From: an uncultured Pelagibacteraceae bacterium
GTDB taxonomy: Bacteria; Pseudomonadota; Alphaproteobacteria; Pelagibacterales; Pelagibacteraceae
Reading direction: 5' to 3'
DNA: 64,000 bases
Assembly: GCA_902557385.1 (NCBI GenBank)
Contig: CACDZF010000001.1
Span: 1 to 64,000 of the forward strand
This document shows positions 1-64,000 of this stretch, piece by piece; positions within the stretch are counted from its first letter, which is position 1, and every line of letters starts with the position of its first letter. A program made the position numbers and the translations under genes. Below the pieces are notes generated by a model that was not told the origin of the DNA, did no database searches, and saw nothing but the letters and a program-made list of their open reading frames with translations.

Positions 1-328
1 TTAAATTTTTAGTAAATTTTTTTTTATTATATTCTTTAACAAAATTGATTTTGTCGATTTTTGTTATTTTATTATTAATTTTTTTCTCGCTTTTAATAAC
101 TTTTTTATTTACAATTTTTTTTGTCTCTTCTATTTTCTTATCTATAACTACCTTATTAATATTTGAATTAGATTTAGTTTTAGAATTTTTTTCAGTAATA
201 TCTGAAGTAGAGCAAGTATCTAGATTTTCATTTAAACAATTTTCTTTAATATTTGTATCCCATGCATTTGTTGAAGTAGAAACTATAATACAAAAGAAAG
301 TAATAATTCTTAATAAAGATTTTTTCAT
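1..328 (-). CDS. Predicted secreted Lys/Asn-rich protein, 3' part beyond window
   Basis: The minus-strand frame is open from an ATG at 328 to the window edge (109 codons, no stop). The N-terminus is a clear Sec signal peptide: a basic start (MKKSLLR), a hydrophobic core, and a likely cleavage after the Ala of TSTNA. Two Cys (about residues 31 and 39) follow, then a very Lys/Asn/Ile-rich hydrophilic stretch that looks like a linker or coiled region. The start overlaps the argC stop as ATGA, so translation is probably coupled to argC. I do not recognise the family; the part seen could be the linker before a domain outside the window. A plus-strand frame over the same bases is only its shadow. 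Confidence 0.7.
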   Translation of the reverse strand, partial: MKKSLLRIITFFCIIVSTSTNAWDTNIKENCLNENLDTCSTSDITEKNSKTKSNSNINKVVIDKKIEETKKIVNKKVIKSEKKINNKITKIDKINFVKEYNKKKFTKNL

Positions 329-1350
329 TGTAGTCCCCTGCTTTCAGGTAAATTAAATTTAATATTCATATTTTGTACTGCTTGTCCTGATCCTCCTTTG
401 ATCAAATTATCTATAGCAGATAAAATAATATATTTATTTTTATTTTTCGTTTTACAAACTGATATAAGACAATCATTAGTATTAATAACATCATTTGTGC
501 TTATAAGACTATTTATTTTCTTTAATTTAACAAATTGTTTTTTAGAAAAAGTACTCTTAAGAGCGTTATTAAGTTTATTTAATGAAACGCCGTTATTGGT
601 TTCAATGTATATAGTACTCAGTATTCCTCTAAACATCGGTGATAAGTGAGGTGTAAAAGTAATATTAAACTTTTTTTTCTTTGTATATTTTTTTATTTCC
701 TGTTCTATTTCTGAGTTATGTCTATGAAGACCAACGCCATATGCTTTAAGTGACTCATACAAATTTTTTTTAGCATAAATTTTATGAACACCTCTACCTG
801 CTCCAGAATAACCTGACTTTGAGTCAGCTACAATGTTATCTAATTTGATTAATTTTTTTTTAATTAATGGTAGTAAAGGTAATAATATAGATGTCGGGTA
901 ACATCCCGGACAAGAAATTATTTTAAAATTTTTAATATGTTTAGAAGAAAATTCAGGTAAAGAATAAATACTCTTTTTAATATTTTGTGGAGCTTTATGT
1001 TTTTGTTTATACCATTTTAAATAATTTTTAGAAGATCTTAGTCTAAAGTCAGCAGCTATATCTATTAAAACATTTTTATTTAATAAATTTTTTGAAATAA
1101 TTTGAGCCTCTCCGTTTGGTAACGCTGTAAAAACAATTTCAACATCGTTAAGAAAAGATTTATTAAACTTAACTATTTTAGGTAATTTTTTTGAATTCAA
1201 TGATTTGTCGTAAAAAGATATTTTTTTCCCTACAGAAGTATTGCCACATAGATACTTTATTGAAATATCTTTATGTTTCAGTAAAATTTTAACTAGTTCT
1301 ATTCCAATGTAACCAGTTGATCCAGCAATTAATACATTAAGCTTAGCCAT
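325..1350 (-). CDS. argC: N-acetyl-gamma-glutamyl-phosphate reductase
   Basis: NADPH-dependent reduction of N-acetylglutamyl phosphate to the semialdehyde, third step of arginine/ornithine synthesis, cytoplasmic. At 341 residues it fits the long (type 1) ArgC family. Residues 6-16 (VLIAGSTGYIG) form the dinucleotide-binding loop, and the catalytic Cys is C150 in SCPGCYPTS. The C-terminal GGSGQAVQNMN motif is typical. It lies 33 bases after rpsI in the same direction, probably in the rplM-rpsI transcript, and its stop overlaps the next start (ATGA). Confidence 0.96.
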   Translation of the reverse strand: MAKLNVLIAGSTGYIGIELVKILLKHKDISIKYLCGNTSVGKKISFYDKSLNSKKLPKIVKFNKSFLNDVEIVFTALPNGEAQIISKNLLNKNVLIDIAADFRLRSSKNYLKWYKQKHKAPQNIKKSIYSLPEFSSKHIKNFKIISCPGCYPTSILLPLLPLIKKKLIKLDNIVADSKSGYSGAGRGVHKIYAKKNLYESLKAYGVGLHRHNSEIEQEIKKYTKKKKFNITFTPHLSPMFRGILSTIYIETNNGVSLNKLNNALKSTFSKKQFVKLKKINSLISTNDVINTNDCLISVCKTKNKNKYIILSAIDNLIKGGSGQAVQNMNIKFNLPESRGLQ

Positions 1351-1383
1351 AAGTTATTATAACAGTTTATAGAGAAAAAAAAA

Positions 1384-1800
1384 TTATCTTTTAGAAAACT
1401 GAAAGCTTCTTCTAGCTTTTCTGTGACCATATTTTTTTCTTTCTACGGCCCTTGAGTCTCTTGTGGTTAGTTTTTCTTTTTTTAGAGTTGGTTTTAAACT
1501 TGAGTCAAATAGCAATAGAGCTTTTGAAATACCATGTACCATTGCACCAGCCTGACCAGTATGACCACCTCCCTTTACGCTGCATCTGACATCATAACCA
1601 GTTGATTGATTGATAATTTCAAAAGGTCTTAAAATTTGCATTTTATGGTTAGATCTTTTGAAATAATCATCATAATTTTTACCGTTTACATAAATTTTTC
1701 CTGACCCTTTTTTTAACCAAATTTTAGCAATTGATTTTTTTCTTCTACCAGTGGCGTACATGCTATCTTTAAAGTCTAGTTTGTTTGTATTTTCATTCAT
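1384..1800 (-). CDS. rpsI: 30S ribosomal protein S9
   Basis: Small-subunit head protein whose basic C-terminal tail reaches the P-site tRNA. The 138 residues include the YATGRRKKSIAK start of the S9 fold, the GGGHTGQAGAM loop and the conserved tail ending KARRSFQFSKR. A short N-terminal extension (about 12 residues) precedes the fold. It follows rplM by 6 bases, the standard L13-S9 pair. Confidence 0.98.
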   Translation of the reverse strand: MNENTNKLDFKDSMYATGRRKKSIAKIWLKKGSGKIYVNGKNYDDYFKRSNHKMQILRPFEIINQSTGYDVRCSVKGGGHTGQAGAMVHGISKALLLFDSSLKPTLKKEKLTTRDSRAVERKKYGHRKARRSFQFSKR

Positions 1801-1806
1801 TTAAAA

Positions 1807-2265
1807 TTAATTTCTAACTATATTTTTATTATTTAGTTTAGTTAAATCAATAACTGTAGGATTTTGTGATGAATGAGGATGGTTATCTCCTGTATACATT
1901 TTAAGTTTTGTCAGTTGTTTTCTTCCTAGAACGCCGCCTGGCAACATTCTCTTTACTGCTAATTTAAGACTTTCGTTAGGTTTTTTTTCACTAAGTTTTT
2001 CTGGTGTAATTTCTTTAATACCTCCAGGATATCCAGTATGTCGATAATATTTTTTATTCTGAAACTTCTTTCCTGTAAATTTTATTTTTTCAATATTTTT
2101 AACTACAACGAAGTCACCGTGATCAACATGTGGGCTATATGTGCTTTTATTCTTACCTCTAATTATTTTAGAAATAATCGATGCAAGTCTGCCCACAACA
2201 GCATTTTTTGCGTCAATTTCAAACCAATTAGATGAAATTTCACTTTTTTTAACAAATTTTGTCAT
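1807..2265 (-). CDS. rplM: 50S ribosomal protein L13
   Basis: Early-assembly large-subunit protein binding 23S rRNA. The 152 residues show the W(F/Y)xxDA start, GRLAS, the MLPGG segment and the conserved HPHSSQNP near the C-terminus. It is the first gene of rplM-rpsI-argC. There is no Shine-Dalgarno sequence before the ATG, and the predicted promoter places the transcript start only a few bases upstream, so the message may be leaderless. Confidence 0.98.
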   Translation of the reverse strand: MTKFVKKSEISSNWFEIDAKNAVVGRLASIISKIIRGKNKSTYSPHVDHGDFVVVKNIEKIKFTGKKFQNKKYYRHTGYPGGIKEITPEKLSEKKPNESLKLAVKRMLPGGVLGRKQLTKLKMYTGDNHPHSSQNPTVIDLTKLNNKNIVRN

Positions 2266-2274
2266 TCTGCAGGA

Positions 2275-2302
2275 TTAATACTTCTTATTACTAAAAAGTC
2301 AA
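2275..2302 (-). promoter_or_regulatory. Predicted sigma-70 promoter for rplM-rpsI-argC
   Basis: On the minus strand TTGACT (2302-2297) is followed after 16 bases by TATTAA (2280-2275), a good match to sigma-70 elements. Transcription would begin near 2268-2266, immediately before the rplM ATG at 2265. The assignment rests on sequence alone. Confidence 0.5.
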
Positions 2303-2378
2303 TTAATTGGTTGTATAAAACTGTTTAAAATCAATAGTAATTTAGGCTTTTTTAATAACTTGCACCATACATCAAATT

Positions 2379-2384
2379 TATAAT
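2379..2384 (+). promoter_or_regulatory. Possible -10 element for metY
   Basis: A perfect TATAAT lies 95 bases before the metY ATG, with no convincing -35 at the usual distance. A start near 2391 would place the whole SAM-V-like leader and a small A/T hairpin (2397-2411) in the transcript. Confidence 0.35.
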
Positions 2385-2427
2385 AAACTAATCATACGAA
2401 AAATTTTTTCGAAGGTTTAAAAATTAG

Positions 2428-2475
2428 TTGTGCACCTTGAATTATCAAAAGCACAATATAATAAAAACAGAGGGG
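2428..2475 (+). ncRNA. SAM-V-like riboswitch overlapping the metY ribosome binding site
   Basis: UUGUGC (2428-2433) pairs perfectly with GCACAA (2451-2456) around a 17-base loop. The loop CCUU (2435-2438) can pair with GAGG (2470-2473), part of the metY Shine-Dalgarno, across an A-rich connector (2457-2469). This H-type pseudoknot with an A-rich third strand is the architecture of SAM-II/SAM-V aptamers. SAM-V is known upstream of metY in Pelagibacter, which is the basis for the class name. SAM binding would hide the ribosome site and lower MetY synthesis. A competing pairing, AAGGU (2412-2416) with ACCUU (2434-2438), would break the pseudoknot. The structure was found by eye; no covariance model was run. 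Confidence 0.75.
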
Positions 2476-2479
2476 AAAA

Positions 2480-3808
2480 ATGACAAAAACTATTAAAAAT
2501 CCAGAAACAATTGCTTTGCACGGTGGTGATTATAGAAGTGATCCCGCAACTACAGCTGTAGCTGTGCCACTTTACAGAACAACATCTTACCAATTTAAAG
2601 ATACTGAAAATGCTGCAAATCTTTTTGCATTAAAGGAATTCGGAAATATTTATACAAGAATAATGAATCCAACTAACGATGTATTAGAAAAAAGAGTTGC
2701 TGCTTTAGAAGGCGGTCTCGCTTGCGTAACTGTTGGTTCAGGACAAGCAGCTTCTACATTTGCTATTATGAATGTATGTCAATCAGGTGACAACTTTATA
2801 AGTTCAACGGATTTATATGGTGGAACTGTCAATTTATTTACACATACATTAAAAAAACTTGGTATTGAATGTAGATATGCTGATCCTTCAGATCCAAAAA
2901 ATTTTGAAAAACTTATAGATGAAAAAACAAGATGTTTTTATGCAGAAACATTACCAAACCCATATTTAAGAGTTTTTCCTATACAAGAAGTTGCTGATAT
3001 CGGAAAAAAACATAATATACCTTTAATTATGGACAACACTGCAGCGCCAGTTATTTGTAAACCAATTGAACATGGGGCAGCAGTAGTGGTTCATTCATTA
3101 ACTAAATTTATTGGTGGTCATGGAACAGTTATTGGTGGATGTCTAGTTGATGGTGGTAATTTTGATTGGACCGCTAATGCAAAAAGGCAACCAAATTTTA
3201 ACGAACCTGATGCAAGTTATGGAGGTGCTGTTTGGGGAGAAGTTGTTCCTCAGTTAACAGGTGCCAATGTAGCTTTTGCTGTCAGAGCTAGAGTTTGTTT
3301 ATTAAGAGATCTAGGTGCACCTTTAGCTCCAGACAATGCTTGGGGAATTATCCAAGGTTTAGAAACTGCCCCACTTAGAATGAAACAACATTGTTCAAAT
3401 GCAGAGAAGGTCGTTGATTTTCTAAAAAAACATAAAAGTATCGATAGAGTAATCTACCCAACTTTGCATGAAGGTGAAATTGCCACTAGATCAAAAAAAT
3501 ATCTTAAAGGTGGTAATGGTGCACTAGTTGGCATTGAAGTTAAAGGTGGAGTTGAGGCTGGTAAGAAATTTATAGAGTCCTTAAAAATGTTTTACCATGT
3601 CGCAAATATTGGTGATGCAAGAAGTTTAGCAATTCATCCAGCTACAACAACTCACAGTCAATTAACACCAGAAGAATTACTAGCTGCTGGGGTAACCCCA
3701 GGTTATGTTAGATTGTCAATTGGTATTGAGCATCCTGATGATATCATTGAAGATTTAAACCAAGCGTTAACATCTTCGGGCAAACCAAGTCTTAAGGCTG
3801 TAAGTTAG
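2480..3808 (+). CDS. metY: O-acetylhomoserine sulfhydrylase (O-acetylhomoserine aminocarboxypropyltransferase)
   Basis: PLP enzyme of the Cys/Met metabolism family that makes homocysteine from O-acetylhomoserine and sulfide, giving direct sulfur assimilation into methionine. The 442 residues match family length. The PLP lysine is K209 in HSLTKFIGGHG; the N-terminal ETIALHGG and YTRIMNPT motifs and the C-terminal HPATTTHSQL motif are present. The strong Shine-Dalgarno GAGGGG sits 4 bases before the ATG and is also a strand of the riboswitch pseudoknot. The 3' end overlaps convergent ctaA by 17 bases. Confidence 0.95.
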   Translation: MTKTIKNPETIALHGGDYRSDPATTAVAVPLYRTTSYQFKDTENAANLFALKEFGNIYTRIMNPTNDVLEKRVAALEGGLACVTVGSGQAASTFAIMNVCQSGDNFISSTDLYGGTVNLFTHTLKKLGIECRYADPSDPKNFEKLIDEKTRCFYAETLPNPYLRVFPIQEVADIGKKHNIPLIMDNTAAPVICKPIEHGAAVVVHSLTKFIGGHGTVIGGCLVDGGNFDWTANAKRQPNFNEPDASYGGAVWGEVVPQLTGANVAFAVRARVCLLRDLGAPLAPDNAWGIIQGLETAPLRMKQHCSNAEKVVDFLKKHKSIDRVIYPTLHEGEIATRSKKYLKGGNGALVGIEVKGGVEAGKKFIESLKMFYHVANIGDARSLAIHPATTTHSQLTPEELLAAGVTPGYVRLSIGIEHPDDIIEDLNQALTSSGKPSLKAVS

Positions 3809-4817
3809 ACTCTGAATTTAAGTATAAAAAGTAAATACAAGAGCTAACTAGAAAAATTGAACTTATTTGGTGCATAGAAGCAACAACAATCTGTGCACCA
3901 AATAATAAAGTAAGAATCCCTAATACAACCTGTAAAATAAGCAAACCTCCAATTACTTTAATAATTGGATAAAAAGAAGTGTTTTTGTTTTTTAAAATTA
4001 TAAAAAGTATGTAGAAATAATAAAACAATATTAAATATGCTAAATTTCTATGAACAAATTGAACTAGAGACGGATCATCAAACGCTTCTTTTGTAAAAAG
4101 ATTACCAAAGGTATTATCATCAGGAAAATATGAGGACCCCATTAAAGGCCATGAATTATAGATTTTTCCAGCGTCCATACCTGAAACGAAAGCTCCAACT
4201 ACTATTTGACAATAAATTAAAAATAATAAAATAAATGGTAAAAAAAAATTTATTTTTTGATTGCTTAAATCTAATTTTTTAAGTTTTAAATAATTCCAAT
4301 TAATCAATGAAAGTATTAAAAAGGCAATTAATAAATGTACACTTAATCTATAATGACTAACATCAACTCGGTCTACTAAACCGCTAGAAACCATATACCA
4401 TCCTACAAAACCCTGAAGACAAATAAGAGCAAAAATAAAATATAAATTAATTAATTTTTTTACCTTTAACAAAAAAGAGAAATATATTAATGGCAATAAA
4501 AAAGATAATCCGATTAAACGACCAAGAATTCTATGTATCCACTCCCACCAAAAAATGATTTTAAATTCCTTCAAAGTCATAGAATAATTCTGTAACTCGA
4601 ATTCAGGTATTTGCTTATATAAATCAAAGTAATTTAACCATTGTACGTGATTTAAAGGTGGTAAAATTCCTGAAAATAACTGCCATTTAGTTATAGATAA
4701 ACCTGAGTCAGTGAGTCTAGTTAAGCCCCCAATAATTATCATGAAGACAATTAACCAAAACATAAAAAATAGCCAAATAGATACAGCATTATTTATCTGT
4801 TTATTCTCTATATACAT
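3792..4817 (-). CDS. ctaA: Heme A synthase (COX15/CtaA family)
   Basis: Inner-membrane enzyme that oxidises the C8 methyl of heme O to give heme A for cytochrome c oxidase. The 341-residue polytopic protein has about eight hydrophobic helices and the four conserved heme-ligand histidine contexts: WIHRILGR, LSVHLLIAF, FVHRNLAY and MHQISS. The GGLTRLTDSGLSI motif after helix 1 is diagnostic of the alphaproteobacterial/mitochondrial type. It stands alone and converges on metY. Confidence 0.95.
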   Translation of the reverse strand: MYIENKQINNAVSIWLFFMFWLIVFMIIIGGLTRLTDSGLSITKWQLFSGILPPLNHVQWLNYFDLYKQIPEFELQNYSMTLKEFKIIFWWEWIHRILGRLIGLSFLLPLIYFSFLLKVKKLINLYFIFALICLQGFVGWYMVSSGLVDRVDVSHYRLSVHLLIAFLILSLINWNYLKLKKLDLSNQKINFFLPFILLFLIYCQIVVGAFVSGMDAGKIYNSWPLMGSSYFPDDNTFGNLFTKEAFDDPSLVQFVHRNLAYLILFYYFYILFIILKNKNTSFYPIIKVIGGLLILQVVLGILTLLFGAQIVVASMHQISSIFLVSSCIYFLYLNSESNLQP

Positions 4818-4860
4818 AAGATAATAAATATAATATTTATAGAATAATCCAATTGAATAA

Positions 4861-5151
4861 ATGTCGCCTGTTAAAAAAAAAAAATTAACTAAATTAAGAA
4901 AAAAATTAGATCATCTAGATAATGCTTTTATCAAATTAATTAAGAAAAGAACTATTATAGTTGATCAGGTGCTAATGTTGAAAGATTTTAAAAACCAAAT
5001 TGTTGATAGAAAAAGAATAAAAATTATTTTGAATAAAATTAAAAGAAAATCTATTCAACAAAATATAGATCATAAAATAACAAGAAGGATATGGAAAAAT
5101 ATGATCTGGTCATATATAAATTATGAAAGAAGAAATTTTAAGAAGAAATAA
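4861..5151 (+). CDS. Chorismate mutase, AroQ class
   Basis: Stand-alone 96-residue all-helical protein with the AroQ pattern: LRKKLDHLDNAFIKLIKKR, then a V..V..LK helix, then VDRKRIKIILNKI. It would convert chorismate to prephenate for Phe/Tyr synthesis. The basic residues expected to bind the substrate (first-helix Arg, KKR at the helix end, VDRKR) are visible. It converges on rpmG with no bases between the genes. The fold is assigned with more confidence than the exact substrate. Confidence 0.82.
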   Translation: MSPVKKKKLTKLRKKLDHLDNAFIKLIKKRTIIVDQVLMLKDFKNQIVDRKRIKIILNKIKRKSIQQNIDHKITRRIWKNMIWSYINYERRNFKKK

Positions 5152-5343
5152 TTACTTACTATGTGGTGGTAATTTTTTTTCCACAAAAATTTCATGTTTT
5201 CTAGTAGCTGGATTATATTTTTTAGATTTTAACTTAACTTTAGCTTTTTCTCCACCGGCAGGTTTTTTTACATAGTAGAAAAAAGGACTATCAGGTTTAG
5301 ACTCTGGAACTAGGCGAACTTTTACATGTGTTTTTTTTGCCAT
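5152..5343 (-). CDS. rpmG: 50S ribosomal protein L33, zinc-free form
   Basis: 63-residue basic protein near the large-subunit E site. The VKVRLVPES start and the KKYNPATRKHEIFVEKK region match L33. It contains no cysteine, so it is the zinc-independent (C-minus) form. An insertion around PAGGEKAKVK and a short tail make it slightly longer than the usual 55 residues. It follows the MerR-type gene by one base. Confidence 0.9.
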   Translation of the reverse strand: MAKKTHVKVRLVPESKPDSPFFYYVKKPAGGEKAKVKLKSKKYNPATRKHEIFVEKKLPPHSK

Positions 5344-5344
5344 A

Positions 5345-5722
5345 TTATTTTAATTTTTTCAATTCTTTAGTTAAATTTAAAATTTTTTTAAGTTTTGTTT
5401 TAATATTTAAATTATCGACACTTATAGAATTATTTTGAACTTCGTCAAGTTGTAAAGATCTATTGCTATTTAATAGTTTTTTAACTCCATATATGGTCAT
5501 ACCCTGATCTTTTAACAAAAAATGAATTTTTTTGATTAACGAAATAGTATTATAATCGTAATATCGTCTCTTACCTGCGAAAATTTTAGGTTTTATTTGC
5601 TTAAATTCTTTTTCCCAAAATCTTATTGTATGAGTATTAAGTTTGCCATTTTTTTTGTTAACTAAGTTAAGCAATCTAGCAACTTCTCCTATTGATTTAT
5701 AATCACTATCGGTCTTGATCAT
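5345..5722 (-). CDS. MerR-family transcriptional regulator
   Basis: 125-residue protein with an N-terminal MerR winged helix (about residues 10-80). SIGEVARLLN forms the first helix, HTIRFWEKEF the recognition region, and GKRRYYDYNTISLIKKIHFLL the wing and second helix. A short coiled tail replaces an effector domain, and no Cys or metal site is visible. It overlaps ihfA by 17 bases. This rpmF-plsX-ihfA-merR order is common in proteobacteria, where the gene is conserved but its targets are unclear. Confidence 0.88.
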   Translation of the reverse strand: MIKTDSDYKSIGEVARLLNLVNKKNGKLNTHTIRFWEKEFKQIKPKIFAGKRRYYDYNTISLIKKIHFLLKDQGMTIYGVKKLLNSNRSLQLDEVQNNSISVDNLNIKTKLKKILNLTKELKKLK

Positions 5723-6014
5723 TTCGTTCTAAATTTAAAAAGTCTTTAAATTGATTAGCTGGTTTAAATAAAACAACATTTCTTTCCGATATAATTTTGG
5801 TTTCTTTTGTTTTGGGGTTTCTGCCAATTCTTTTTTTTTTTGATCGAATGGTAAATGTACCAAAGTTTGAAATTTTAATTTTTTTACTTTTGATTAAATT
5901 GGTAATTAATAAGTTTATTATATCGTCAAGTAAATTTTCAGAAATTTTTTTAGAAAATCCTATTTGCATATAAATAGAATTAATTATATCTTTTTTTGTT
6001 AAATTGACTCTCAT
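5706..6014 (-). CDS. ihfA: Integration host factor alpha subunit (HU/IHF family)
   Basis: Small DNA-bending protein of 102 residues. The IHF-alpha features are the TKKDIINSIY start, GFSKK in helix 1, and ISNFGTFTIRSKKKRIGRNPKTKE, which carries the beta arm with its intercalating Pro. The position 3 bases after plsX and before merR supports the alpha rather than the beta subunit. It probably acts as a heterodimer with a partner elsewhere. Confidence 0.9.
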   Translation of the reverse strand: MRVNLTKKDIINSIYMQIGFSKKISENLLDDIINLLITNLIKSKKIKISNFGTFTIRSKKKRIGRNPKTKETKIISERNVVLFKPANQFKDFLNLERNDQDR

Positions 6015-6017
6015 TCT

Positions 6018-7022
6018 TTAACTTATATTTTTTTTTATTTTTTCAATTAAACTTCCCTTCACAATTCTTTCACATACACTTAATGAATTAGAAAAACCTA
6101 TATAATCGGTTCCACCGTGACTTTTTACTACAGGTGAGTCAAGGCCAATAAATATAGCTCCATTATAAAGTCTAGGATCCAATCTTTTTTTAAATTTTTT
6201 TAAATTTTTATTATTTAACAACGATGAAATTTTACCTATAAGTGAACTTGTCATCGTCTCTTTTAATTCGCTAGTAATAAAATTGGCTGTACCCTCAGCA
6301 GTTTTTAAAGCTACATTACCAGTAAATCCATCTGCCACCACCACGTTAACATCACCATCCATTAAATGACTACCTTCAATAAATCCTTTAAATTCAAAAT
6401 CATCATTTTTAAGTTGATTTAATTTTTGATAGGTTTCTTTTATAATATCATTACCTTTTAATTCTTCAGATCCAATATTTAATAATGCTACTTTTGGTTT
6501 TTCTTCTGGAAATAGAGATTTAAATAATGAAGCTCCCATAATTGAAAAGTCAATCAGATTCTTATCGTTACATTCAATATTTGCTCCAAGATCTAAAACT
6601 ACACTCATACCTTTTTTGCTTGGCCATAATCCAGATAATGCTGGTTTATCAATATTTTCTATCATTTTAAGATTTAGTTTTGCTATAACTAAAAGAGCTC
6701 CTGTATTTCCTGCAGATATCACAATATCAGATTTTTTATTTTTAACACTCTCAATAGCAAGCCACATACTTGTATTTTTTCCTCTTTTGGCTGCTCCTAA
6801 TGGAGTATCAGTGCCTTCTACTTTTTCTATCGTGTGGGTAATTTCAAAACAATTAGAATTTAAATCCTTTGGTAAGAATTTTTCAATTTCATTTTTATTT
6901 CCAAAAATATTATAAAATATGTTTTTATTTTTTTTATGATGTTCGTTGATACCTTTAACAATCTTCTGTGGAGATCCGTCACCACCCATTGCATCAACTG
7001 CAATTGTTATTAAATTTTTCAT
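6018..7022 (-). CDS. plsX: Phosphate acyltransferase PlsX
   Basis: Converts acyl-ACP and phosphate to acyl-phosphate, the donor used by PlsY (encoded at 42498). The 334 residues match family length. VDAMGGDGSP at the N-terminus, SAGNTGALL, LDLGAN and ADGFTGNVALKT are characteristic. It is preceded by rpmF in the same direction, and 3 bases separate it from ihfA. The fabH gene that usually lies between plsX and ihfA is absent here. Confidence 0.97.
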   Translation of the reverse strand: MKNLITIAVDAMGGDGSPQKIVKGINEHHKKNKNIFYNIFGNKNEIEKFLPKDLNSNCFEITHTIEKVEGTDTPLGAAKRGKNTSMWLAIESVKNKKSDIVISAGNTGALLVIAKLNLKMIENIDKPALSGLWPSKKGMSVVLDLGANIECNDKNLIDFSIMGASLFKSLFPEEKPKVALLNIGSEELKGNDIIKETYQKLNQLKNDDFEFKGFIEGSHLMDGDVNVVVADGFTGNVALKTAEGTANFITSELKETMTSSLIGKISSLLNNKNLKKFKKRLDPRLYNGAIFIGLDSPVVKSHGGTDYIGFSNSLSVCERIVKGSLIEKIKKNIS

Positions 7023-7040
7023 TGAAGAAAATTTAAGTTA

Positions 7041-7220
7041 TTAATCCTTTGGGTCCAGAACTTGTTTGCCCTTATACATACCAGTTTTTAGGTCAATATG
7101 GTGAGACAATCTATATTCACCAGATTTTTTATCTTCAACAACATTTTTTGGAGAGAATTTAATATGAGATCTTCTCTTTCCAGTTCTAGAAGGTGATGTT
7201 TTACGTTTAGGTACAGCCAT
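7041..7220 (-). CDS. rpmF: 50S ribosomal protein L32, zinc-free form
   Basis: A 59-residue gene found by reading the minus strand: ATG at 7220, TAA at 7041-7043. The start [19 protein letters not shown] is the L32 signature, followed by a segment resembling [17 protein letters not shown]. No cysteines are present, so this is the zinc-independent form. It sits 18 bases upstream of plsX, the classic rpmF-plsX pair, and 2 bases after the CBP3-like gene. Confidence 0.95.
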
Positions 7221-7222
7221 AA

Positions 7223-7690
7223 TTAATTTTTTGGTTTAATTACACTTTTTATATAATAATTTAAAGTATTATTTTTTAATTCTACACTATATTTATCAAA
7301 ATATACACTTAAATTATCAATATCATTTAGATTTAATAGGGATTTTATTCTTTTTTTCTTTTCATTATCATCAATCAAATTCCAGTCATCTATTTTTTTA
7401 ATTATTAAATGAAATAAGTTTATATAATCTTTCATTTTTTTATTAATAGATGCATCTCCATAACCAATTTCTCGTATGTTTAATTCTAAGTGTTTAAAAG
7501 TACAATCATAAATATCTTGAAGTATCTCTTTATCATTATTTTTGAAAGTTTTTAAAAAAAAGGCAAAATGAATAAGAAAAAATACCAATCTATCAGAAAA
7601 AGTATCTTGTTTAGTAAAACCCTTGTACAATTCTTTATTTCTAGTTAAATTGATTAAATTATTATAAATATTTATATATTTATTACTCAT
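7223..7690 (-). CDS. Ubiquinol-cytochrome c chaperone family protein (CBP3-like)
   Basis: 155-residue helical protein. The central [17 protein letters not shown] and the later [19 protein letters not shown] match the alphaproteobacterial homologues of mitochondrial Cbp3/UQCC1, assembly factors for cytochrome b of the bc1 complex. The place beside bamE and rpmF-plsX agrees with alphaproteobacterial gene order. The ATG overlaps the start of divergent bamE in a shared CATG. A direct role in bc1 assembly here is inference. Confidence 0.7.
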
Positions 7691-8153
7691 GTATAGAAAA
7701 TTTTATTTAATTATTTTACTCATATTTATTTCAAATTGCAGTTTAAATAAAGTTGTAAAACATCACGGTGTCCATTTTTTAGATAAAAAACAACAAAAAT
7801 TAATTTTAAATTCAACTAATAAAAATGACATATTGGATAATCTTGGACCACCTTCAACTGAAAGTACGTTCGATAATGATGTATGGATTTATATAGAACG
7901 TAAAGAGACTAAATCGACGATAGCAACACTTGGGAGAAGAAAACTTATGGTTAACAATGTGCTAATATTAGAAATTAATGATAAAGGAATTTTGGTAAAT
8001 AAAGAATTTTTAAAAAAAGATGACATGAATACAATTAAATTTTCTAAAAGAAAAACAAATGTTATCAGCTCAAAGGACAGTTTCGTGTATGAGTTTCTTT
8101 CTAGCCTTCGACAAAAAATTAATGACCCATTAGGTACGAAAAAAATAAAATAA
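7689..8153 (+). CDS. bamE: Outer-membrane assembly lipoprotein BamE (SmpA/OmlA)
   Basis: 154-residue lipoprotein. The N-terminal signal ends in a lipobox (LIFISNC), so Cys17 should be lipidated. The BamE fold follows, with the diagnostic NKNDILDNLGPPSTESTFDNDVWIYIE segment spread over about residues 45-75. It is an accessory part of the BAM complex inserting outer-membrane proteins. A Lys/Ser-rich tail (about 120-154) lies beyond the fold. The promoter must lie inside the divergent neighbour, because the two start codons overlap. Confidence 0.85.
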   Translation: MYRKFYLIILLIFISNCSLNKVVKHHGVHFLDKKQQKLILNSTNKNDILDNLGPPSTESTFDNDVWIYIERKETKSTIATLGRRKLMVNNVLILEINDKGILVNKEFLKKDDMNTIKFSKRKTNVISSKDSFVYEFLSSLRQKINDPLGTKKIK

Positions 8154-8156
8154 TTA

Positions 8157-10265
8157 TTAATGTCCTGCTACAACTGCTAGTAATAATAAAGCAACTATGT
8201 TTGTAATTTTAATCATTGGGTTAACCGCAGGTCCAGCTGTATCTTTATAGGGATCTCCAACAGTATCACCTGTTACTGCTGCTTTATGAGCTTCAGAACC
8301 TTTGCCACCATAATTACCATCTTCTATATATTTTTTTGCATTATCCCATGCACCACCACCAGCAGTCATAGATACTGCAACAAAAAGACCCGTGATAATA
8401 ACACCTAAAAGCATTGCACCAACAGATGCTAATGCTGCAATTTGACCTCCAATTGCAAAAATTACAAAATACAGAACTATTGGTGACAGAACTGGGAGCA
8501 ATGACGGTATTATCATTTCTTTAATTGCTGCAACTGTTAATAAATCAACTAATTTAGCATAATCAGGTTTTTGCTTTCTTTTCATGATACCTGGGAATTT
8601 TTTAAATTGTCTTCGTACTTCAATAACAACGGCTCCACCTGCTCTTCCAACAGCTTGCATTCCCATTGAGCCAAATAAATAAGGAAGCATTCCACCAATT
8701 AACAAACCAACAACAACATAAGGATTTGACAAGTCAAATGTTACTACAACACCTTCTAATTTAGAACCAGCAACTTTTGAAAAATGTTTAATATCTTCCG
8801 TATACGCTGCAAATAAAACTAATGCACCTAAACCAGCGGAACCAATAGCATAACCTTTTGTGACAGCTTTAGTTGTATTACCTACAGCGTCTAAAGCATC
8901 TGTAGTTTTTCTTACATTATTAGGTAATTTAGACATCTCTGCTATACCACCTGCATTATCTGTAACTGGTCCATAAGCATCTAGAGCAACAACCATTCCA
9001 GCCAAAGCCAACATCGTGGTAACAGCAATAGCTATACCATAAAGACCGGCTATGTAATTTGTTAGCAATATACCTGCAACAATTATTAAAGCTGGTATTG
9101 CTGTAGCTTCTAAAGAAACTGCTAATCCTTGAATTACATTTGTTCCGTGTCCAGTTGTAGACGATTTAGCAACACTTTTAACTGGTCTATAACTTGTTCC
9201 AGTATAATATTCAGTAACCCAAATAATCAAACCAGTGATAACTAAACCAATTACTCCACAGTAATATAAACTTTTACCATTAAAAGAAATTCCATTAACA
9301 TTATATTGGCTTGAAAAACCTATAACATAATCAGTTAGAGGATATAAAACAATTAAAGATGATATGGCGGTTGCAATAAATCCTTTATATAAAGCAGCCA
9401 TTATATTTTTACTATTGCCCAATCTTACAAAAAAAGTACCTAATATAGATGTTAATATACATAAGCCACCAATGCTAAGTGGGTAAATCATCATATTCAA
9501 ATCGTTTACAAAAAATATTGAAGACAAAACCATGGTCGCAACAATTGTTACTGCATATGTTTCAAATAAATCTGCTGCCATACCAGCACAATCTCCAACA
9601 TTATCTCCAACATTGTCAGCAATAACAGCTGGATTTCTTGGGTCATCTTCTGGTATGCCTGCTTCAACTTTACCAACTAAATCTGCACCAACATCAGCGC
9701 CTTTTGTAAATATACCACCACCTAATCTAGCAAATATAGATATTAAAGAAGCACCAAAACCTAGAGCTACTAAAGCATTTACAATTTCTCTTTCATCAAC
9801 ATTTGATTTTATTAAAAGATAATAATAAACCGCAATAGATAATAAAGCTAAACCAGCCACTAACATACCAGTTACCGCTCCTGATTTAAAAGCAACTGAA
9901 AGACCGTGAGAAAGGCCTTTTCTAGATGCTTCAGCAGTTCTAACATTGGCCTGAACTGATACTAGCATACCAACATAGCCAGCAATTCCAGATAAGGCAG
10001 CACCAATCAAATAACCTAATCCAACTAAAATACTAAAAGCATAACTAATTATTACCAAAACTACCAATCCAACGATCGCTATTGTTTTGTACTGTCTATT
10101 TAAATATGCTTTAGCACCAACTTGTATGGCTGAAGCAATTTCTTGCATTTTGGAGTTACCTGAGCTTGAATTTAAAATTTGTTTTCCAGTAAAATATCCA
10201 TAAATTATTGCAATAAAACCTGCTGCAATTGTGTAAAGTAAAATTGTGTTAACAGAGCTGTCCAT
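8157..10265 (-). CDS. hppA: Membrane proton-translocating pyrophosphatase (K+-independent type)
   Basis: 702-residue polytopic pump coupling hydrolysis of pyrophosphate to proton export or conserving energy from it. The catalytic [13 protein letters not shown] loop and the [18 protein letters not shown] segment bind Mg-PPi; a second acidic cluster, [14 protein letters not shown], is near the C-terminus. The motif [10 protein letters not shown] has Lys where K+-dependent enzymes have Ala, which marks the K+-independent proton-pumping class. About 16 hydrophobic helices are expected. A Shine-Dalgarno (AAAGG) lies just upstream. It converges on bamE with 3 bases between the stops. Confidence 0.97.
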
Positions 10266-10283
10266 AAAACCTTTTGGTTAGTT

Positions 10284-10312
10284 ATTATTTAAATAAGTTA
10301 AAAACGGGACAA
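10284..10312 (-). promoter_or_regulatory. Possible promoter for hppA
   Basis: Minus-strand TTGTCC (10312-10307), a 17-base spacer, then AATAAT (10289-10284). The start would fall near 10277, leaving a short leader with the AAAGG ribosome site. Both boxes are imperfect. Confidence 0.3.
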
Positions 10313-10347
10313 TACAAAAAAAGATATAAAAGGCAATAAATAACTTT

Positions 10348-11307
10348 TTAGAAATTATGAGAATAACCTTTGTTTTTAAGGATAATTTTACTATTTAGTG
10401 TATTTAAAAGAGATGACTTAGTAGTATTTTTTTTAATAAAGCCGATTCTAGTAATTTTGGTTTTGCATTTTTTTGAAATTTTTTTAATTAAACTTCTATT
10501 ATTTTTATTTGCTGTAAATAATATTTCATAGTCATCACCATTAGAAATAAAATTTTCCTTTAATAATTTATTTTTTTTTAAAATTTTAGACAAATTTGAA
10601 GAAATAGGAATTTTTTCTAGAAAAATTTGGTATGAAAGTTTTTGATTATTAATCATTTTTCCCATATCCGCCACTAGACCATCAGATATATCAATTGAAG
10701 TATTTGCAATTTTTCTCAAATTTTTTATTAATGAAAATTTAATATCTGGTAAATAATATTTTTTGATAAAATATTTTTTTAAATAAGAATTAATTCGAAT
10801 TTTTTTTTTAATCGTCAATAAACCAGCAAAACTATCACCTAAGTTTCCAGTAACATAAATATCATCATAAATTTTTGCTTTATTTCTATAAATTATATTC
10901 ATGGAAATGCCCACAGATACAATTGTAAAACTCAATTTATTTGAGAATACTGTATCGCCACCAGCTAAAAATATTTTATATTTTTTTTGTTCAGCCCTAA
11001 GAGACTCAATTATTTTTTTTAACTTTAACTTATTAAAATTTTTTTTATTAACAGATGCTGAAATAAAATAGTATTTTGGGTAAACACCTTTGCAAATTAA
11101 ATCTGAAATTGAGGATCTTATAATTTTTTTAATTACTAAATTTGGGCTGTTAAAATTGATAAAGTGAGTCCCCTCATTATAAGTATCGACAGAAACAACA
11201 AACTTATTTTTTTTATCAAAAAAAACATCATCATTTAATTGCAACGAAGATTGTTTATTAAAAGTTAGACTTTTTAAATATTTATTAATTAAATTAAATT
11301 CATTCAT
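10348..11307 (-). CDS. thiL: Thiamine-monophosphate kinase
   Basis: Phosphorylates thiamine monophosphate to thiamine diphosphate. The 319 residues show the ThiL/PurM-like pattern: DDVFF near residue 25, SVDTYNEGTHF, ISDLICKGVYPKY, AGGDTVFS, VTGNLGDS, SIDISDGLVADMG and SNGDDYEILF. It overlaps nusB by 8 bases, a common nusB-thiL pairing, at the end of the riboflavin run. No other thiamine gene lies in the window. Confidence 0.94.
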   Translation of the reverse strand: MNEFNLINKYLKSLTFNKQSSLQLNDDVFFDKKNKFVVSVDTYNEGTHFINFNSPNLVIKKIIRSSISDLICKGVYPKYYFISASVNKKNFNKLKLKKIIESLRAEQKKYKIFLAGGDTVFSNKLSFTIVSVGISMNIIYRNKAKIYDDIYVTGNLGDSFAGLLTIKKKIRINSYLKKYFIKKYYLPDIKFSLIKNLRKIANTSIDISDGLVADMGKMINNQKLSYQIFLEKIPISSNLSKILKKNKLLKENFISNGDDYEILFTANKNNRSLIKKISKKCKTKITRIGFIKKNTTKSSLLNTLNSKIILKNKGYSHNF

Positions 11308-11704
11308 TAGAGCTTCTAATTTTTTTTGATATTTTGTCTAACAAAGCATTTAAATATTTGGTTTGTTTATCATCAATGAAAAAATTTGAGGCTATCAAGT
11401 ATTCGTTTATAATTATTTTTGAAGATATTTTAGGTTTATATAAAAGTTCAAAGATTGCACTTTTAATTATGACTTGAAAGACTTTATCTAATTTTTTCAG
11501 GTTTAAATCCGCATTAAGATGAATTAATATTTCATCTTTAATAACTTCATCCCGTTCAATAGTTCCCTTGACTACGTCTTTGATAAATTTTTTAAACCTG
11601 TGCTTTGGAAAAGATAAGTTTTCATCTTTATTAAAAAACATTCCATAAAGTTTTTGAATCACAATTACTCTTGGATTATTTTTTGGGCTATATGGCAAAT
11701 TCAT
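11300..11704 (-). CDS. nusB: Transcription antitermination factor NusB
   Basis: 134-residue all-helical protein that pairs with S10 (NusE) in rRNA antitermination. The pattern includes RVIVIQKLYG near the start and a C-terminal INEYLIASNFF.DDKQTKYLNALLDKI, equivalent to the NEALELAK/FVNGVLD region of NusB. Position between ribH (1 base) and thiL is the standard ribH-nusB-thiL order and supports the call. Confidence 0.88.
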   Translation of the reverse strand: MNLPYSPKNNPRVIVIQKLYGMFFNKDENLSFPKHRFKKFIKDVVKGTIERDEVIKDEILIHLNADLNLKKLDKVFQVIIKSAIFELLYKPKISSKIIINEYLIASNFFIDDKQTKYLNALLDKISKKIRSSNE

Positions 11705-11705
11705 A

Positions 11706-12086
11706 TTATTGATCTAACACAGAAATAACAGCTTTAGCAGCTTCTTTTCCCTTTTTATCTCTAGCTTTGGCTTGTCTCATATTAAGACATGTTAATATTC
11801 CGTTACCAATAGGTTTCTTATTATCAACAGATAATTTCATTATAGCTTGAGTTGAGGCGCTTGAAATAAAATCAAAATGTGGCGTTTCACCTTTAATAAC
11901 GCATCCCAATGCAATAAATCCATCATATTTTTTAATATTTTTAGAAATAGTGACTGGTATTTCAAAAACACCTGGGACTTTAATTATTTTCAAAGAAAAG
12001 TTACTCAAATTGCTTTTTGCACTTTTTAAAAGCGATGAAGAAATGTCTTCATAGTAATCTGCAATAACAATTAATATTTTTTTCAT
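11706..12086 (-). CDS. ribH: 6,7-dimethyl-8-ribityllumazine synthase
   Basis: Penultimate riboflavin step, joining the DHBP-derived four-carbon unit to the pyrimidine. It has 126 residues, somewhat short at the N-terminus. VPGVFEIPVTISK and ALGCVIKGETPHFDFI are diagnostic, with the catalytic His in the latter, and the GNGILTCLN segment follows. The start overlaps the ribBX stop (ATGA). Confidence 0.96.
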   Translation of the reverse strand: MKKILIVIADYYEDISSSLLKSAKSNLSNFSLKIIKVPGVFEIPVTISKNIKKYDGFIALGCVIKGETPHFDFISSASTQAIMKLSVDNKKPIGNGILTCLNMRQAKARDKKGKEAAKAVISVLDQ

Positions 12087-13186
12087 TTAATTATTTCTTG
12101 TTTTACAATTTTTATTCCATAACCATCTAGACCAACAACTTTTTTCCTAGATCTAGTTACTAATATCATATTTTTAATCTGTAAAGATTTAATAATCTGC
12201 GCGCCAATACCATAGTTTCTAATTAATTTATCCTTACCTTTTTTATAGAATCCTTTACTTTTATAATCCCGCAAAGTTTGGGTAACAGATTTTAGATTAG
12301 TATCTCTTATAAATATCAGAACACAATTGTTATATTTTTTGAAATGATTAAGAGTATTATTAAAAGAATTTGGCAAATTTTGATTTAAAAGATAATTTTG
12401 AACAACATTTGAAGAGATTACTCTTACACGTGGAACAATACCTTTTTTAATTTTTCCTTTAATAAGGGCAAAATGTTCAGATCCATCTAGAAGATTTTCA
12501 AATATTCTTATTAAATATTTTTTGCCTTTAACTTCAATATTTGATTTCTTTTTAAGTTTAATTAATTTTTCCTTTTTTAATCTATACGCAATTAGATCAT
12601 CAATTCTACCAATTTTTAATTTATGTTTTTTTGCAAAATTAATTAATTTTTCGCCTCTAGCCATTGTGCCGTCTTCACTCATAATTTCACAAATTACGGC
12701 AGATGAATTTTTTTTAGCTAATTTAGAAATATCAACTGATGCTTCAGTATGACCAGCCCTGACAAGTACTCCACCATCTTTTGAGATAATAGGAAAAACA
12801 TGTCCTGGAGATACAATTTCTTTCTTTAAAACATTTTTTTTTGTAGCAACTTTAATTGTTTTTGCCCTATCTTGTGCTGATATACCTGTTGTTACTCCTT
12901 TCTTGGCTTCTATTGAAACTGTAAAAGCAGTTTGATTTCTAGATTGATTATTTGGGGACATGTAAGATAAGCCTAATTTTTTTGCCTGTGCACTATCTAA
13001 TGTTAAACATATTAAACCCCTACCATACTTTGCCATAAAATTTATTTTTTTTGAGCTTGTATCTGATGAACAAAAAACTAAATCTCCTTCATTTTCTCGA
13101 TTTTCATCATCAACCAAAATGTACATACCGCCCTTTTTAGCTACATTGATAATTGACTCTATAGGGCTAAAATTTTTATTTTTCAT
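12083..13186 (-). CDS. ribB: 3,4-dihydroxy-2-butanone-4-phosphate synthase with degenerate GTP cyclohydrolase II domain (RibBX type)
   Basis: Residues 1 to about 205 are a complete DHBP synthase: the acidic DDENRENEGDLVF loop binds Mg and ribulose 5-phosphate, and HVFPI and GHTEASVDI complete the site. Residues about 206-367 follow the cyclohydrolase II fold (EHFALIKGKI, YGIGAQIIKSL) but lack the zinc-binding CLTGDVFGSLRCDCG-type segment; around VISSNVVQNYL there is no Cys. It is therefore a RibBX-like protein. A separate enzyme must supply GTP cyclohydrolase activity. It overlaps ribE by 11 bases. Confidence 0.93.
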   Translation of the reverse strand: MKNKNFSPIESIINVAKKGGMYILVDDENRENEGDLVFCSSDTSSKKINFMAKYGRGLICLTLDSAQAKKLGLSYMSPNNQSRNQTAFTVSIEAKKGVTTGISAQDRAKTIKVATKKNVLKKEIVSPGHVFPIISKDGGVLVRAGHTEASVDISKLAKKNSSAVICEIMSEDGTMARGEKLINFAKKHKLKIGRIDDLIAYRLKKEKLIKLKKKSNIEVKGKKYLIRIFENLLDGSEHFALIKGKIKKGIVPRVRVISSNVVQNYLLNQNLPNSFNNTLNHFKKYNNCVLIFIRDTNLKSVTQTLRDYKSKGFYKKGKDKLIRNYGIGAQIIKSLQIKNMILVTRSRKKVVGLDGYGIKIVKQEIIK

Positions 13187-13766
13187 TAAAATATTTTCTT
13201 ACATATTTTGATAAAATATCAATTTCAATATTTACCAAACTATTCTTTTTTAATTTAGATAAATTAGTCAATTTATAAGTATGTGGAATTAACCAAACTT
13301 CAAAGCCATTTTTGGTAACTTTAGAAATTGTCAAGGATACGCCGTTAACCAAAATAGACGCTTTTTCAATTAAATTTTTTTTTTGTTTATTTGTTGATGA
13401 GAATTCAATCAAATAAGATTTATCAATTAATTTAATTTTTTTAACTTTTGCAACATAATCAACGTGTCCTTGGCAAATATGTCCGGATATACTTTGACCT
13501 TTTTTAAGTGGTAATTCTAAATTAATAATATCACCAATATTTATTTTTTTAAATTTACTTCGAGACAATGTTTCTTTAGATAAATAAAATTCTAAGGTTC
13601 TATTTTTATAAGATATAAGGGTTAAACATACGCCATCGCATGATATTGAAATTCCTAAATCTTTATATTTGATCGGAATAATGGATTTAATAAATAAATT
13701 AATACCATTACCTCTTTTATCAATTTTATTTACTACGCCATGATTAAATATAATACCATTAAACAT
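13176..13766 (-). CDS. ribE: Riboflavin synthase, alpha chain
   Basis: Dismutates two ribityllumazines to riboflavin and the pyrimidine. The 196 residues form two tandem lumazine-binding barrels. The MFNGII start and GVCLTLI belong to the first barrel, and GQSISGHICQGHVDYVAKV and VNGVSLTI to the second. It directly abuts ribD, giving the order ribD-ribE-ribB-ribH. Confidence 0.96.
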   Translation of the reverse strand: MFNGIIFNHGVVNKIDKRGNGINLFIKSIIPIKYKDLGISISCDGVCLTLISYKNRTLEFYLSKETLSRSKFKKINIGDIINLELPLKKGQSISGHICQGHVDYVAKVKKIKLIDKSYLIEFSSTNKQKKNLIEKASILVNGVSLTISKVTKNGFEVWLIPHTYKLTNLSKLKKNSLVNIEIDILSKYVRKYFNEK

Positions 13767-14870
13767 TTAAAAATACCTTATTAGTTCCTCTCCGTTTAAA
13801 AAAGTTTCAATATTTTCTTTTTTTTTAAAGAAATGACTTATTTCTTTTTTAAAATTAAAAATATTATTTTTTCCTAATTTTTTTAGGATTTTATTACTTT
13901 TAAATAAATAAAACTCATTAATCAATTTGTTCTTTAAAAGAGTTCTGGTCAGCAATTTTCCACCCTCAACAATTATTGTGCTAATACCAAGCCTATAAAC
14001 TTTTAAAAAAACTTTCCTCAGATTTATTCTACCGCTAGCATCTAAATCAACATAACTAAGTTTAACACCTTTGGATTTAATATAATTTATCTTCTTTTTA
14101 TCTTTTGAATTATGAAAAATGATTGTATTTTTTCTTCTATTATCATTTATGATTGGTGAAGTTTTTTTAATTTTTAAAGCTCTATCTATAATTAACCTTC
14201 GTGGTGAATATTCACCTAAACCTTCTAACCTACATGATAAAACAGAGTTATCAGCATTAGCGGTTTTAGATGAAACTAATATTGCATCACAATAATACCT
14301 AAATAAATGAGATACTTTTCTAGAATATTCATTTGTTATGAATTTTTTTTTTGAAGATGTAAAATAATCTTTTGAACAAGCTAATTTAGAAATTATATAA
14401 GGCTTTTCTTTATTTTTGTGTTTAAAATATTTTTTGTATATTTTATTTGTTTTATCCCTCAATAGACCGCTTGATACAATAATTTTTTTTGACTTTAAAA
14501 AAGAATGTGCTTTTTTTTTAGTTCTTATATCAACATCTTCAATTGAATAAATAACTCTTTTTATTTTAGATTTAACAATTAAGTTAGAACAAGGAGGTGT
14601 TTTACCATAATGCGTACAAGGTTCCATTGTTACGTAAATTGTTGAACCCTTTAGATCTTCCTTTTTACAGCCTTTGATAGCAACAGTTTCAGCATGAGGT
14701 CTACCATTAAGACCGGTTTGACCAAATGATAAAATTTTATTATTTTTAACAATAACACAACCAACAGAGGGATTTAATCCTGTGAAACCATTTCTTTCAG
14801 CTGCTAAATTAATAGCATGATTCATATAATAATGGTCTTCGGAGGTAAATTTATCTTTTTTTGTAGACAT
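13767..14870 (-). CDS. ribD: Bifunctional riboflavin deaminase/reductase RibD
   Basis: Two early riboflavin steps: zinc deaminase (HAETVAI and PCTHYGKTPPC ligands, first about 145 residues) followed by an NADPH reductase domain (ISKLACSKD through IVEGGKLLTRTLL). I place the start at 14870 (MSTKKDKFTSEDHYYM, 367 residues). A longer frame to 14933 adds 21 non-conserved residues inside nrdR. The overlap with nrdR is then 20 bases. Confidence 0.93.
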   Translation of the reverse strand: MSTKKDKFTSEDHYYMNHAINLAAERNGFTGLNPSVGCVIVKNNKILSFGQTGLNGRPHAETVAIKGCKKEDLKGSTIYVTMEPCTHYGKTPPCSNLIVKSKIKRVIYSIEDVDIRTKKKAHSFLKSKKIIVSSGLLRDKTNKIYKKYFKHKNKEKPYIISKLACSKDYFTSSKKKFITNEYSRKVSHLFRYYCDAILVSSKTANADNSVLSCRLEGLGEYSPRRLIIDRALKIKKTSPIINDNRRKNTIIFHNSKDKKKINYIKSKGVKLSYVDLDASGRINLRKVFLKVYRLGISTIIVEGGKLLTRTLLKNKLINEFYLFKSNKILKKLGKNNIFNFKKEISHFFKKKENIETFLNGEELIRYF

Positions 14871-15309
14871 CGATCTTGTCCACAAATTGCACAAAGTCTT
14901 TTTCTTCTCTGAAATTTCTATAAACAGATGCAAATCTTACATAGGCAACTGGATCCAAATCCTTTAATCTTTCCATAACCATTGTACCTATGGTAGTTGT
15001 AGAAATTTCTGATTGTCCTAACTCTTCAATTGATCTCATAATTGAGCTTATAAATTTTTCGATAGTATCAGTATCAATTGGTCTTTTTTTTAATGCTATA
15101 TAGATTGATTTTGATAACTTATCTCGATCTAAAGTTGATTTTCTGCCGTTTTTCTTAATTACAAACAATTCTCTGTACTGAATTCTTTCAAATGTAGTGA
15201 ATCTTTCTCCGCACACACACATTCTTCTTCTTCTTATTGCTGTCCCATCTTCAGTTGGTCTGGAGTCCACAACGGATGTTTCACCTTTTTTATTACATGG
15301 ACAAATCAT
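14851..15309 (-). CDS. nrdR: Transcriptional repressor NrdR with atypical zinc knuckles
   Basis: Represses ribonucleotide reductase genes in response to ATP/dATP bound by its ATP-cone. The 152 residues include VVDSRP, RRRRMC and ERFTTFE, followed by the ATP-cone from about residue 46. The two zinc knuckles read C-P-C (residues 3-5) and C-V-C, where the family has CxxC in both. The position before ribD and after glyA is the usual one. Whether metal binding is kept is unknown. Confidence 0.93.
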   Translation of the reverse strand: MICPCNKKGETSVVDSRPTEDGTAIRRRRMCVCGERFTTFERIQYRELFVIKKNGRKSTLDRDKLSKSIYIALKKRPIDTDTIEKFISSIMRSIEELGQSEISTTTIGTMVMERLKDLDPVAYVRFASVYRNFREEKDFVQFVDKIDVYKKR

Positions 15310-15311
15310 GT

Positions 15312-16622
15312 TTATCTTAAATGTTTATAAATTGGAAAATTTGAACATAAATCAACAACCTCAGCTCTAACTTCATCTTCGATTTTACTATTATCATCGG
15401 GACTTTTTGATAGTCCTTTGATTGTTTTTGTTATTAATTCTCCAACTTTTTCAAATTCTTTTAATCCAAAACCTCTTGTTGTTGCTGCTTGAGTTCCAAG
15501 TCTAATTCCTGATGTAATCATTGGACTTTCACTATCAAAAGGAATTCCATTTTTGTTACATGTAATATTTGCTCTTGATAGACTTTCTGATGCTAAATTT
15601 CCTTTAACATTAAAAGGTCTTAAATCTACTAACATTAAGTGTGAGTCAGTGCCCCCTGAGTAGATTTTAAAGCCATTGTTTTTAAGTGTTTCAGATAAAA
15701 TTTTAGCATTAGCTAGAACAGATTTTATATAATCTTTAAATTCTGGTTTTAAAGCTTCTAAGAAACCAGCAGCCTTTGCGGCAATAATATGCATTAAAGG
15801 TCCACCCTGGTAACCAGGAAATACAGCAGTGTTAAATTTTTTTGCTAAATCTTCGTGGTTAGTTAAAATAATACCACCTCTTGCACTTCTAAAAACTTTA
15901 TGTGTCGTAGATGTAACTACATGCGCATATTCACATGGATTTGGGTAACCTTTTCCAGCAACCAAGCCTGAAAAATGTGCCATATCAACCATTAGATAAG
16001 CACCAACTTTGTCAGCTATTTCTCTAAATCTTTTAAAATCTATAACTCTAGAGTATGCACTACCTCCAGCAATTATTAGTTTTGGTTTATTTTCTAAAGC
16101 AATTTTTTCTACATTGTCGTAATCAATAAGTTCAGACTCTTTATCTACATCATACCCTATGGCGTTAAACCACTTACCTGACATAGAAATTTTTAAACCA
16201 TGAGTTATATGACCACCAGAATTTAGACTCATGCCCATAAAAGTATCACCTGGTTTAAGTAATGCTAAAAATACAGCGCCGTTAGCCTGAGCGCCAGAAT
16301 GTGGTTGAGCATTAGCAAACTTACAATCAAATAATTTTTTTAATCTTTCTATTGCTAGGTTTTCTGCCACATCAACATGTTCACATCCATTATAATATCT
16401 TTTACCAGGGTAACCCTCTGCATATTTATTGGTTAAAACTGACCCCTGTGCCTCTAGGACAGCTTGAGATACAATATTTTCTGAAGCAATTAATTCAATG
16501 TGTTCTTGTTGTCTCTTAAGCTCATCACTTATAGCTTTATATAATTCAGGATCAGTTTTTGACAAACTGTCCTCAAAGAAACCTTTATATTGATCATTTA
16601 AATATTTGTTTTCACTTGACAT
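15312..16622 (-). CDS. glyA: Serine hydroxymethyltransferase
   Basis: PLP enzyme interconverting serine plus THF with glycine plus methylene-THF. The 436 residues show the PLP lysine K242 in [14 protein letters not shown], the HSGAQAN motif, and the MAHFSGLVA segment before it. It lies 2 bases after rpiB and 2 before nrdR. With sarcosine oxidase at 28529-33615 it links methylated glycine compounds to the serine and one-carbon pools. Confidence 0.98.
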
Positions 16623-16624
16623 AA

Positions 16625-17047
16625 TTAAATCTTTTTAACTCTTCTTAAGTGTCTTCCACCTTCAAATTTTGTACTTAAGAAAATTTTAACAAGACTGACA
16701 GCTTTTTTTTTATCAATCAATCTCTCACCTAATGTAATGATGTTTGCATTATTATGCAATCTAGATAATTTGGTATTTTTAACGCTATAACATAAGGCTG
16801 CTCTAGCTTTTTTTGTTTTATTTGCAGATATTGCCATTCCCATGCCAGATCCGCAAACAAGTATACCGAAATTTGTCTTATTAGAAGTGACTTTTTTAGA
16901 TAATTTTTTAGCAAAATCTGGATAATCAACAGAATGATTAGATTTTGGGCCCAAATCTAAAATCTTATTTTTTTTTGATAGTTTGGAAATTATATATTTT
17001 TTAAGATTGTATCCGGCGTGATCAGATGCTATAAAAATATTCTTCAA
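16625..17047 (-). CDS. rpiB: Ribose-5-phosphate isomerase B
   Basis: Interconverts ribose and ribulose 5-phosphates; ribulose 5-phosphate is also the substrate of RibB nearby. The 140 residues carry [10 protein letters not shown] at the N-terminus, VDYPDFA, and the catalytic loop [17 protein letters not shown] with its Cys. The GERLI and RHLRRVKKI end fit the LacAB/RpiB family. Confidence 0.95.
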
Positions 17048-17068
17048 TAATTATATTATAATCTAAAA

Positions 17069-17692
17069 TTAATTAAATTTGTAGTCTAAAACACAAGCTA
17101 CTAGATGGACACGGTTCTCTTCGCCTCCATTAAATGCGTTATGATATTTTAAATTATTAGTTACCCAAACAGAACCGTCGGCAGGCATATGATGAGCAAC
17201 CTTATCGATAACCATTATTGATCCAGGATTTGTATATATTGGTATATGTAATCTCGGCTCAGGATCACGATGCCAGCTTAATGTTGATCTAGGTTCCTTT
17301 AATAGCAGTCTCACTCTACCTAATTTATATTTCTTAGATAATTCATCATAGACATGCTTAAAATAAGTATGCTTAAAATCTTTAACAAATTCTGTATATT
17401 TAGACTCATCGATGCTAACGTCCCTAGAAACTTCAACACCTGTAGAATCAGGTTTAGTCCAATATACACCTCTTACTTTATTTCCTTTAATAGAGTCAGG
17501 GTCACCTGGTATCTGATTTAAAGATATACCAGCAAAATGAGGAATCCCTAAACTAGTATCAAAACCTTTAATTTTTAAAACTTCATTACAAGCATTCCTT
17601 AACTTATCTATATCAAAAGAAATATTCTGTTTTTGAAAATCACTTGTTGATTTAGGAGCTTGATTTTTATTTATATACGTAACATTGTTCAT
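17069..17692 (-). CDS. Fe(II)/2-oxoglutarate-dependent oxygenase, aspartyl/asparaginyl hydroxylase-like fold
   Basis: 207 residues. The second half carries a full double-stranded-helix metal site: H141 and D143 in SWHRDPEPRLH, H184 in KYHNAF, and R194 in NRVHLV, which would bind the 2-oxoglutarate carboxylate. The arrangement resembles AspH-type hydroxylases and their phage/marine relatives. The N-terminal 100 residues match nothing I know. It begins the rpiB-glyA run (21-base gap) and is divergent from hemB. The substrate could be a protein side chain or a small molecule; the neighbours give no clear hint. Confidence 0.75.
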   Translation of the reverse strand: MNNVTYINKNQAPKSTSDFQKQNISFDIDKLRNACNEVLKIKGFDTSLGIPHFAGISLNQIPGDPDSIKGNKVRGVYWTKPDSTGVEVSRDVSIDESKYTEFVKDFKHTYFKHVYDELSKKYKLGRVRLLLKEPRSTLSWHRDPEPRLHIPIYTNPGSIMVIDKVAHHMPADGSVWVTNNLKYHNAFNGGEENRVHLVACVLDYKFN

Positions 17693-17763
17693 GTGCTTAA
17701 ATAAATACTTTATTTATAATTATAATACATATAACTTTTGTCGCATATAAAAATTTATTGAGA

Positions 17764-18756
17764 ATGATTATCACTGGAAAATACCCAAATTTAAGGCTTA
17801 GAAGAAATCGTAAAACTGATTGGTCTAGAAGGCTAGTGCAAGAAAACAATTTGTCAGCTAACGATCTAATTTTGCCAATTTTTATTATCGAAGGGAAAAA
17901 TAAAAAAGAATCAATTAAATCAATGCCAGATGTCTATAGATATAGTGTAGATAAAATCCCAATGATACTTGATAAAGCTGTTAAATATAAAATACCAATG
18001 GTTGCTTTATTTCCCTACACTAATAAAAAATTAAAAAATGAATTGGGCTCTGAAGCGCTAAATGAAAACAACTTGGTTTGTAGGGCTATAAGATTAATTA
18101 AAAAAAAATATAAAAATAAGATTGGAATTATGTGTGATGTTGCTCTTGACCCCTATACATCCCATGGTCATGACGGTCTTTTAAAAGAAGGAAAAATTTT
18201 GAACGATGAAACAATAGAAATTCTAATTAGACAATCCCTGCTACAAGCGCAAATGGGATGCGATGTTATAGCTCCGTCTGATATGATGGATGGTAGAATT
18301 GGAAAAATTAGAAAATATTTAGATAAATATAAATTTCAAGACGTTCAGATATTATCTTATGCTGCGAAATATGCCTCAAGTTTTTATGGACCATTTAGAG
18401 AGGCTGTTGGATCAAATAAATCTCTAAAAAGTGATAAAAAAACTTATCAGATGGACTTTAATAACAGTTTAGAAGCACTAAGGGAGGTTTCTTTAGATAT
18501 TAAAGAAGGTGCCGATATAGTAATGGTAAAACCAGGCATGCCTTACTTGGATGTTATTAAATCCATAAAAGAAAATTTTAAAATTCCTGTGTTTGCATAT
18601 CAAGTATCAGGAGAATATTCATTAATTAAAAACGCCATTGATAGAAAATTAATAAAAGAAGATAGCGTAATTGAAACATTGGTAGGATTTAAAAGAGCTG
18701 GAGCTTCAGCTGTTGTTACATATTTTGCTGATCAAATTGCAAGATATTTAAAATAA
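17764..18756 (+). CDS. hemB: Delta-aminolevulinic acid dehydratase (porphobilinogen synthase)
   Basis: Condenses two ALA into porphobilinogen for heme. The start is placed at the ATG at 17764; a TTG six bases earlier is in frame but less likely. The Schiff-base lysines are in YAAKYASSFYG and VMVKPGMPYLD. The site that binds catalytic zinc in animal enzymes reads DVALDPYTSHGHDG here, with no cysteines, so this is the magnesium-type enzyme. It converges on recO with 2 bases between. Confidence 0.96.
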   Translation: MIITGKYPNLRLRRNRKTDWSRRLVQENNLSANDLILPIFIIEGKNKKESIKSMPDVYRYSVDKIPMILDKAVKYKIPMVALFPYTNKKLKNELGSEALNENNLVCRAIRLIKKKYKNKIGIMCDVALDPYTSHGHDGLLKEGKILNDETIEILIRQSLLQAQMGCDVIAPSDMMDGRIGKIRKYLDKYKFQDVQILSYAAKYASSFYGPFREAVGSNKSLKSDKKTYQMDFNNSLEALREVSLDIKEGADIVMVKPGMPYLDVIKSIKENFKIPVFAYQVSGEYSLIKNAIDRKLIKEDSVIETLVGFKRAGASAVVTYFADQIARYLK

Positions 18757-18758
18757 AA

Positions 18759-19439
18759 CTATTTTAAAATATTTATAAAATTAATTCTCGAATGAGGTTG
18801 ACTTATATTATTAGGAATTAAAATACTTTTTTGTAAATAGTCGGTAACAAGCTTCAAACCTAAAAGTAAAGTATCAAAGTTTATGTCTTCTTCATTTTTA
18901 TCAACAAGAAAATTTGGAACTTGTTTCACAGCAGACGAAGATTTTACTGTATATTTAAGCTGATTGTTTATATTTTCTGAAGTAACTATATTTTCAAGGT
19001 TTAAATCATAGCCTAAGAATTTAAGAAGATTAAGCTCCCAAAAGATATAATGTTTTAGCCAATTTTTACTAGAGAGGTTGTTAAAGAAAATTTCTATATT
19101 TTCAAAAACTTTATTATTTTTTTGAAATTCAACAGTTAATAATTTAACAAGACTCATTGCTGAAGAAATACACATCAGCTTTTTTTTATCATCAAAAAAC
19201 AATGGAGTATTTGCTTTTAAAATTTCAACCTTAAAGTAGCCTGTCTTTCCCTCATTTTTATAATTGTAATTAATATGAAGTTTATTACCAATCTGTAAAT
19301 AGTTACGGATTTTTTTCGAGGTTCCACCAAAAATGATACCTGAACACTTGCCATGTTCTTTCGTAAAGATATCTGCAATGATAGAGGTTTCATTGTAATT
19401 ATTTTTTGATATTAAATAGCCTTCGTCAATCCAGTTCAT
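18759..19439 (-). CDS. recO: DNA repair protein RecO
   Basis: Recombination mediator that loads RecA with RecR. In its 226 residues, the N-terminal OB fold (about 1-80) has GYLISKNNYNETSIIADIFTKE and then HGKCSGIIFGG, both family hallmarks. The helical C-terminal part is divergent and lacks zinc-finger cysteines. The position after rnc (ATGA overlap) is the conserved rnc-recO neighbourhood (era is not present here). Confidence 0.88.
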   Translation of the reverse strand: MNWIDEGYLISKNNYNETSIIADIFTKEHGKCSGIIFGGTSKKIRNYLQIGNKLHINYNYKNEGKTGYFKVEILKANTPLFFDDKKKLMCISSAMSLVKLLTVEFQKNNKVFENIEIFFNNLSSKNWLKHYIFWELNLLKFLGYDLNLENIVTSENINNQLKYTVKSSSAVKQVPNFLVDKNEEDINFDTLLLGLKLVTDYLQKSILIPNNISQPHSRINFINILK

Positions 19440-20104
19440 TTTTTAATTAAATTTTTTAGTAAAATTGATGCTGCATTTAATTCTGCTTCTTTTTTTGATG
19501 ACCCAATACCCTTTGCGATTTTTGAGTTTTTCAATCTAACGCTAATTTTAAATATAGGTTTGTGTTTTGGTCCTGAACTTTCTACTAATTTGTATATAGG
19601 GAGTAGTTTAAATTTTTTTAAAGAGTATTCTTGAAGTTTTGTTTTAGGATCAATATAAGTTTCCTCACTTGAGGCAATGTGATTATTCCATAAATTTAAT
19701 ATAAATTTTTCAGTAGCTTCCAATCCTTTATCAAGATAAATGGCCCCAATAAGCGACTCACAAGCATCAGAAACAATTTTGTCCTCAATAGATTCAATTT
19801 TTTTTTTTGAATTACCAACTAAAATAAATTTTTTTAAATTAATAGAGTTTGCTACCTCTAAGCATTTTTTTTTATTAACTAAAGAAGCTAATTTTTTATC
19901 AAGAGAGCCTTCTTTATCGTTTGGGTATTTTTCATAAAGATTTTTTGAGATTACTAGTCCTAATACTCTATCACCAATAAACTCAAGCTTTTCGTTACTG
20001 TGCTCTGAGTCATAACTTTTATGTGTCAAAGATTGTTTTAAAAGTTTTTGGTTTTTAAATTTAAGATTTATTATTTTTTCTAATTTATTAAAATCTAAAT
20101 TCAT
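19436..20104 (-). CDS. rnc: Ribonuclease III
   Basis: Cuts double-stranded RNA in rRNA and mRNA processing. 222 residues: the nuclease domain carries KLEFIGDRVLGLVIS with the catalytic acids and DACESLIGAIYLD, and a C-terminal dsRNA-binding domain runs over about residues 155-222 (PKTKLQEYSLKK to KKEAELNAASILL). It overlaps lepB by one base and recO by four. Confidence 0.97.
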   Translation of the reverse strand: MNLDFNKLEKIINLKFKNQKLLKQSLTHKSYDSEHSNEKLEFIGDRVLGLVISKNLYEKYPNDKEGSLDKKLASLVNKKKCLEVANSINLKKFILVGNSKKKIESIEDKIVSDACESLIGAIYLDKGLEATEKFILNLWNNHIASSEETYIDPKTKLQEYSLKKFKLLPIYKLVESSGPKHKPIFKISVRLKNSKIAKGIGSSKKEAELNAASILLKNLIKK

Positions 20105-20838
20105 TAAATTATTCTTTTAAAAAAACGATCAAATTTGATTGACTTATGCCATTTCCAAAATTCCAAAAAATAACCAATTTTATAATCAGAGGAAAAAAAA
20201 ATAAATTGAGCTTTTCCTACTAAATTATTTTCATGAACATATCCTACGCTAGTCAAAAAACGACTATCTTTTGAGCAATCACGGTTATCACCAAGAAAAA
20301 AATAATGGTTTGCTGGAACAGTGAATAAATCTGAGTTTTTAAAACTAAAATCTTTTCTATATGAAGATAAATATTTTTTACCATTTGTAAGTTTTTCTTC
20401 AAAAGTATTAACAGACATTTTTTTATTACCACATGAAACCTGATCATTTTTTATAATTATAGTTTTAAGTATCTGATTATCATTTATATAAACATCTCCA
20501 TCAATAAACTGGATTGTATCACCAGGTAGTCCTATTAAACGTTTTATATAATCAGTTCTATTATCAGCGGGAGTTTTAAAAACAATCACATCACCTCTAC
20601 TAGGTTTTGAGCTAAAAATTCTTCCTGTAAAAAAAGGAGGGCTGAATGGAAATGAATGTTTGCTATAACCATATGAATATTTAGTCACAAATAATCTATC
20701 TCCAACCAAAAGATTGGGTTCCATTGATGATGAGGGTATATAAAAAGGTTGTAAAAATAATGATCTAATCAAAACAGCAATGATTAGTGCATAAAATATA
20801 GTTTTTAAATTATCAATTATAAATTCTTTTTTAATCAT
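20104..20838 (-). CDS. lepB: Signal peptidase I
   Basis: Inner-membrane serine/lysine protease that removes Sec signal peptides. 244 residues: one N-terminal membrane helix (about 10-30), the nucleophile Ser in SSSMEPNLLVGD, the general-base Lys in TDYIKRLIGLPGD, and the C-terminal FLGDNRDCSKDSR box. Overlaps of 4 and 1 bases with acpS and rnc indicate one operon. Confidence 0.97.
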   Translation of the reverse strand: MIKKEFIIDNLKTIFYALIIAVLIRSLFLQPFYIPSSSMEPNLLVGDRLFVTKYSYGYSKHSFPFSPPFFTGRIFSSKPSRGDVIVFKTPADNRTDYIKRLIGLPGDTIQFIDGDVYINDNQILKTIIIKNDQVSCGNKKMSVNTFEEKLTNGKKYLSSYRKDFSFKNSDLFTVPANHYFFLGDNRDCSKDSRFLTSVGYVHENNLVGKAQFIFFSSDYKIGYFLEFWKWHKSIKFDRFFKRII

Positions 20839-21218
20839 TTTTGAAAGATTACAAAGGCTACTGAATAATTCTTTTCATCAGAAATTGATAGATAGAAATT
20901 AAACTTTTTAGTTTTAAATTGTTTATTAATGAGAGATTTAATTTTTTTTGTAATAAAAAAAAAGGGTTTTCCTGATTTATTATTTTTAATAACTATATCT
21001 CTAAAATTTAAATTATTACGAAATCCAGTACCTAAGGATTTTGAAAAAGCTTCTTTTGCTGCAAATCTTTTTGCAAAAAAAGCTGTCTTATTAGCAATTT
21101 TAGTTGAATTTAAGATTTCATAATTTGAAAAAACTCTATTTAAAAAAACTTTATTTCTAATCATTTTTTTTATCCTCGAATTGTCAACTATATCAACTCC
21201 TATACCAAATAAATTCAT
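20835..21218 (-). CDS. acpS: Holo-[acyl-carrier-protein] synthase
   Basis: Moves 4'-phosphopantetheine from CoA to ACP. 127 residues with both family motifs: GVDIVDNSRI at the N-terminus (metal-binding Asp) and FAKRFAAKEAFSKSLGTG. The gene lies between pdxJ and lepB, the usual alphaproteobacterial pdxJ-acpS-lepB-rnc order. Confidence 0.96.
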   Translation of the reverse strand: MNLFGIGVDIVDNSRIKKMIRNKVFLNRVFSNYEILNSTKIANKTAFFAKRFAAKEAFSKSLGTGFRNNLNFRDIVIKNNKSGKPFFFITKKIKSLINKQFKTKKFNFYLSISDEKNYSVAFVIFQK

Positions 21219-21220
21219 AA

Positions 21221-21940
21221 TTATTTTTTAAGTATTTTTTTAAATCGTATAATTACAGATTTAATCCCGTAAAAAAAAGATTCCCCAACAATGAAATGTC
21301 CAATATTAAACTCTTTTATTTCTTTTATTGGTTTTAGTATTTTTGCTGTTTTATAGTCCATCCCATGACCAGCATGAACCTCTAGACCAAGTTTATATGC
21401 ATATTTTGAACATTCTCTAATTTTTTTTAATTCCACATTAAAGGATTTTTTTTTTTTGACTAAACCTGCCAGTCTACCAGTGTGAAGTTCTACGCAATTT
21501 GAATGTAACTCTTTAGATAATTTAATATTACTTTTGGTTGGATCAATAAATAAACTAGTTCGAATTTTTGCTTTGTTTAATCTCTGTATTATTTTTTTTA
21601 ACTTAAATTTATTTTTAGAGATATTTAAACCACCTTCTGTAGTAATTTCTTTTCTTCTTTCTGGAACAAGACAGACGTATGATGGTTTATTAAACAATGC
21701 TATTTTGAGCATTTTAAAATTTGCAGCCATTTCTAAGTTAACAGTTAATTTTTTATTTTTACAAATCCTTCTCACATCAAGATCATTTATATGACGTCTA
21801 TCCTCTCTTAAATGGATTGTAATAGAATTTGCTCCATATTTTGTAGCAACTTTAGCCGCTAAATAAGGATCTGGATGAGACTCTCCTCTTGAGTTTCTTA
21901 GAGTTCCAACATGATCAACATTTATTCCTAGTTTTATCAT
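21221..21940 (-). CDS. pdxJ: Pyridoxine 5'-phosphate synthase
   Basis: Final ring-forming step of DXP-dependent vitamin B6 synthesis. The 239-residue TIM barrel shows GINVDHVGTLRNSRGE, THYG-equivalent KYGANSITIHLREDRRHI, VCLVPERR, CVELHTGRLA and GLEVHAGHGMDY. It overlaps pyrE by 4 bases. It implies B6 prototrophy if the DXP and PdxA parts exist elsewhere. Confidence 0.96.
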   Translation of the reverse strand: MIKLGINVDHVGTLRNSRGESHPDPYLAAKVATKYGANSITIHLREDRRHINDLDVRRICKNKKLTVNLEMAANFKMLKIALFNKPSYVCLVPERRKEITTEGGLNISKNKFKLKKIIQRLNKAKIRTSLFIDPTKSNIKLSKELHSNCVELHTGRLAGLVKKKKSFNVELKKIRECSKYAYKLGLEVHAGHGMDYKTAKILKPIKEIKEFNIGHFIVGESFFYGIKSVIIRFKKILKK

Positions 21941-22524
21941 TTAATAAACCTGCTGCCAGGATAAGAAATAGGTTTAAACTTTAGATGCTTAGGTAGGTTT
22001 TTTTTATTAAATGTAGGCACTTGTATTTTGATATGTGATATTATTTTTTTTTTAATAAGAAGGTTTTTTTTACTTGATCTATCAATTATTGATGCAAAGC
22101 CAAGCAATTTTGCTTTAGATTTTTTAATTAATTTTTCACATTCCAAACTTGATTTTCCTGTTGTAATAACATCTTCAACTATAACTACTCTTGCATTTTT
22201 CTTAATGATAAATCCCCTTCTTAATTGAAATTTTCCCTTCACTCGCTCACAAAAAATTGTTTCTTTTCTGAGCAACCTACCTACTTCATATCCAATAATA
22301 ATTCCTCCCATAGCTGGTGATAAAATTAAATCAATTTTTTTAAAATTTTTTTTAATTTTTTTAGATAATGATGTGCAAATTTTATTAGCTATATGAGGAA
22401 AGCTTAAAAGTTTTGCGCATTGTATGTACTGTGATGAATGAAGTCCAGATGATAAAACAAAATGTCCATCACGTAGAGCATTAGTTTTTCTTAAAATATT
22501 TAAAGATTTTTTGTGTGAAAGCAT
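21937..22524 (-). CDS. pyrE: Orotate phosphoribosyltransferase
   Basis: Joins orotate with PRPP in UMP synthesis. The 195 residues include GHFVLSSGLHSSQYIQ, SPAMGGIIIG and the PRPP loop VVIVEDVITTGKS. The start lies 44 bases inside the 3' end of rsh; the conserved N-terminus needs most of this length, so the unusually long overlap appears real. Confidence 0.95.
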   Translation of the reverse strand: MLSHKKSLNILRKTNALRDGHFVLSSGLHSSQYIQCAKLLSFPHIANKICTSLSKKIKKNFKKIDLILSPAMGGIIIGYEVGRLLRKETIFCERVKGKFQLRRGFIIKKNARVVIVEDVITTGKSSLECEKLIKKSKAKLLGFASIIDRSSKKNLLIKKKIISHIKIQVPTFNKKNLPKHLKFKPISYPGSRFIK

Positions 22525-24229
22525 TTCTTTTATTTTCGTGCCTTATGATTTTAAATTTAATCTGTTTTTGTTTTAACTCACTGATAAAATTTGTAAAGTT
22601 TTTCAGCACATTTATAGTCAAATTAAATCTAAAGTTTATATAATCTTTAGTTTTTTCCTTCATTTCTACACTTGAAATGTTAAGTTTATGTGTACCGATC
22701 AAGGTAGAGATCTCACCAAGTTTTCCAGGTTTGTCAGGCAATGAAATCCATAAAGTGGTGTTGTATTTTTTAACTCTTTCATCATTTTTAATATTATCTT
22801 TTGTGTGCCAATATTTTCTTATAGCCGCTCTAGCCTTTCCAGTTTTTGTTAAAGGCAACCAATGTAAAGAAGGTGACTTATTTTTAGATGTGATAATGTT
22901 CACAATGTCACCATTTCTTAGAATACTTTGCAAATCACTTTCTTTTCCATTAATTTCACAACCTATCGCCGTATCTCCAATTTTTGTATGCACTGCATAG
23001 GCAAAATCAATAGGTGTAGCATCTTTTGGCAATTTAATGACAGAGCCTTTTGGAGTAAAACAAAAAGCATTTTCTTGGAACATTTGTAATTTAGTATATT
23101 CAAAAAAATGTTCAGGGTTTTCATTTCTATCCATAATATCTACTAAATCTTTCAACCAATCATATTCTTTCCAAGTAAGAGAGTTAAATTTTTCTGAAGA
23201 TTTATATTTCCAATGTGAGGCAATACCTCTTTCTGCAAAATCATGCATTGGCTGAGTTCTAATTTGAATTTCTATTGGTCTTTTATTTGGTCCTATAATT
23301 GAAGTGTGTAAGGATTGATATTTATTTATTTTTGGCGATGAAATATAATCTTTAAATTTACCTGGTATACAATTGTATTCTCTATGAAATATACCAAGAG
23401 CTTTATAACAATCTTCTATATTGTCCAAAATTATTCTAAAACCAATAACATCTGTTATTTGCTCAAGTGAAACTCTTTTTTTTTGAACTTTCCTCCATAT
23501 TGAAAATGGTGTTTTTTCCCTACCGATTATTTTAGCATCAAGATGGTGCTGATTTAGTAAATCACTAAATTGAAATGAAATTGAATTAAAAGAGTTAACT
23601 TTATCATCTTTAATTTCATCAAGTCTTTTTTTAATTAGTTTACGTGCGTCATAATTAAGTACTTCAAAAGATAAATCTTCTAACTCATCTCTTATTCTAT
23701 GCATCCCCATTCTATCAGCTAGAGGTGAATAAATTTCCATAGTTTCTTTAGCAATTCTTATTTGTTTGTCTTTCAATTTTATAAAGTTAATAGTTCTCAT
23801 GTTGTGCAAACGATCTGCCAATTTTACCAACAAAACTCTTATGTCTTTTGATGTAGCTAATATAAGTTTTCTAAAATTTTCTGCTTTGGAATTAGTCGAA
23901 GCTTGATTTTCAAAAACAGAAATTTTAGTAACTCCTTCAACAAGATCTGCCACCTCTTTTCCAAATTCACCTTTTATTGTTTCATAAGTAGCATGAGTAT
24001 CTTCTATTGTATCATGCAGTAAGCCTGTCGCTATTGTGGCACTGTCGAGCTTTAACTCTGTAAGTATATTGGCAACAGCAATTGGATGATTTATGTAAGG
24101 GACTCCCTCATCTCTTTTTTGTGTTTGGTGAGCTTTTAGTGCAAAGTTATATGCCTTACTCAAAGTTTCTGGGTTTAAAAACTTATTGTAAGATTTTACC
24201 TTATTTATTAAATCATCTGATTTAAGCAT
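22481..24229 (-). CDS. RelA/SpoT-type (p)ppGpp synthetase/hydrolase, short form
   Basis: Bifunctional stringent-response enzyme. The hydrolase HD domain is intact (H34, H48, HD at 72-73, then GVTKIS), the synthetase has DVIGFRIIL and KDYISSPKINKYQSLHT, and a TGS domain (NAFCFTPKGSVIKLP onward) and a C-terminal ACT domain (SLPDKPGKLGEISTLI) follow. Only about 30 residues lie between TGS and ACT, so the helical and zinc-finger segment of full-length proteins is missing; total length is 582 against the usual 700 or more. It is followed by pyrE with a 44-base overlap. Confidence 0.95.
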   Translation of the reverse strand: MLKSDDLINKVKSYNKFLNPETLSKAYNFALKAHQTQKRDEGVPYINHPIAVANILTELKLDSATIATGLLHDTIEDTHATYETIKGEFGKEVADLVEGVTKISVFENQASTNSKAENFRKLILATSKDIRVLLVKLADRLHNMRTINFIKLKDKQIRIAKETMEIYSPLADRMGMHRIRDELEDLSFEVLNYDARKLIKKRLDEIKDDKVNSFNSISFQFSDLLNQHHLDAKIIGREKTPFSIWRKVQKKRVSLEQITDVIGFRIILDNIEDCYKALGIFHREYNCIPGKFKDYISSPKINKYQSLHTSIIGPNKRPIEIQIRTQPMHDFAERGIASHWKYKSSEKFNSLTWKEYDWLKDLVDIMDRNENPEHFFEYTKLQMFQENAFCFTPKGSVIKLPKDATPIDFAYAVHTKIGDTAIGCEINGKESDLQSILRNGDIVNIITSKNKSPSLHWLPLTKTGKARAAIRKYWHTKDNIKNDERVKKYNTTLWISLPDKPGKLGEISTLIGTHKLNISSVEMKEKTKDYINFRFNLTINVLKNFTNFISELKQKQIKFKIIRHENKRNAFTQKIFKYFKKN

Positions 24230-24248
24230 TATTTATTATATCACTATT

Positions 24249-24758
24249 TTAGATTTGTTTAATAGATCTTAAGTCTTCTTCTTTTAAAAAACTAATTAAT
24301 TTTGCGATTTTTACTTTGCTAACTGGATGCTTCCAGTTTTTAGCTATTTCGAATAGTGGTAATAAAACAAAATTTCGATACTCAATAAAAGGGTGAGGAA
24401 TTGTTAAATTTAGAGGTTTTTTAATCTTTAGTTTTTTTTGGTCATAATCAATAATATCAATATCACAAGTTCTGGGTTCATTTTTTTTAAACCTCTTTCT
24501 ACCAAGCTCAATCTCAACTTTATTGCAAATATTTAAAAGCTCAACTGGTGAAAAATATGTTTTTATTTTAATTACTATATTTATAAATTTTGGTTTTTTT
24601 GGATCAGGCCAAGAAAATGTTTCATAGGCACTGGATGATTTGATTATTTTGATTAATTTTTTTTGTAGTTTAAATTTTGCTTTTTCAATATTCAGTTTTT
24701 TATTACCTAAATTTGAGCCAATAGCTATGAAGGCATATTTAACTTGTTTTTCTGACAT
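24249..24758 (-). CDS. folK: 2-amino-4-hydroxy-6-hydroxymethyldihydropteridine pyrophosphokinase
   Basis: HPPK of folate synthesis. 169 residues with [17 protein letters not shown] at the N-terminus, [36 protein letters not shown] (ATP and Mg site) and [16 protein letters not shown]. It overlaps smpB by 20 bases and precedes rsh by 19. Confidence 0.95.
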
Positions 24759-25209
24759 ATCTCGCCTTATCTCGATTCCAATCCCTTCTTTTTATGGCTT
24801 GTCTTTTATCATACTTTTTTTTACCCTTAGCAACAGCTATTTCAATTTTTGCTTTACCTTTTTTAAAATACATTTTTGTAGGTATTAAAGTAAAACCTTC
24901 TCTCTGCATTTTACCAATAAGTTTATTTATTTCTTTTTTATTTAACAGAAGTTTTCTTTCACTCATTGGATTGTGGTTCGTGTAGCTTGCTTGTTTATAT
25001 GATGAGATATGAGAATTAATTAAGAAAATTTCTCCATCTTTTTCAATAGCATATGCATCTGCAATATTAGCTTTTCCATTTCTAACTGATTTAATCTCTG
25101 AACCTTTTAAAACTATCCCGGCTTCATACATATCTTCAAAAAAGTAATTAAAGTTTGCTTTTCTATTTAAACAAATAATTTTTAAACCAGGAGAGGTTTT
25201 TTTTTTCAT
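24739..25209 (-). CDS. smpB: SsrA-binding protein SmpB
   Basis: Partner of tmRNA in ribosome rescue. 156 residues with [20 protein letters not shown], the [14 protein letters not shown] motif and the basic C-terminal [17 protein letters not shown] tail that enters the mRNA channel. The tmRNA gene is not in this window. One-base overlap with dapA. Confidence 0.97.
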
Positions 25210-26093
25210 TAACTAATAAGTTTAGCTGATGATAAAGCTTGTTTAACTTTTTCTTGTGTTTCTTTTTTAATTTTAACCAATGGAAGTCTAATTTCATCGT
25301 CACATAGACCTAAAAGTTTTGCTGCATATTTAACTGGTGCAGGGTTACTTTCTATAAACAAAGATTTGTGTAAAGGTTGTAACAGCTGATCTATTCGTTC
25401 AGCCTCTTTAATTTCATTGTCAGATTCTGATTTAGAAAATTTTTGCATATCAGAGCACATCTTGGGTGCAATATTTGCTGTAACAGAAATAATTCCTACT
25501 CCACCTCTTTTATTAAATTCAAATGCAAGACCATCTTCTCCAGTAAGTTGGATGAAATCAGGTCCTAACTTTTTTATCGTTTGATCAAGTCTATTCAAAT
25601 CACCAGTTGCATCTTTTACCCCAGCTATATTTTTTAATTCAAATAATCTTGCCATTGTATCTACAGACATATCAATCACACATCTGCTAGGAATATTATA
25701 AATTATAATGGGAAGACTTGTGTTATCATTTATAGCTTTATAATGTTGATACAGACCCTCTTGTGTCGGCTTGTTATAATAAGGAGTTACAACTAACACT
25801 CCATCAGCTCCAGCCTTCTCTGCATGCTTAGTTAAAGATATTGCTTCAGCTGTAGAATTTGAACCAGTACCAGCTATAACTGGAATTTTACCTTTTGCTT
25901 CCTTGATACAAAGTTCGATGACTTGTTCATGTTCTTTATGGCTCAAAGTGGGAGATTCACCAGTTGTTCCCGCAGGAACTAGGCCGTTAGTACCATTTTT
26001 TAAATGAAAATGAATTAATTTGATGTAACAATCAACATCTAGTTGATTATTTTTAAATGGGGTGATTAACGCAACATTTGATCCTTTAAACAT
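25209..26093 (-). CDS. dapA: 4-hydroxy-tetrahydrodipicolinate synthase
   Basis: Condenses pyruvate and aspartate semialdehyde for lysine and diaminopimelate. The 294-residue TIM barrel has the Schiff-base K160 in [10 protein letters not shown]132 in IIYNIPSR and the GTTGESPTL phosphate-binding loop. It is the promoter-proximal gene of the long dapA-to-recO minus operon and is divergent from the lytic transglycosylase (42 bases between starts). Confidence 0.97.
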
Positions 26094-26135
26094 AAATACT
26101 TATAACATAATTTATAGATTCATTTAGTAAAATTT

Positions 26136-28370
26136 ATGCCACATAAAGCTTTTTTATTATTACATTTAACAATATTTTTATTATTTTTTAATACTAATAT
26201 TTATGCGGAAGCTCTGAAGATCATACCTTTAAAGAAACCTGCGTTAGAGAGTAAAGTTATAAAAAAAAAAATAGTTCAGGGTATATTAAAGCCAAAACCT
26301 AAGCCAAAAAATGAAGAACAAAAGGAAAAAAAGGAAACTGTAAAAATTGAAAAAAAAGAAAAGGTAAAAAAAGTTGAAAAAAGTTTGGGTATTATATTAC
26401 CAAAAAGTAAACCTCTTATTGTTAAAAAAGAAAAACTGAAATCAAAAGAGAAATCAAAATATTTTAGGCAAAAAGACTATATTTTAGCGAAAAATGCAAT
26501 TCTAGAAATGGAAAAGAGAAAATGGGATAAAGCTTTGAGAATTGCAAAAAAAGCAAGAGATAAATCAATATATAATTTTATTCAATGGAGACACTTATTA
26601 ACGAAAGGTAATAGAGCTTCATTTTATGACTATCAAGAATTTATAAACAAAAATGAAAATTATCCTAGAATTAATAGAATAAAATATTTAGCAGAACACA
26701 AATTATCAACGGATAAAATATCACCTAAAAAAATAATTAACTGGTTTAACGAAAAAGAACCATTAAGCGGTTTTGGTAAATTAATATTGGGTGAAAGCTA
26801 TATTATTAATGGAAACGAAAATATAGGTATTAAACTAATTAAAGAAGGCTGGATAACAGCACAGCTAAGTAGATCTGATATGAAATTTTTAAGAAAAAAA
26901 TTTAAAAAATATCTTACAGCTGACGATTACATTAAGAGAGCTGACTATTTAGCGTGGGAAAATAAATATTGGGATTTAAAAAGAATGCTTAGGTATTTAC
27001 CCAAAGATTATCAACTTCTATATACTGCAAGACAAATTTTAATGAGCAAATCTTACGGTGTAGACAATGCTATAGCTAAAGTTCCTACAAAATTAAAAAA
27101 CGATGCTGGACTAAATTATGATCGATTAAAGTGGAGAAGAAAAAGAGGACGTGTTGATAGTTCTTTAGAAATATTACTTAAGATAAAAAACACTGATGAT
27201 TATATGGTAAGACCCGACAAATGGTGGAAAGAACGTGAAATAATATCTAGAGCACTTATTTATAAGAAAAAATATGAACTTGCTTATAAGATAGCCAGTA
27301 AACATGCAATGAAAGATGGTCCTGAATATGCAGCAGCTGAATGGATGAGTGGATGGATTGCATTAAGTTTTTTAAATGATCCAATTTTGGCAAAAGATCA
27401 TTTTGAAAATTTTTATAATAATGTAGGCTACCCAATAAGTTTATCAAGAGGGGCTTATTGGTTAGGTAGATCATATGAAAAAATTAACAAAAATTTGGCA
27501 AATAAATGGTATGAGGAAGCTACTAAATACCTTTCTACATATTATGGGCAACTTGCATATTTAAAATTGTACCCAAATGAACCCTTTGAATTACCAGAAC
27601 AATTAAACGTGGATAAAAAATTTAAAAAAATTTTTTATGAAAGTGATTTAGTAAAAATTGTTTATTTGCTAGATGAACTAAATAAAGATAAATACACAAA
27701 ACATATACTAAGGTATTTAGCAACAACCAATATAACCCAGGGAAGTGAAATATTAGCAGCTGAATTAGCAACAACTATTTCAAGATACGACTTTGCTATA
27801 CAAATAGCAAAATTAGCATCTTATGAAAAAAGATTTCATAATAATTTTAATTATCCTTTAATTAGTACACCAAAATATATAAACGGTAGAAAAATACCTG
27901 AAACGCCTTTTATTTTATCCATTATTAGACAAGAAAGCGAATTTGATATGACAGCACATAGCCACGCTGGTGCAAAAGGTTTAATGCAATTAATGCCTTA
28001 CACTGCAAAAGTTGTTGCCAAACAGGCAAAACTACCTTATGTAAAATCAAGATTAACATCTGATCCTGAATATAATATTAATTTAGGCTCCCACTACATT
28101 GCTGGATTAATATTAGAATATGAGGGATCATATCCATTTGCCATAGCAGCTTATAATGCCGGTCCCAAAAGAGTAAAATATTGGAAAAGAATAAATAAAA
28201 ATCCTCAAAAGAAACAAATTGATTATGTTAACTGGATTGAACTAATTAAATTTAGAGAAACTAGAAATTATGTACAAAGAGTTTTGGAAAATTACAATGT
28301 ATATAGGTATATGCTTGAAAAAAAGCCGATTAGAATGAAAAATTTCTTTAAAAATGATCCTTTATATTAG
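26136..28370 (+). CDS. slt: Soluble lytic murein transglycosylase (SLT, GH23)
   Basis: Periplasmic enzyme cleaving peptidoglycan between MurNAc and GlcNAc. 744 residues: a signal peptide (about 1-24), a Lys/Pro/Glu-rich linker (about 30-115) in which KPK-like units recur, a long helical superhelix, and the C-terminal SLT domain (about 590-720). The catalytic Glu is in SIIRQESEFD, followed by SHAGAKGLMQLMP and AAYNAGPKRV. The extended charged linker is not in the E. coli protein and might cross part of the periplasm. Its stop touches the 3' CCA of tRNA-Ser. Confidence 0.94.
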   Translation: MPHKAFLLLHLTIFLLFFNTNIYAEALKIIPLKKPALESKVIKKKIVQGILKPKPKPKNEEQKEKKETVKIEKKEKVKKVEKSLGIILPKSKPLIVKKEKLKSKEKSKYFRQKDYILAKNAILEMEKRKWDKALRIAKKARDKSIYNFIQWRHLLTKGNRASFYDYQEFINKNENYPRINRIKYLAEHKLSTDKISPKKIINWFNEKEPLSGFGKLILGESYIINGNENIGIKLIKEGWITAQLSRSDMKFLRKKFKKYLTADDYIKRADYLAWENKYWDLKRMLRYLPKDYQLLYTARQILMSKSYGVDNAIAKVPTKLKNDAGLNYDRLKWRRKRGRVDSSLEILLKIKNTDDYMVRPDKWWKEREIISRALIYKKKYELAYKIASKHAMKDGPEYAAAEWMSGWIALSFLNDPILAKDHFENFYNNVGYPISLSRGAYWLGRSYEKINKNLANKWYEEATKYLSTYYGQLAYLKLYPNEPFELPEQLNVDKKFKKIFYESDLVKIVYLLDELNKDKYTKHILRYLATTNITQGSEILAAELATTISRYDFAIQIAKLASYEKRFHNNFNYPLISTPKYINGRKIPETPFILSIIRQESEFDMTAHSHAGAKGLMQLMPYTAKVVAKQAKLPYVKSRLTSDPEYNINLGSHYIAGLILEYEGSYPFAIAAYNAGPKRVKYWKRINKNPQKKQIDYVNWIELIKFRETRNYVQRVLENYNVYRYMLEKKPIRMKNFFKNDPLY

Positions 28371-28463
28371 TGGCGGAAAGGGAGGGATTCGAACCCTCGG
28401 TACATCTTACGACGCACGACGAGTTAGCAACCCGTTGGTTTAAACCAGCTCACCCACCTTTCC
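28371..28463 (-). tRNA. tRNA-Ser(GCU)
   Basis: Class II tRNA on the minus strand. The acceptor stem GGAAAGG (28463-28457) pairs with CCTTTCC (28381-28375), then G and an encoded CCA (28373-28371). The anticodon GCT is at 28428-28426, between the CGGG/CTCG arms. A long variable arm and a T arm (GAGGGTTCGAATCCCTC) are present. It reads AGC/AGU serine codons. The encoded CCA abuts the slt stop codon. Confidence 0.97.
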
Positions 28464-28479
28464 GTTGATTACTGTGTAA

Positions 28480-28512
28480 CTTGAAATCATTGAATATTCA
28501 ATATTAATCAAG
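28480..28512. promoter_or_regulatory. Nested palindrome between tRNA-Ser and soxB promoters
   Basis: A perfect 14-base palindrome, ATTGAATATTCAAT (28489-28502), is flanked by CTTGA (28480-28484) and TCAAG (28508-28512). The region lies between the divergent tRNA-Ser and soxB. A TATTAA (28502-28507) could be the soxB -10. It may be an operator for a dimeric regulator, but AT-rich palindromes also arise by chance. Confidence 0.35.
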
Positions 28513-28528
28513 TATTTTCACTCAAATT

Positions 28529-29782
28529 ATGAAAAATAAATATTCTATATTTTCACTTATAAAGAATGCTTTTAGTTATCACGAAAATTGGCAAAGAGCA
28601 TGGAGAGATCCTGAGCCTAAAAAAGAATATGATGCTGTTATAATCGGTGGTGGTGGTCATGGTTTGGCTACTGCATATTATTTAGCAAAAAAACACAGCA
28701 TGAAAAATATTGCTGTTCTTGAAAAAGGATGGATCGGAGGAGGAAATACTGGAAGAAATACAACTATAATAAGATCAAATTATTTATGGGATGCAAGCGC
28801 AGGATTATATGATCATGCTTTAAAAATTTGGGAGGGATTATCTCAAGAACTAAATTATAATGTAATGTTCAGTCAAAGAGGTGTTATGAATTTAGCTCAT
28901 AACCTACAAGATGTAAGAGATTTAAAAAGAAGAACACATGCAAACAGATTAAATGGTATAGATGCAGTATGGTTAAATACTAATGAAGTTAAAAAATTTT
29001 GCCCAATTATAAATACATCTCCAAATATTAGATATCCTGTCTTGGGAGGAACATTGCAAAGAAGAGCTGGAACTGCTCGTCATGATGCTGTAGCTTGGGG
29101 TTATGCTCGTGGTGCTGATTCTATGGGTGTTGATATTATTCAAAACTGTGAAGTTAAAGGGATAAAAAGAAATGGAGATTCTGTTGAAGGTATAGAAACA
29201 ACAAAAGGATTTATAAAAACAAAAAAAATTGGTGTAGTTGCTGCTGGACACTCTAGTGTTATTGCAAAAATGGTTGATTTAAAGTTGCCACTTGAGAGTA
29301 AACCTTTGCAAGCTTTAGTGTCGGAACCAGTAAAACCAATCATTGATACAGTTGTAATGTCTAATGCGGTTCATGCATACGTTAGTCAATCTGATAAAGG
29401 TGAATTAGTTATTGGAGCTGGAACAGATGCGTATGTTTCTTACACCCAAAGAGGAAGTCACGATGTTGTTGAGGGAACTCTAAAAGCAATATTAGAACTC
29501 TACCCGATTTTTAGTCGAATGAAAATGTTAAGACAATGGGGTGGAATAGTAGATATTTGCCCAGATGCTAGCCCAATAATAAGCAAAACTCATATCAAAG
29601 GATTATATTTTAATTGTGGATGGGGCACTGGTGGATTTAAAGCAACACCAGGTTCAGGAGATTTATTTGCACATACAATTGCTAATAACGAACCTCATAA
29701 ATTAAATGCTGATTTTAATATCAACAGATTTGTAAGTGGTGATCTAGTTGATGAGCATGGAGCAGCTGCAGTAGCACACTAA
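28529..29782 (+). CDS. soxB: Sarcosine oxidase, beta subunit (heterotetrameric)
   Basis: FAD/FMN subunit that oxidises sarcosine (N-methylglycine). 417 residues: the dinucleotide fold begins at [17 protein letters not shown] (about 36-52). H185 in [13 protein letters not shown] matches the His that carries covalent FMN in this family. The C-terminal [15 protein letters not shown] is typical. It is the first gene of soxBDAG, each joined to the next by 1- to 8-base overlaps. Confidence 0.95.
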
Positions 29783-30057
29783 TGTTTTTAATTAATTGTC
29801 CTTATTGCGGTGAAAGAGATCAGAGTGAATTTTCAGCTGGCGGTGAAGCTCATATTATTAGACCAAAACAACCAACTGAATTAAGTGACGATCAATGGGC
29901 TGAATTTTTGTTTATGAGAAAAAATATTAAAGGAGTGCAACTTGAAAGATGGAACCATGCTCATGGATGTAGAAAATGGTTTAACATGGTCAGAGATACT
30001 TCAAATGATAAAATTCACGCTGTATACAAAATGGGTGAAAAACCCCCTATAAAGTAA
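29782..30057 (+). CDS. soxD: Sarcosine oxidase, delta subunit
   Basis: Small zinc-binding subunit of 91 residues. The pattern is NCPYCGERDQSEFSAGGEAH near the N-terminus and NHAHGCRKWFNMVRDT after it, giving the Cys/His ligands of the family. One-base overlaps on both sides place it between soxB and soxA, where it always lies. Confidence 0.96.
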   Translation: MFLINCPYCGERDQSEFSAGGEAHIIRPKQPTELSDDQWAEFLFMRKNIKGVQLERWNHAHGCRKWFNMVRDTSNDKIHAVYKMGEKPPIK

Positions 30058-33000
30058 TGAGCAAAAATTTAAGAATAACAAACGACAAGTTTATTGATCA
30101 AACAAGTAGAATATCTTTTAAGTTTGATGGTAAAACTTTGTATGGTTTTAAGGGTGATACGCTAGCTTCAGCTTTATTGGCAAATAATATACATCTTGTA
30201 GGAAGAAGCTTTAAATATCATCGTCCAAGAGGAATAATGACTTGTGGCTCAGAAGAGCCTAATGCAATTGTTCAAGTCGGAAATGACGCTTCGATGACAG
30301 AACCAAATACAAGAGCAACCGAAATAGAATTATATGAAGGTCTAGTTGCATCAAGTCAAAACTGTTGGCCTAGCGTTAATTTTGATGTTGGTGCAGTGAA
30401 CAATTTCTTCTCCCCTCTTATACCAGCAGCTTTCTACTATAAAACTTTTATGTGGCCAGCCAGCTTTTGGGAAAAATATGAGTACTTTATAAGAAAATCT
30501 GCAGGTTTGGGTAGGTCACCAACAGAGCCGGACAAAGATTTTTATGACCACAGATATTTACATTGTGATGTTTTAGTTATCGGTGGTGGTATTTCTGGAA
30601 TAATTGCTGCAAAAACAGCTGCACAGAATAATTTAAATACTTTACTAATTGATGATAAAAATAAATTAGGAGGCACTACTCTTTTTCAACAAAACGAGTG
30701 TTTTAAAATTAATAATACTTATTCAAGTGAATGGTTAAAAAAAGAAATTGAATCTTTAAATTTACTTCAAAATTTAACTATTAAAACAAGAACAACATTA
30801 GCTGCTTATCACAGCTATAATTATCTACTAGCAAGAGAAAATTTAACAGATCATTTATCTCTAAGTGAAAAACAAAATAAAATCCGACAAAGACTTTGGA
30901 AAATTAGAGCAAAAAAAGTAATTATATCAACGGGAGCAATGGAAAGGCCTCTGATTTTTAATAATAATGATAGACCAGGAATTATTCTTTCCTCTTCTAT
31001 TAAAAAATACATAGACTATTTCGGAGTTAAATGTGGGCAAAAAATTTCTTTATTTACAAATAATGACTCAGCCTATGAAACAGCTATATCCTTAAATAAA
31101 AGTGGTGTTACTGTAAATTCGGTTATTGATATTAGAGATAAAACTGATTCTTTGATTGTTAAACAGGCTGAAAAACTAGGCATAAAAATTTATTGGAAAC
31201 ATACTGTCGTTAACACAAGTGGATATAAAAGAATAAATTCAATAGATATTATGAAATTATCTGATGATGGTAATGAAGTTGTGGGAAAAAAATTTAGTGA
31301 AGATTGTGACTGTTTAGGAATATCAGGAGGCTGGACTCCCAGAGTACATCTTTTCACTCAATCAGGTGGTAAACTTAAATTTAATGATAAGGATAATGTG
31401 TTTTTACCTGATAAATCTGAGTTAGAACAAATAAGTATAGGGTCTTGTAATGGTGATTTTGAACTTGATTCTATAATTAAGAATTCAGTTGAATCAATTA
31501 ACGAGTTTTTAAATATTAATAATAATGATTATAAAAATTTAGAAATTGTTTGTTCAAAAGAATTAGATAAAAAAAATATTTGGCTACTTCCCTCAGATAA
31601 ACCATTGGGTAAAACTAAACCATTTCTAGATTTTCAAAATGACTCTACGGCTACAGATGTAAAATTAGCATTAAGAGAAGGTTTTAAGTCTATTGAACAT
31701 GTAAAAAGATACACGACAACTGGAATGGGAACAGATCAAGGTAAGTTATCAAACATGCATGCACTTGGTATTATAGCTGAAACAGCAGGCGTTAAGATGG
31801 GTGAGTTAGGAACAACTACTTTTAGACCTCCATATACACCATTAACTTTTGGAACTATAGTAGGTAGAAATGTTGGTGAGTTTTTTGATATAATTAGAAA
31901 AACTCCTATTCATGATTGGCATGTAGAAAATAAAGCTGAATTTGAAAATGTTGGTCAATGGAAAAGGGCTTGGTATTATCCTAAAAAAAATGAAAGTATG
32001 TATGAAGCTGTTCAAAGAGAAAGTAAGGCTGCAAGAGATAGCGCTGGAATGCTTGATGCCTCAACACTTGGAAAAATAGATATACAAGGATCCGATGCTT
32101 CTGAATTTTTAAATAGAGTCTACACAAACGCTTGGTCAAAATTAGAAATTGGAAAATGTAGATATGGATTAATGCTAAATGAAGACGGAATGGTTTATGA
32201 CGATGGAGTTACTACAAGATTAGGAGAAAACCACTACATAATGACAACGACTACTGGAGGAGCCGCCAATGTTCTTTCTAAGTTAGAAGATTATCTGCAA
32301 ACAGAATGGCCAGAATTAGATGTTTATTTAACTTCCGTTACAGATCAATACGCTACTGTAAGTATTTGTGGGCCTAACTCAAAAAAAATTCTATCAAAAG
32401 TAATACCTGATTTAGACTTATCAGATAAAGAATTTCCTCATATGTCTTTCAAGAATGCCTCAATAGATAATGTCAAATGTAGAGTAATGAGAATTAGTTT
32501 TACTGGTGAACATAGTTATGAAATTAATATACAATCTTCATTTGGAAAATCTGTTTGGGAAAAATGTTTTGAAGCAGGTAAAGAGTTTAACATTACGCCT
32601 TATGGCACTGAAACAATGCATTTACTTAGAGCAGAAAAAGGATTTATTATAACAGGTCAAGACACTGATGGAACAATGACACCGGTTGATTTACAGATGG
32701 ATTGGATAATTAGCAAAAAGAAGTATGATTTTATTGGTAAAAGATCTTTATATAGAAGTGATACTATTAGAGATGATAGAAAACAGTTAGTAGGATTAAT
32801 CACAGACGATCCAAAAGAAGTATTAGAAGAAGGTGCACAAATAGTTTCTGAAACTAACAAACAACCTGTTGAAATGCTAGGACATGTAACTTCCAGTTAC
32901 TTTAGCCCTAACTTAAATAAATCAATCGCTTTGGCTGTTGTAAAAAACGGTAAAAAATTAAAAGGTCATAAAATGTTTGTACCTATGAAAAACAAAACTA

Positions 33001-33062
33001 TAAATGTCACAATAACTGATACTGTCTTTTTGGATAAAGAGAATAAGAGATTAAATGCTTAA
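30057..33062 (+). CDS. soxA: Sarcosine oxidase, alpha subunit
   Basis: 1001 residues. An N-terminal ferredoxin-like segment (about 15-95, GDTLASALLANN to TCGSEEPNA) is followed by an NAD-binding fold (about 175-195, DVLVIGGGISGIIAAKT) and a C-terminal GcvT-like tetrahydrofolate domain (about 600-990, WKRAWYYP onward). It produces glycine and passes the methyl carbon to THF as methylene-THF. The domain order and length are standard for the heterotetrameric enzyme. Confidence 0.96.
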   Translation: MSKNLRITNDKFIDQTSRISFKFDGKTLYGFKGDTLASALLANNIHLVGRSFKYHRPRGIMTCGSEEPNAIVQVGNDASMTEPNTRATEIELYEGLVASSQNCWPSVNFDVGAVNNFFSPLIPAAFYYKTFMWPASFWEKYEYFIRKSAGLGRSPTEPDKDFYDHRYLHCDVLVIGGGISGIIAAKTAAQNNLNTLLIDDKNKLGGTTLFQQNECFKINNTYSSEWLKKEIESLNLLQNLTIKTRTTLAAYHSYNYLLARENLTDHLSLSEKQNKIRQRLWKIRAKKVIISTGAMERPLIFNNNDRPGIILSSSIKKYIDYFGVKCGQKISLFTNNDSAYETAISLNKSGVTVNSVIDIRDKTDSLIVKQAEKLGIKIYWKHTVVNTSGYKRINSIDIMKLSDDGNEVVGKKFSEDCDCLGISGGWTPRVHLFTQSGGKLKFNDKDNVFLPDKSELEQISIGSCNGDFELDSIIKNSVESINEFLNINNNDYKNLEIVCSKELDKKNIWLLPSDKPLGKTKPFLDFQNDSTATDVKLALREGFKSIEHVKRYTTTGMGTDQGKLSNMHALGIIAETAGVKMGELGTTTFRPPYTPLTFGTIVGRNVGEFFDIIRKTPIHDWHVENKAEFENVGQWKRAWYYPKKNESMYEAVQRESKAARDSAGMLDASTLGKIDIQGSDASEFLNRVYTNAWSKLEIGKCRYGLMLNEDGMVYDDGVTTRLGENHYIMTTTTGGAANVLSKLEDYLQTEWPELDVYLTSVTDQYATVSICGPNSKKILSKVIPDLDLSDKEFPHMSFKNASIDNVKCRVMRISFTGEHSYEINIQSSFGKSVWEKCFEAGKEFNITPYGTETMHLLRAEKGFIITGQDTDGTMTPVDLQMDWIISKKKYDFIGKRSLYRSDTIRDDRKQLVGLITDDPKEVLEEGAQIVSETNKQPVEMLGHVTSSYFSPNLNKSIALAVVKNGKKLKGHKMFVPMKNKTINVTITDTVFLDKENKRLNA

Positions 33063-33615
33063 TTATAATTCACCCATTAATGATCAAAAAGAGTATTCTG
33101 AAATTAGAATTACAGAAGTAGAACCTATAATTAAACTTAACTTGAGAGGAAAAAAAAGAGATTTTATGACTAAAATCGGAAAAGAACTTTCAATAATTCC
33201 ACCGTCTGATCCGAACTCTTCATCTGGTAATGAAAAATTTAATATTCTTTGGTTAAGTCCAGATGAATGGATGCTTTATTCAAATGATAAAAGTGATTTA
33301 AATAATACAAATCTTTTAGAAGAAAAACTCTTCAATGAAGTTTCAAAAAGTAAAATTGGATCAATTACGAATGTTAGCGATCATTGGACAATGCTTAATA
33401 TAAAAGGAAAAAATACTTTTGATTTACTATCGACTGGATGTCCATTCAATTTTAATGATTTTAAAAATACAAAAGGTGCTGTAGCACAAACATTAGTTAA
33501 TCATATTGATGTAATTATACACAATAAAGATCTAAATAACTTAAATTTATTTGTGAGAAGATCTTTTGCAAACCACTTATGGTCCTGGTTAAACGATAGC
33601 TCGAGATTTTTCTAA
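33055..33615 (+). CDS. soxG: Sarcosine oxidase, gamma subunit
   Basis: 186-residue subunit with a GcvT/YgfZ-like fold. NILWLSPDEWMLYS, SITNVSDHWTMLNIKG and LLSTGCPFNF are the recognised gamma-subunit segments, and it ends in RRSFANHLWSWL. It overlaps soxA by 8 bases and convergent MATE by 27. Confidence 0.93.
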   Translation: MLNYNSPINDQKEYSEIRITEVEPIIKLNLRGKKRDFMTKIGKELSIIPPSDPNSSSGNEKFNILWLSPDEWMLYSNDKSDLNNTNLLEEKLFNEVSKSKIGSITNVSDHWTMLNIKGKNTFDLLSTGCPFNFNDFKNTKGAVAQTLVNHIDVIIHNKDLNNLNLFVRRSFANHLWSWLNDSSRFF

Positions 33616-34938
33616 TTTATTTTTTATATAATAATTTACAATAATTAATAATATTATGGATACTGACCATTGAAATATTACCCATAACCAAAAAAAACTA
33701 TCATAATCAGCACTCAAATAGTCTGCTAAATAGAATACAATTATAGGAACAACGATATTTCTTGCTATATTATTAATCATCGCATTTTCTGATTTTTTAA
33801 GAGCCATAAAAAATCCATTTGTTAAAAAGAAAAAAGGATAAGCAGGCAAAACGAAAGCTGATATTTTCAAATATCTTTTGCCATATTCAATTACTTGAAG
33901 ATCGTCTGAAAAAAACTTCGGTATTACAGCAGATGTTAAAAAAATTAAAATTCCTGATGCTACCATTATAAAAAAAGAATATTTAATAGCTGTAAAATAA
34001 GTTTCTTTAATTCGGCTAAAGTTTTTTGCGCCATAATTTTGAGCAATTATTGAAATTATTGCAGTATTTATTCCAAGTATTGGTAATAAAACTACCTGCT
34101 CTATTCTAGTTGCCGCACCATATCCTGCTGTCGCATACTCGCTAGTCATCCCTACATATTTAAATATAATTGCTGAAGCGATTGAATAGCCACAAATTGC
34201 AATTGTAATTGGCATTGATTGAAAAAATATAGCAATTAAAAACTTAATTTTTGGATATAAATATTCTTTGGTATAAGTTTTTACTCTTTTATTTTGTAAA
34301 ACTTTATAAAGAATAATTAAAAATGATATAAATTGAGCAATTATTGTTGCAATTCCTATGCCTGTGATACCTAGAGGTGGAATAAACAAAAAACCAAATA
34401 TTAAAATTGGGTTTAAAATAATATTTAGAAAAAAAGAAAAAATTAAAACATTTCTATAGGTTTTGGTATCCCCTTCTGCATGCAAAAGTGAGTTTAAGGC
34501 TACTACTAGGATAAATAATATTGAGCCAGAAAAAATTATATTAGTATATTTTAATCCTAAAACGGTAACAGTGTTAGTTGATCCCATTAATTTATATACA
34601 TTTTCAGAGAGAGTTAGACCTAAAAAAGTTATTACGATAGAAATAAAAACACCAAAATAAATTGTATTTGTAAAAAAATTTAATACTTTTTTTTTATTAT
34701 TCTCACCAATGCTGTTGCCAATTAGAGATGTTCCAGCAACAGTAACACCAATGCAAGTCGCAATTATCACAAAATATATTGGAAAAGATTTGCTTAAAGC
34801 TGATAAGGCTTCTGGTGAAATTTTTCCTGCATAAAATGTATCAACGATATTATATAGTGTTTGAAAAAGTGTTCCTACACTTGCAGGTATAGCAAGTTTT
34901 TTAACTAACTTAGGTATATTATCTTTTAATAAGTCCAT
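33589..34938 (-). CDS. MATE-family multidrug/metabolite exporter
   Basis: 449 residues with about 12 hydrophobic helices in two related halves. KLAIPASVGTLFQTLYNIVDTFYAG at the N-terminus, and GYGAATRIEQVVLLPILGI opening the second half, are MATE hallmarks of the NorM/DinF group. It probably exports organic cations or metabolites using an ion gradient; the substrate is not predictable. It follows trhO by 17 bases. Confidence 0.92.
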   Translation of the reverse strand: MDLLKDNIPKLVKKLAIPASVGTLFQTLYNIVDTFYAGKISPEALSALSKSFPIYFVIIATCIGVTVAGTSLIGNSIGENNKKKVLNFFTNTIYFGVFISIVITFLGLTLSENVYKLMGSTNTVTVLGLKYTNIIFSGSILFILVVALNSLLHAEGDTKTYRNVLIFSFFLNIILNPILIFGFLFIPPLGITGIGIATIIAQFISFLIILYKVLQNKRVKTYTKEYLYPKIKFLIAIFFQSMPITIAICGYSIASAIIFKYVGMTSEYATAGYGAATRIEQVVLLPILGINTAIISIIAQNYGAKNFSRIKETYFTAIKYSFFIMVASGILIFLTSAVIPKFFSDDLQVIEYGKRYLKISAFVLPAYPFFFLTNGFFMALKKSENAMINNIARNIVVPIIVFYLADYLSADYDSFFWLWVIFQWSVSIILLIIVNYYIKNKLEKSRAIV

Positions 34939-34955
34939 CTTTGAGAATTTGAAAA

Positions 34956-35855
34956 TTAATACTCTTTTTGAAAGATATGTCTGTTCCCAGTCTTTTTTGC
35001 AACATTAATTTGTTTTTGTCGCATCCTAAATCTATCTTTTTGAGTATTTGTAAGTGTGTCATGACATTTTGGACAAGAAACACCTTCCTCATATTTTTTT
35101 GATTTCTTATCTTGTTTTGAAATTGGATTTCTGCAGCCACTACACATTGAATAACTCCCAGGTTTTAAATTGTGATTAAGACTAATTCTATTATCAAAAA
35201 CAAAACATTCGCCTTTCCATAAGCTCTCGCTTTTATCTACATTTTTAAAATAGTTAATTATCCCACCTTTCAATTGATAAATATTTTTAAAACCTTTTTT
35301 TTCCAAAAATACTGAAGCTTTTTCACACCTTATTCCCCCTGTGCAAAACATAGCTATCGATTTTCTTTTATCGAGGTTTTTCAAAAATTTAGGAAATTGT
35401 CTAAAATTTGTAATATTCGGATTTAAAGAATTTTTAAAAGATCCAACTTCATTTTCAAAAGGTTTTCTTGCGTCTATAAGCAAAGTATTTTTATCACATA
35501 TTAATTGATTCCATTTTTTCGGGCTTAAATGACCATCTGTTTTTCTACTTTTAATTTTAATGCCCATTGGGACAACTTCATTTTTAATTTTAATTTTAGA
35601 TCTATGAAATGGCTGAAATGTATTTATTGACATATTTTTGTTATCAAAATTAGTAAAGTTAAAAACTTTTTGGATTTTTGAAGTTGCTAAATTTAAATCT
35701 TTTTTTTTACCAGAGATAGTTCCATTGATTCCTTCGGAGGAAATTATTAACGTTCCTCTAATATTTTTTTTTAAAAAAAAATTATTTAATACTTTTTTAT
35801 ATGTTGAGAGTTTCTTTAATTTTTTAAATTTATAAAAACCAAAAATATGATACAT
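34956..35855 (-). CDS. trhO: tRNA uridine(34) hydroxylase TrhO (rhodanese-type)
   Basis: Oxygen-dependent hydroxylation of U34 to ho5U in tRNAs with wobble U. 299 residues: an acylphosphatase-like N-terminal domain (IRGTLIISSEGINGTISG), a rhodanese domain with the active-site loop FCTGGIRCEKA (C171, C177), and a C-terminal Cys-rich part (C238, C241, C261, C264) that could bind zinc. It overlaps the upstream O-methyltransferase by 1 base. Confidence 0.92.
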   Translation of the reverse strand: MYHIFGFYKFKKLKKLSTYKKVLNNFFLKKNIRGTLIISSEGINGTISGKKKDLNLATSKIQKVFNFTNFDNKNMSINTFQPFHRSKIKIKNEVVPMGIKIKSRKTDGHLSPKKWNQLICDKNTLLIDARKPFENEVGSFKNSLNPNITNFRQFPKFLKNLDKRKSIAMFCTGGIRCEKASVFLEKKGFKNIYQLKGGIINYFKNVDKSESLWKGECFVFDNRISLNHNLKPGSYSMCSGCRNPISKQDKKSKKYEEGVSCPKCHDTLTNTQKDRFRMRQKQINVAKKTGNRHIFQKEY

Positions 35856-36511
35856 TACAATTTCCTACAAACGCTGAGTCCATCACCCACTGGGATAATT
35901 AAACTTTCAGTTCTTTTATCACTATTAATATATGAATTAAACTCTCTAATACTTAATGTTAACCTGTCATTTTTTTTTTCATCAATAACATCACCATGCC
36001 ATAAAACATTATCAGAAATTATCAAACCATTTACATCAATTAAATCTAAAGATGCTTCATAATAATTTTTATAATTTTCTTTATCAGCATCAATAAAAAC
36101 TAATTCAAATTTTTCTTTTTTTTCCTTTAGCAACTTTAAACTATCTAAAGCCGGGGCAATTAATGTTTGTATTTTATTATCTTGATTTGCTTTCTTAAAA
36201 AAATTTAATGCAATTTTGGTTGTTTCATTATTTTTATCTAAAGCTATAATTTGTCCATCAGCGGGTAAGGCAAGTGACATTGATAGAGTGCTTAGGCCTG
36301 TAAATGTCCCAATTTCTAATATTTTTTTAATTTTTGAAATTTTAATTATTAAATGTAAAAAATGACACTGAGATATTGCTATTTGCATTCTCTTAATTTG
36401 ACCTAAGCTTTCGTTATACAAAATTATTTCTTTTTGTATTTTATTTAATTTTAAGGAATGATTATTAATATAGTTTTCAATTTCTTTGTTGATGCTAATA
36501 TTTGAACTCAT
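35855..36511 (-). CDS. SAM-dependent O-methyltransferase, family 3 (possible TrmR-type ho5U methyltransferase)
   Basis: 218-residue class I methyltransferase. The SAM loop is ILEIGTFTGLSTLSMSLAL, the metal/catalytic region is ELVFIDADKENY, then LIISDNVLWHGDV, and the end IIPVGDGLSVCRKL matches the YrrM/catechol-OMT-like family. B. subtilis TrmR (YrrM), of this family, methylates ho5U34 to mo5U34. The 1-base overlap with trhO makes that role attractive, but a small-molecule substrate cannot be excluded. Confidence 0.85.
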   Translation of the reverse strand: MSSNISINKEIENYINNHSLKLNKIQKEIILYNESLGQIKRMQIAISQCHFLHLIIKISKIKKILEIGTFTGLSTLSMSLALPADGQIIALDKNNETTKIALNFFKKANQDNKIQTLIAPALDSLKLLKEKKEKFELVFIDADKENYKNYYEASLDLIDVNGLIISDNVLWHGDVIDEKKNDRLTLSIREFNSYINSDKRTESLIIPVGDGLSVCRKL

Positions 36512-36512
36512 T

Positions 36513-37982
36513 TTATTTGAGTTTTTTTTTTAAAATATCATTAATTAATTGAGGATTTGCTTTTCCGCCTGAAACTTTCATTACTTGTCCAACAAAAAAA
36601 CCAAATAATTTATCCTTACCAGATACATATTCCTTAACTTTATCTGGATTGTCATTAATAACTTTATCAATCAGAACTTCTAGCTCTTTAGGATCACTCA
36701 GTTGTTTAAGACCTTTTTCTTCTACTATATCAATTGGATTTTTATCTGCTTCGGCCATTATTTCAAAAACAGATTTAGCAATTTTGCCTGATATAGTTCC
36801 ATCTTTTATTAAATTTATTAATTTTGATAAATTTTTTGCGCTAATTGGGCTTTTCGATATTTCAAGATTTTTATCATTTAATAAAGCAAATAACTCACCT
36901 GTTATCCAATTTGTTGAAAGTTTTACATCAGAACTTTTAATAACCTCTTCAAAATATTTAGACGTTTCAATATCAGAAACTAGAATATTTGCTTCATAGG
37001 CAGATAAATTAAATTTATCTATGAATCTTTTTTTCTTTTCATCTGGCAATTCTGGCATATTTTTTTTAATTTCATTTATAAGAGCATCGTTTATCTCTAA
37101 TGGTAATAAATCTGGATCAGGAAAATATCTATAATCATGAGCGTCTTCTTTTGATCTCATTGATCTAGTTTCGTTTTTTTTTGTATCAAATAATCTTGTC
37201 TCTTGATCTATGGATCCACCTTCCTCTATGACATCAACTTGACGGTTTGCTTCATGTTCTATTGCCATTTGCATAAATTTTATCGAGTTAACATTTTTAA
37301 TTTCACATCTGGTTCCAAATTCTTTTTCATCTTTTTTTCTAACAGATACGTTAACATCTGCCCTTAGAGATCCTTCCTGCATATTGCCATCGCAAGTCCC
37401 CAAATATCTCATGATTGATCTTAGTTTCTTTATATAAGCATTAACCTCATCAGGAGATCTAAGATCTGGTTTACTAACTATTTCCATTAATGCTACACCT
37501 GATCTATTAAGATCAACTAAAGTATTTTTTGGGTCAATATCGTGAATACTTTTCCCTGCATCTTGTTCTAAATGTAACCTTTCAATACCAATAGTTTTTT
37601 CTCCTAAAGGTAAGTCAAGTATTACTGAGCCTTCACCAACAATTGGGTCCTTATATTGTGATATTTGATATCCTTGAGGAAGATCTGCATAAAAATAATT
37701 TTTTCTATCGAAAATTGATCTTTTGTTAATCTTAGCTTTTAATCCTAATCCTGTTTTTACAGCTTGTTTAATGCAAAATTCATTAATTACAGGTAACATT
37801 CCAGGAAAAGCTGCATCAACTAGGCTGACTTGAGTATTTGGTTCAGCACCAAATTTTGTTGCTGAGCTAGAAAAAAGTTTTGATTGTGATGAAATCTGAG
37901 CATGAACTTCTAAACCAATTACTACCTCATAGTTATTTTGGTTTCTTTTAATTATATAATCAGAATGTTTTTTTGACATCAT
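36513..37982 (-). CDS. gatB: Aspartyl/glutamyl-tRNA amidotransferase subunit B
   Basis: tRNA-binding and kinase subunit of GatCAB, which amidates Glu-tRNA(Gln) and/or Asp-tRNA(Asn). The start is set at the ATG at 37982, which overlaps the gatA stop (ATGA); a longer TTG frame to 37991 is unlikely. [17 protein letters not shown], the [14 protein letters not shown] loop, [17 protein letters not shown] and a C-terminal YqeY-like helical domain ending [11 protein letters not shown] are present (489 residues). Confidence 0.96.
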
Positions 37983-39433
37983 AACCACCAATCATTCATT
38001 TTATTTTTAAACTTTATTTCTTGTTCTAATGAATATGCAATATTAAGAATATTTTGTTCATCAAAAGCTTTACCAATAATTTGAAGTCCCAGTGGATAGC
38101 CTTTTTGATCATGACCTGCTGGAATTGATATTGCTGGTAAACCAGCTAGATTTATTGGGACTGTAAATATATCATTTAAATACATTGATAATGGATCATT
38201 TGTTTTTTCTCCAATTTTAAAGGCTGAGCTTGGTGTTGATGGAGTTAAAATTGCATCTACTTTTTTATACACTTCATCAAAGTCGTTTTTAATTAATCTT
38301 CTAACTTTTTGGGCTTTAAGGTAGTAAGCGTCGTAATACCCTGATGATAAAACATAAGTACCAATCATTATTCTTCTTTTCACTTCGTTTCCAAAACCTT
38401 CAGATCTAGTTTTTTCATACATATCAATTAAGTTCTTTCCTTCTGATCTAAAACCATATTTTACACCATCATATCGTGCTAAATTTGATGATGCCTCGGC
38501 CGGGGCGACTATATAATAAGTAGGTAAAGCATAATTGGTATTGGGTAGAGAAACATCAACAATCTCTGCACCAGCATCTTTCGCTATATTAATTCCTTTT
38601 TGCCAAAGATCTTCAATTTCTTTTGGCATTCCATCTACTCTATATTCTTTTGGTATGCCAATTTTTTTTCCTTTAATCGATTTATCTAATTTTTTAAAAT
38701 AGTCATCTCGTTTAAAGTTTATTGAAGTTGAATCTTTACTATCATAAGAACTAATTACACTAAACAATAAAGCACAATCCTTAACATCACGAGTCATAGG
38801 TCCAGCTTGATCAAGTGAAGATGCAAAAGCAACTATTCCATATCTAGAACAACTACCATAAGTTGGTTTTAAACCTACTATACCAGTAAATGATGCTGGT
38901 TGTCTTATCGAGCCACCTGTGTCGGTACCTATTGTTGATGGAGTCAATTTTGCAGCTAAAGCTGATGCAGAACCTCCTGATGATCCACCTGGAACTAATT
39001 TTTCGCCAACGGGGCTTTGCACATTACCAAAAAAACTAGTTTCATTAGAAGATCCCATCGCAAACTCATCACAATTAAGTTTTCCCAAAAGAATAGCGCC
39101 TTCGTTCCAAATATTATTTGTTACTGTAGATTCGTAAGTAGGTACAAAATTTTCTAAAATTTTACTTCCTGCGGTTGTTCTTATATTTTTTGTACAAAAT
39201 AAATCTTTAACTGCAATCGGTATGCCTGGAAGTTTTTTATCAAAGTCAGGCTTGCTATCGAAATTATCTGCTTTTTTTAATGCACTTTCAAAATCTTCAG
39301 TAATATAAGTATTTAACTTTTTTGATTTTTTAGATCTTTCTATATAAGTTTTTGTAACTTCTTTAGATGATAAATCTTTTTTTTTAATTCTTTCAACTAA
39401 TTCTACTAATGTGAAGTCTAAAATATTTGACAT
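37979..39433 (-). CDS. gatA: Glutamyl/aspartyl-tRNA amidotransferase subunit A
   Basis: Amidase subunit of GatCAB. The 484 residues have the Ser-cisSer-Lys triad: Lys in PIAVKDLFC, the serines in [13 protein letters not shown] and [17 protein letters not shown]. It sits between gatC (1-base overlap) and gatB (4-base overlap). The presence of gatCAB implies indirect charging of tRNA(Gln) or tRNA(Asn). Confidence 0.98.
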
Positions 39434-39720
39434 TATTCAACAACCTTAGGTACTACAAAAAAGTCCTTATTTTCGTCTGGCGAATTTTTTAAAATTTGAT
39501 CTCTTATATTTTGAGATTTTACTTCATCTTTTCTTAATTGAAGATTAGCATCAACAACTGATGTTAACGGTTCAGTTTTAGATGTATCCAATTGATTTAG
39601 TTTTTCTATAAACTTAAATATTGAGTTTAAGTCACTCTCCAATTTTTTAGCTTTTTCGTCATCAACTGATATTCTAGCTAATTTTGAAATTTTTTTTACT
39701 GTTTTAAGATCAATTGTCAT
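39433..39720 (-). CDS. gatC: Glu/Asp-tRNA amidotransferase subunit C
   Basis: 95-residue belt subunit that holds GatA and GatB together. [38 protein letters not shown] and PLTSV match GatC. It is the first gene of the gatCAB-methyltransferase-trhO-MATE run and is divergent from ruvX, with 49 bases between. Confidence 0.95.
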
Positions 39721-39769
39721 ATGATATTTAAATTATTGCAAAGTAACACTTAAGTATAAAATATACAAT

Positions 39770-40225
39770 ATGATCACAATTGAAGAGTTTAAAAAAAAAC
39801 AAACCTCTAAAACAAGATTAATTGGTTTAGATTTGGGTTCTAAAAGAATCGGTATATCAATATGTGATGAAAAACAGTCTATTGCTACTCCTTTTAAAAC
39901 AATCAACCGAATTAATACTTCTGAACTTGTGAATGAACTAAAGGAAATTATTAGAGAAAATAATATTAAAGGAATAGTTATTGGAAATCCAATAAATATG
40001 GATGGAACTTCAGGATCTTCTGCCCAGTCAGTTAAAGATATTTCAACTAATATATCTCAATTTATTGATTTACCAGTTTTTCTTTGGGATGAAAGATTGT
40101 CAACTGTTGGGGCTTTCAACTTATCGAGCCAGCTTGATGTGAATATTTCAAAAAAAATAAAAAAAATTGATGAAAATGCTGCTGCTTTCATACTTCAGGG
40201 TGCAATAGACTATTTAAATAATTAA
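39770..40225 (+). CDS. ruvX: Putative Holliday junction resolvase / pre-16S rRNA nuclease (YqgF family)
   Basis: 151-residue RNase H-like protein. LIGLDLGSKRIGISICDE holds the first catalytic Asp, GIVIGNPINMDGTSG the middle motif, and FLWDERLSTVGAF the later acidic residues with DENAAAFIL near the end. The family is implicated in 16S 5'-end maturation and possibly in junction resolution. It starts the plus-strand ruvX-pyrB-pyrC-plsY-topA-ridA run. Confidence 0.92.
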   Translation: MITIEEFKKKQTSKTRLIGLDLGSKRIGISICDEKQSIATPFKTINRINTSELVNELKEIIRENNIKGIVIGNPINMDGTSGSSAQSVKDISTNISQFIDLPVFLWDERLSTVGAFNLSSQLDVNISKKIKKIDENAAAFILQGAIDYLNN

Positions 40226-40267
40226 TACTTGCAATAATACCACTTAATAGCTATAGAGTTAATTTTA

Positions 40268-41209
40268 ATGGCAATAAATTCAAATAAAGCTATTAAAATA
40301 TCACAAAAACATCTACTTGGTATTCAAGATCTTTCAATTTCTGATGTCAATCTAATCCTTTCAGAAGCAAAAAAATTTATTTCCCTTAATAAAAGTAAAA
40401 ATAAGAAAATTGATATTCTTAAAGGAAAAACTCAAATCAATTTATTTTTTGAACCGTCAACAAGAACTCAAAGTTCTTTTGAATTAGCTGGTAAAAGACT
40501 TGGTGCTGATGTTATGTCAATGAATATTACTAACTCAGCGATAAAAAAAGGAGAAACCTTAATTGATACTGCAATGACATTAAATGCAATGCACCCTGAT
40601 ATAATTGTAATTAGACATCAAGACTCTGGTGCATGTAATCTTTTATCACAAAAAGTTAATTGTGCAGTACTTAATGCTGGGGACGGTAGAAGAGAACACC
40701 CTACTCAAGCACTGTTGGATGCTTTAACTATTATTGATCGCAAAAATAAAATTCAAGGCTTAAGAATTGCTATCTGCGGTGATATACTTCACTCAAGAGT
40801 AGCAAGATCAAATATTTATTTATTAAACATGCTTGGAGCTGAAGTAAATATAATAGCTCCATCTAATTTACTACCGAAAGACATTAGCAAAATGGGTGTT
40901 AATACATTTTCTAACATGAAAAAAGGATTAAAGGATTGTGATATTGTAATGATGCTAAGATTACAAAATGAAAGAATGACAAGTTCATTTCTATCTTCCA
41001 ACAGAGAGTACTATGAATATTATGGACTAACTCCGGATAAACTTGATGAAGCTAAAAATGATGCTCTTATAATGCATCCTGGTCCAATGAATCGGGGAAT
41101 AGAAATAGATACAAAATTAGCAGACGATATAAATAAAAGTGTAATCAAAGAACAAGTTGAACTTGGTGTGGCCGTTAGAATGGCTTGTTTAAAAATTTTT
41201 TGCGAATAA
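40268..41209 (+). CDS. pyrB: Aspartate carbamoyltransferase catalytic subunit
   Basis: Commits carbamoyl phosphate to pyrimidines. 313 residues: [20 protein letters not shown] (carbamoyl-phosphate loop), [27 protein letters not shown], and a C-terminal [11 protein letters not shown]. No regulatory subunit gene is nearby; the adjacent non-canonical pyrC copy could be a structural partner. One-base overlap with pyrC. Confidence 0.97.
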
Positions 41210-42495
41210 TGAAAAAAAAATATTTTCTTAATGCAAACATTGTAGATCCTCATAATTCCATTGAGGAAATTGGAGGATTGATAATCAATGAAGAAGGAAA
41301 AATTGAAGCAATAGGCAAAAAAGTTAATAAAAACAATATTCCCTCAAGAGAAAAATTTATTGATCTTAAAGAAAAATATATATTTCCTGGTTTGGTTGAT
41401 ATGAGAGTTTTTGTTGGTGAGCCTGGATATGAGTATAAGGAAAATTTTAAAACTTTAAGTAATGCTGCTATAGCGGGTGGAGTTACATCTGTTGTCACGA
41501 TGCCAAATACCAGTCCCGTCATTGATAATGTTTCTATAGTGGACTTTTTAAAAAGAAGAGGAAGAGATAAAGCAAAAATTAATATATTTCCTGCGGCTTC
41601 TTTAACAAAAAATCTTGAAGGTACCAATATGACTGAATTTGGTCTGTTGAAAAAAAAAGGAATTATTGGATTTACAGACGGAACAAAAACTATTCAAAAT
41701 ACAAGATTAATGTCTAGGATTATGAAATCAGCTTATGATTTAGATTGCTTAATTATGCAACATGCTGAAGATCTTGAATTGTCAAAAAATGGAATGATGA
41801 ACGATGGAATTATTTCTACAAAATTAGGACTACAAGGAATTCCAGATATTGCTGAAAAAATCATTATTGAAAGAGACTTAACTTTGTTAGAAGATTTAAA
41901 TTGCAGATATCATGTCTCTCAAATCTCATCTTCTAAATCCGTTGGTATAATTGAGCAAAAAAAAGAAGTGGTTAGTTTTACAACAGGTGTATCAATTAAT
42001 AATCTATCATTAAACGAAAATGATATTGGTGATTTTAGGACGTTTTTAAAATTATCTCCACCATTACGAACTGAAGACGATAGAATTTCACTTATCAAAG
42101 GAATTAATAAAAATTTGATAGATGTGATTGTTTCTGACCATAAACCAGAAGATGAAGAGTCAAAAAGATTAACTTTTTCACAGGCAGCGACTGGAGCTTC
42201 TGGAGTAGAGACTCTTTTACCTCTCTCTTTAGAGCTTTTTCATAATGGCTCAGTAAAATTATTTAAATTAATTGAATTATTAACTAGTAATCCTGCAAAA
42301 ATCTTAAAAATTAATAAAGGAAATTTATCAATTGGTAATGATGCAGACTTTTGCATTGCAGACATATATAAACCGTGGATTGTCAAAAAAGAAAAGATTG
42401 TATCAAAATCTAAAAATACTTGTATTGATGATAAAAAACTACAAGGGCAAGTCGTAAATACTTTTGTAAAAGGTGAAGAGTTATTTAAAATCTAG
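41209..42495 (+). CDS. pyrC: Dihydroorotase-like protein without the HxH metal site (PyrC' type)
   Basis: 428 residues from the ATG at 41209, whose A is the last base of the pyrB stop; a longer frame to 41185 only reads into pyrB. The amidohydrolase barrel is recognisable (YIFPGLVDMRVFVGEPG, VVTMPNTSPV, MQHAEDLEL, YHVSQISS, DHKPEDEE). R66 and F68 stand where active enzymes have the HxH metal ligands, while H185, H235 and D310 remain. This resembles the non-catalytic PyrC' proteins that assemble with PyrB, so a second, true dihydroorotase is expected elsewhere. Confidence 0.9.
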   Translation: MKKKYFLNANIVDPHNSIEEIGGLIINEEGKIEAIGKKVNKNNIPSREKFIDLKEKYIFPGLVDMRVFVGEPGYEYKENFKTLSNAAIAGGVTSVVTMPNTSPVIDNVSIVDFLKRRGRDKAKINIFPAASLTKNLEGTNMTEFGLLKKKGIIGFTDGTKTIQNTRLMSRIMKSAYDLDCLIMQHAEDLELSKNGMMNDGIISTKLGLQGIPDIAEKIIIERDLTLLEDLNCRYHVSQISSSKSVGIIEQKKEVVSFTTGVSINNLSLNENDIGDFRTFLKLSPPLRTEDDRISLIKGINKNLIDVIVSDHKPEDEESKRLTFSQAATGASGVETLLPLSLELFHNGSVKLFKLIELLTSNPAKILKINKGNLSIGNDADFCIADIYKPWIVKKEKIVSKSKNTCIDDKKLQGQVVNTFVKGEELFKI

Positions 42496-42497
42496 AT

Positions 42498-43073
42498 ATG
42501 GAAATAAGTTTAATTATATTAATATCTTATTTATTGGGTTCGATTCCTTTTGGTTTTTTATTAACAAAGATTATTTTAAAAAAAGATATTAGAGAGATAG
42601 GCTCTGGTAATATTGGTGCAACAAATGTATTAAGAACAGGTAATAAAATTATAGGTTATAGCACTTTAATTTTGGATATTTTGAAAGCTGTTATTCCTAT
42701 TCTCTTCATTAAAATGCAGTTTCCTGAATTTATATTTATTTCATCATTAGCTGTTTTTTTGGGTCATGTTTTTCCAATATGGCTAAAATTTAATGGAGGA
42801 AAAGGAGTTGCAACTTATGTTGGGATTCTTTTTTGTATTAATTATATTCTAGGATTTTTTTTTATAGCTACATGGCTTGTTGTATTTTTTATTTCTAAAT
42901 ATTCATCTTTATCCTCACTTTTAGCTTCATTGATAATACCCATTTATTACTTTTTCATAGATGCTGAAAATTATTATTTCTTTATAATAATGTTCATTTT
43001 AATTTTTTATACTCATAGAGAAAATATAAAACGCCTAAAAAATAATACCGAATCAAAGACAAAAATTTATTAA
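42498..43073 (+). CDS. plsY: Acyl-phosphate:glycerol-3-phosphate acyltransferase PlsY
   Basis: Inner-membrane enzyme making lysophosphatidate from the acyl-phosphate formed by PlsX (6018-7022). The 191 residues have about five to six hydrophobic segments and the three cytosolic motifs: GSIPFGFLL with IGSGNIGATNVLR, NGGKGVATYVG, and the C-terminal FYTHRENIKRL. It lies 2 bases after pyrC; dprA, often between plsY and topA in relatives, is absent. Confidence 0.96.
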   Translation: MEISLIILISYLLGSIPFGFLLTKIILKKDIREIGSGNIGATNVLRTGNKIIGYSTLILDILKAVIPILFIKMQFPEFIFISSLAVFLGHVFPIWLKFNGGKGVATYVGILFCINYILGFFFIATWLVVFFISKYSSLSSLLASLIIPIYYFFIDAENYYFFIIMFILIFYTHRENIKRLKNNTESKTKIY

Positions 43074-43110
43074 TTTGACTATCTAATTGTTTTATGTAGG
43101 TTCTCATAAA

Positions 43111-45693
43111 ATGAACCTCGTCATTGTAGAAAGTCCTGCTAAAGCTAAAACAATCAACAAGTATTTAGGTAGCAATTTTACAGTACTAGCTAGTTATGGT
43201 CATATTAGGGATCTTCCATCTAAAAATGGTTCAGTAGATCCTGAAAATAAATTTAAAATGATATGGGAGATTGATAGTTTTTCAAAAAAATATTTAAAAG
43301 AAATTACTGATGCTGCTAAAGACTCAGAAAAAATAATTCTAGCCACCGATCCAGATAGAGAGGGAGAAGCTATAGCGTGGCATGTTAAAGAATTTTTAAA
43401 TGAAAAAAAATTATTAAAGGATAAAAAGATAGAAAGAGTTGTTTTCAATGAAATAACAAAAAAAGCTGTAACCAATGGAATTGAAAATCCACGACAAATA
43501 GAAACTCAGCTTGTGGATGCGTATATGGCTAGAAGAGCATTGGATTATTTAGTTGGATTTAATATTTCTCCAATACTATGGACAAAATTGCCAGGATCAA
43601 AATCTGCAGGAAGAGTTCAATCTGTTGCTTTAAAATTACTTACTGAACGTGAGCATGAAATTGAAGTTTTTAAGCCTATAGAATTTTGGACTTTAAGTTT
43701 AAATATTAAAACTAATACTGGCACACAATTTGTTGCAAATCTTTTTCAAATGGATGGAAATAAAATTGAAAAATTTTCATTTAAAAATAAAGAAGATATA
43801 AACTTAGCAATTGATAAAATTAAAGAGAAAAAATATAATATTACTGATCTAACTTCAAAAATATATTCAAGAAACCCTTCAGGACCCTTTACAACGTCAA
43901 CACTACAACAATCAGCTTCAAGTAAATTAGGTTTTGGTGCGTCTAGAACTATGCAAATTGCTCAAAGACTTTATCAGGGTATTGATATAGAGGGAGAAAC
44001 GATTGGTTTAATTACTTACATGAGAACCGATGGAACAAATATTTCCAAAGAAGCAATAAATGTTTTTAGAGATTATATAGAAAACAACTATGGAAAGGAT
44101 TATTTGCCTGATGAAGCAAACAATTACTCAGGAAAAAAGGCCAAAAACGCACAAGAAGCTCACGAGGCAATCAGACCAACTGAAATAAGTAGATCTCCAA
44201 ACCAGATGAAAAAATATTTGAGCACTGATCAATATAAATTATATAATCTGATTTGGTCTAGAGCTCTATCGTCACAAATGCAAACTGCTAAGTTTGATAG
44301 AAAAACTATTTTAATAGAGTCCGAGGACTCTAAAAATATCTTAAAAGCTTCAGGGTCAGTAATTAAATTTGATGGTTTTTTAAAATTATATAAAAATGAA
44401 AATGATGATGAAGATGAAAAAATTCTTCCTAATGTAAATAAAGGTCCCGTTAATATTGAAAGTTTTATTGATGAACAACACTTTACTCAACCACCACCTA
44501 GATATTCTGAGGCTAGTCTTGTTAAAAAACTTGAAGAACTTGGTATAGGAAGACCATCAACATATGCAAGTATAATATCTGTAATAGCTAATAGAGGCTA
44601 TGCGGATATAGTAAATAAAAGGTTCTTTCCAACCGATAGAGGAAAGTTGATTTCAGCATTTCTTGAAAAATTATTTACTAAATATGTTGATTATAGTTTT
44701 ACAGCAAAACTTGAGGATCAGCTTGATGAAATAACAGCAGGCAATGAGGATTGGATTAAAGTACTCGAGGAATTCTGGGTTGATTTCAATAAAAATGTTT
44801 CGAGTGTAAAAGAGAAAAGAACAAGAGAAGTTTTGGATTTGCTCAATGAAAGTTTAGGTAGTTTAGTTTTTGATACAAATGCAGAGGGAAAGGTGGATAG
44901 AAGCTGCAAATTATATAATAAATCATGTAAATCTTCTGTTGAAGGTATGTTAAGTTTAAAAAATAGTTTTAGAGGTGGTGCATTTATTGGTTGTTCTAAT
45001 TATCCAGAATGTAAATTTACAAGACCACTTTCCAAAGCAAAAGCGGCTGAACAATTAAATTTAGCAGAACCGAAATTTATAGGTAAAAATGAAAATGGAA
45101 AAGATATATATCTAAAAAATGGAAGATTTGGACCTTATTTACAGTACGAAATTGCGCTGGATGAAATAGAAGACAAAACGAAAAAAAAGAAAAAAACTAA
45201 AAAACAAAAAGATGATAATTTGAAAAATGTCTCAATACCTAAAGGTATTGATATAGATACAATTGATTTGAATAAAGCCAAGTATTTATGTTCTCTTCCA
45301 AAAAATCTTGGTGTAAACCCAGAAAATCAAAAAGAAATTTTTTTAAATTCTGGAAGATTTGGTCCCTATCTTAAATGTGAAAATAAATCAGCACGACTAG
45401 AAAATATTGAGGATATTTTTACAATAGGTTTAAACAGAGCTATAACTTTAATAGCCGAAGCTAAACCAGGTAGAATATCATCATCTCTTATAAAAGACCT
45501 TGGAGAACACCCCGAAGACAAGAAACCAGTAAGAATAATGAAAGGACAATATGGACCATACATTAAGTATAAGTCTTTAAACGCTACGATTCCGGAAGAG
45601 AAGGATCCTACCGAACTAACAATGGAAGAAGCATTAATATTGATTGAGAAAAGAAGAGAGTACGATAGAAATAAGAGAAGTAAAAAAAAATGA
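43111..45693 (+). CDS. topA: DNA topoisomerase I
   Basis: Type IA enzyme relaxing negative supercoils. The start is at the ATG at 43111 (MNLVIVESPAKAKTINKYLG); a TTG frame 24 bases earlier adds nothing conserved. Toprim is at the N-terminus (ATDPDREGEAIAWH), the active-site Tyr is in GLITYMRTDGTNIS, and QEAHEAIRPT follows. One C-terminal Cys4-like zinc ribbon (RSCKLYNKSC to GCSNYPECKF) and three Lys-rich repeats with a GRFGPYL/GQYGPYI core complete the 860 residues. It overlaps ridA by 4 bases. Confidence 0.97.
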   Translation: MNLVIVESPAKAKTINKYLGSNFTVLASYGHIRDLPSKNGSVDPENKFKMIWEIDSFSKKYLKEITDAAKDSEKIILATDPDREGEAIAWHVKEFLNEKKLLKDKKIERVVFNEITKKAVTNGIENPRQIETQLVDAYMARRALDYLVGFNISPILWTKLPGSKSAGRVQSVALKLLTEREHEIEVFKPIEFWTLSLNIKTNTGTQFVANLFQMDGNKIEKFSFKNKEDINLAIDKIKEKKYNITDLTSKIYSRNPSGPFTTSTLQQSASSKLGFGASRTMQIAQRLYQGIDIEGETIGLITYMRTDGTNISKEAINVFRDYIENNYGKDYLPDEANNYSGKKAKNAQEAHEAIRPTEISRSPNQMKKYLSTDQYKLYNLIWSRALSSQMQTAKFDRKTILIESEDSKNILKASGSVIKFDGFLKLYKNENDDEDEKILPNVNKGPVNIESFIDEQHFTQPPPRYSEASLVKKLEELGIGRPSTYASIISVIANRGYADIVNKRFFPTDRGKLISAFLEKLFTKYVDYSFTAKLEDQLDEITAGNEDWIKVLEEFWVDFNKNVSSVKEKRTREVLDLLNESLGSLVFDTNAEGKVDRSCKLYNKSCKSSVEGMLSLKNSFRGGAFIGCSNYPECKFTRPLSKAKAAEQLNLAEPKFIGKNENGKDIYLKNGRFGPYLQYEIALDEIEDKTKKKKKTKKQKDDNLKNVSIPKGIDIDTIDLNKAKYLCSLPKNLGVNPENQKEIFLNSGRFGPYLKCENKSARLENIEDIFTIGLNRAITLIAEAKPGRISSSLIKDLGEHPEDKKPVRIMKGQYGPYIKYKSLNATIPEEKDPTELTMEEALILIEKRREYDRNKRSKKK

Positions 45694-46151
45694 GTGCTGA
45701 AGAAAATTTAAAAAAAAATAATATCATACTTCCTAAGGCGGCGGATCCAGTTGGAGCATATGTTGCTACTAAAAAAGCTGGAAATCTTTTGTTTGTATCA
45801 GGTCAAATTTCAATGAATGAAAAAGGAGAACTTATCAAGGGAAAACTTGGTAAAGATTTAGATGTAAATAATGGATATAAAGCCGCTGAACGTTGTGCTT
45901 TAAGTTTAATAGCTCAGGCAAAAAAAGCATGTAATGATGATTTAAGTCAAATTAAATCATGTGTTAAATTAACAGGATTTGTTAATTCTGATGATCACTT
46001 CACTGATCAGCCAAAAGTTATAAATGGTGCATCAGACATAATATCAAAAATTTTTGGTGAATCTGGTGTACATGCAAGAGCAGCAGTCAGTGTTAACAGT
46101 TTGCCTTTGGGTGTTGCTGTTGAAGTAGATGCAATATTTGAGTTAAATTAA
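45690..46151 (+). CDS. RidA/YjgF-family protein
   Basis: 153-residue member of the Rid superfamily. The pattern includes LLFVSGQISMNEKGEL, a central QIKSCVKLTGFVNS, and the end HARAAVSVNSLPLGVAVEVDAIFE with the conserved Arg that binds enamine/imine carboxylates in active members. It probably hydrolyses reactive enamines from PLP enzymes. The ATGA overlap with topA places it at the end of that run. Its length with an N-terminal extension suggests a group other than archetypal RidA. Confidence 0.88.
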   Translation: MSAEENLKKNNIILPKAADPVGAYVATKKAGNLLFVSGQISMNEKGELIKGKLGKDLDVNNGYKAAERCALSLIAQAKKACNDDLSQIKSCVKLTGFVNSDDHFTDQPKVINGASDIISKIFGESGVHARAAVSVNSLPLGVAVEVDAIFELN

Positions 46152-47450
46152 CTACTTGCCTATTCCAAAATATTTTATTTTATCCTTTTTAATTTTATCA
46201 TACGGTAAAATATTACGCATATCATAAATAATAAAATTTTTCTTTTTTGATAGTTTTTTGTAATTTAAAGATTTAAAGTCATTCCACTCTGTATGTATTA
46301 TTATTAAATCTGCATCAAAACATGCTTCTTCAATTGTAGTGCAATTAAATACATTTTTATTTTTAGAAAATTCATTTTTATAACCAGTAGGATCGTAGTA
46401 CTTTATTAAAGCTCCTTTTTTTGATAAACTTGGTATCATTGTTAGACTAGATGACTCCCTCATATCATCTGTATTTGCCTTAAAAGTAACACCTAAAAAA
46501 CAAATTTTTTTATTTTTAATTTTGTTTTTCAAAATCTTTGAGACTTTTAATAACAATAATTTTGATCTATTTTCGTTTGATCTGATTACACTTTTTATTA
46601 TCGACAAATCAGTTTTAAATTTACTTCCTGTATCAACGATAGCTCGAGTATCCTTAGGAAAGCAAGAGCCGCCATAAGCGGGTCCTGCTCTTAAAAACCT
46701 TCCACCTATCCTTTTATCTAGACCCATACCAATGGAAACATCTTCTACATTAACATCAGTTTTTTCACATAAATTAGCTATTTCGTTAATAAATGATATT
46801 TTTGTAGCTAAAAATGCATTTGAGGCATATTTAATCAACTCAGCGCCTCTTCTAGATGTATTTATATATTTGGCCCCTTTTGATATCAGTGGACTGTAAA
46901 GCGACTTTAAAATCCTATTGCTTTTTTTGTTGGAAGTACCAATAATAACTCTATCAGGAAAAGTAAAATCTCTAATAGCCTCACCTTCTCTTAAAAATTC
47001 TGGATTAGAAACTACAGAAAAATATTTTTTTTTTGCTTTTTTTGAAATAATTTTTTCTATTTGGTCGCCAGTAGTTACTGGAACTGTTGATTTATTAATT
47101 ATAATTTTTGACGACTTTATGTTACGGGACACTTCCTTAGCTGCATTAAATATTTGACTTAAATCAGCTGCGTTAGTATTTTTTTTTGTTGGTGTGCCTA
47201 CACATAAAAAAATTATATTTGACTTTTGAACAGCATCAGAAATGCTTGTTGTAAATGATAATCTTTTAGCTTTGTAATTTTTTTTAACAAGTTCACTTAA
47301 ACCTGGCTCGTAAATAGGAATTATGCCCCTTTTTAATTTAGAAATTTTGTCAACGTCTTTATCTACACATATAACTTCATTTCCTAAATCAGCAAAACAA
47401 ACTCCGCTAACAAGTCCAACGTAACCAGTTCCAATCATGCATAACTTCAT
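46152..47450 (-). CDS. ugd: UDP-glucose 6-dehydrogenase
   Basis: Oxidises UDP-glucose to UDP-glucuronate for envelope polysaccharides. 432 residues: MKLCMIGTGYVGLVSG at the N-terminus, VGTPT, the ELIKYASNAFLATKISFINE helix, and the catalytic Cys in YGGSCFPKDTRA. It overlaps galU by 4 bases, so substrate production and use are linked. No glycosyltransferase is nearby. Confidence 0.97.
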   Translation of the reverse strand: MKLCMIGTGYVGLVSGVCFADLGNEVICVDKDVDKISKLKRGIIPIYEPGLSELVKKNYKAKRLSFTTSISDAVQKSNIIFLCVGTPTKKNTNAADLSQIFNAAKEVSRNIKSSKIIINKSTVPVTTGDQIEKIISKKAKKKYFSVVSNPEFLREGEAIRDFTFPDRVIIGTSNKKSNRILKSLYSPLISKGAKYINTSRRGAELIKYASNAFLATKISFINEIANLCEKTDVNVEDVSIGMGLDKRIGGRFLRAGPAYGGSCFPKDTRAIVDTGSKFKTDLSIIKSVIRSNENRSKLLLLKVSKILKNKIKNKKICFLGVTFKANTDDMRESSSLTMIPSLSKKGALIKYYDPTGYKNEFSKNKNVFNCTTIEEACFDADLIIIHTEWNDFKSLNYKKLSKKKNFIIYDMRNILPYDKIKKDKIKYFGIGK

Positions 47451-48262
47451 ATTTTTGATATTTCCTGTGATGATTTAATGTACCCTGACATTGTACCACA
47501 ATCTAAGTATTTACCCTTAAAAATATGACCAATAAATATATCTCCTTCATTTATTAATTTTCTTATAGCATCGGTAATATGAATTTCTCCACTTTTTCCT
47601 TTTTTTAACTTGTTTAATTTTGAAAAGATTTTTTTAGACAAAATATATCTTCCAATAACTGCATTATTTGAAGGTGCTGATTTGATGCTAGGTTTTTCAA
47701 TAACATCTTTAATATAAAAATTATTTTTATTTATGCTCGATTTCTTCGAATAAATACCCCATCTGTTTACAGTTTTTCTGTTTACTCTCATAGAAGCCAT
47801 TACAGAACATTTTTTCTTTTTGAATAATGAAATCATATCTTTAGAACAGTTTCTTTTAATTATTAAGTCATCAGGTAGTAACATTAAAAAAAATTTATCT
47901 TTAATAATAGATTTTGTTTTTAATACTGCATCTCCAGTACCTTTAGGGGCATTTTGATATACAAACTTAATCATTTTTTTATATTTTTTTATTTTTTGAT
48001 ACTCATGTTTTAATCTTATATCTTTTTTTTTTTTAATAATTTTTTTAAACAATTTATCGTTATAAAAATACTTTTTGATTAATTCTTTTTTCTTAGAAAT
48101 TATAAATACTACTTCTTTTATACCAGCATCAATACACTCATCTAAAATATATTCAATTCCAGGTTTTCCATTAATTGGTAAAAGCTCTTTTGGAAATACA
48201 CTGGTAATAGGTAAAAGTCTTGTACCCAATCCAGCTAATGGTATTATTGCTTGTCTAATCAT
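47447..48262 (-). CDS. galU: UTP-glucose-1-phosphate uridylyltransferase
   Basis: Makes UDP-glucose. 271 residues: IPLAGLGTRLLPITSVFPKE (nucleotide loop), GKPGIEYILDE, QNAPKGTGDAV, LLPDDLI, VIEKP and GEIHITDAI. First gene of galU-ugd, divergent from panC with 31 bases between, which contain an AT-rich inverted repeat. Confidence 0.97.
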   Translation of the reverse strand: MIRQAIIPLAGLGTRLLPITSVFPKELLPINGKPGIEYILDECIDAGIKEVVFIISKKKELIKKYFYNDKLFKKIIKKKKDIRLKHEYQKIKKYKKMIKFVYQNAPKGTGDAVLKTKSIIKDKFFLMLLPDDLIIKRNCSKDMISLFKKKKCSVMASMRVNRKTVNRWGIYSKKSSINKNNFYIKDVIEKPSIKSAPSNNAVIGRYILSKKIFSKLNKLKKGKSGEIHITDAIRKLINEGDIFIGHIFKGKYLDCGTMSGYIKSSQEISKI

Positions 48263-48293
48263 TAATATGTATTAATTATGTCAATTACCACAA

Positions 48294-49103
48294 ATGATAA
48301 TTTTTAAAAGCATTAATAAATTAAATAAAAAAGTTAATTTTAAGGCAAATATAGGGTTTGTTCCTACTATGGGATCTCTTCATAATGGTCATATTTCTTT
48401 GATTAAATCATGCAAATTAAAATGTAAAAAAACCCTTGTGAGCATTTTTGTGAACCCTTCACAATTTAATAAAACAAATGATTTTAAAAAATATCCCAGA
48501 GACCTTAAAAGAGATGTTGCGATTCTAAAAAAGTTAAATGTAGATTACTTATTAGTTCCTAAAATAAATGATATTTACAATAATAAAAAAAGTATGAAAA
48601 TTAATATAAATAAAAAGGATAAAATTTTATGTGCAAAATATAGACCTGGTCATTTTGAGGGTGTTTTAGGAGTAATTAACCAATTTTTAACAAAAATTAA
48701 ACCTAAATATATGTTTTTGGGTGAAAAGGACTATCAACAGATTTATCTAATAAGAAAATTCATTATGAATAAATTTAATACGAAAATTGTATCTTGCAAA
48801 ACTATTAGATTAAAAAGTTCACTAGCATACTCATCAAGAAACGCTTTGTTATCTAAGAAGGAAATTTTTAAAGCATCTTTAGCTTCAAAAATGACTAATA
48901 ACTTTTATAAGCTTGCCAAAAAAAATTTTGTAAAAATCAAAAAAATCAATGAATTAAAAAGAAAAATAGAGTTTCAAAAAATAAAAGTTGAGTATTTAGA
49001 GTTGAGAAATAAAAAAAATCTTTCAACAAAAGTAAATAAATCTAATTTCAAAATTTTTTTATCTTTTTATATAAACAAAGTAAGATTAATTGATAATTTT
49101 TAA
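48294..49103 (+). CDS. panC: Pantothenate synthetase
   Basis: ATP-dependent joining of pantoate and beta-alanine. 269 residues: PTMGSLHNGHISLI with the HxGH-type nucleotidyl motif, SIFVNPSQFNKTNDFKKYPR, and FLGEKDYQQIYLIRKF. It stands alone in this window and abuts convergent mgtE with no base between the stops. Confidence 0.95.
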   Translation: MIIFKSINKLNKKVNFKANIGFVPTMGSLHNGHISLIKSCKLKCKKTLVSIFVNPSQFNKTNDFKKYPRDLKRDVAILKKLNVDYLLVPKINDIYNNKKSMKININKKDKILCAKYRPGHFEGVLGVINQFLTKIKPKYMFLGEKDYQQIYLIRKFIMNKFNTKIVSCKTIRLKSSLAYSSRNALLSKKEIFKASLASKMTNNFYKLAKKNFVKIKKINELKRKIEFQKIKVEYLELRNKKNLSTKVNKSNFKIFLSFYINKVRLIDNF

Positions 49104-50483
49104 TCAACCATAAAAAAAATAAGCTCCTATTCCTAAAAAAGATAAAAAACCTATTACATCAGTTATTGTTGTTACAAAAACACTAGAGGCTATAGCTGGA
49201 TCTATATTAAATTTCTTTAAAGTTATAGGGACTAGTATACCAAAGAGTCCAGCAACAATCATATTTAAAATCATTGAAATTGAAATAATTAAAGACAACT
49301 GGATATCCTTAAACCATATTTGAACAATAATAGCACTTATTATTGCAAATATTACTCCATTTAAAATTCCAATAAAAAATTCTTTTAAAATATTTTGGTT
49401 AAAATTATTTTTGGTAAGTTCATTGGTTGCAATTGTTCTTATTGTTACAGCTAGTGTTTGCATTCCAGCATTGCCACCCATTGAAGCAACTATTGGCATT
49501 AAAAAAGCTAAAGCAACCATTTGTTCAATTGTTGCACCAAATATACTTATTACCCAAGTAGCTAAAAAAGCAGTAAATAAATTTAATAAAAGCCAATTAA
49601 ATCTTCTTTTAGTTTTTTTGAAAACACCATCAGTAATTTCCTCATCTCCAACACCAGCAAGTCTTAAGGCATCCTCTTCAGCCTCTTCTTTTAGAACCGT
49701 TAAAACATCATCACTGGTGATCATTCCAACAAGTTTATTATTTTTATCTACTACACACGCTGAGTTAAGATTGTAATTTTCAAATAAATGGCCAACCTCT
49801 TCCCTGTCCATATCTACAGGAATTGACAATTGACTTTCATTCATTATGGAAATCATCTTATTTTCTCTTGAAGTTCTTAAAACTTTTGAAGAAGGTACTG
49901 TTCCTATAGGTTTAAATTCGTTATCGACTATAAAAATTTCTAAAAACTCTTCTGGAAGATCTTTATTTTCTCTTAAATAATCTATTGTTTGACCTACAGA
50001 CCAATTGCTTGGTATTGCTGTAAATTGCCTCTGCATTATCCTTGCTGCTGAGTCTTCTGGATAACTCAAACTTTCTAATAAAGCAAATCGATCTTTTGGT
50101 GGAAGAGAGCCTAATATAGAATTTTTATTTTTTTCTTCAATATTCTCTAATATTTGAACAGAGTCATCTGAGTCTAAATTTTTTAATATTGATACGATTG
50201 ACTCAGAAGATAAATATTTAATTATTTCTTTTTGTACAGACTCGTTCAATTCAACAAAAACTTCTGGATCAATTTTAAAATTATTTAATTTGATTAAACT
50301 TTCTCTGTCATTTTCATTCAAATGTTCTATGATATCAGCAGCGTCAGCTGGATGCATTTCTTTAAATGAATTGTTAATAAACAATGCATCATTATTAGCT
50401 ATTTTTTCGGTGACAACATTAATATATTCTTTATTAAACTCAAAATTGACTTTTTTGTCTTTTATTTTTTTAATTAAAGTCAT
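49104..50483 (-). CDS. mgtE: Magnesium transporter MgtE
   Basis: Mg2+-gated channel. I set the start at the ATG at 50483 (MTLIKKIKDKKVNFEF, 459 residues); the longer frame to 50567 would run into divergent lipB. Order: an MgtE N domain of short helices (HPADAADIIEHLNEN), a CBS pair (about 180-300, GMITSDDVLTVLKEE), a plug helix, and five membrane helices with the pore motif PIVASMGGNAGMQTLAV. Confidence 0.95.
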   Translation of the reverse strand: MTLIKKIKDKKVNFEFNKEYINVVTEKIANNDALFINNSFKEMHPADAADIIEHLNENDRESLIKLNNFKIDPEVFVELNESVQKEIIKYLSSESIVSILKNLDSDDSVQILENIEEKNKNSILGSLPPKDRFALLESLSYPEDSAARIMQRQFTAIPSNWSVGQTIDYLRENKDLPEEFLEIFIVDNEFKPIGTVPSSKVLRTSRENKMISIMNESQLSIPVDMDREEVGHLFENYNLNSACVVDKNNKLVGMITSDDVLTVLKEEAEEDALRLAGVGDEEITDGVFKKTKRRFNWLLLNLFTAFLATWVISIFGATIEQMVALAFLMPIVASMGGNAGMQTLAVTIRTIATNELTKNNFNQNILKEFFIGILNGVIFAIISAIIVQIWFKDIQLSLIISISMILNMIVAGLFGILVPITLKKFNIDPAIASSVFVTTITDVIGFLSFLGIGAYFFYG

Positions 50484-50541
50484 AAATTTACCTATAATAT
50501 TAGGCACTATTAATACATAATTCATAGAATACAATTTTTTA

Positions 50542-51162
50542 ATGAAGATTGAGATCAAAAAAACCAAAAAACCTATAGAATATGAAAAAGCTATAGAATT
50601 TCTTGAGCAAAGAATTGATAAAATTCACAAAAATAAAGAAAAAGAATTAATATGGATACTTAATCATCCATCGATCTATACCGCAGGAACTAGTTATAAG
50701 GAGAATGAAATTTTAGATAAATCAATCAACTTATTCAAAACTAATCGTGGTGGAAAAATAACTTATCATGGTCCAGGTCAGCTGATATGCTATTTGGCAA
50801 TTGATTTAAATAAAAGAAAAAAAGATATTAGAAAATTTATTAATATTATAGAAAATTCTATTATAAAAACTCTTAGAGATTATAAGATAAATGCTCATGC
50901 TGATAGAAAAAATATTGGTATTTGGATAAAACAAAGAAAAAAAATGAAAAAAGTTGCAGCCATTGGAATTAGAATTAAAAAATGGATTGCCTATCATGGT
51001 TTTTCGATAAATATTAATACAGATATAAATAAATTTAAAAAAATAATTCCTTGTGGTATTAACAATTGTGCTTTAACAAATCTTTATTTAATTAAAAAAC
51101 AAAGCTACAAAGACTTTAGTAAAAAATTAATAAAAAATTTAATTAATAATTTAAAAATTTAA
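50542..51162 (+). CDS. lipB: Octanoyl-[acyl-carrier-protein]:protein octanoyltransferase
   Basis: Transfers octanoate from ACP to lipoyl domains. 206 residues: NRGGKITYHGPGQLICYLA, KKVAAIGIRIKKWIAYHGFS with the catalytic Lys, and IIPCGINNCALTNL with the catalytic Cys. It overlaps convergent rluC by 20 bases. Confidence 0.96.
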   Translation: MKIEIKKTKKPIEYEKAIEFLEQRIDKIHKNKEKELIWILNHPSIYTAGTSYKENEILDKSINLFKTNRGGKITYHGPGQLICYLAIDLNKRKKDIRKFINIIENSIIKTLRDYKINAHADRKNIGIWIKQRKKMKKVAAIGIRIKKWIAYHGFSININTDINKFKKIIPCGINNCALTNLYLIKKQSYKDFSKKLIKNLINNLKI

Positions 51163-52057
51163 GTTTTTTAACCTTTAATAGCTTTTTAAAGTATTCAGGC
51201 AATAATGCTGAATATGTAAATTTTTTTTCCTTAATCATAAATCTAATCTGAAAAGCATGGAGCATTAAATTTTTATTTATGCCTTTGTTATACTTTTCAA
51301 AATTGTATTTTTTATCACCATATATAGGGTGTCCTATTTCAAAAAGTTGTTTACGTAACTGATGTTTGCGTCCTGTAATAGGTTTCATTTCAACTAGACT
51401 ACAATTGGAGTTTTTGTCCAAAACTTTATATAATGTTCTAGCATTTTCTTTAACAGATTTATTGTTTTCGTATCTAATTAATTCAGAATTCCACTCACCA
51501 GAACTTTTTGCAATTTCCCCATGACAGATTGAAATATAAGTTTTGTGAACCTTTCTAAGTCTAAACAAAGACGTTAACAGTTGAGCCGTTTCTCTATTTT
51601 TTGCAATTATAAATACCCCTGATGTATCCTTATCAAGTCTATGAACGGAATATGGTTTTGTATCTTTAAAATAAATACTTTTAGAAAAAATATCGATTAA
51701 ATTTTTTCTTGATTTTGTACCCCCTTGAACTGCAGTACCTGATTTTTTGTTAATTACTATAAAATTATCATTGTTATCAATAATTAAATCTTCATTTGAT
51801 TTTATTATAGATTTTGATGGTTCAAATTTTGTTTTTTTATTATTTTCAGATATTTTAAAATTGAAGTTAAAAAAATCAACTTCTTGCTTTTTTTTTAACT
51901 TATATGAACTTTTAATTTTTTTATTATTGATTTTAATTTTTCCATTTCTTAAATTTTTCTCAATAAAACCCTGGGGTAGATTTCCAAATTTTTTTCTAAT
52001 CCATCGATCAATACGCATACCATTGTACGTTTCATCAACGTAGAAGGACTTTTTCAT
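51143..52057 (-). CDS. rluC: RluC-type 23S rRNA pseudouridine synthase
   Basis: 304 residues: an N-terminal S4 domain (about 10-70, RIDRWIRKKFG), then the catalytic domain with Asp in HRLDKDTSGVFIIAK and GRKHQLRKQLFEIGHPIYGDKKY. RluC versus RluD cannot be settled fully from sequence; the sequence is nearer the RluC group. It lies 20 bases after rplQ, in the same direction. Confidence 0.9.
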   Translation of the reverse strand: MKKSFYVDETYNGMRIDRWIRKKFGNLPQGFIEKNLRNGKIKINNKKIKSSYKLKKKQEVDFFNFNFKISENNKKTKFEPSKSIIKSNEDLIIDNNDNFIVINKKSGTAVQGGTKSRKNLIDIFSKSIYFKDTKPYSVHRLDKDTSGVFIIAKNRETAQLLTSLFRLRKVHKTYISICHGEIAKSSGEWNSELIRYENNKSVKENARTLYKVLDKNSNCSLVEMKPITGRKHQLRKQLFEIGHPIYGDKKYNFEKYNKGINKNLMLHAFQIRFMIKEKKFTYSALLPEYFKKLLKVKKLKFLNY

Positions 52058-52077
52058 GATTTTATTTTATTACAAAA

Positions 52078-52515
52078 TTAGCCTGTAGGTAATTTTTTTT
52101 CTTCTTTTTGATCTTTATTATCAACTTTTTTCTTTACATCAACCTTTTTGGCTTCCTTATCTCTATCTACAAATTCTATAACGGCCATTGGAGAATTGTC
52201 TCCATATCTAAATCCAGCTTTAACAATTCTTGTATATCCGCCTTTTCTTTTTTCATACCTTTTCGAAAGCGTTTTTTTTACTTTATTAGTTGACTGAATA
52301 TTTTGTAATTTCTTCATTAGCAACTTCGTTGTTTGTAATGTTTCTTTTTTTCCTAAAGTAATTATTTTATCAGCTTGAGGTTTTAAGAATTTTGCTTTTG
52401 GTAACGTTGTTGTAATTTGCTCATACTTTATAAGAGAATTTAGCATATTTTTTAACAATGCTTTTCTATGTTCTGAGGTTCGATTAAGCTTTTTATTTGC
52501 AAATCCGTGTCTCAT
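52078..52515 (-). CDS. rplQ: 50S ribosomal protein L17
   Basis: Lies near the exit tunnel. MRHGFANKKLNRTSEHRKAL is the signature start, followed by LPKAKFLKPQADKIITLGK and GGYTRIVKAGFRYGDNSPMAVIEFVD. A Lys/Glu-rich tail (about 120-145) extends the usual length. Last gene of the alpha operon, 6 bases after rpoA. Confidence 0.98.
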   Translation of the reverse strand: MRHGFANKKLNRTSEHRKALLKNMLNSLIKYEQITTTLPKAKFLKPQADKIITLGKKETLQTTKLLMKKLQNIQSTNKVKKTLSKRYEKRKGGYTRIVKAGFRYGDNSPMAVIEFVDRDKEAKKVDVKKKVDNKDQKEEKKLPTG

Positions 52516-52521
52516 AAAAAA

Positions 52522-53550
52522 TTATATAGCTTCCTCGAGTTTTTTTGACATTTCAGCGATGTTATCTGGTGGCCAATTTGGTATTTCCATGCCTAGGTAT
52601 AAAGACATACCATTTAAAACTTCTTTAATTTCGTTTAAAGATTTTCTTCCAAAATTAGGAGTTCTTAGCATTTCACCTTCAGATTTTTGTACTAGGTCGC
52701 CAATATAAATTATATTATCATTTTTTAAACAATTCATAGATCTAACTGACAATTCTAATTCATCAACTTTTCTTAAAAGATTTTTATTAAATTCAGGTTC
52801 AGAAGGTTTCTCACGTACAATAACTTCTTGTGGTTCGTCAAAGTTAACAAACATGTTTAGCTGATCTTGAAATATTTTTGCAGAATATGCAACTGCATCT
52901 TCGGCAGAAATAGATCCGTTTGTTGTAACCTCCATTGTTAGTTTATCATAATCTAGTGCTTTTCCTTCTCTGGCAGTACTAACTGAATAAGTAACTTTTT
53001 TTACAGGACTGTACAATGAATCAATTGGTATAAGTCCTAAAGGTGGTTCATCAGGTTTATTCATAGAAGCTGGAACATAACCTTTGCCTGTTTCTACAGT
53101 CATTTCCATATGAAAATTTGTATTTTCATCCAAGTTACAAATTACTAAATCAGGATTTAGGATTTCAATATCAGCAACTTGAGTTATATTGGATGCTTTA
53201 ATTTCACCTGGCCCTTTTGCATCTAAAATTAATTTTTTTACGCCTTCAAATGAACTTTTAAGAGCTAGTGATTTTACGTTTAAAACAATATCAGTTACAT
53301 CTTCTCTAATTCCTTTGATAGAAGTAAATTCATGTAACACTCCATCAATTTGCACAGATGTTACTGCGGCACCTCTTATAGAGGATAACAAAATTCTTCT
53401 TAGAGAGTTTCCTAAAGTTAAACCATATCCTTTTTCTAAAGGTTCAGCTGTAATTTTTGCAAAAGTTTTATCATCGCTTAGTTGAACATCTAATTTTGCA
53501 GGCCTTATAAGTGATTTCCAATTTTTTACATTTACATCAGTTGTTTCCAT
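52522..53550 (-). CDS. rpoA: RNA polymerase alpha subunit
   Basis: 342 residues. The N-terminal assembly domain has [22 protein letters not shown] and [16 protein letters not shown]; the C-terminal domain (about 255-330) has [16 protein letters not shown] and [16 protein letters not shown], which contact UP elements and activators. Zero-base gap to rpsK, within rpsM-rpsK-rpoA-rplQ. Confidence 0.98.
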
Positions 53551-54000
53551 TTATACTCTCCTTTTTTTGGGTGGCCTCGTACCATTATGCGGCATTGGCG
53601 TTGTATCTTTAATTGAAATAATTTTAAAACCTCTTGCTTGTAAAGCTCTTAAAGCTGTTTCTCTTCCTGATCCAGGACCTTTAACCTCAACAGATAAAAC
53701 TTTCATTCCATATTCTAAAGCCTTGGAAGCAGCTGCATCAGCTGCGACTTGAGCAGCATATGGAGTTGATTTTCTAGAACCTTTAAATCCTTTTTGTCCC
53801 GCTGAAGCCCAAGATACTACGTTGCCACTAGTATCTGCTATTGATATAATTGTATTGTTAAATGTAGATTGAACATAAGCTATTCCATTTAGTATATTTT
53901 TTTTAACTTTTTTCTTTTTTGAGTATGAGCTTTTTTTAATTACACTAGGTTTTTTTTCTTGATCTTTATCTTGACTGGTTTTTTTTTCTACTTTTGGCAT
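53551..54000 (-). CDS. rpsK: 30S ribosomal protein S11
   Basis: Platform protein contacting the mRNA exit. 149 residues, with a Lys/Ser-rich N-terminal extension of about 25 residues before the fold. [34 protein letters not shown] and the end [18 protein letters not shown] are standard. Confidence 0.98.
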
Positions 54001-54002
54001 TA

Positions 54003-54386
54003 TTATTTTTTAAGTGGTGTTAATTTTTTACCTGCAATAGCTATGGCTTTACCTTTTCTTGTTCTAGCATTACATCTTGTTCTTTGGCCTCTAACAGGTA
54101 GTTTTTTTCGATGTCTTGATCCTCGATAAGATGCAAGATCCATTAATCTTTTTATATTTAAAGAATATTCTCTTCTTAAATCACCTTCTACTTTAAAATT
54201 CTTGTCAATATACTCTCTTATTTTTAATATTTGATCATCAGTTAATTCATTTACTCTTTTTGATTTGGGAATTTCTAAATCTGAACAAATTTGTTGAGAG
54301 AATTTATCACCTATTCCATAAATATATGTAAGGCCAATTTGAACAAGTTTGTTTTGTGGTATATTTACCCCTGCAATTCGAGCCAT
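54003..54386 (-). CDS. rpsM: 30S ribosomal protein S13
   Basis: Head protein contacting the P-site tRNA and the large subunit. 127 residues: [21 protein letters not shown], the [15 protein letters not shown] helix and the tail [14 protein letters not shown] with KNARTRKGK-like basic end. The 57-base gap before it holds its own promoter; rpmJ, often just upstream, is absent. Confidence 0.98.
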
Positions 54387-54411
54387 AAAAAGTGATTAAA
54401 AAATTTAGCCT

Positions 54412-54439
54412 TTTATATAAGAAGTTTGTTTAAAGTCAA
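54412..54439 (-). promoter_or_regulatory. Predicted promoter for rpsM-rpsK-rpoA-rplQ
   Basis: Minus-strand TTGACT (54439-54434), a 16-base spacer, then TATAAA (54417-54412), in the largest gap of the ribosomal cluster. A start near 54404 gives an 18-base leader. It would let the alpha operon be expressed apart from the spc operon. Confidence 0.55.
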
Positions 54440-54443
54440 TGCG

Positions 54444-55007
54444 TTAAACCTTAAGTATTTCCTCAATTTTTTGATAAATATCGTTTATTTCCATAGATCC
54501 ATCGATTTCGTGAAAATTGTGATTTTTTGAATAATAATCCAATACTGGTTTAGTAATTGACATGTAGGTGTCATATCTTTTTAAAATAGTATTAGCATCA
54601 TCATCTGATCTTTTTTCTAAAACTTTTCTTCTCTCAATTCTTTTTATTATTGAGTCTTTGTTTACATTTAAAAAAAAAATGTAATCAATTTTTTGATTTG
54701 ATTTGTTTAATAAACTTTCAAGATTTTTAGCCTGATTTATTGTTCTTGGATAACCATCAAAAATTAGTTTATTCTTTTTGTTTGAATCAAATATAATTTT
54801 TTGAAGAAGATTATTTACTATTTCATCTTCGACAAATTTACCTTCATTCATGCTATTGATAATTTTTTTTCCAATTTCTGTATCTTTTTTAATTTCCTCT
54901 CTCAACATGTCACCTGTCGATACCTGAAAACTGTTTAATTTTTCTACTAGGTTTTTAGCTTGAGTACCTTTACCAGCACCAGGTGGACCAAAGATTATTA
55001 TATTCAC
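54444..55007 (-). CDS. adk: Adenylate kinase
   Basis: Interconverts ATP+AMP and 2 ADP. 187 residues of the short-LID type: P-loop IIFGPPGAGKGTQAKNL, STGDMLREE, FDGYPRTINQA and RSDDDANTILKRYDTY. The zinc-bearing long LID is absent. It abuts secY with no gap, in the usual secY-adk order. Confidence 0.97.
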   Translation of the reverse strand: MNIIIFGPPGAGKGTQAKNLVEKLNSFQVSTGDMLREEIKKDTEIGKKIINSMNEGKFVEDEIVNNLLQKIIFDSNKKNKLIFDGYPRTINQAKNLESLLNKSNQKIDYIFFLNVNKDSIIKRIERRKVLEKRSDDDANTILKRYDTYMSITKPVLDYYSKNHNFHEIDGSMEINDIYQKIEEILKV

Positions 55008-56288
55008 CTATTTTCCAAATTTTGTTTTTTTGATTAATTGTTCATACTGAGAACTCATTAATCTAGTTTGAATTTGTGTAACAGTATCAATGGCAACAAC
55101 AACAACAATAAGTATTGAAGTTCCACCTAAATAAAAAGGTATAGGATAATTTGCTATTAGAAATTCAGGCATTAAACAAACCAAAGTTAAGTATAAAGCT
55201 CCCATTGTTGTTAACCTGGTTAAAATATCATCTATATAAAAAGCTGTACTTTCACCCGGTCTAATACCTGGTATAAATCCACCATGTTTTCTTAAGTTTT
55301 CTGCAGTTTCTGTTGGGTTAAAAGTTATTGATGTGTAAAAAAAAGTAAAAAATATTATACCTGATGCATATAAAAGCATGTACAGAGGCTGACCTTGGGT
55401 AAAAAATGAAGATATATTAAGAAAAGTTTCGTTGTCGCTTAAATTGAAATTAGAAAATGTAACAGGCAATAATAGTAAAGCAGAAGCAAAAATCGCTGGT
55501 ATAACTCCAGCTTGGTTAATTTTCAAAGGAAGATGTGAGGACTCGCCTCCATACATTTTGTTACCCATTTGTCTTTTAGGGTAATTAATTAAAATTTTTC
55601 TTAAAGCTCTTTCCATAAAAACTATAAACATTATTGTTGCTACTAATAATAAAAATATAAAAATTATCATTAAGGTTGAAATTGCACCTGTTCTTCCTAG
55701 TTCAAATGTTGTTACGAGCGCTCGAGGAATTTCTGCAACAATACCTGAAAAGATTATTAATGAGATACCGTTACCAATTCCTCTTTGGGTAATTTGTTCA
55801 CCTAACCACATTAAAAAAATCGTACCTGCTACTATAGTTGTTACAGTTGAAATTTTAAAAAATAAACCTGGGTTAATTACCAAGTTATCTGAAGACTCTA
55901 ATCCAACAGATAGTCCATATCCCTGGATAATGGCAAGTAAAACCGTTCCATATCTTGTAATTTGAGTAATTTTTTTTCTACCTATCTCACCCTGGCTTTT
56001 AAGATTTTTAAAATAATCTGAAACTCCAGTTAATAATTGGACTATAATAGAAGAAGAAATATAAGGCATTATACCAAGGGCAAAAATAGCCATTCGACTT
56101 ATCGCTCCACCAGCAAACACATTAAACATACCTAATAATCCTTTTTGGTTACCTTCCATTAGTATTTGTAATTGATCAGGATTAATTCCAGGCAGAGGAA
56201 TAAATGTACCAAGTCTATAAATTGATAATATAAAAATAGTGAATATTATTCTGTTTTTAAGATCACTTGATTGTGCGTTTACACTCAT
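55008..56288 (-). CDS. secY: Protein translocase subunit SecY
   Basis: Channel of the Sec translocon. 426 residues with ten membrane helices. FIPLPGINPDQL, GIMPYISSSIIVQLL, the GIGNGISLIIFSGIV helix and FRKHGGFIPGIRPG-like NLRKHGGFIPGIRPG are characteristic. 11 bases after rplO. Confidence 0.98.
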   Translation of the reverse strand: MSVNAQSSDLKNRIIFTIFILSIYRLGTFIPLPGINPDQLQILMEGNQKGLLGMFNVFAGGAISRMAIFALGIMPYISSSIIVQLLTGVSDYFKNLKSQGEIGRKKITQITRYGTVLLAIIQGYGLSVGLESSDNLVINPGLFFKISTVTTIVAGTIFLMWLGEQITQRGIGNGISLIIFSGIVAEIPRALVTTFELGRTGAISTLMIIFIFLLLVATIMFIVFMERALRKILINYPKRQMGNKMYGGESSHLPLKINQAGVIPAIFASALLLLPVTFSNFNLSDNETFLNISSFFTQGQPLYMLLYASGIIFFTFFYTSITFNPTETAENLRKHGGFIPGIRPGESTAFYIDDILTRLTTMGALYLTLVCLMPEFLIANYPIPFYLGGTSILIVVVVAIDTVTQIQTRLMSSQYEQLIKKTKFGK

Positions 56289-56299
56289 AAACTCTTAAG

Positions 56300-56755
56300 T
56301 TACTTTTTGTTGATTTGAACCGAAGCTCCAGCCTTATTAAGCTTTTCAACAGCAGATTTTGAAATTAAGTCAGCTTGAATATTAATTTTTTGTTTTATAT
56401 CACCTTTTCCTAAAATTTTTAATTTTTTAGAATTTTTGTTAATTATTTTTAACTTTTTCAATATTTCCACATTTATTGTATCGTTTAAATTTAGCTTTTT
56501 TTTATCTATAAACATTTGAATTTTATCTAAATTAATTTTAGCAATTTTTAAATTATTAAATGAGTTAAAACCTCTTTTAGGCAATCTTCTATAAAGCGGC
56601 ATTTGACCACCTTCAAAACTTTTTATTGCAACACCAGATCTAGATTTTTGACCTTTAATACCTCTGCCGGATGTTTTTCCTTTTCCAGAACCAATACCTC
56701 TGCCTACTCTAATTTTTTTTCTTAAAATCTTTTCTGTTGTATTTAATGAAGTCAT
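56300..56755 (-). CDS. rplO: 50S ribosomal protein L15
   Basis: Late-assembly large-subunit protein. 151 residues: [20 protein letters not shown] at the N-terminus, [17 protein letters not shown], and a C-terminal globular part ending in [17 protein letters not shown]. It starts directly at the rpsE stop (1-base overlap), leaving no room for rpmD (L30). Confidence 0.97.
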
Positions 56756-57258
56756 TATCCTCTTTTTTCTATAATTTCTGCTATTTTTTTATTTCTAATA
56801 ATTGAAATTTGCTTAGGTGAAGTTTGATTGGTTAATGCTTTCATAGTTGCTCTTATAACATTGTGAGGGTTTGCTGTACCCATTGACTTGGCAACAATAT
56901 CCCGAATTCCCAAAACTTCACAAACAGCTCTAACAGGTCCACCTGCAATAATTCCTGTGCCTTTTGGAGCAGCTCGCAATTTAATTTTTCCTGCGCCATC
57001 TTTTCCGTAGACATCGTGATGAATGGTTCTGCCTTCTCTTAATGGAATTTGAATAAGTTTTCTTCTGGCCATTTCATTGGCTTTTTTAATTGCATCTGGT
57101 ACTTGTTTTGCTTTTGCATGAGCAATACCAATTTTACCATTTTGATTTCCTACAACAACAAGAGCAGAAAAACCAAATCTTCTTCCACCTTTAACAACTT
57201 TGGTAATTCTGTTTATGTGTACTAATTTTTCTAATATATCATCTTTAACTTTTTCCAT
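56755..57258 (-). CDS. rpsE: 30S ribosomal protein S5
   Basis: Decoding-fidelity protein near the mRNA entry. 167 residues: [38 protein letters not shown], and [18 protein letters not shown] with [12 protein letters not shown]. 3 bases after rplR. Confidence 0.98.
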
Positions 57259-57261
57259 AAT

Positions 57262-57618
57262 CTAAAAATCCATTCCATTTTTTCTTAAAGTTTCAGCAAA
57301 GATTTTTACTCTACCGTGATATTTATATACACCTCTATCAAAATAAACTTTTGTAATTTTTTTTTCTTGAGCTTTTTTTGCAAGTCTTTCAGCAACGGCT
57401 TTAGATAAATCAGTTTTATTTTTCATTTTTAAATTTCTAATATCTTTCTCTATTGAAGATGCTGAAAATAAAGTCTTACAACTGATATCGTCTATAATTT
57501 GCGCAGAAATATTTTTTGTTGATCTAGAAACACAGAGTCTGAATCTTTCTGGCTTTGCAACTTTTTTAATTTTATTTTTAATTCTATATCTTTTTCTATC
57601 TAATGTGCTTAGTTTCAT
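57262..57618 (-). CDS. rplR: 50S ribosomal protein L18
   Basis: Binds 5S rRNA. 118 residues: [48 protein letters not shown] and [12 protein letters not shown] at the end. 1-base overlap with rplF. Confidence 0.98.
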
Positions 57619-58157
57619 TATTTTTTCTTACCTTCTTTTCTTAGAACATATTGGCCTTGTTCTCTTATTCCTTTTCCCTTATAAGGCTCAGGTGGTCTCA
57701 AAGATTTTATTTTTGAAACTACTTCACCTACTAACTGTTTATCGTGACCACTAATTTTAACTGTAGTCTGTTTTTCAACAACTATTTTTATACCCTCTGG
57801 TACATCAAAATTTATGTCATGACTAAATCCTAATTGCATGTTTAATTGCTTTCCCTTTAATGCTGCTCTATATCCGACGCCTGTAAGCTCAAGAACCTTT
57901 TCATAGCCAGAGCTTATGCCTATTATTGCGTTATTAACTAAACTTCTATTCATTCCCCATAGTCTTTTTATATTTTGATCTATTTTTTTTGGTTTTATAG
58001 AGATTTCTTTTCCATCATTTATTTTTAAATCAAATAAATTTGTATCAATGTTAAGTGTCTTTTTGCCTAATGGACCATCTACATTAAGAACTGAACCATT
58101 CAAAGCAACGTTTACTTTTTCAGGAATCGATATATTTATTTTACCAATTTTTGACAT
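57618..58157 (-). CDS. rplF: 50S ribosomal protein L6
   Basis: Two-domain protein near the factor-binding site. 179 residues: [36 protein letters not shown], and the C-terminal [16 protein letters not shown]. 1-base overlaps on both sides. Confidence 0.98.
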
Positions 58158-58552
58158 TAAAATACCTTACAAATTATTTCACCACCAACTTTTTGTTTTC
58201 TCGCATCTAAATCCGTCATAACTCCTTTTGGGGTTGAAATTATAGCTATACCTAAACCATTGTTAATTTTAGGAAGACTTTCTGCGCTAGAAAATATTCT
58301 TCTTCCTGGTTTTGATATTCTTTCAATAGTACTAATTACTGGGTTACCAGAATGATACTTTAGATTAATCGATAAAGTTGGTTTTTTAGTTTCATTGTTA
58401 ATTTTGTAATCAATTATGTAACCTTCGCTTTTTAAAATTTCAGATATACTAATTTTAAAATTTGATGATGGAAGCTCAACAACTTTATGATTTCTCAATT
58501 GTGCGTTTTTTATTCTTGCAATCATATCTCCTATTGGATCACTTAAACTCAT
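58157..58552 (-). CDS. rpsH: 30S ribosomal protein S8
   Basis: Primary 16S binder, and in E. coli the translational repressor of the spc operon. 131 residues: DPIGDMIARIKNAQ, RISKPGRRIFSSAESLPKI, GLGIAIISTPKGVMTD and GGEIICKVF. 10 bases after rpsN. Confidence 0.98.
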   Translation of the reverse strand: MSLSDPIGDMIARIKNAQLRNHKVVELPSSNFKISISEILKSEGYIIDYKINNETKKPTLSINLKYHSGNPVISTIERISKPGRRIFSSAESLPKINNGLGIAIISTPKGVMTDLDARKQKVGGEIICKVF

Positions 58553-58562
58553 AATTTCCTTT

Positions 58563-58868
58563 CTACCAACTTGATTTAACCATTCCTGGTATTTTTCCTT
58601 CTAACCCTAATTTTCTTAGGGCAATTCTTGATATTTTTAGCTTTCTATAAACAGCATGTGGTCTACCTGTTATTTGACACCTATTCATAACTCTAACTTT
58701 TGCTGAATTTCTTGGCAACTTTGAAAGTTTTTGTTGAGCTTTAAATCTTTCTTCCAAAGTAAGTTTTTTATTCATAATAATTTTTTTTAAAGCTTTTCTT
58801 TTTTTAAAATATTTATTAGAAAGCTTTATTCTTCTATTATTTTTATTTATTGCGCTTAACTTGGCCAT
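58563..58868 (-). CDS. rpsN: 30S ribosomal protein S14, zinc-free form
   Basis: 101 residues, the long form without CxxC motifs; only one Cys remains in [34 protein letters not shown] and the end [11 protein letters not shown] are typical. 2 bases after rplE. Confidence 0.98.
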
Positions 58869-58870
58869 AT

Positions 58871-59425
58871 TTAATTGTCTCCTTTGTTTTTAAATGGAAA
58901 ATTTAATTTTTTTAATAATTCAAAACTATGATCATTTGACTGAGAATTTATTACAATAGTTATGTCTAAACCTCTAATTTTATCTACTTTATCAAAATTT
59001 ACTTCAGGAAAAATTATATGCTCCTTTATACCAAATGTGTAATTTCCAAATTTATCAAAACCATTTGATGATAGACCTCTAAAATCTTTAATTCTAGGCA
59101 ATGCAATGTTTACTAATCTATCAATAAATTCATACATTTTATTTTTTCTTAATGTTACTTTAAGTCCTGCATTAGTGCCTTTTCGTGTTTTAAAATTTGA
59201 TATGGATTTTTTAAATTTTGTTAGAACAGGTTTTTGACCACCAATACTTGCTAGATCTTGTTCACAAGATTTAATTATCTTTGAGTCGTTTCCATCCAAG
59301 CCTAAGCCCATGTTTATAACAACTTTTTCTAAATTTGGTGTCATGTAAATATTTTTAAATCCAAATTTTTCTTTAAGAGATGGTTGTATCTCCTTAAAAT
59401 AAAGTTCTTTTAGTCTAGGTGTCAT
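58871..59425 (-). CDS. rplE: 50S ribosomal protein L5
   Basis: Binds 5S rRNA and contacts P-site tRNA. 184 residues: [26 protein letters not shown]-like [43 protein letters not shown] and [10 protein letters not shown]. Confidence 0.98.
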
Positions 59426-59428
59426 TTT

Positions 59429-59677
59429 TTATTTTTTAACCTCTTTTTTTTTAGTTTTTGTTGCTCCAGTTATTATTGCTAAATTTGATATATCTAAAAA
59501 ATTCTCTTTTGAAACAATTCCACCTTTTTTTTCTTTTGTAGTTTTAACGTGTTTTTTAACCATATTTATACCTTTAACTTTGGCTCTATTGCTTGATCTA
59601 TCGATTTCAATAACTTCACCTTCTTTTTTTTTATCTTTTCCCGCCAAAATTTTTACTTTGTTACCTTTTATAATCAT
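59429..59677 (-). CDS. rplX: 50S ribosomal protein L24, short
   Basis: Assembly initiator with a KOW domain. 82 residues against about 100 usually. [20 protein letters not shown] is the KOW motif, then [10 protein letters not shown]; the middle is shortened and the end is basic (TKKKEVKK). 2 bases after rplN. Confidence 0.95.
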
Positions 59678-59679
59678 TT

Positions 59680-60048
59680 TTATAATACCTCTGGTGCAAG
59701 AGAAATAATTTTCATTTGCCCTCTATTTCTTAACTCTCTTGTTACTGGACCAAAAATTCTTGTTCCAACAGGTTCACCTTTTTCATCAACTAAAACTGCA
59801 GCATTATTATCAAATTTTACTTTAGATCCATCATCTCTGTGAATTCCTTTTTTAACACGAACAACTACTGCTTTGTGAACTGAGCCTTTTTTTACTTTAC
59901 CCTTAGGAATAGCTTCTTTTACAGCTATTACTATAGTATCACCAATGCTAGCGTATCTTCTTTTTGAACCTCCAAGAACTTTGATACATTCAATTCTTTT
60001 AGCTCCAGTGTTATCAGCAACTAATAATTCAGTTTGAACTTGAATCAC
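59680..60048 (-). CDS. rplN: 50S ribosomal protein L14
   Basis: Subunit-interface protein. 122 residues: [47 protein letters not shown] and [13 protein letters not shown]. 4-base overlap with rpsQ. Confidence 0.98.
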
Positions 60049-60281
60049 TTTTGACCCTCCATAACTTCAAATTTTTTATTTTTAGAAAATGGTTTGCTCT
60101 CAATTATTGAAACTTTATCTCCATTTTTAAATTTGTTGTTTTCATCATGGGCATTATATTTTTTTTTAACTTTAATTATTTTCTTTAGAATTGGATGTTG
60201 ATACTTCCGTTCAACAAGTACAGTTATAGTTTTATTTGGTTTGTCACTAACTACAACTCCTGATAATATTTTTTTAGGCAT
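60045..60281 (-). CDS. rpsQ: 30S ribosomal protein S17
   Basis: Early 16S binder with an OB fold. 78 residues: [20 protein letters not shown], a central [19 protein letters not shown], and [15 protein letters not shown]. 8-base overlap with rpmC. Confidence 0.97.
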
Positions 60282-60465
60282 TTAATTTTCCTTTTAAAAG
60301 AGTTTTTAATCTTGCTATTGTTTTTTTTGTTTCGTTAAATTTTGCAGGATTGGAAACTTGTGAGTTAATTTTTTGAAATCTTAAATTAAATAAATCTTTT
60401 TTCATTTTATCTAAATTCTTAATTGCTTGTGCTTTTGTTAATTTATTTAATTCTTTTTTTTTCAT
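60274..60465 (-). CDS. rpmC: 50S ribosomal protein L29
   Basis: Two-helix protein near the tunnel exit and SRP/trigger-factor site. 63 residues: [25 protein letters not shown], then [13 protein letters not shown]. 1-base overlap with rplP. Confidence 0.95.
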
Positions 60466-60875
60466 TAAGAAATCCTTTTAATAAATTTTGTTTTGATTGG
60501 TAATTTAGCCGATGCTTTATAGAGTGCTTCTTTTGCTATTTGCTCAGACACACCGTCTATTTCAAATAAAATTCTTCCAGGTTTAACTCTACAAGCCCAA
60601 AACTCTGGCGACCCTTTACCTTTTCCCATTCTAACCTCTACTGGTTTTTTTGAAACTGGTATATTTGGAAATATCCTTGTCCAAACTCTTCCTTGTCTTT
60701 TCATATGCCTTGTAAGAGCAACTCTTGCTGCTTCTATTTGTTTTCCTATAACTCTATCTGGCGACATTGCTTTTAAAGCATACGCACCGTAATTTATTAA
60801 ATTAGCTCTTGATGCATATCCGTGAATTCTGCCTTTATGAGCTTTTCTAAATTTTGATCTAGTTGGTTGTAACAT
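60465..60875 (-). CDS. rplP: 50S ribosomal protein L16
   Basis: Organises the A-site tRNA elbow region. 136 residues: [39 protein letters not shown], and [20 protein letters not shown]. 2 bases after rpsC. Confidence 0.98.
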
Positions 60876-60877
60876 AA

Positions 60878-61537
60878 TTATTTTTTATTAGTCTCTTGAC
60901 TAAATTCCTTAGTAAAAATTTCACCTTTATAAATCCATACTTTAATACCTATTATTCCATAAGTTGTTAAAGCCTCTGATTCTGCATAGTCAATATCAGC
61001 ACGTAAAGTATGAGAAGGTATACTTCCTTCTCGTAACCACTCAGTCCTAGCTATTTCATTTCCTCCAAGCCTACCACTTATAGAAACTTTTATTCCTTTT
61101 GCGCCTAATCTTAATGCTGATTGCATTGATCTCTTCATAGCTCTTCTATAAGAAATTCTTTTAACTAATTGTTGAGCAATATTCTCGGCTACTAAAAAAC
61201 TGTTAGTTTCAGGTTTTTTTACTTCTTTAATGTTCAAATTTACTTCGTTAGAAGTAATAGCTGATAGCTTGCTTTTAATTTTTTCTATATCACTTCCTTT
61301 TTTTCCAATTACAAAGCCAGGTCGCGATGTATAAATTGTTACAAAACATTTTTTAGATGTTCGTTCAATCATTACTTTTGATACACCAGAATTAATTACA
61401 TTTTTTTTAATAAATTCTCTAATTTTAAAATCTTCAATTAAATAATTTCCGAAATCTTTCTTTTTAGCATACCAAACAGAGTCCCAACCTCTGTTTATAC
61501 CTAATCTTAAACCAACTGGATTAACTTTTTGACCCAT
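60878..61537 (-). CDS. rpsC: 30S ribosomal protein S3
   Basis: Forms the mRNA entry with S4 and S5. 219 residues: [22 protein letters not shown] domain [15 protein letters not shown], and C-terminal [14 protein letters not shown] with [15 protein letters not shown]. Its start overlaps rplV by 17 bases. Confidence 0.98.
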
Positions 61538-61919
61538 GACTCTCCATTTTTTTAACTTCAGATAAAATTATTGTTACATTTGAATATGGTTTTAGTATTG
61601 AGGCAGCTCTTCCTTTTGCTCTAGCTCTAAATCTTTTCATGATTATTTGCTTCCCACAATAGGCTTCTTTCACAATAAGTTTATCAATATCATATTGATA
61701 ATTATTTTCAGCGTTTGCTATCGCTGACGAAATTGTTTTTTTTATATCTTTTGAAATTCTTTTTTCTGAAAAAGTTAGATCTCTGATTGCTGTATCAACT
61801 TTTTTACCTACAATTGCTTTTAAAATAGGATTTAGTTTTCTTACACTAGATCTAACGTTTTTATTAACAGATTTAACTGTTTTTTCTTTAGTATCTTTGT
61901 TTCTTTTCTTTTTTCCCAT
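61521..61919 (-). CDS. rplV: 50S ribosomal protein L22
   Basis: Lines the exit tunnel. 132 residues, with a Lys-rich N-terminal extension of about 20 residues. [20 protein letters not shown] and [20 protein letters not shown] are the diagnostic helix and tunnel hairpin. Confidence 0.97.
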
Positions 61920-62230
61920 TATTTTTTCTCTTCTTTAGTTTCAGTGCCTGCCTCTTTCGCAGCCTTTTTATCAGCTGGTGTGTGACCTGCAAAAGTTCTT
62001 GTCGGTGCAAATTCACCTATTTTATGACCAACCATATCCTCTGAAATTGTTAGAGGTATAAATTTTTTACCATTATAAATTAAAAAACTACACCCAACAA
62101 AATCTGGGATTATTGTCGATTTTCTTGACCAAGTTTTAATTGGCTTTTTATTAGTATCCTTTTTTTGCTTATCAACTTTTTTAATTAGGCTTTCTTCAAC
62201 AAATGGACCTTTCCAAACTGATCTTGCCAT
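61919..62230 (-). CDS. rpsS: 30S ribosomal protein S19
   Basis: Head protein paired with S13. 103 residues: [50 protein letters not shown] short Lys/Glu-rich tail is present. 1-base gap from rplB. Confidence 0.98.
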
Positions 62231-62231
62231 A

Positions 62232-63065
62232 TTATTCCTTTTTCTTCTTTCTTCTTCTTACAATATACTTATCTGTTCTTTTATTATCTCTAGTTTTTAA
62301 ACCTTTTGCTGACTGACCAGTTCTTGATACAGGGTGTCTTCCGCCTGCACTTTTACCTTCACCTCCACCATGCGGGTGATCAACAGGGTTCATTACAACG
62401 CCTCTAGTATGTGGCCTTCTTCCAAGCCATCTTGATCTTCCAGCTTTTCCTATTTTAATGTTTTTTTGATCAGGATTTGATAATACGCCAATTGTCGCTA
62501 AAGATCTTGAGTCAATTTTTCTAACTTCACCAGATGCCATCTTGATTAAAGAATAGTTTCCATCAATGCCCGATATTGTTACTGAGGTACCTGCGGATCT
62601 AGCCACTTTTCCTCCCGAGCCAGGTTGAAGTTCAACATTATGAATATCAATTCCAACTGGTATATCTTGTAAAGGCATACAATTTCCTATTTTAATCTCT
62701 TTTTTACTTCCATTTATAATTTTATCTCCCACTTTTATTTTTTGTGGAGCTAAATAATATTTATGAACGCCATCTTCAAATTTAACTAACATAATGTAGC
62801 ATGATCTATTAGGATCATATTCTATTCTTTCAACTGTAGCTTCCATATCAAATTTTTTTCTATAAAAATCGACGTCTCTATACATTTTTTTATGTCCACC
62901 AGCTCGATTTCTTGAAGTAATACGTCCATAATTATTTCTTCCTTTTCGAGAGTTTTTTGGAGACACTAAAGATTTAAAAGGTTTACCTTTCCATAGACCT
63001 GTTCGATCAATTAAAATAGTACCTCTAGTTGATTTAGTATATGGTTTAAATGTTTTTAATGTCAT
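62232..63065 (-). CDS. rplB: 50S ribosomal protein L2
   Basis: Essential for subunit joining and the peptidyl-transferase centre. 277 residues: [20 protein letters not shown], and the signature [20 protein letters not shown] near the C-terminus. 2-base gap from rplW. Confidence 0.99.
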
Positions 63066-63067
63066 TT

Positions 63068-63361
63068 CTAAATTCCAGTTGTTAGATCAATAGTTTGACC
63101 TTTTTTTAAAGTTATAATGGCTTTTTTATAACCTTTTACGTTGATCTTCCTACCTCTTGTTAATTTTTTTCTATTCTGCTTATTAATAATATTAATTTTT
63201 ACAACATTAACTTTGAAAATTTTTTCAATGTTTTTTTTAAGATTATTTTTATTTGCCTTTTTTGGAACTTTAAAAACTATTTTGTTTTGATCAGACAAAG
63301 CCGTGGATTTCTCAGTTAAAATTGGAGAATAAATTTTATCGTATAAATGTATCTTTTCCAT
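63068..63361 (-). CDS. rplW: 50S ribosomal protein L23
   Basis: Docking site for trigger factor and SRP at the tunnel exit. 97 residues: YSPILTEKSTALSDQNKIVF, and KVNVVKINIINKQNRKKLTRG-type strand. 1-base gap from rplD. Confidence 0.96.
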   Translation of the reverse strand: MEKIHLYDKIYSPILTEKSTALSDQNKIVFKVPKKANKNNLKKNIEKIFKVNVVKINIINKQNRKKLTRGRKINVKGYKKAIITLKKGQTIDLTTGI

Positions 63362-63362
63362 T

Positions 63363-63986
63363 TTATGAATATCTCTTTTCTAAATCCTTAACTGAACTTT
63401 CAGTAAAGACAATTTTTTTAAATTTAACAATATCAAATGCACTGAAGTGATTAATATCTGTAATTTTAATATTTGGTATGTTTCTTGCAGATTTATAAAT
63501 TTTATCTTTTGATTTTTTATCAAGAATTATAAGTGAGTTATTGATTTCAAATTTATTGATTATTTTACTCATTTCTTTAGTTTTTTTAATTTCATTAGTA
63601 AAGTCACTAAATATAAGTAGATTTTTTAATTTATTTTTTTCGGTGATTAAAGAAGCAATACTTAATCTTTTTTCATTTTTAGTTAATTTTCTTTTTTTGT
63701 AGGCTGACTGACCTTTTGGACCATGCGCAACACCGCCACCTACAAAAATTGGTGCTTTTCTACTTGCGTGCCTGGCATTACCGGTTCCCTTTTGTGCATA
63801 AATTTTTGAAGTTGAACCTTTTATTTCATTCTGTTGTTTGGTTTTGGCATGTCTGCCCTTATAATTTGCGTTATTTTTATATAATACATTTGCGACTAAG
63901 TTTTTATTTATATTTCCCAAAAATATTTTATCTAAAACCTCAATTGAGCTTTTTTTTCCGTCTAAGTTTAGTTTTTCTAATTTCAT
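63363..63986 (-). CDS. rplD: 50S ribosomal protein L4
   Basis: Assembly initiator with a tunnel loop; in E. coli it also represses the S10 operon. 207 residues: RHAKTKQQNEIKGSTSKIYA and QKGTGNARHASRKAPIFVGGG are the loop, followed by AYKKRKLTKNEKRLSIASL. The start codon is 1 base after the presumed rplC stop. Confidence 0.97.
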   Translation of the reverse strand: MKLEKLNLDGKKSSIEVLDKIFLGNINKNLVANVLYKNNANYKGRHAKTKQQNEIKGSTSKIYAQKGTGNARHASRKAPIFVGGGVAHGPKGQSAYKKRKLTKNEKRLSIASLITEKNKLKNLLIFSDFTNEIKKTKEMSKIINKFEINNSLIILDKKSKDKIYKSARNIPNIKITDINHFSAFDIVKFKKIVFTESSVKDLEKRYS

Positions 63987-63987
63987 G

Positions 63988-64000
63988 TTATTTTTTTTTC
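63988..64000 (-). CDS. rplC: Last codons of the gene upstream of rplD, presumably rplC
   Basis: A TAA at 63990-63988 is preceded by three AAA codons in frame and then the window edge. In the S10 operon the gene before rplD is rplC (L3), whose end is basic. Identity rests on gene order only. Confidence 0.45.

Follow-up and report, generated by a model that had tools for sequence, protein, structure and literature searches.

A SAM-V-derived pseudoknot upstream of metY in a Pelagibacter-group genome, probably no longer responsive to SAM

Does the metY leader of this Pelagibacter-group genome hold a working SAM-V riboswitch, a switch enlarged by a competing strand outside the aptamer, or a derivative of SAM-V that no longer answers to SAM? 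The question is raised by a 64,000-nucleotide stretch of DNA (hereafter the window) from a genome of 959,851 bases in 39 contigs (G000; 81% complete), in which rplM on the minus strand and metY on the plus strand, both matched by curated models, flank an intergenic stretch at 2266–2479. The same rplM(−)/metY(+) arrangement is tabulated for the SAM-V element of Ca. P. ubique in PMC2704228. The downstream gene (2480–3808, plus strand; ATG at 2480, read from the sequence) belongs to the O-acetylhomoserine aminocarboxypropyltransferase family (TIGR01326, 576.4 bits, cut-off 495.1; scores against equivalog models were under their cut-offs among the matches listed), which places the element before a methionine-synthesis gene. 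For comparison, one genome (G026) was taken as Ca. P. ubique HTCC1062, as three of its four RF01826 places match the positions of the three SAM-V regions that PMC2704228 gives for that strain; the fourth match (G026:C1:1126163-1126227, minus strand, 57.6 bits) lies outside those three tabulated regions.

At Rfam gathering thresholds, the sole match in the window was a tRNA elsewhere. At relaxed thresholds, the SAM-V model (RF01826) matched 2403–2467 with 24.0 bits, under its cut-off of 41 (E = 0.062 for the 245 nucleotides at 2266–2510, where only two further matches reached E ≤ 10, both from unrelated families). The Rfam comparison proposed in the first-pass annotation of this locus thus gives a SAM-V match, but with a score below the cut-off, and SAM-II (RF01726, RF00521) is absent among the three matches up to E = 10 in 2266–2510. 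Searched across the whole genome, the leader was the best of three weak RF01826 matches (E = 0.058), a score that is not decisive alone because 9 of 14 control genomes also matched at E ≤ 10, all of them under the cut-off. Among 197 family genomes, 125 had RF01826 matches at E ≤ 0.1 and 119 over the cut-off, compared with 0 of 14 controls. The geometry by itself is only mildly unusual: an H-type knot with five P1 and six P2 Watson–Crick pairs, and with P1b contiguous with P2a, arose in 231 of 20,000 dinucleotide shuffles of 2390–2479 and 45 times (27 + 18) on the two strands of the window. Nested folding of 2380–2490 was more stable than that of shuffles (z = −2.75), with 2 of 200 shuffles folding as stably. 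Judged by the RF01826 match, the gene arrangement and the aligned element in relatives, the leader is a SAM-V homologue, and the proposal of a SAM-V-related pseudoknot before metY stands.

Upstream of the element, a probable metY promoter can be read by eye at 2360–2389 on the plus strand (−35 TTGCAC at 2360–2365; −10 within TATAATAAACT at 2379–2389), and it is kept in relatives both with and without the aptamer. It is followed by an inverted repeat, also read by eye, that would form a hairpin probably near the 5′ end of the mRNA (H1; ACGAAAAATTTTTTCG, 2396–2411, plus strand). H1-type repeats were seen by eye in leaders L162–L165, L242 and L245, and as ACGAA..TTCGT in L246; within the clade of the window, H1 is present also where P2 (below) is gone. 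As a DNA operator of a regulon H1 was rejected, since the pattern ACGAAA-N0-6-TTTCG has a single match in the 81% complete genome, H1 itself, against 8 forward and 15 reverse matches for the backward control pattern; a single-copy pattern makes a regulon unlikely. In the window, nested folding at minimum energy pairs the U-rich arm of H1 with GGGAAAAAU around the start codon instead, possibly a further competing pairing.

The pairings in the element itself lie where the first-pass annotation had put them (UUGUGC 2428–2433 with GCACAA 2451–2456; AAGGU 2412–2416 with ACCUU 2434–2438; GAGG 2470–2473); their assigned roles are another matter. It had taken AAGGU for an undescribed anti-pseudoknot strand outside the aptamer. 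In the SAM-V crystal structure as described in PMC6061858, P1 is a four-pair helix joining the 5′ end to the strand following P2, the third strand is G5–G11, U47 pairs with the adenine of SAM, and A41 and A42 form A-minor contacts to P1. The metY leader of G026 agrees with 26 of 26 residue names given there, with P1 formed by AGGC (1–4) and GCCU (25–28). By alignment, AAGGU:ACCUU of the window is this same P1, one pair longer (AGGU:ACCU at 2413–2416:2434–2437, plus A2412:U2438; five Watson–Crick pairs), and UUGUGC:GCACAA is P2. The supposed additional strand is therefore part of the published SAM-V pseudoknot, and the helix it forms is one already described in PMC6061858.

Read 5′ to 3′ on the plus strand, the P1 5′ strand (2412–2416; nucleotides 1–4 of the crystal-structure RNA with one extra A) is followed by L1, or the third strand (UUAAAAAUUAG, 2417–2427, placed by the alignment of 71 leaders), and by the P2 5′ strand (2428–2433) and P1 3′ strand (2434–2438), both placed by alignment and covariation, with U2438 pairing in P1 or P3. 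The P3 hairpin (2438–2447) pairs UGA at 2438–2440 with UCA at 2445–2447 (alignment columns 31–33 with 39–41), AAA at 2448–2450 is the equivalent of A40–A42 (from the alignment and PMC6061858), and the P2 3′ strand occupies 2451–2456. An A/U-rich linker (2457–2469, by spacing count) leads to the Shine–Dalgarno sequence GAGGGG (2470–2475), which contains the GAGG named above. P1, P2 with its P3 stem-loop and the adenines before the P2 3′ strand are accordingly all present.

These assignments were examined in an alignment of 71 distinct leaders (parser score of at least 21.5) from a set of 210, in which some genomes occur twice and 20 leaders gave no parse; L053, L055, L074, L088, L200 and L201 fall outside the alignment. 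P1 was paired in 284 of 284 cells, P2 in 99.1% and P3 in 83.1%, percentages that are biased upward because the parser demands pairing in P1 and lower P2. One P1 position was C–G in 40 leaders, U–A in 24 and U–G in 7, and another was A–U in 59, G–C in 6 and G–U in 6. Over all helices, 95.7% of 923 cells were paired and the covariation score was 0.324, values reached by 0 of 500 shuffles in each case; one of the five measures, further pair types, showed no excess, its value being reached by 397 of 500 shuffles as well. When the leaders were anchored without reference to P1, this helix was fully paired in a fixed register in 66 of 68; L074 and L088, the exceptions, have a loop two nucleotides longer and pair in a shifted register. 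AAGGU does covary with ACCUU, as had been suggested as a check, but the covariation supports the known aptamer helix and no added strand.

The ligand pocket and the spacing to the ribosome-binding site, by contrast with the helices, depart from SAM-V. The U47 column is T in 67 of the 71 leaders and A in four (the window, L163, L242 and L246), in which P2 reads GCACAA with no bulge; in the window its 3′ strand is uninterrupted, with no U47 between 2454 and 2455. In the third strand of the window, where the alignment places one gap, the U8 and U9 columns are kept and the U10 and G11 columns are both A, so that the UUUG of the class is altered. Among the U47-less leaders, three share the A at U10 and all four the A at G11; the latter also occurs in two U47-bearing leaders. 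The Shine–Dalgarno sequence does not directly follow P2: the first RGGR motif lies 14 nucleotides beyond P2 in the window, 10 in L163, 10 in L242 and 4 in L246, as against 2–3 in 66 of 67 U47-bearing leaders (the exception, L185, reads UGGAG). In PMC6061858, isocytidine at U47 left no detectable SAM binding in the metY and bhmT RNAs (section 14), and most SAM-V triplex nucleotides are given as more than 97% conserved (section 13). Because U47 is absent and isocytidine at that position abolished detectable binding, the window leader is unlikely to bind SAM in the known mode.

The leader thus shares with the SAM-V of HTCC1062 metY (RF01826; PMC2704228, PMC6061858) its place between rplM and metY, helices P1–P3, the adenines before P2 and the strand order of P1, and differs from it in lacking the bulged U47, in an altered third strand, in a Shine–Dalgarno sequence 14 rather than 2–3 nucleotides away and in a score under the cut-off. 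Since U47, third strand, spacing and score all fall short, we describe the leader as SAM-V-derived rather than as a SAM-V riboswitch; the SAM off/on switch that had been ascribed to it is doubtful in this copy, where U47 is absent and the ribosome-binding site is unusually far from P2. Titles and abstract openings in the literature surveyed make no mention of a SAM-V element without U47, and an earlier report is possible.

The altered element is nevertheless well conserved when set against the four-fold sites of metY. Over the 29 nucleotides of P2–P1–P3–P2, the window and L163 are identical at 29 of 29 positions (28 of 29 in a longer alignment), L246 shares 27 with the window, and L242 shares 24 in pairwise comparison (23 in the longer alignment); probabilities attached to these identities treat sites as independent, for a stretch picked after inspection. 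Four-fold sites of metY are only 43–50% identical among the four, that is, saturated, a lenient yardstick because other intergenic parts are also well conserved (64 of 79 positions identical between the window and L163 in the part near rplM). One P1 pair is U–A in the window and C–G in L246. Even among the four variants the scaffold differs: L242, with its 24 identities, has lost the two upper P2 pairs.

In a metY tree built by a quick method without bootstrap (101 of 109 rows, 8 duplicates left out), the window falls in a nine-row clade (SH-aLRT 99) made up of the U47-less window, L163 and L242, hairpin leaders without P2 (L162, L164, L165 and L245) and the element-free L005 and L244. The next branch is L247, without the element (92), followed by L246 (84); with L247 in this position, the U47-less variant could have arisen just once only if the element was lost at L247, the direction of change being read from the nesting of the tree. 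No RF01826 match at E ≤ 0.1 was found in G083. The leaders without P2 (L162, L164, L165 and L245) carry AGG..CCU hairpins, of which the CCU could alternatively pair with the Shine–Dalgarno sequence.

Further U47-less members were sought by pattern in 399 genomes of the genus, 166 of which had a match. Six of the matches listed have A after GCAC: the window, G219, G450, a G481 copy before a pstS-like gene, G303:C13 and G551:C39, the last two of which lie inside a protein-coding frame and were dropped. A search of relatives, the genus part of which repeats genomes of the 399-genome search, gave 27 rows from 24 of 394 genomes (the window, G219, G345:C6 and 24 rows from class-only relatives). In viral contigs, 21 stretches were found, 7 of which passed a loose test for P1; these 7 come from contigs of 52–68% G+C, and by eye none resembles a SAM-V leader. 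A second U47-less group of metY leaders (L053 in G093, L055 in G164, L200 and L201) shows mismatches in P1 or P2 by eye and looks like independent decay. The G481 copy (L304; G481:C39:4893-4919) has a SAM-V core with an altered third strand and U47 changed to A, and it too looks like decay; part of the pstS-like gene behind it matches PF12849 over the cut-off and TIGR02136 under it, and G481 carries this core again at C7, there with U47.

We consider the element to be most likely a ligand-independent 5′ UTR pseudoknot derived from SAM-V, with a scaffold under selection and a SAM response that has probably been lost, a reading to which we assign a probability of roughly one half. P1, P2, P3 and the adenines before P2 are retained, U47 is lost, the third strand is changed and the Shine–Dalgarno sequence lies 14 nucleotides beyond P2; conservation of the P2–P1–P3 stretch past synonymous-site saturation in the window, L163 and L246 suggests selection. 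Without U47 the known way of holding SAM would be impossible, and with the ribosome-binding site at 14 nucleotides the short Shine–Dalgarno-covering helix P2a (considered here by its description only) would be unable to form as described. Ligand independence is preferred because of these two features, the missing U47 and a ribosome-binding site too distant for P2a. The pseudoknot might, for instance, affect mRNA stability or the access of ribosomes, its role as a SAM off-switch gone, with metX as a possible remaining site of SAM control over the pathway. Several points count against this reading: such strong conservation is equally expected of a working switch with a new ligand, and only four sequences carry the variant; in addition, L242 has a reduced scaffold, other intergenic parts are conserved too, further pair types do not exceed shuffles, and a single origin demands a loss at L247.

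The first of these points leads to the alternative that survives best, an unlikely one all the same, in which the pseudoknot is a variant riboswitch with a changed ligand, its pocket re-formed without U47 around a compound made or consumed in methionine or sulfur metabolism. It would account for a constrained scaffold despite the absence of U47, and the SAM-I variants that sense spermidine (PMC10853860) already illustrate a SAM aptamer scaffold that no longer accepts SAM, although those belong to another class and their ligand is known. Its reach is reduced by variation among the four members in the pocket-lining third strand and upper P2, by the distance of the ribosome-binding site from P2 in three of the four and by the want of a candidate ligand. 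The corresponding larger proposal, an orphan riboswitch class that arose from SAM-V in one Pelagibacter lineage by removal of U47 from a selected pseudoknot and formation of a pocket for a new metabolite, leaving SAM sensing to the SAM-II-like element at metX, we hold to be unlikely to the same degree.

Somewhat less credible is a SAM-V off-switch that still responds to SAM, with a neighbouring base or a shifted register replacing U47 and the distant ribosome-binding site still covered. The place before metY and the retention of P1, P2, P3 and the U8, U9 and U20 columns agree with it, as does the report in PMC5069961 that bhmT, mmuM and metY, behind confirmed SAM riboswitches, rise under sulfur limitation in Ca. 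P. ubique. The isocytidine result (PMC6061858) speaks against it, as do the accompanying changes at U10 and G11 (tempered for G11 by the two U47-bearing leaders with A), a score of 24.0 bits where the cut-off is 41, and a ribosome-binding motif 14 nucleotides from P2.

More doubtful again is a functionless, decaying remnant, midway from SAM-V to no riboswitch. Hairpin-only and empty leaders among members of the clade, the helix mismatches seen by eye in the second U47-less group (L053, L055, L200 and L201) and the G481 copy before the pstS-like gene, with third strand and U47 lost, are what such a course might leave behind; identities of 29/29 and 27/29 at saturating divergence, and the exchange of both bases of one P1 pair between the window (U–A) and L246 (C–G), are hard to reconcile with it.

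What remains is the pairing between the loop and the Shine–Dalgarno sequence, which the first-pass annotation had made the pseudoknot. CCUU:GAGG consists of three Watson–Crick pairs and one U–G wobble and, as the annotation rightly said, excludes AAGGU:ACCUU, because both use CCUU. The pairing lies outside the published fold, and over the alignment it was formed in 81.7% of cells, with both sides changed in 2 of 284 and the outermost pair failing in 31 of 71 leaders, counts in which the Shine–Dalgarno columns of the four U47-less rows are out of register. In their own register all four offer a CCUU match, with wobbles, at the Shine–Dalgarno region, a match that is expected because CCU is complementary to Shine–Dalgarno sequences generally. 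As isolated duplexes in the window, P1 has −3.4 and loop:Shine–Dalgarno −4.0 to −4.2 kcal/mol, the reverse of the canonical sequences (loop:Shine–Dalgarno −3.3, P1 −4.2); duplex energy alone cannot choose between the two in the window. As the main fold, CCUU:GAGG with an anti-strand is rejected on the identity of P1, its covariation and the 66 of 68 leaders in register. An explicit switch outside the aptamer, in which AAGGU competes with a CCUU:GAGG pairing that hides the ribosome-binding site, is thus very improbable: mutual exclusivity, the CCUU match in four of four U47-less leaders, the slight preference of the window duplex energies and the AGG..CCU hairpins left in some relatives that lost P2 weigh little against an AAGGU:ACCUU that is aptamer P1, fully paired in nearly every leader, and a partner pairing that seldom changes on both sides, often fails at its last pair and would be expected of any CCU.

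For the pathway as a whole, metX of this genome is preceded by a SAM-II-like element (L348 1501–1575, minus strand; G000:C2:110431-110505), with 31.1 bits to RF01726 (cut-off 44) and 25.9 bits to RF00521 (cut-off 36, E = 3.6 × 10−4), where the RF00521 search also gave matches at E ≤ 1 in 10 of 14 control genomes, all of them under the cut-off. The gene that follows scores 516 bits with the MetX model NF001209, over its cut-off of 331, and metX may be where SAM still controls the pathway. SAM-II (RF01726, RF00521) has the H-type pseudoknot principle in common with the window element (PMC6061858, section 19), which by contrast gives no match to it up to E = 10.

The kind of element, SAM-V, and its helix P1 were already known, and the reading of the AAGGU strand is corrected to P1; the copy here is a derived, probably SAM-blind variant with an apparently constrained scaffold. 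A natural series for the loss or re-use of a riboswitch in a streamlined genome would be offered by a lineage in which the scaffold persists while the key ligand base is gone, together with sister lineages that dropped the element.
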